Shown piece by piece: positions 1 to 11,924 of a stretch of DNA of 11,924 bases. Under the pieces are notes generated by a model. It did no database searches and was not told the origin of the DNA. It saw only the letters and a program-made list of their open reading frames with translations. How positions within the stretch are numbered: position 1 is the stretch's first letter; every line of letters starts with the position of its first letter. This stretch comes from Anaerolineae bacterium (GTDB lineage: Bacteria; Chloroflexota; Anaerolineae; 4572-78; J111). A program made the translations under genes and the position numbers. Where the stretch lies: positions 1 to 11,924 of the forward strand of contig JAHDWA010000148.1 in the NCBI GenBank assembly GCA_023382535.1. Reading direction: 5' to 3'.

Positions 1-4
1 AATA

Positions 5-658
5 TTAGTCAAGCTGCTGCTCCATCTTCCACTCAATCACCCCTTTAAGAGCGCCGGTGGGACAAACCCCGACACAATTACCACAGAAAACGCAGGTCGT
101 ATCAGGCATATCTTCATTAAAGAAGGTGGCTACATGGCTGTTGATGCCACGCTGGCCCCAGGTTAGGGCGTAAGTATGCTGCACATCGTCGGCACAAACC
201 TGGATACAGCGCCAGCACATCACGCACTGGCTGTAATCCCGAATATAAAAAGGGTTATCTTCAAAAACGTCAAACTGGGCCTGGCGCGACACACCCCCGG
301 CAAAACGGGCGGGATCGGCCCCATACGTTTGCAGGTGCGCCAGGATTTCCGGCGCATCATGCAGATCAACCGTCGAGGCCAGCAGTTCCAGAATCACTTT
401 ACGTCCGATCTGCACCCGTTCGCTGTTGGTATGGACCACCATCCCCTCGGCCACCTGGACCACGCAGGCCGGCTGCAAAACCCGCTGCTTCTCCACCTCG
501 ACCATACAGAGCCGGCAGACGGCTGGCGGAGTCAGTGCCGGGTGGTAGCAGATGGTCGGAATGTCAATCCCGACACGGGCCGCTGCGTTCAGAATGGTCG
601 TCCCTTTGGGTACAACGACGGGCTGGTCATTGATGGTTAAAGTAACGGTATCGCTCAA
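5..658 (-). CDS. Ferredoxin-like Fe-S subunit (NuoG N-terminus/HoxU type) of the formate dehydrogenase operon
   Basis: This 217-residue protein should carry electrons between redox partners in the cytoplasm. An N-terminal ubiquitin-fold [2Fe-2S] domain has Cys37, Cys48, Cys51 and Cys65. Two C-terminal [4Fe-4S] motifs follow, at Cys145/148/151/155 and Cys189/192/195/199 (CxxCxxCxxxCP). The region between them lacks the HxxxCxxCxxxxxC cluster that FdhA in the same operon has, so it resembles a trimmed paralogue of the FdhA N-terminus. The start is TTG (656-658), chosen because AGGGGGA lies six bases upstream and the domain begins at once. The stop is TAA at the window edge. It follows fdhA by 23 bases and is probably co-transcribed. 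HoxU-like and HydA-N-like subunits have this layout. Its partner is inferred from position only; it could instead serve a gene just outside the window. Confidence 0.85.
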
Positions 659-681
659 TAGTATTCCCCCTAATACTTATT

Positions 682-3552
682 TCAATCCTGCACCGCGGCT
701 ACTCGAACAGCGCAAACTTTATACTCCGGAATCTTGGCCTGCGGGTCGAGGGCCGGATTGGTCAGAAAGTTAGCCGCAGACTCGGGAAAGTGGAACGTAG
801 CGAAAATCAATCCCGGCTCGACCCGGTCCGTGACCTGCGCTTTGGCCGTAATCTCCCCCCGGCGCGAGGCGACTTGCAGCAACTGCCCATCACCGATGCG
901 GGCTTTACCGGCATCCTTGGGATTGATTTCGACCAGCGCTTCGGGATAAACCGCCTCCAGCCCGCGGGCGCGGCGGGTCATTTCACCACCGTGCCAGTGA
1001 TAGATAACCCGGCCGGTCGTCAGCATTAACGGATATTCGTCGTCAGGCAGCTCGGCCGGGGGTACATGGTCCGCTCCCACAAAAAAGCCCAGGCCCCGGG
1101 TGAACCGGTCAACATGCAGAATGGGCGTTCCCGGATGTTCTTCATTGGGAACAGGCCATTGAAGCTGGTCGCCCGCTTCCAGGCGCCGGTAGGTAACGCC
1201 GGCATAGCTGGGCGTAAGCTGGTTGATCTCAACCATGATGTCGGCGGCTGTGGTGTAGTTCCAACCGGCATGCGGTGCGTCTGGGTGGGGCGACACTGCC
1301 CCCAGGAGCATCATTCGCTTGGCCAGTTCGGCCACTATCCAGGAATCCGGCCTGGCCTCTCCGGGCGATGCCACGGCCCGGCGCACCCGTTGGACGCGGC
1401 GCTCGGTATTGGTAAAGGTCCCTTCTTTTTCGGCAAAGCTGGCCGCCGGGAAGATCACATCGGCAAAATTGCCGGTTTCGGTAAAGAAGATCTCCTGGGC
1501 CACCACAAACTCTGTTTGCTGGAGCGAGTAGCGCACGTGGTTCAGGTCCGGATCGCTGGTCATCGGGTTTTCGCCGATAATATACAGGTACTTTACTTTG
1601 CCGGCTTCGGCGGCCTTCAACATTTCGGTGACGGTCAGCCCAATCTGGTTTGAAAGCGCAACGCCCCAGGCCTGCTCAAATTTTTGCTGGGCCGCCGGGT
1701 CGGTGACGCGCTGGTAACCGGAGTAGACGTTGGGCAGGCCGCCCATGTCGCAGGCCCCCTGGACGTTGTTCTGGCCGCGCAGCGGGTTGACCCCACCCCC
1801 CGGCACACCGATATTCCCCAGCAGCATTTGCAGGTTGGCGCAGGCCATCACGTTCGGCACCCCGACAATGTGCTGGGTAATGCCCATGGCGTAGAGCAGC
1901 GCTCCGGGCCTATTCTCGGCCATCAGCCGGGCCGCCTGTTCGATATCCTCAGCCGGAACGCCGGTAATCGCACTTGTTACCTCAGGCGTATACTTTTCAA
2001 TGACCGCCTTGAACTCGGCAAAGCCTTCCGTCCGCCCGGCGATAAAGACGTCATCCTGCCAGCCTTCGCGCAGAATAATATGCATCAAGCCGTTAAGTAA
2101 AGCAAGATCGGTCCCCGGTTTGTGACGCAGGTACAGGTCGGCATAATCGGCCATGTCAATCCGGCGCGGATCGGCTACAATGAGTTTGGCTCCCCGCTGC
2201 CGCTTGGCCCGTCGAATTTTCGTCCCAATCACCGGGTGCTGCTCGCTGGTGTTGCTGCCAATGATAAAGATACAGCGGCTCTGTTCGGCGATATCGCGGA
2301 TGGAGTTGGTCATCGCCCCACTGCCAAAGCTTGTCGCCAGACCGGCAACGGTCGCGCTGTGTCAGAGACGGGCGCAGTGGTCAATAGAATTTGTTCCCAA
2401 CACCTGCCGGGTAAATTTGCTAAAGAGGTAGTTTTCCTCATTGGTACACTTGGCTGAGGCCAGTACCGCAAAAGCATCGCTGCCGTGTTCCTGTTTAACT
2501 GCCGCAAACCTGCCGGCGACCAAATCGAGAGCCGTATCCCAATCGGTTTCAATAAAGGTGTCGGGATTTTCGATTTTCGATTTCGCTTGTCCGCCCTTGG
2601 CCGGATTTTCGATTTCGGATTGAGTGCGTTTTTCGGCAACAGCGGCGACCTGCCACGCGCCATTTTCGACCTGCTCGGCCACGTTTGTCAGCCACTTGGC
2701 TCGAACCAGGGGCCGGGTCAGCCGATCGGGATGGTGAACATAGTCGTAGCCATAGCGCCCTTTGACACATAAAGACATGCCATTGACCGGGGCATCGGGG
2801 GCGCTGGTGACCCGCACGACACGGCCACTGCGCACGTTCAGGTCAAAGTTGCAGCCCACACCACAGTAGGAGCAGGTGGTCCGGACTTTAGTCACCTGGC
2901 TGGCCCGCCCCAGCCCCAAGCTCATCTTATCGTACAACGCGCCGACCGGACAGTAGGCCACGCACTGGCCGCAGCTTTCGCAGCGAGCGTCGAGCAATAA
3001 TTGGTCGGCCCCGGCCACCAGCTTGCTTTTGAAGCCGCGGTGGGCAAAACTCCAGACATCCCGGTTTTGAATTTCACCGCAAGCGCGAATACAGCGGCTG
3101 CACAAAATACACTTATTTCGGTCAATGAAGACAAAAGGGTTCGGGTCCGGGTCAACCGGATAAGTATGGTGCGTTCCGTTATGTTCCGGCCAGGTCACGT
3201 TATACTCATAAACCAAATCCTGCAACTCGCAGTTGCCGTTTACCTCGCAGCGCATGCACTCGTTGGGGTGATCGGTCAACAGCATCTCCAGCACAAATTG
3301 CCGGGTTTCACGAGCCTCTTCACTCTCGCTGTCAACCACCATACCCTCAAAGACAGGAGTGGTACAGGCCGTTTGCAGCCCTCGCGCTTTCTCTACAGAG
3401 ACAACACACATGCGGCACGCACCCACGTTGGTCAGGTCGGGATGATGGCACAGGGTCGGAATATGAATCCCGGTAGCCCGCGCCGCTTCTAAAATGGTGC
3501 TTCCCTCGGTCGTCACAACTCGCTGGTTATTGATAGTCAAAGTAATAGTCAT
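682..3552 (-). CDS. fdhA: Formate dehydrogenase catalytic subunit FdhA, selenoprotein (UGA at 2362-2364 read as Sec397)
   Basis: Catalyses reversible formate/CO2 conversion at a Mo- or W-bis-pterin centre in the cytoplasm; which metal is used cannot be told. Read through one TGA it is 956 residues, normal for the NuoG-like FdhA family. Order of domains: [2Fe-2S] (Cys35/46/49/63); His-Cys [4Fe-4S] (His95, Cys99/102/108); two-cluster ferredoxin (Cys148/151/154/158 and Cys191/194/197/201); the molybdopterin-enzyme [4Fe-4S] (Cys227/230/234/262, Lys264); the pterin domain with Sec397-His398 and an RGQNNVQGACDMG motif (Arg592); and a C-terminal dinucleotide-binding domain. Both halves are in the same frame, and the 17 codons between the TGA and the second-half Met (HSATVAGL and onward) are conserved family sequence, so this is neither two genes nor a frameshift. 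The start ATG has AGGGGAG upstream overlapping the stop of the preceding gene. Residues about 287-333 form an insertion holding a heptamer repeat. Confidence 0.93.
2325..2364 (-). promoter_or_regulatory. Selenocysteine UGA codon with bacterial SECIS hairpin
   Basis: The UGA is 2362-2364 on the minus strand. Thirteen bases into the following message, GUUGCC-GGUCU-GGCGAC can form a six-pair stem (one G-U pair) with a five-base GGUCU loop, at 2333-2349. In E. coli fdhF, as I recall its sequence, the loop GGUCU also begins 19 bases after the UGA, so both spacing and loop match. AGC just after the UGA could pair with GCU at 2328-2330 as a lower stem. SelB would bind the loop and deliver Sec-tRNA. 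The extent of the lower stem is uncertain because no folding was run. Confidence 0.8.
2563..2620 (-). repeat. Heptamer-type repeat (GAAAATC/GAAATCG units) inside fdhA
   Basis: Two clusters of the A-rich units lie 17 bases apart and share the 14-base string CGAAATCGAAAATC on the coding strand, except that the first copy begins CCGAAATCG. The cluster nearer the Sec codon (2563-2585) holds an extra GAAAATC unit. They stay in frame and encode SEIENP and KSKIENP, at residues about 312-330. This resembles the short tandemly repeated heptamers spread through cyanobacterial and some Chloroflexota genomes, which usually sit between genes. Here they lie in a linker between the pterin-domain [4Fe-4S] module and the pterin core. 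Confidence 0.75.
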
Positions 3553-3564
3553 AGCATTACTCCC

Positions 3565-6500
3565 CTAGGGCATTGGCTCGCCGATACGCTGTAGCCATTC
3601 CAGATCGCACCGCAAACAGCGCTTACACTCTTCCTGGATGGTTCGGGCATCAAAGCCCATTTCCACTTCGGTAAAGTTTTGGCGGGCCAGACGTTCCTGG
3701 GGCAATAACATTTTGGCCTTGGGACGGCGGGCGTCAGCATATTGGGCCAGATCGAAAAGCTGAGGAATATCGTGTCGCTTGGGCTGATAATGGACCCCGC
3801 CCAGTTGGCCGGTGGTCAGCCAGTGATCTACGATAAGTGCAACCCGGTTGCCATGCGCTACAGACTGGACCACTGTAGCCGGACCGCTGACCGCATCCCC
3901 GGCCGCAAATACACCAGGGACAGTGTCAAGCTCGAACGCTTTTCCCACCTCGAAAGTAGCTTTGTGGTGTACACCCAGGCTTTCGTCGTCCACCCAGGTG
4001 ATCTGACCAATGGCCGGCACCAGTACCTCGCACGGCATATCGAACTCTGAGCCAGGGATGGGCACCGGGCGCCGGCGACCACTGGTGTCAAAATCACCCA
4101 GGGCCTGGCGCTGTAACCGCACCCCGGTCACTACTTCATCGCCCAGAATGGTGACAGGCGTCACCAGGAAGTGGAATTGGATACCCTCTTCCCTGGCGCC
4201 CTCAATCTCTTCTCTGAGCGCCGGCATTTCATGCTCAGTGCGGCGGTAGACCACATGCACCTCTTTGGCCCCCAGGCGTAAGGCCGAGCGGGCGGCATCC
4301 ATTGCGGTGTCGCCGGCGCCCACTATCACCACCCGTTTACCGGACAAATTCGGCAGCCGGCCCAGGGCAATATCACGCAGCAACTGGACGCCATGGTAGA
4401 CCCCCTGTTTTTTCTCACCGTGAACCCCCAGGTTCCGGCTTCTATGCGCGCCCAAAGCCAACACGATGGCCTTATAGCCGTCTGCCTGGAGGCTCTTGAT
4501 GGTAAAATCGGTGCCCAGCTCCACGTTACAGCGGATCTCTACGCCAGCCCGCCGGATGTGATCAATCTCGGCAAAGAGAGGCTCACGCGGCAAGCGATAG
4601 GCCGGGATGCCATAGGTCATCATCCCGCCGGGCTGCGGCATCCGTTCCAAGACAGTGACTACATAGCCGCGTTGGGCCAGGCGCAGCGCGGCCGTCAAGC
4701 CGCAGGGTCCGGCGCCGACGATTGCAACTTTGATGCTCTTGGGCGGCGCTAAACGGGGAGGCGTCCACGGCTCGATGTAGTACTGATCGGCCATAAACCG
4801 CTTGACCTGCCGGATAGCAATAGGATCGTCAACCTGGCCGCGCCGGCAGACGCCTTCACAAAAAGCCGGACAGACCCGGCCGCAAATCATGGCAAAGGGA
4901 TTAGCTTCGCGATGGACGGCCAGCGCTTCCGCATACCGTCCCTGGGCAACCAGAGCCAGATAAGCCGGAACATCCACTCCAGCTGGGCAGGCGCTGACAC
5001 AGGGAGCGCGCACCAACTTCTGGCAACTAGCCGCCGGGCAGCGGCCTTCGGTAATGTGCGCCCAAAATTCCTCTTCAAAATGGCGCAGCACCGATAGAAC
5101 CGGCGAAGGAGTTAATTGACCCAACGCGCACAAAGAGCCGCGCTGCATCCCTTTGGCCAGGTAGCGAATGCGGTCAATATCGGCGGGTTCTCCTTTACCG
5201 GCCGTGATACGCTCCAGAATCTCCAGCATCCTGACACTGCCGATGCGGCATGGCGGACACTTACCGCAACTCTCATCACAGGCAAACTGCAAAAAGTATT
5301 TAGTGAACTCAACCATGCAGGTCGTCTCGTCGGCGACAATCATGCCGCCTGAACCCATCACCGCCCCGGCAGCCCGCAGCGAATCAAAATCTACCGGGGT
5401 ATCCAGGTACTCCTCCGGCAAACAACCACCTAAAGGTCCACCGGTTTGGACTGCCTTGAATTTGCGCCCGTTAGGGATGCCGCCGCCAATATCGAAAATG
5501 ATGTCGCGCAGTGTGATCCCCATCGGCACTTCGATCAAACCGGTCCGATTGACCATCCCGGTCAAAGCAAAGACAGCGGTTCCAGGACTGCCTTCCGTTC
5601 CAAGCTTTTTGAACCATTCGGCTCCCAGCCGCATGATACGGGGAATAAACGCGTAGCTCTTGACATTATTCACATTGCTGGGCTGTCCCCATAAGCCCGC
5701 TACCGCCGGATAGGGCGGCCGCGGCCAGGGCTGGCCTCGCTCACCCTCGATGGAAGCCATTAAAGCTGTTTCTTCGCCACACACAAATGCCCCGGCTCCC
5801 TCTTTGATGAGGATATCAAAGCTAAACTCAGACCCTAAGATATTCTGTCCTAACAGGCCCAAAGCTCTGGCCTGGGCGAGGGCGATTTCCAGCCGCTTGA
5901 TGGCCAGGGGGTATTCCGCCCGGCAGTAGATGTAACCCATCTCAGCGCCAATCGCATAGCCGGCAATAAGCATGCCTTCGATCACGGAGTGAGGATCGCC
6001 TTCCAGCATTGAACGGTCCATAAAGGCGCCAGGGTCGCCCTCGTCGGCGTTACAAATGACGTATTTGGGCCATTTTTGCGTTTTACGGGCTAAACCCCAC
6101 TTTACGCCGGTGGAAAATCCGCCGCCGCCGCGTCCTCGCACCCCAGATTTGGTCACTTCGTCAATGACCTGATCGGGAGTCAGGGCTGTTAAAACTGTGT
6201 ACAGGGCCTGATAGCCGGCCCTGGCCCGGTAATGATCCATATTCTCCGGGTCAATGATGCCGCAATTCTCCAGCAACACCCGCTGTTGTTTGCCATAAAA
6301 ACCTATCTCGTGCCACTTCTCAATGACAGTTTCGTCGGCTGGATCATGATACAAGATTTTCTCAACCGGCTGACCACCGATGAGATGTTCTTTGACAATC
6401 TCTTTGACGTGCTGGGGGCTAACCTGATTATAAAAGGTTTCGTCGGGGTAGATGACCATAATGGGGCCTTGGGCGCAAAAACCGAAACAGCCGGTGCGGC

Positions 6501-6693
6501 GCACTTCCACCTGCTCGCCCAGACCGTGTTGGTCCAACGTCTCCTGCAAGGCCTGGCGCACCTCGGCGCTGGCCGAGGAACTGCAGCCGGTGCCCATACA
6601 GATTGCCACCCACCGATGTTGGGGATTGGTAACCGCCTTCAACGCCTCTGGCGGGATGGTCAGCAACTTTTCTGGTACGTTCACGGCAATCAT
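3565..6693 (-). CDS. NuoF-GltD/NfnB-like fusion: NAD(P)H-linked flavoprotein subunit of formate dehydrogenase
   Basis: This 1042-residue protein should exchange electrons between FdhA and pyridine nucleotides. Residues 25-110 are a thioredoxin-like [2Fe-2S] domain (Cys32/37/69/73). Residues 150-540 are NuoF, with the NADH/FMN loop GRGGGGFSTG (187-196), CGEETALMASIEG (305-317) and the N3-type [4Fe-4S] (Cys476/479/482/522). Residues 550-640 form a GltD-type double [4Fe-4S] domain (Cys557/565/569, Cys604/608/612/616). Residues 655-965 form a FAD/NAD(P) oxidoreductase with VGAGPCGL (659-666), VGAGDTAMDAA (791-801) and the NADPH-type YRRTEHEMPA motif. A CKRCLRC tail ends it. The first ATG touches its GAGAGG Shine-Dalgarno sequence, so the in-frame GTG at 6682-6684, nine bases from it, may be the true start. 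It lies four bases after the nuoE-like gene. Moorella-type NADP-dependent FDH beta subunits may be relatives. Domain assignment is firm; the electron route is inferred. Confidence 0.9.
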   Translation of the reverse strand: MIAVNVPEKLLTIPPEALKAVTNPQHRWVAICMGTGCSSSASAEVRQALQETLDQHGLGEQVEVRRTGCFGFCAQGPIMVIYPDETFYNQVSPQHVKEIVKEHLIGGQPVEKILYHDPADETVIEKWHEIGFYGKQQRVLLENCGIIDPENMDHYRARAGYQALYTVLTALTPDQVIDEVTKSGVRGRGGGGFSTGVKWGLARKTQKWPKYVICNADEGDPGAFMDRSMLEGDPHSVIEGMLIAGYAIGAEMGYIYCRAEYPLAIKRLEIALAQARALGLLGQNILGSEFSFDILIKEGAGAFVCGEETALMASIEGERGQPWPRPPYPAVAGLWGQPSNVNNVKSYAFIPRIMRLGAEWFKKLGTEGSPGTAVFALTGMVNRTGLIEVPMGITLRDIIFDIGGGIPNGRKFKAVQTGGPLGGCLPEEYLDTPVDFDSLRAAGAVMGSGGMIVADETTCMVEFTKYFLQFACDESCGKCPPCRIGSVRMLEILERITAGKGEPADIDRIRYLAKGMQRGSLCALGQLTPSPVLSVLRHFEEEFWAHITEGRCPAASCQKLVRAPCVSACPAGVDVPAYLALVAQGRYAEALAVHREANPFAMICGRVCPAFCEGVCRRGQVDDPIAIRQVKRFMADQYYIEPWTPPRLAPPKSIKVAIVGAGPCGLTAALRLAQRGYVVTVLERMPQPGGMMTYGIPAYRLPREPLFAEIDHIRRAGVEIRCNVELGTDFTIKSLQADGYKAIVLALGAHRSRNLGVHGEKKQGVYHGVQLLRDIALGRLPNLSGKRVVIVGAGDTAMDAARSALRLGAKEVHVVYRRTEHEMPALREEIEGAREEGIQFHFLVTPVTILGDEVVTGVRLQRQALGDFDTSGRRRPVPIPGSEFDMPCEVLVPAIGQITWVDDESLGVHHKATFEVGKAFELDTVPGVFAAGDAVSGPATVVQSVAHGNRVALIVDHWLTTGQLGGVHYQPKRHDIPQLFDLAQYADARRPKAKMLLPQERLARQNFTEVEMGFDARTIQEECKRCLRCDLEWLQRIGEPMP

Positions 6694-6697
6694 CCTC

Positions 6698-7201
6698 TCA
6701 GGCCGTTTCGGCCTCTGCGGCTGCGGTAATTTGTTTTTTTACTTGACGCACCAGCACTTCGGCCCGCATCCGGCCCATGACGTGATCATCCAGTACGGCT
6801 ACCGGGGCCAGGGCGCAAGAGCCTAAACAATAAATAACCTCCACGGTTAGCTGACTATCACCGCTCGTTTCTCCCGGCTGAATCTCAAATTCACTCTCGA
6901 CGGCGGTCAGCAGCCCCGGCGTGCCTTTGACGTGACAGGCAGTGCCATCGCACAGCTTCAGCACGTGCCGGCCTCTTCTTTCCAGGTAGAATTGGGCATA
7001 GAAGGTGGCAACCCCGTAGACTTTCCCGATTGAAACGCCGAGCCTGTGGGCAATCAGTTTTAATACTTCTGCCGGTAAATAGCCATAGAGAGCCTGTGCT
7101 TTTTGCAAAATCGGGATCAGGCTACCCTTTTGTCCCTGATACTTCTTGAAAACTTCGTCCATCAACGAGAAGTCAAATGCGCCGTTGTCACTTGTGCTCA
7201 T
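6698..7201 (-). CDS. nuoE: NuoE-type [2Fe-2S] subunit of NAD-linked formate dehydrogenase
   Basis: A 167-residue protein of the complex I 24 kDa (NuoE/HndA/FdsG) family. A helical N-terminal part (residues 15-75, with the family signature VYGVATFYAQF) precedes a thioredoxin-like domain binding one [2Fe-2S] through Cys84, Cys89, Cys125 and Cys129. In relatives this subunit docks on NuoF near the FMN. It is first in the FDH operon and four bases ahead of the NuoF fusion, so the pair should form one diaphorase unit. The start ATG has AGGAG eight bases upstream. There is no sign of a complex I operon here (no membrane subunits), so the nuoE symbol describes the family, not a role in respiratory complex I. 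Confidence 0.9.
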   Translation of the reverse strand: MSTSDNGAFDFSLMDEVFKKYQGQKGSLIPILQKAQALYGYLPAEVLKLIAHRLGVSIGKVYGVATFYAQFYLERRGRHVLKLCDGTACHVKGTPGLLTAVESEFEIQPGETSGDSQLTVEVIYCLGSCALAPVAVLDDHVMGRMRAEVLVRQVKKQITAAAEAETA

Positions 7202-7245
7202 TCCCGTTACTCCTGTGAACTGATACTTGATTTTACTATAGTAGA

Positions 7246-7273
7246 ATTATCGTCCGAAGTTGATAAGTGTCAT
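7246..7273 (-). promoter_or_regulatory. Predicted sigma-70-type promoter of the formate dehydrogenase operon
   Basis: On the minus strand, ATGACA (7268-7273, 5 of 6 to TTGACA) and GATAAT (7246-7251, 5 of 6 to TATAAT) are 16 bases apart. Transcription would begin near 7239, giving a leader of about 38 bases before the nuoE-like start. It sits in the 112-base gap after the exporter gene. A second -10-like TATAGT at 7235-7240 has a poor -35. No clear operator was seen. Confidence 0.5.
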
Positions 7274-7313
7274 CCGTCCTGAATGAGAGGAACAAATGTC
7301 ATAAATATTGGCG

Positions 7314-7976
7314 CTAGCCCAGGTTAACCTGCCCTGTAGCTAAAAACTTAATACCCGCAATCATAAATCCCACCCCAAAAAAGGCCAGAGCCGCCCCGCA
7401 AACAAGCATGATCCAGCGATAAACGGAGGGACTGATCAGCGCCCGCCCGCTGCCGGTCAGCCAGGCCAGGCCGGTCAGCCAGCCGATATCGGTCAGCCAG
7501 TGGACCACAAAGAGCAGAGCCACTCCCACCAATCCCCAGGCCATAGACTGGCGAATGTAGAGCGGCGTAATCAGCGCCCACCAGACCCACCAGTAGGGAT
7601 TGCTCAGGCTAAAAAAAATACCGGTCGGCACCAGGCCAAAACGAGCTTCTTTGGCGGCTTCGCCGGCCAGCGTCACTTGACGCCGCCAGGCGGCCACAGC
7701 CAGGCTCCAGCCCATCCAGGCCAGAAAGCCCCCGCCGACCAGGGCAATAACCCCGGCCACCAGCGGTTGGTTCAGCAGCGAATCCCGGCCCAGCCACAAA
7801 ATCAGGGCAATCACGGCCACGTACAGCCCCTCGGCCAGGCCATGCCCCAACGACAGCCACCAGCCCGACCACTTGCCCCGCCGCGAGCCTTCGGCAATCG
7901 CCACCGTCGTCAGCGGGCCGGGCGACAGCGCGCCGGAGAGGCTGATGATAAAGAAGGTTCCTAGAAGTTCGATCAT
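7314..7976 (-). CDS. LysE/RhtB family amino-acid exporter-like membrane protein
   Basis: A 220-residue integral membrane protein with about six hydrophobic segments (roughly 3-24, 41-63, 72-95, 115-140, 147-168, 186-208). The N-terminal SPGPLTTVAIAEGSRRGKWSG stretch (residues 18-38) carries the family's conserved PGP and following basic loop, and FFSLSNPYWWVWW (121-133) matches the second conserved NP segment. The family exports amino acids or similar small metabolites by proton antiport; the substrate here cannot be predicted. Its ATG directly follows the TAA of the Nudix gene with no gap, so the two are translationally coupled. A functional tie to formate metabolism is not apparent. Confidence 0.85.
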   Translation of the reverse strand: MIELLGTFFIISLSGALSPGPLTTVAIAEGSRRGKWSGWWLSLGHGLAEGLYVAVIALILWLGRDSLLNQPLVAGVIALVGGGFLAWMGWSLAVAAWRRQVTLAGEAAKEARFGLVPTGIFFSLSNPYWWVWWALITPLYIRQSMAWGLVGVALLFVVHWLTDIGWLTGLAWLTGSGRALISPSVYRWIMLVCGAALAFFGVGFMIAGIKFLATGQVNLG

Positions 7977-8465
7977 TTAGATTTCCACGTAATCCTGTTC
8001 TTCTTGCCTGAAGACAATGTGGCTCAACCCTGGCCCCATCTGGGCCAGTTTCCACTTCAAAAATTGTGGCCGGACATCAAGCGCCTGGATTGCCGCCAGG
8101 TCAAACCAGCGAAATTCCCAGGCGGGGTCCCTGGTGAACGACTCTTGCCCAATCAGTTCAGTACCCGGTTCCAGAGCCACGGCAAAGTAAAAGCCTATTT
8201 CGTGAAATCGCTCGCCGCCGAGGGTAAAGAAGTTTTCGACGACCCATCGTAGTTGGCTGTTCTGACCGGTTATGCCCAATTCCTCCTGTAATTCCCGGCT
8301 CATCGCTTCGAGGGCCGGCTCCCCCGCTTTGACCCGGCCGCCGGGCAAAAACCAGAAATCTATCTCCGAAGTCGTGGTAAGCAGGTATCTCCCCCGGTCT
8401 TCGACGAGAGCGGCGACGCGATAGTTAAAGGTATAAAGCCCAGCTTTAAAGGAAATATCCGCCAC
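7977..8465 (-). CDS. Nudix hydrolase
   Basis: A 162-residue soluble protein with a complete Nudix box: G43, E49, then REL-x-EE at 57-62 and G64-I65, matching GX5EX7REUXEEXGU. Family members hydrolyse nucleoside diphosphates linked to another group and use the box glutamates to bind Mg2+ or Mn2+. The substrate is not evident. The start codon is GTG (8463-8465), supported by GAGG eight bases upstream. It lies 48 bases after the GNAT gene and abuts the exporter gene, so the three probably form one operon. Confidence 0.88.
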   Translation of the reverse strand: MADISFKAGLYTFNYRVAALVEDRGRYLLTTTSEIDFWFLPGGRVKAGEPALEAMSRELQEELGITGQNSQLRWVVENFFTLGGERFHEIGFYFAVALEPGTELIGQESFTRDPAWEFRWFDLAAIQALDVRPQFLKWKLAQMGPGLSHIVFRQEEQDYVEI

Positions 8466-8513
8466 CAGCTTGACCTCAAGGGATATTTGAGTGGCCGCGG
8501 ATGCACATAGTAG

Positions 8514-9110
8514 TTAATCCTGTACACCTTCTCCGTCAGCCAGCCCTGCTACCCGGATGTTGAGATGCCTGACCATCGGATCAGCCAACGCCCGCTCCCG
8601 ATCGCCCTGGAGCACCCAGCGCGTCGGTCCCTGCGCTGTCGGCGTCCCCAGCAGGGTGGGCTGAAAGCCGGCCTTTAAGATCCCGCGGCGGGAAGCCCTA
8701 TTCTCTAACGTATGCCCAATCCAAAACCGCTCCGTCTCGGCGACTTCCGCGTGAAGGATCGCCTGCAGCAGCCGCGGATAAATCCCCTGTCCCCGCCATG
8801 CCGGCAGTGTTGCGAAGTCCCAAAGACTGCGATCATGGGCGCTAAGAGGCCATTCCAGCCCTTCCGCGATCCGCTCCGTTCGTGTGGCCACCCAGCCATA
8901 GGCCACAGGCATTCCTTGCAGGAAGGCGACATAGGGGCGATGGCCCGCCCGCACTCGCGCCTCGATGGCCTGGAGATATAAGTGTTGCAGCGATGCCAGC
9001 AGCGGAACATCGAGCATATGTTCAACGTGCCAGTCCGCCAGGGGGGCGAGGATAGGCAGCGTATCACCCCGCCACCAAGTGTAACGGTATCCGGTAAGAG
9101 TAGTAGACAT
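8514..9110 (-). CDS. GNAT family N-acetyltransferase
   Basis: A 198-residue protein with the acetyl-CoA pyrophosphate loop WRGQGIY (105-111) after a strand DFATLPA, and the later motif ENRASRRGILKAGF (136-149), as in GNAT enzymes. It should transfer an acetyl group from acetyl-CoA to an amine; the acceptor is unknown. The ATG start at 9108-9110 has only a weak AAAGGG upstream. A predicted promoter -10 lies so close that the message would have a leader of about six bases. It lies 44 bases from the NuoE-NuoF gene. Confidence 0.82.
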   Translation of the reverse strand: MSTTLTGYRYTWWRGDTLPILAPLADWHVEHMLDVPLLASLQHLYLQAIEARVRAGHRPYVAFLQGMPVAYGWVATRTERIAEGLEWPLSAHDRSLWDFATLPAWRGQGIYPRLLQAILHAEVAETERFWIGHTLENRASRRGILKAGFQPTLLGTPTAQGPTRWVLQGDRERALADPMVRHLNIRVAGLADGEGVQD

Positions 9111-9122
9111 GCATCGCCCTTT

Positions 9123-9151
9123 ACTATACTGTGCTGATGATTCAGCCTCAA
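9123..9151 (-). promoter_or_regulatory. Predicted promoter of the GNAT-Nudix-exporter operon
   Basis: TTGAGG (9146-9151) and TATAGT (9123-9128) on the minus strand are 17 bases apart, with 4 of 6 and 5 of 6 consensus matches. Transcription would start near 9116, just ahead of the ATG at 9110. This would make a leaderless or nearly leaderless message. It sits in the 44-base gap after the NuoE-NuoF fusion and would separate the accessory genes from that unit. Confidence 0.4.
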
Positions 9152-9154
9152 CCC

Positions 9155-11311
9155 TTACTCCTCACCCACCGGCCACATCTCCGGCCAGCGCTTGAGCGCA
9201 TCGGCGACAGCCCAGCCAGCGGATTGGCCCAGGCCGCAAATACTGGTGTCGGTCATCACCCGGCCCAGTTCCAGCAGGGTGGGAACGTCGCCGGGCTGGA
9301 CCAGACCCGCTTCCATACGCTGCAATATCTCGGCCTGGCGCTGCGTGCCCATCTGGCAGGGATAGCATTTGCCGCAGCTTTCGTGGGCAAAGAACTCGGC
9401 GATGCGGGTCAGGACATCGGCCAGCTCAACCGTATCGTCAAAAACCATCATCGTTCCCGCGCCGATGGTCCCGCCCACGCGCTTGAAATCCTCAAAGGTG
9501 ATCGGCGTGTCTATGTGCTCCGGTCGCAAAAAAGTGCCGGCTGCGCCGCCAGTCAAGATACCCTGCAGGGCTCTTCCTTCGGCCAGCCCGCCGGCCAGGT
9601 CATAAATCAGGTGGCGTAGGGGAACGCCAAACGGCACTTCATACACCCCGGGCCGCCTGACCGAGCCGCTCACGGCAAACAGCTTGGTCCCCGCCGACTC
9701 CTCCGTACCCAGAGAGTTATACCATTTTCCCCCGTGCATAATGATCGAAGGCACTTTGGCCAGCGTCTCGACATTATTGATGACCGTTGGCCTGCCCCAC
9801 AGCCCGTAATTGGCCGGGAAGGGCGGGCGCAGGCGCGGAAAGCCGCGCTTGCCTTCAATAGACTCGATCAGGGCCGTCTCTTCGCCGCAGATATAAGCGC
9901 CCGCGCCCCGGCGCACGGCGATGCGGCAGCTAAAGCCGCTGCCCTGGATGTTGTCGCCCAGCCAGCCCGCTTTCTCCATCTCGGTCACGGCATGGCAGAA
10001 GCGCTCGTAGCCGGAGCGATGCTCGCCGCGCACATAAATGTAGCCCTGGGCCGCGCCGATGGCGTAACAGCCCACAATCAGCCCCTCGACCACCCGGAAC
10101 GGGTCGCCGTCCATCAGCGCCCGGTCTTTAAAGGCCCCCACTTCGCTTTCGTCGGCGTTGCAGATAAAGTAGCGCGGTCCCGGCGGGTTGGACGCCGCGA
10201 ACTGCCACTTGACCCCGGCGGGAAAGGCTGCGCCGCCGCGCCCGACCAGCTTGCTGGCTTTGACCACCTCAATGACCTCGGCCGGGGTCAGCTCTTGCAG
10301 CACCCGCCGCAGCGCCGCCAGGCCGCCCTGAGCGCGGTATTCGCTGAGGCTGGTCGGGTCAACCACCTTCACGTTGGCCATCGCCACCTTGACCAACCCG
10401 CCGATATTGGTCTGCTGCTGGCCGTGACGGGGGGCATTGTTCAACAGGACGTGGATACGCTGGGGCGAAGCCTGAAAATGGCGGGTCTCGTTGACCAGCA
10501 CCGCCGGAGCGTGGTCGCACAACCCCAGGCAGCGCACCGTTTCGACGGTGTACTCGCCGTCGGTGGTAGTTTCACCCGGCTTGATCTGCAAATGCTGGCA
10601 CAGCGCCGCCTCGACCCTGGCCGCACCGTGAATGGCGCAGGGCGCGTCCTCGCAAAGGCGAATGATCTTTTTGCCGACCGGTCCGGTGTAAAACATGGTG
10701 TAAAATTCGGTTACGCCGTACACGTCTGAGAGGGGGACATTCAGCGCCCGGGCAATACGGGTGACGACATGGCGCGGCAGCCAGCCGCCGTAGATGGCCT
10801 GGGCCTCATGCAGCACTTCCAGCAAAACGGAGCGGCCCGTGCCGTTGCCGCCCCACAACGGTGAGCCGGTCGCCAGCAGTTTTTCCAGAGCCTTATCCTG
10901 CGGCGAAACCGGGCCGACTTCCTGCCACAGCTTCTCCACACACTCGGCCACTTCCGAGCAGTCCCAGTCGGCGGGGGTGTCCACGCCGGCCACGTCGGAC
11001 TGCAACGACAGCTCATATTTGCGGCTCCAATCGAGGTCGGCCAGTTCCGAGCCGACAAATAACTGCTGGTCTTTCAAGCGGATGGCCTGGAAGAGGTCGT
11101 AATCGCTTAGCAGGGACAGGCGGGGCGCCAGGTCGGTCGGGTCCAGGCCGGGAATAGTTGCGCCCGCGCGCAGCCCAGTTTCAACCCACTCATCAGACCG
11201 CAGCATTCCCTGCCGGGCATACTGCACAAAGACACGCAGCCAGAACAAGGCGGCACGACTGGCCCGCCCCTGGCGGATGTCGGTCGCAAATCTCTCTAAT
11301 TTGTGGCTCAT
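9155..11311 (-). CDS. NuoE-NuoF fusion diaphorase (HoxF/FdsB-like) with a novel N-terminal region
   Basis: A 718-residue cytoplasmic NAD(H)-oxidising or NAD+-reducing flavoprotein. Residues about 155-290 are NuoE-like, with VYGVTEFYTMFY (197-208) and [2Fe-2S] ligands Cys220/225/261/265. Residues about 320-715 are NuoF-like, with the NADH/FMN loop GRGGAAFPAG (357-366), ICGEETALIESIEG (474-487) and the [4Fe-4S] ligands Cys646/649/652/692. HoxF and FdsB have the same E-F fusion, but both are shorter at the N-terminus. Residues 1-150 match nothing I recognise; they are helical-looking, with Cys118 and Cys124 only. ATG start with AAGGAG four bases upstream. It has its own promoter and no catalytic hydrogenase, FDH or NuoG gene next to it, so its partner is unknown. 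It may swap with the NuoE/NuoF pair of the FDH operon. Confidence 0.88.
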   Translation of the reverse strand: MSHKLERFATDIRQGRASRAALFWLRVFVQYARQGMLRSDEWVETGLRAGATIPGLDPTDLAPRLSLLSDYDLFQAIRLKDQQLFVGSELADLDWSRKYELSLQSDVAGVDTPADWDCSEVAECVEKLWQEVGPVSPQDKALEKLLATGSPLWGGNGTGRSVLLEVLHEAQAIYGGWLPRHVVTRIARALNVPLSDVYGVTEFYTMFYTGPVGKKIIRLCEDAPCAIHGAARVEAALCQHLQIKPGETTTDGEYTVETVRCLGLCDHAPAVLVNETRHFQASPQRIHVLLNNAPRHGQQQTNIGGLVKVAMANVKVVDPTSLSEYRAQGGLAALRRVLQELTPAEVIEVVKASKLVGRGGAAFPAGVKWQFAASNPPGPRYFICNADESEVGAFKDRALMDGDPFRVVEGLIVGCYAIGAAQGYIYVRGEHRSGYERFCHAVTEMEKAGWLGDNIQGSGFSCRIAVRRGAGAYICGEETALIESIEGKRGFPRLRPPFPANYGLWGRPTVINNVETLAKVPSIIMHGGKWYNSLGTEESAGTKLFAVSGSVRRPGVYEVPFGVPLRHLIYDLAGGLAEGRALQGILTGGAAGTFLRPEHIDTPITFEDFKRVGGTIGAGTMMVFDDTVELADVLTRIAEFFAHESCGKCYPCQMGTQRQAEILQRMEAGLVQPGDVPTLLELGRVMTDTSICGLGQSAGWAVADALKRWPEMWPVGEE

Positions 11312-11348
11312 ATTTCTCCTTTGAAAGGGACAGCATCAAACGCCGCCA

Positions 11349-11377
11349 ATAGTAATCCCGATTAGATGGAGCGTCAA
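11349..11377 (-). promoter_or_regulatory. Predicted promoter of the NuoE-NuoF fusion gene
   Basis: TTGACG (11372-11377, 5 of 6) and TACTAT (11349-11354, 4 of 6) lie 17 bases apart on the minus strand. The start site would be near 11342, with a leader of about 31 bases carrying the AAGGAG ribosome site. No operator palindrome was recognised. It separates this gene from the upstream metF. Confidence 0.5.
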
Positions 11378-11441
11378 ATGGTGATTGTATGATGAATAGA
11401 TCGCTCTGAACGTTACACTAAGCTGTACTTACACATCGGCA

Positions 11442-11542
11442 TGTCATTCTGAACGAGCGGAGCGAGGAAGAATCCGCCGTAACGTATCCTGCAACTGACG
11501 TTTTAGGATATTTTTCACTCCCATGGGTTGCTCAAAATGACA
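11442..11542. repeat. Short inverted-repeat element (MITE/REP-like), 101 bp
   Basis: The ends are TGTCATTCTGA (11442-11452) and TCAAAATGACA (11532-11542), which are inverted copies with one mismatch in 11. The left part continues ACGAGCGGAGCGAGGAAG, resembling the CATTCTGAGCGAAGCGAAGAATC interspersed repeats seen in many Chloroflexota and other genomes. Inside are a TATCCT/AGGATA inverted pair (11485-11490 and 11505-11510) and the palindrome CCCATGGG (11520-11527). No coding frame and no clear target duplication were seen. The right end forms the final codons and stop of metF. Family membership cannot be confirmed from one copy. Confidence 0.6.
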
Positions 11543-11924
11543 CTTGTGCCGCCTCGATCACTTCGGCAGCCAGGTCATAGCGGTCAAAGGCAGGCATGAG
11601 ATAGACACCCTGCACGTGGGGGCGAAGCTGCTGGATCAACTCGCGGGTCATAGCTACACCTTCTTGCGCGCCCTTTTCCCCGGCCTGGCGCATGCGCCGG
11701 CGGACTTCGGCGGGGATATGAATGCCGGGAACTTCGTTGTGCAGAAAGTCGGCGTGGCGGGCGTTATAGAGGGGCAGCACCCCGGCCAGGAGAGGCAGGG
11801 TCAGCGGGCCATGCTCGGCTTCATAGCGTGCTATAAAGCCAAGCAGATCGGCGGGGTCATAGAGCGGCTGGGTCAGGGCAAAGTCGGCCCCGTTCTCGAT
11901 CTTCTGGCGCAGCACCTTGATCTC
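11532..11924 (-). CDS. metF: Methylenetetrahydrofolate reductase, C-terminal part (gene continues past the right edge)
   Basis: The visible 130 residues, entering in frame from the window edge, are the C-terminal half of a MetF TIM barrel. GADFALTQPLYDP, LPLLAGVLPLYNARHADFLHNEVPG (split by the barrel strand) and VYLMPAFDRYDLAAEVIE are the typical strands of the family. It reduces 5,10-methylene-THF to 5-methyl-THF with FAD. The wording of these motifs fits best the bifunctional homocysteine methyltransferase-MetF type, but the missing N-terminus leaves that open. The last residues VSF and the stop TGA (11532-11534) come from the inverted end of the repeat element. Its C-terminal length is nevertheless about normal, so function is probably kept. 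It lies 220 bases upstream of the NuoE-NuoF gene, with a promoter between. Confidence 0.88.
   Translation of the reverse strand, partial: EIKVLRQKIENGADFALTQPLYDPADLLGFIARYEAEHGPLTLPLLAGVLPLYNARHADFLHNEVPGIHIPAEVRRRMRQAGEKGAQEGVAMTRELIQQLRPHVQGVYLMPAFDRYDLAAEVIEAAQVSF

Follow-up and report, generated by a model that had tools for sequence, protein, structure and literature searches.

An in-frame UGA read as selenocysteine in an Anaerolineae formate dehydrogenase whose partner diaphorase carries a GltD-like domain

Does the TGA triplet that interrupts a formate dehydrogenase gene in an Anaerolineae genome end a protein, or is it translated as selenocysteine (Sec)? The question is raised by the window analysed here, a stretch of 11,924 nt (contig JAHDWA010000148.1, assembly GCA_023382535.1), in which fdhA occupies a single frame on the minus strand that, with its first TGA taken as sense, comes to 956 residues (Table 1). 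The front of the frame comprises 396 sense codons (3552-2365) and ends in HCARL; codon 397 is the TGA, the only interruption of the frame. Beyond it translation resumes with HSATVAGL and runs on, for 559 further sense codons in all, to the terminal TGA, where the next in-frame stop lies just three codons away. Frame, coordinates and codon are thus as the initial annotation had described them, and its proposal was one full-length selenoprotein that ordinary gene calling would break in two. Read through, the product exceeds the cut-off of the formate dehydrogenase alpha model TIGR01591 by a wide margin (821 bits versus 666) and contains the full domain set of NuoG-like Fe-S and molybdopterin Pfam domains. 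It aligns across the Sec site with the solved formate dehydrogenases 9wxb_B and 6tg9_A, both of which have Cys at this position. The fdhA linker (window 2560-2631) contains an in-frame low-complexity insert of repeated AAATCGAAAATC units (SEIENP..SKIENP); the same linker varies in length among relatives, and one of them (L002) has a different repeat (NTQYPNTQ).

Table 1. Coordinates of the features of the fdhA locus in the window.
Feature	Position	Strand	Basis
fdhA, selenoprotein formate dehydrogenase alpha subunit (almost certain), 956 residues	682..3552	minus	TGA codon 397 read as Sec; TIGR01591 821 bits; Pfam domains
Sec codon (TGA)	2362..2364	minus	TGA (46) or Cys codon (34) in 80/80 relatives (best 80 of 592); Cys in solved relatives
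Terminal TGA of fdhA, read as stop	682..684	minus	next in-frame stop 3 codons further
SECIS apical hairpin, six pairs, loop GGUCU at 2343-2339	2333..2349	minus	kept loop and stem, covariation in TGA rows
Rfam SECIS_3 (RF01989) match, whole model, below gathering score	2309..2367	minus	Rfam model search
Predicted BfuB-type NuoF diaphorase (about residues 1-562) fused to GltD-like FAD/NAD(P) domain (rest)	3565..6693	minus	7t2r_B match, B2 ligands, FAD and GxGxxA motifs
NuoE/HoxE-like 2Fe-2S subunit (BfuC-like)	6698..7201	minus	PF01257 149 bits; NCBIfam HoxE 153.6 bits, below cut-off 224

Relatives of the locus were obtained from a scan of public genome contigs, of which the best 80 of 592 were compared. 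Among these the codon aligned with codon 397 was TGA in 46, TGC in 24 and TGT in 10, with no other codon in any of the 80, which bears out the claim that the residue following HCARL is either Sec or Cys. A tree built quickly from 81 FdhA rows places the window as the partner of L001 (support 85, on a branch that is not starred) in a ten-row clade that is Sec throughout, its nine mates being L001-L006, L008, L009 and L028. The tree requires at least ten changes between Sec and Cys at this one residue, eight of them forced by starred branches, and gives no direction for them.

Downstream of the TGA the sequence GTTGCC-GGTCT-GGCGAC can form a hairpin, in which 2349-2344 pair with 2338-2333. The stem starts 13 bases past the TGA and the loop 18 nt past it; the distance of 19 bases given in the initial annotation is accurate for the first base of the loop. 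In a 301-nt search the Rfam model SECIS_3 scored 40.8 bits in this region (E 3.8e-8), short of its gathering score (63), and SECIS_2 matches weakly (18.8 bits, E 0.36); the loop position is in register with SECIS_3 and, weakly, with SECIS_2. An Rfam scan of the whole window at the gathering threshold returned no match, and the folding energy of the 48-nt hairpin stretch was no better than that of shuffled sequences (z -0.04), so that the case for a SECIS element rests on comparison and not on stability. The SECIS of E. coli FdhF was compared with the hairpin through the Rfam SECIS models, in which UGA and GGUCU have the same spacing as here. The E. coli enzyme itself differs in being shorter (715 aa in 1aa6) and in having no NuoG-like N-terminus in the alignment with 1aa6.

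Comparison was made between 47 TGA rows (the window and its 46 TGA relatives) and 34 Cys rows, again among the best 80 of 592. The GGTCT loop together with all six pairs is found in 43 of the 47 TGA rows versus one of the 34 Cys rows (Fisher p 3.8e-17, with the kinship of the rows ignored). Taken singly, the loop is present in 46 and the six pairs in 43 TGA rows, the rows that depart from a perfect stem or loop being L012, L070, L071 and L076; the corresponding numbers for the Cys rows are 6/34 and 2/34. The Gly-Leu codons that underlie the loop are GGT-CTG in 46/47 TGA rows and in 4/34 Cys rows; such near-fixation on one side and rarity on the other points to a constraint on the RNA rather than on the protein. 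The covariation score of the TGA alignment was 0.442 as compared to 0.199 in shuffles, with 98.2% paired and with compensatory changes, the rows being related and the shuffles blind to kinship. In the Cys alignment it was 0.204 as compared to 0.175, with 70.6% paired versus 68.8%, little above chance. The fdhA gene therefore has the downstream hairpin, conserved loop and paired stem of a SECIS, with positive covariation and an Rfam score below the gathering cut-off. A pair of close relatives, L071 (6242-6301) and L065 (1738-1797), has TGA in the former and TGC in the latter. In L071 the GGTCT loop is missing, and the hairpin sequence after the TGA is the one that its Cys relative L065 has as well; this is a variant SECIS, a change of very recent date, or an error.

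The machinery for Sec insertion was searched for in the genomes behind 50 of the 80 loci, L001-L050, and in 14 named control genomes. SelA was over the cut-off in 43/50 genomes (controls 1/14), SelB in 42/50 (controls 2/14), SelD in 39/50 (controls 2/14) and tRNA-Sec in 41/50, of which 40 were accepted; with 5/14 controls also passing, the tRNA-Sec cut-off is loose. The tRNA match left out of the count, in the genome of L018, passed the cut-off with 48.3 bits, a score at which what appear to be other long-arm tRNAs also fall. ARAGORN reported a tRNA-SeC with anticodon tca in 10/10 loci checked, namely the ten best-scoring. Among the 34 genomes with a Sec site, all four components were detected in 21, three in 8, two in 4, one in 1 and none in 0; the 16 genomes with a Cys site had all four in 7, three in 5, two in 2 and none in 2. 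Six of the nine clade mates of the window possess tRNA-Sec, SelA, SelB and SelD together, while the other three genomes (G004, G009 and G028) miss one or two components; genome completeness is unreported, which makes absences weak evidence. In 36 of the 39 genomes with SelD above the cut-off, the SelD gene itself contains a single in-frame TGA, a second sign that TGA means Sec in these lineages. The genomes behind L013 and L014, of unreported completeness, combine a Cys-type fdhA with tRNA-Sec, SelB, SelA and SelD all below cut-off, as if the entire Sec system had been lost.

In our view fdhA almost certainly encodes one selenoprotein formate dehydrogenase alpha subunit with UGA 397 recoded as Sec. 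The full-length protein of 956 residues proposed at the outset is upheld by a site that admits Sec or Cys only, by a hairpin that TGA relatives preserve and that is relaxed in those with Cys, and by the Sec machinery of close relatives. The hairpin with its GGUCU loop at a fixed distance from UGA 397 is a bacterial SECIS, to which SelB is expected to bind while delivering Sec-tRNA to the UGA; the terminal UGA serves as the stop. In the Mo/W-pterin site that interconverts formate and CO2, Sec397 would provide the selenium ligand. We infer the formate/CO2 activity, the metal ligation by residue 397 and the use of the Sec machinery by the host from the features described above.

An error of sequencing or assembly at a Cys codon, or an inactivating mutation that has turned such a codon into TGA in a pseudogene, would need a single base, since TGC and TGT are one step away and Cys is found in 34 of the 80 relatives (best 80 of 592). 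We nevertheless hold this to be highly improbable: an identical TGA is present in 46 of the same 80 relatives, the ten-row clade that includes the window is entirely TGA, the frame remains open for 559 codons past the triplet, the hairpin is kept, and the window's own front fragment was counted on 16 contigs. Even less credible is that UGA has been reassigned throughout the genome and encodes one of the ordinary amino acids, as it does in code 4, a reading with which the conserved in-frame TGA alone would agree. Against it, TGA ends two complete genes of the window, fdhA and the NuoE-like gene, as well as the cut MTHFR gene; no other of the nine listed genes of the window needs an internal TGA; the aligned residue in relatives is Cys and not Trp or Gly; and tRNA-Sec is present in relatives. 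A split enzyme, in which an Fe-S protein of 396 residues works together with a molybdopterin protein of 543, would fit the listing of each half as an open reading frame and the storage of the front half in databases as a protein. The cut would, however, fall inside the molybdopterin domain (277-746), the first ATG of the second reading frame (2313) would lose the metal-ligand residue and the next 16 residues, which are recognisable in relatives, and the Cys relatives read straight through; two cooperating halves are thus hardly to be expected. Reassigned code, pseudogene and split enzyme were all rejected.

The prediction that gene calling breaks the enzyme in two was confirmed in public databases. 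A search with the 396-residue front fragment, with candidates of 0.55-1.75 times that length, listed 120 among 8,000 scored; excluding the own entry, 119/119 listed homologues measured 381-418 residues and stopped exactly at HCARL. Full-length annotations could not appear within this size range. Splitting of Sec fdhA by annotation is common, in a listing that by its nature gives no share.

Upstream of fdhA lie a NuoE/HoxE-like gene and, following it, the gene of a 1042-residue protein. The best solved relatives of this protein are B subunits of bifurcating hydrogenases (7t2r_B, 724.5 bits over residues 28-562; 7q4v_B, 717.3 bits), as compared to 429.1 bits for 6vw7_B and 362.4 bits for 6tg9_B, both beta subunits of formate dehydrogenases, and its GltD-like region matches 9bov_A and 9n5u_A. 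The B2 cluster ligands given in PMC9304861, the histidine included, align to C459, T497, H546, C552 and C557. According to the accessible text of PMC9304861 non-bifurcating homologues lack the B2 histidine, as do 8 of 1558 BfuB sequences, and a Thr in place of one B2 Cys is the commoner state in BfuB. The C-terminal ferredoxin-like tail of BfuB (B3/B4 clusters) is replaced by the GltD-like domain, which follows the B2 residues with a GxGPxGL (FAD) and a GxGxxA motif and has Cys motifs of its own; C552 and C557 may belong to a GltD-type cluster instead of B2, or be shared. The GxGxxA motif has been proposed as a mark of NADP(H) in the Sporomusa-type Nfn, Stn (PMC7483475, accessible part).

Among the relatives' aligned proteins longer than 450 aa (n=56) the B2 histidine is found in 49, the exceptions being L011, L012, L026, L036, L053 and L055, with L050 masked at this place; L016 and L047 keep the histidine and miss one Cys. 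Matches to BfuB and GltD share one open reading frame upstream of fdhA in 13 of the 80 loci (best 80 of 592; L004, L029, L037, L046, L047, L050, L057, L061, L064, L067, L075, L076 and L080, with a gap before fdhA in L057), spread over several phyla; at several loci the sequence upstream is too short for a decision. The regular expression used for the nucleotide motif misses L047, L064, L067, L068, L075 and L076. L002, L007, L008 and L028, which are near the window by tree or identity, have a tail of 62-65 residues in place of the GltD domain.

Judged from its sequence, the complex of FdhA, BfuB-GltD and the NuoE-like protein is best read as a Type 1 Fdh-Bfu enzyme and probably bifurcating, and the swapped GltD domain may bring NADP(H) into it. 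With less confidence than for the steps at FdhA, a bifurcating or confurcating transfer of electrons among formate, NAD(H) and a second carrier would run through the NuoE-like and BfuB-like subunits. A formate dehydrogenase that is simply NAD-linked and does not bifurcate, with GltD as an inert or regulatory add-on, has a substantial chance of being the truth, if the lesser one: the closest solved relative of FdhA is R. capsulatus FdsABG, named non-bifurcating in the accessible part of PMC9304861, and C552 and C557 could serve a GltD-type cluster rather than B2. The diaphorase is, however, far nearer to the bifurcating B subunits by the scores above, and it has the B2 histidine. Returning to a bifurcating complex, one may go further and imagine a four-way redox hub with formate/CO2 at FdhA, NAD(H) at the FMN of BfuB and, at the GltD-type FAD domain, NADP(H) either alone or together with ferredoxin, a hub in which the exchange of domains would have switched the low-potential exit from ferredoxin to NADP(H); this is speculative and, in our estimate, rather unlikely.

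The remainder of the window contains further redox genes. A second diaphorase (11311-9155), a NuoE-NuoF fusion, measures 718 aa, has a long N-terminal stretch and lacks the B2 residues; it is not assigned to the FdhA complex. Between the two redox gene groups (7314-9110) are genes for a LysE-type transporter, a NUDIX and a GNAT protein, and the window edge cuts a methylenetetrahydrofolate reductase-like gene, of which the C-terminal part is present (11532-11924). Just downstream of fdhA, at 5-658, a HoxU/NuoG-N-like Fe-S protein with a TTG start is encoded. It was considered as a conserved neighbour and not counted as such, since its matches near -1100 in relatives fall on the N-terminus of FdhA itself.

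Sec formate dehydrogenases have already been published from three Anaerolineales single-cell genomes (PMC4959059) and from other Chloroflexi (PMC3971608, PMC5736913), and the fdhA of the window is a further member. As described in the accessible parts of these sources, the enzymes share with it the phylum-level group, the enzyme class, the active-site Sec, NAD(P)-type partners and the occurrence of Sec and Cys versions side by side; the GltD fusion is absent from these descriptions. The Rhodobacter capsulatus formate dehydrogenase (6tg9, 9wxb) has the same domain order in FdhA and aligns across the site, but has Cys for Sec and a beta subunit of the non-bifurcating kind (PMC9304861, in part). 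Type 1 Fdh-Bfu bifurcating enzymes, as far as the same partial source goes, likewise have BfuC, a BfuB in which the B2 ligands are present, and a pterin site located on the NuoG-like subunit; their BfuB ends in a short C-terminal tail, whereas that of the window continues into the GltD-like domain. Stn (8oh5, 9bov) combines NuoE, NuoF and GltD-like modules and the GxGxxA nucleotide motif, but its GltD domain is on the NuoG-like subunit, while the window has it on BfuB, with FdhA as the NuoG-like subunit; formate oxidation by Stn was tested and not seen, according to the accessible part of PMC7483475. The less ordinary part of the locus is the partner gene, a predicted BfuB with a GltD/NADPH-type domain replacing the ferredoxin-like tail, which hints that the formate enzyme may use NADP(H) as well. 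No description of a BfuB-GltD fusion next to FdhA was found in the open-licence PubMed Central literature; one may still be in print elsewhere.

With the front part stored as a protein of its own in every listed case, surveys of formate metabolism that are built on predicted proteins can miss or misread Sec FdhA. The FdhA family also offers a clean natural comparison, in which one residue has changed between Sec and Cys at least ten times with the hairpin kept or relaxed to match. If the reading of the GltD domain is true, the locus would provide a testable case of bifurcating machinery re-plumbed to NADPH by means of a domain swap.
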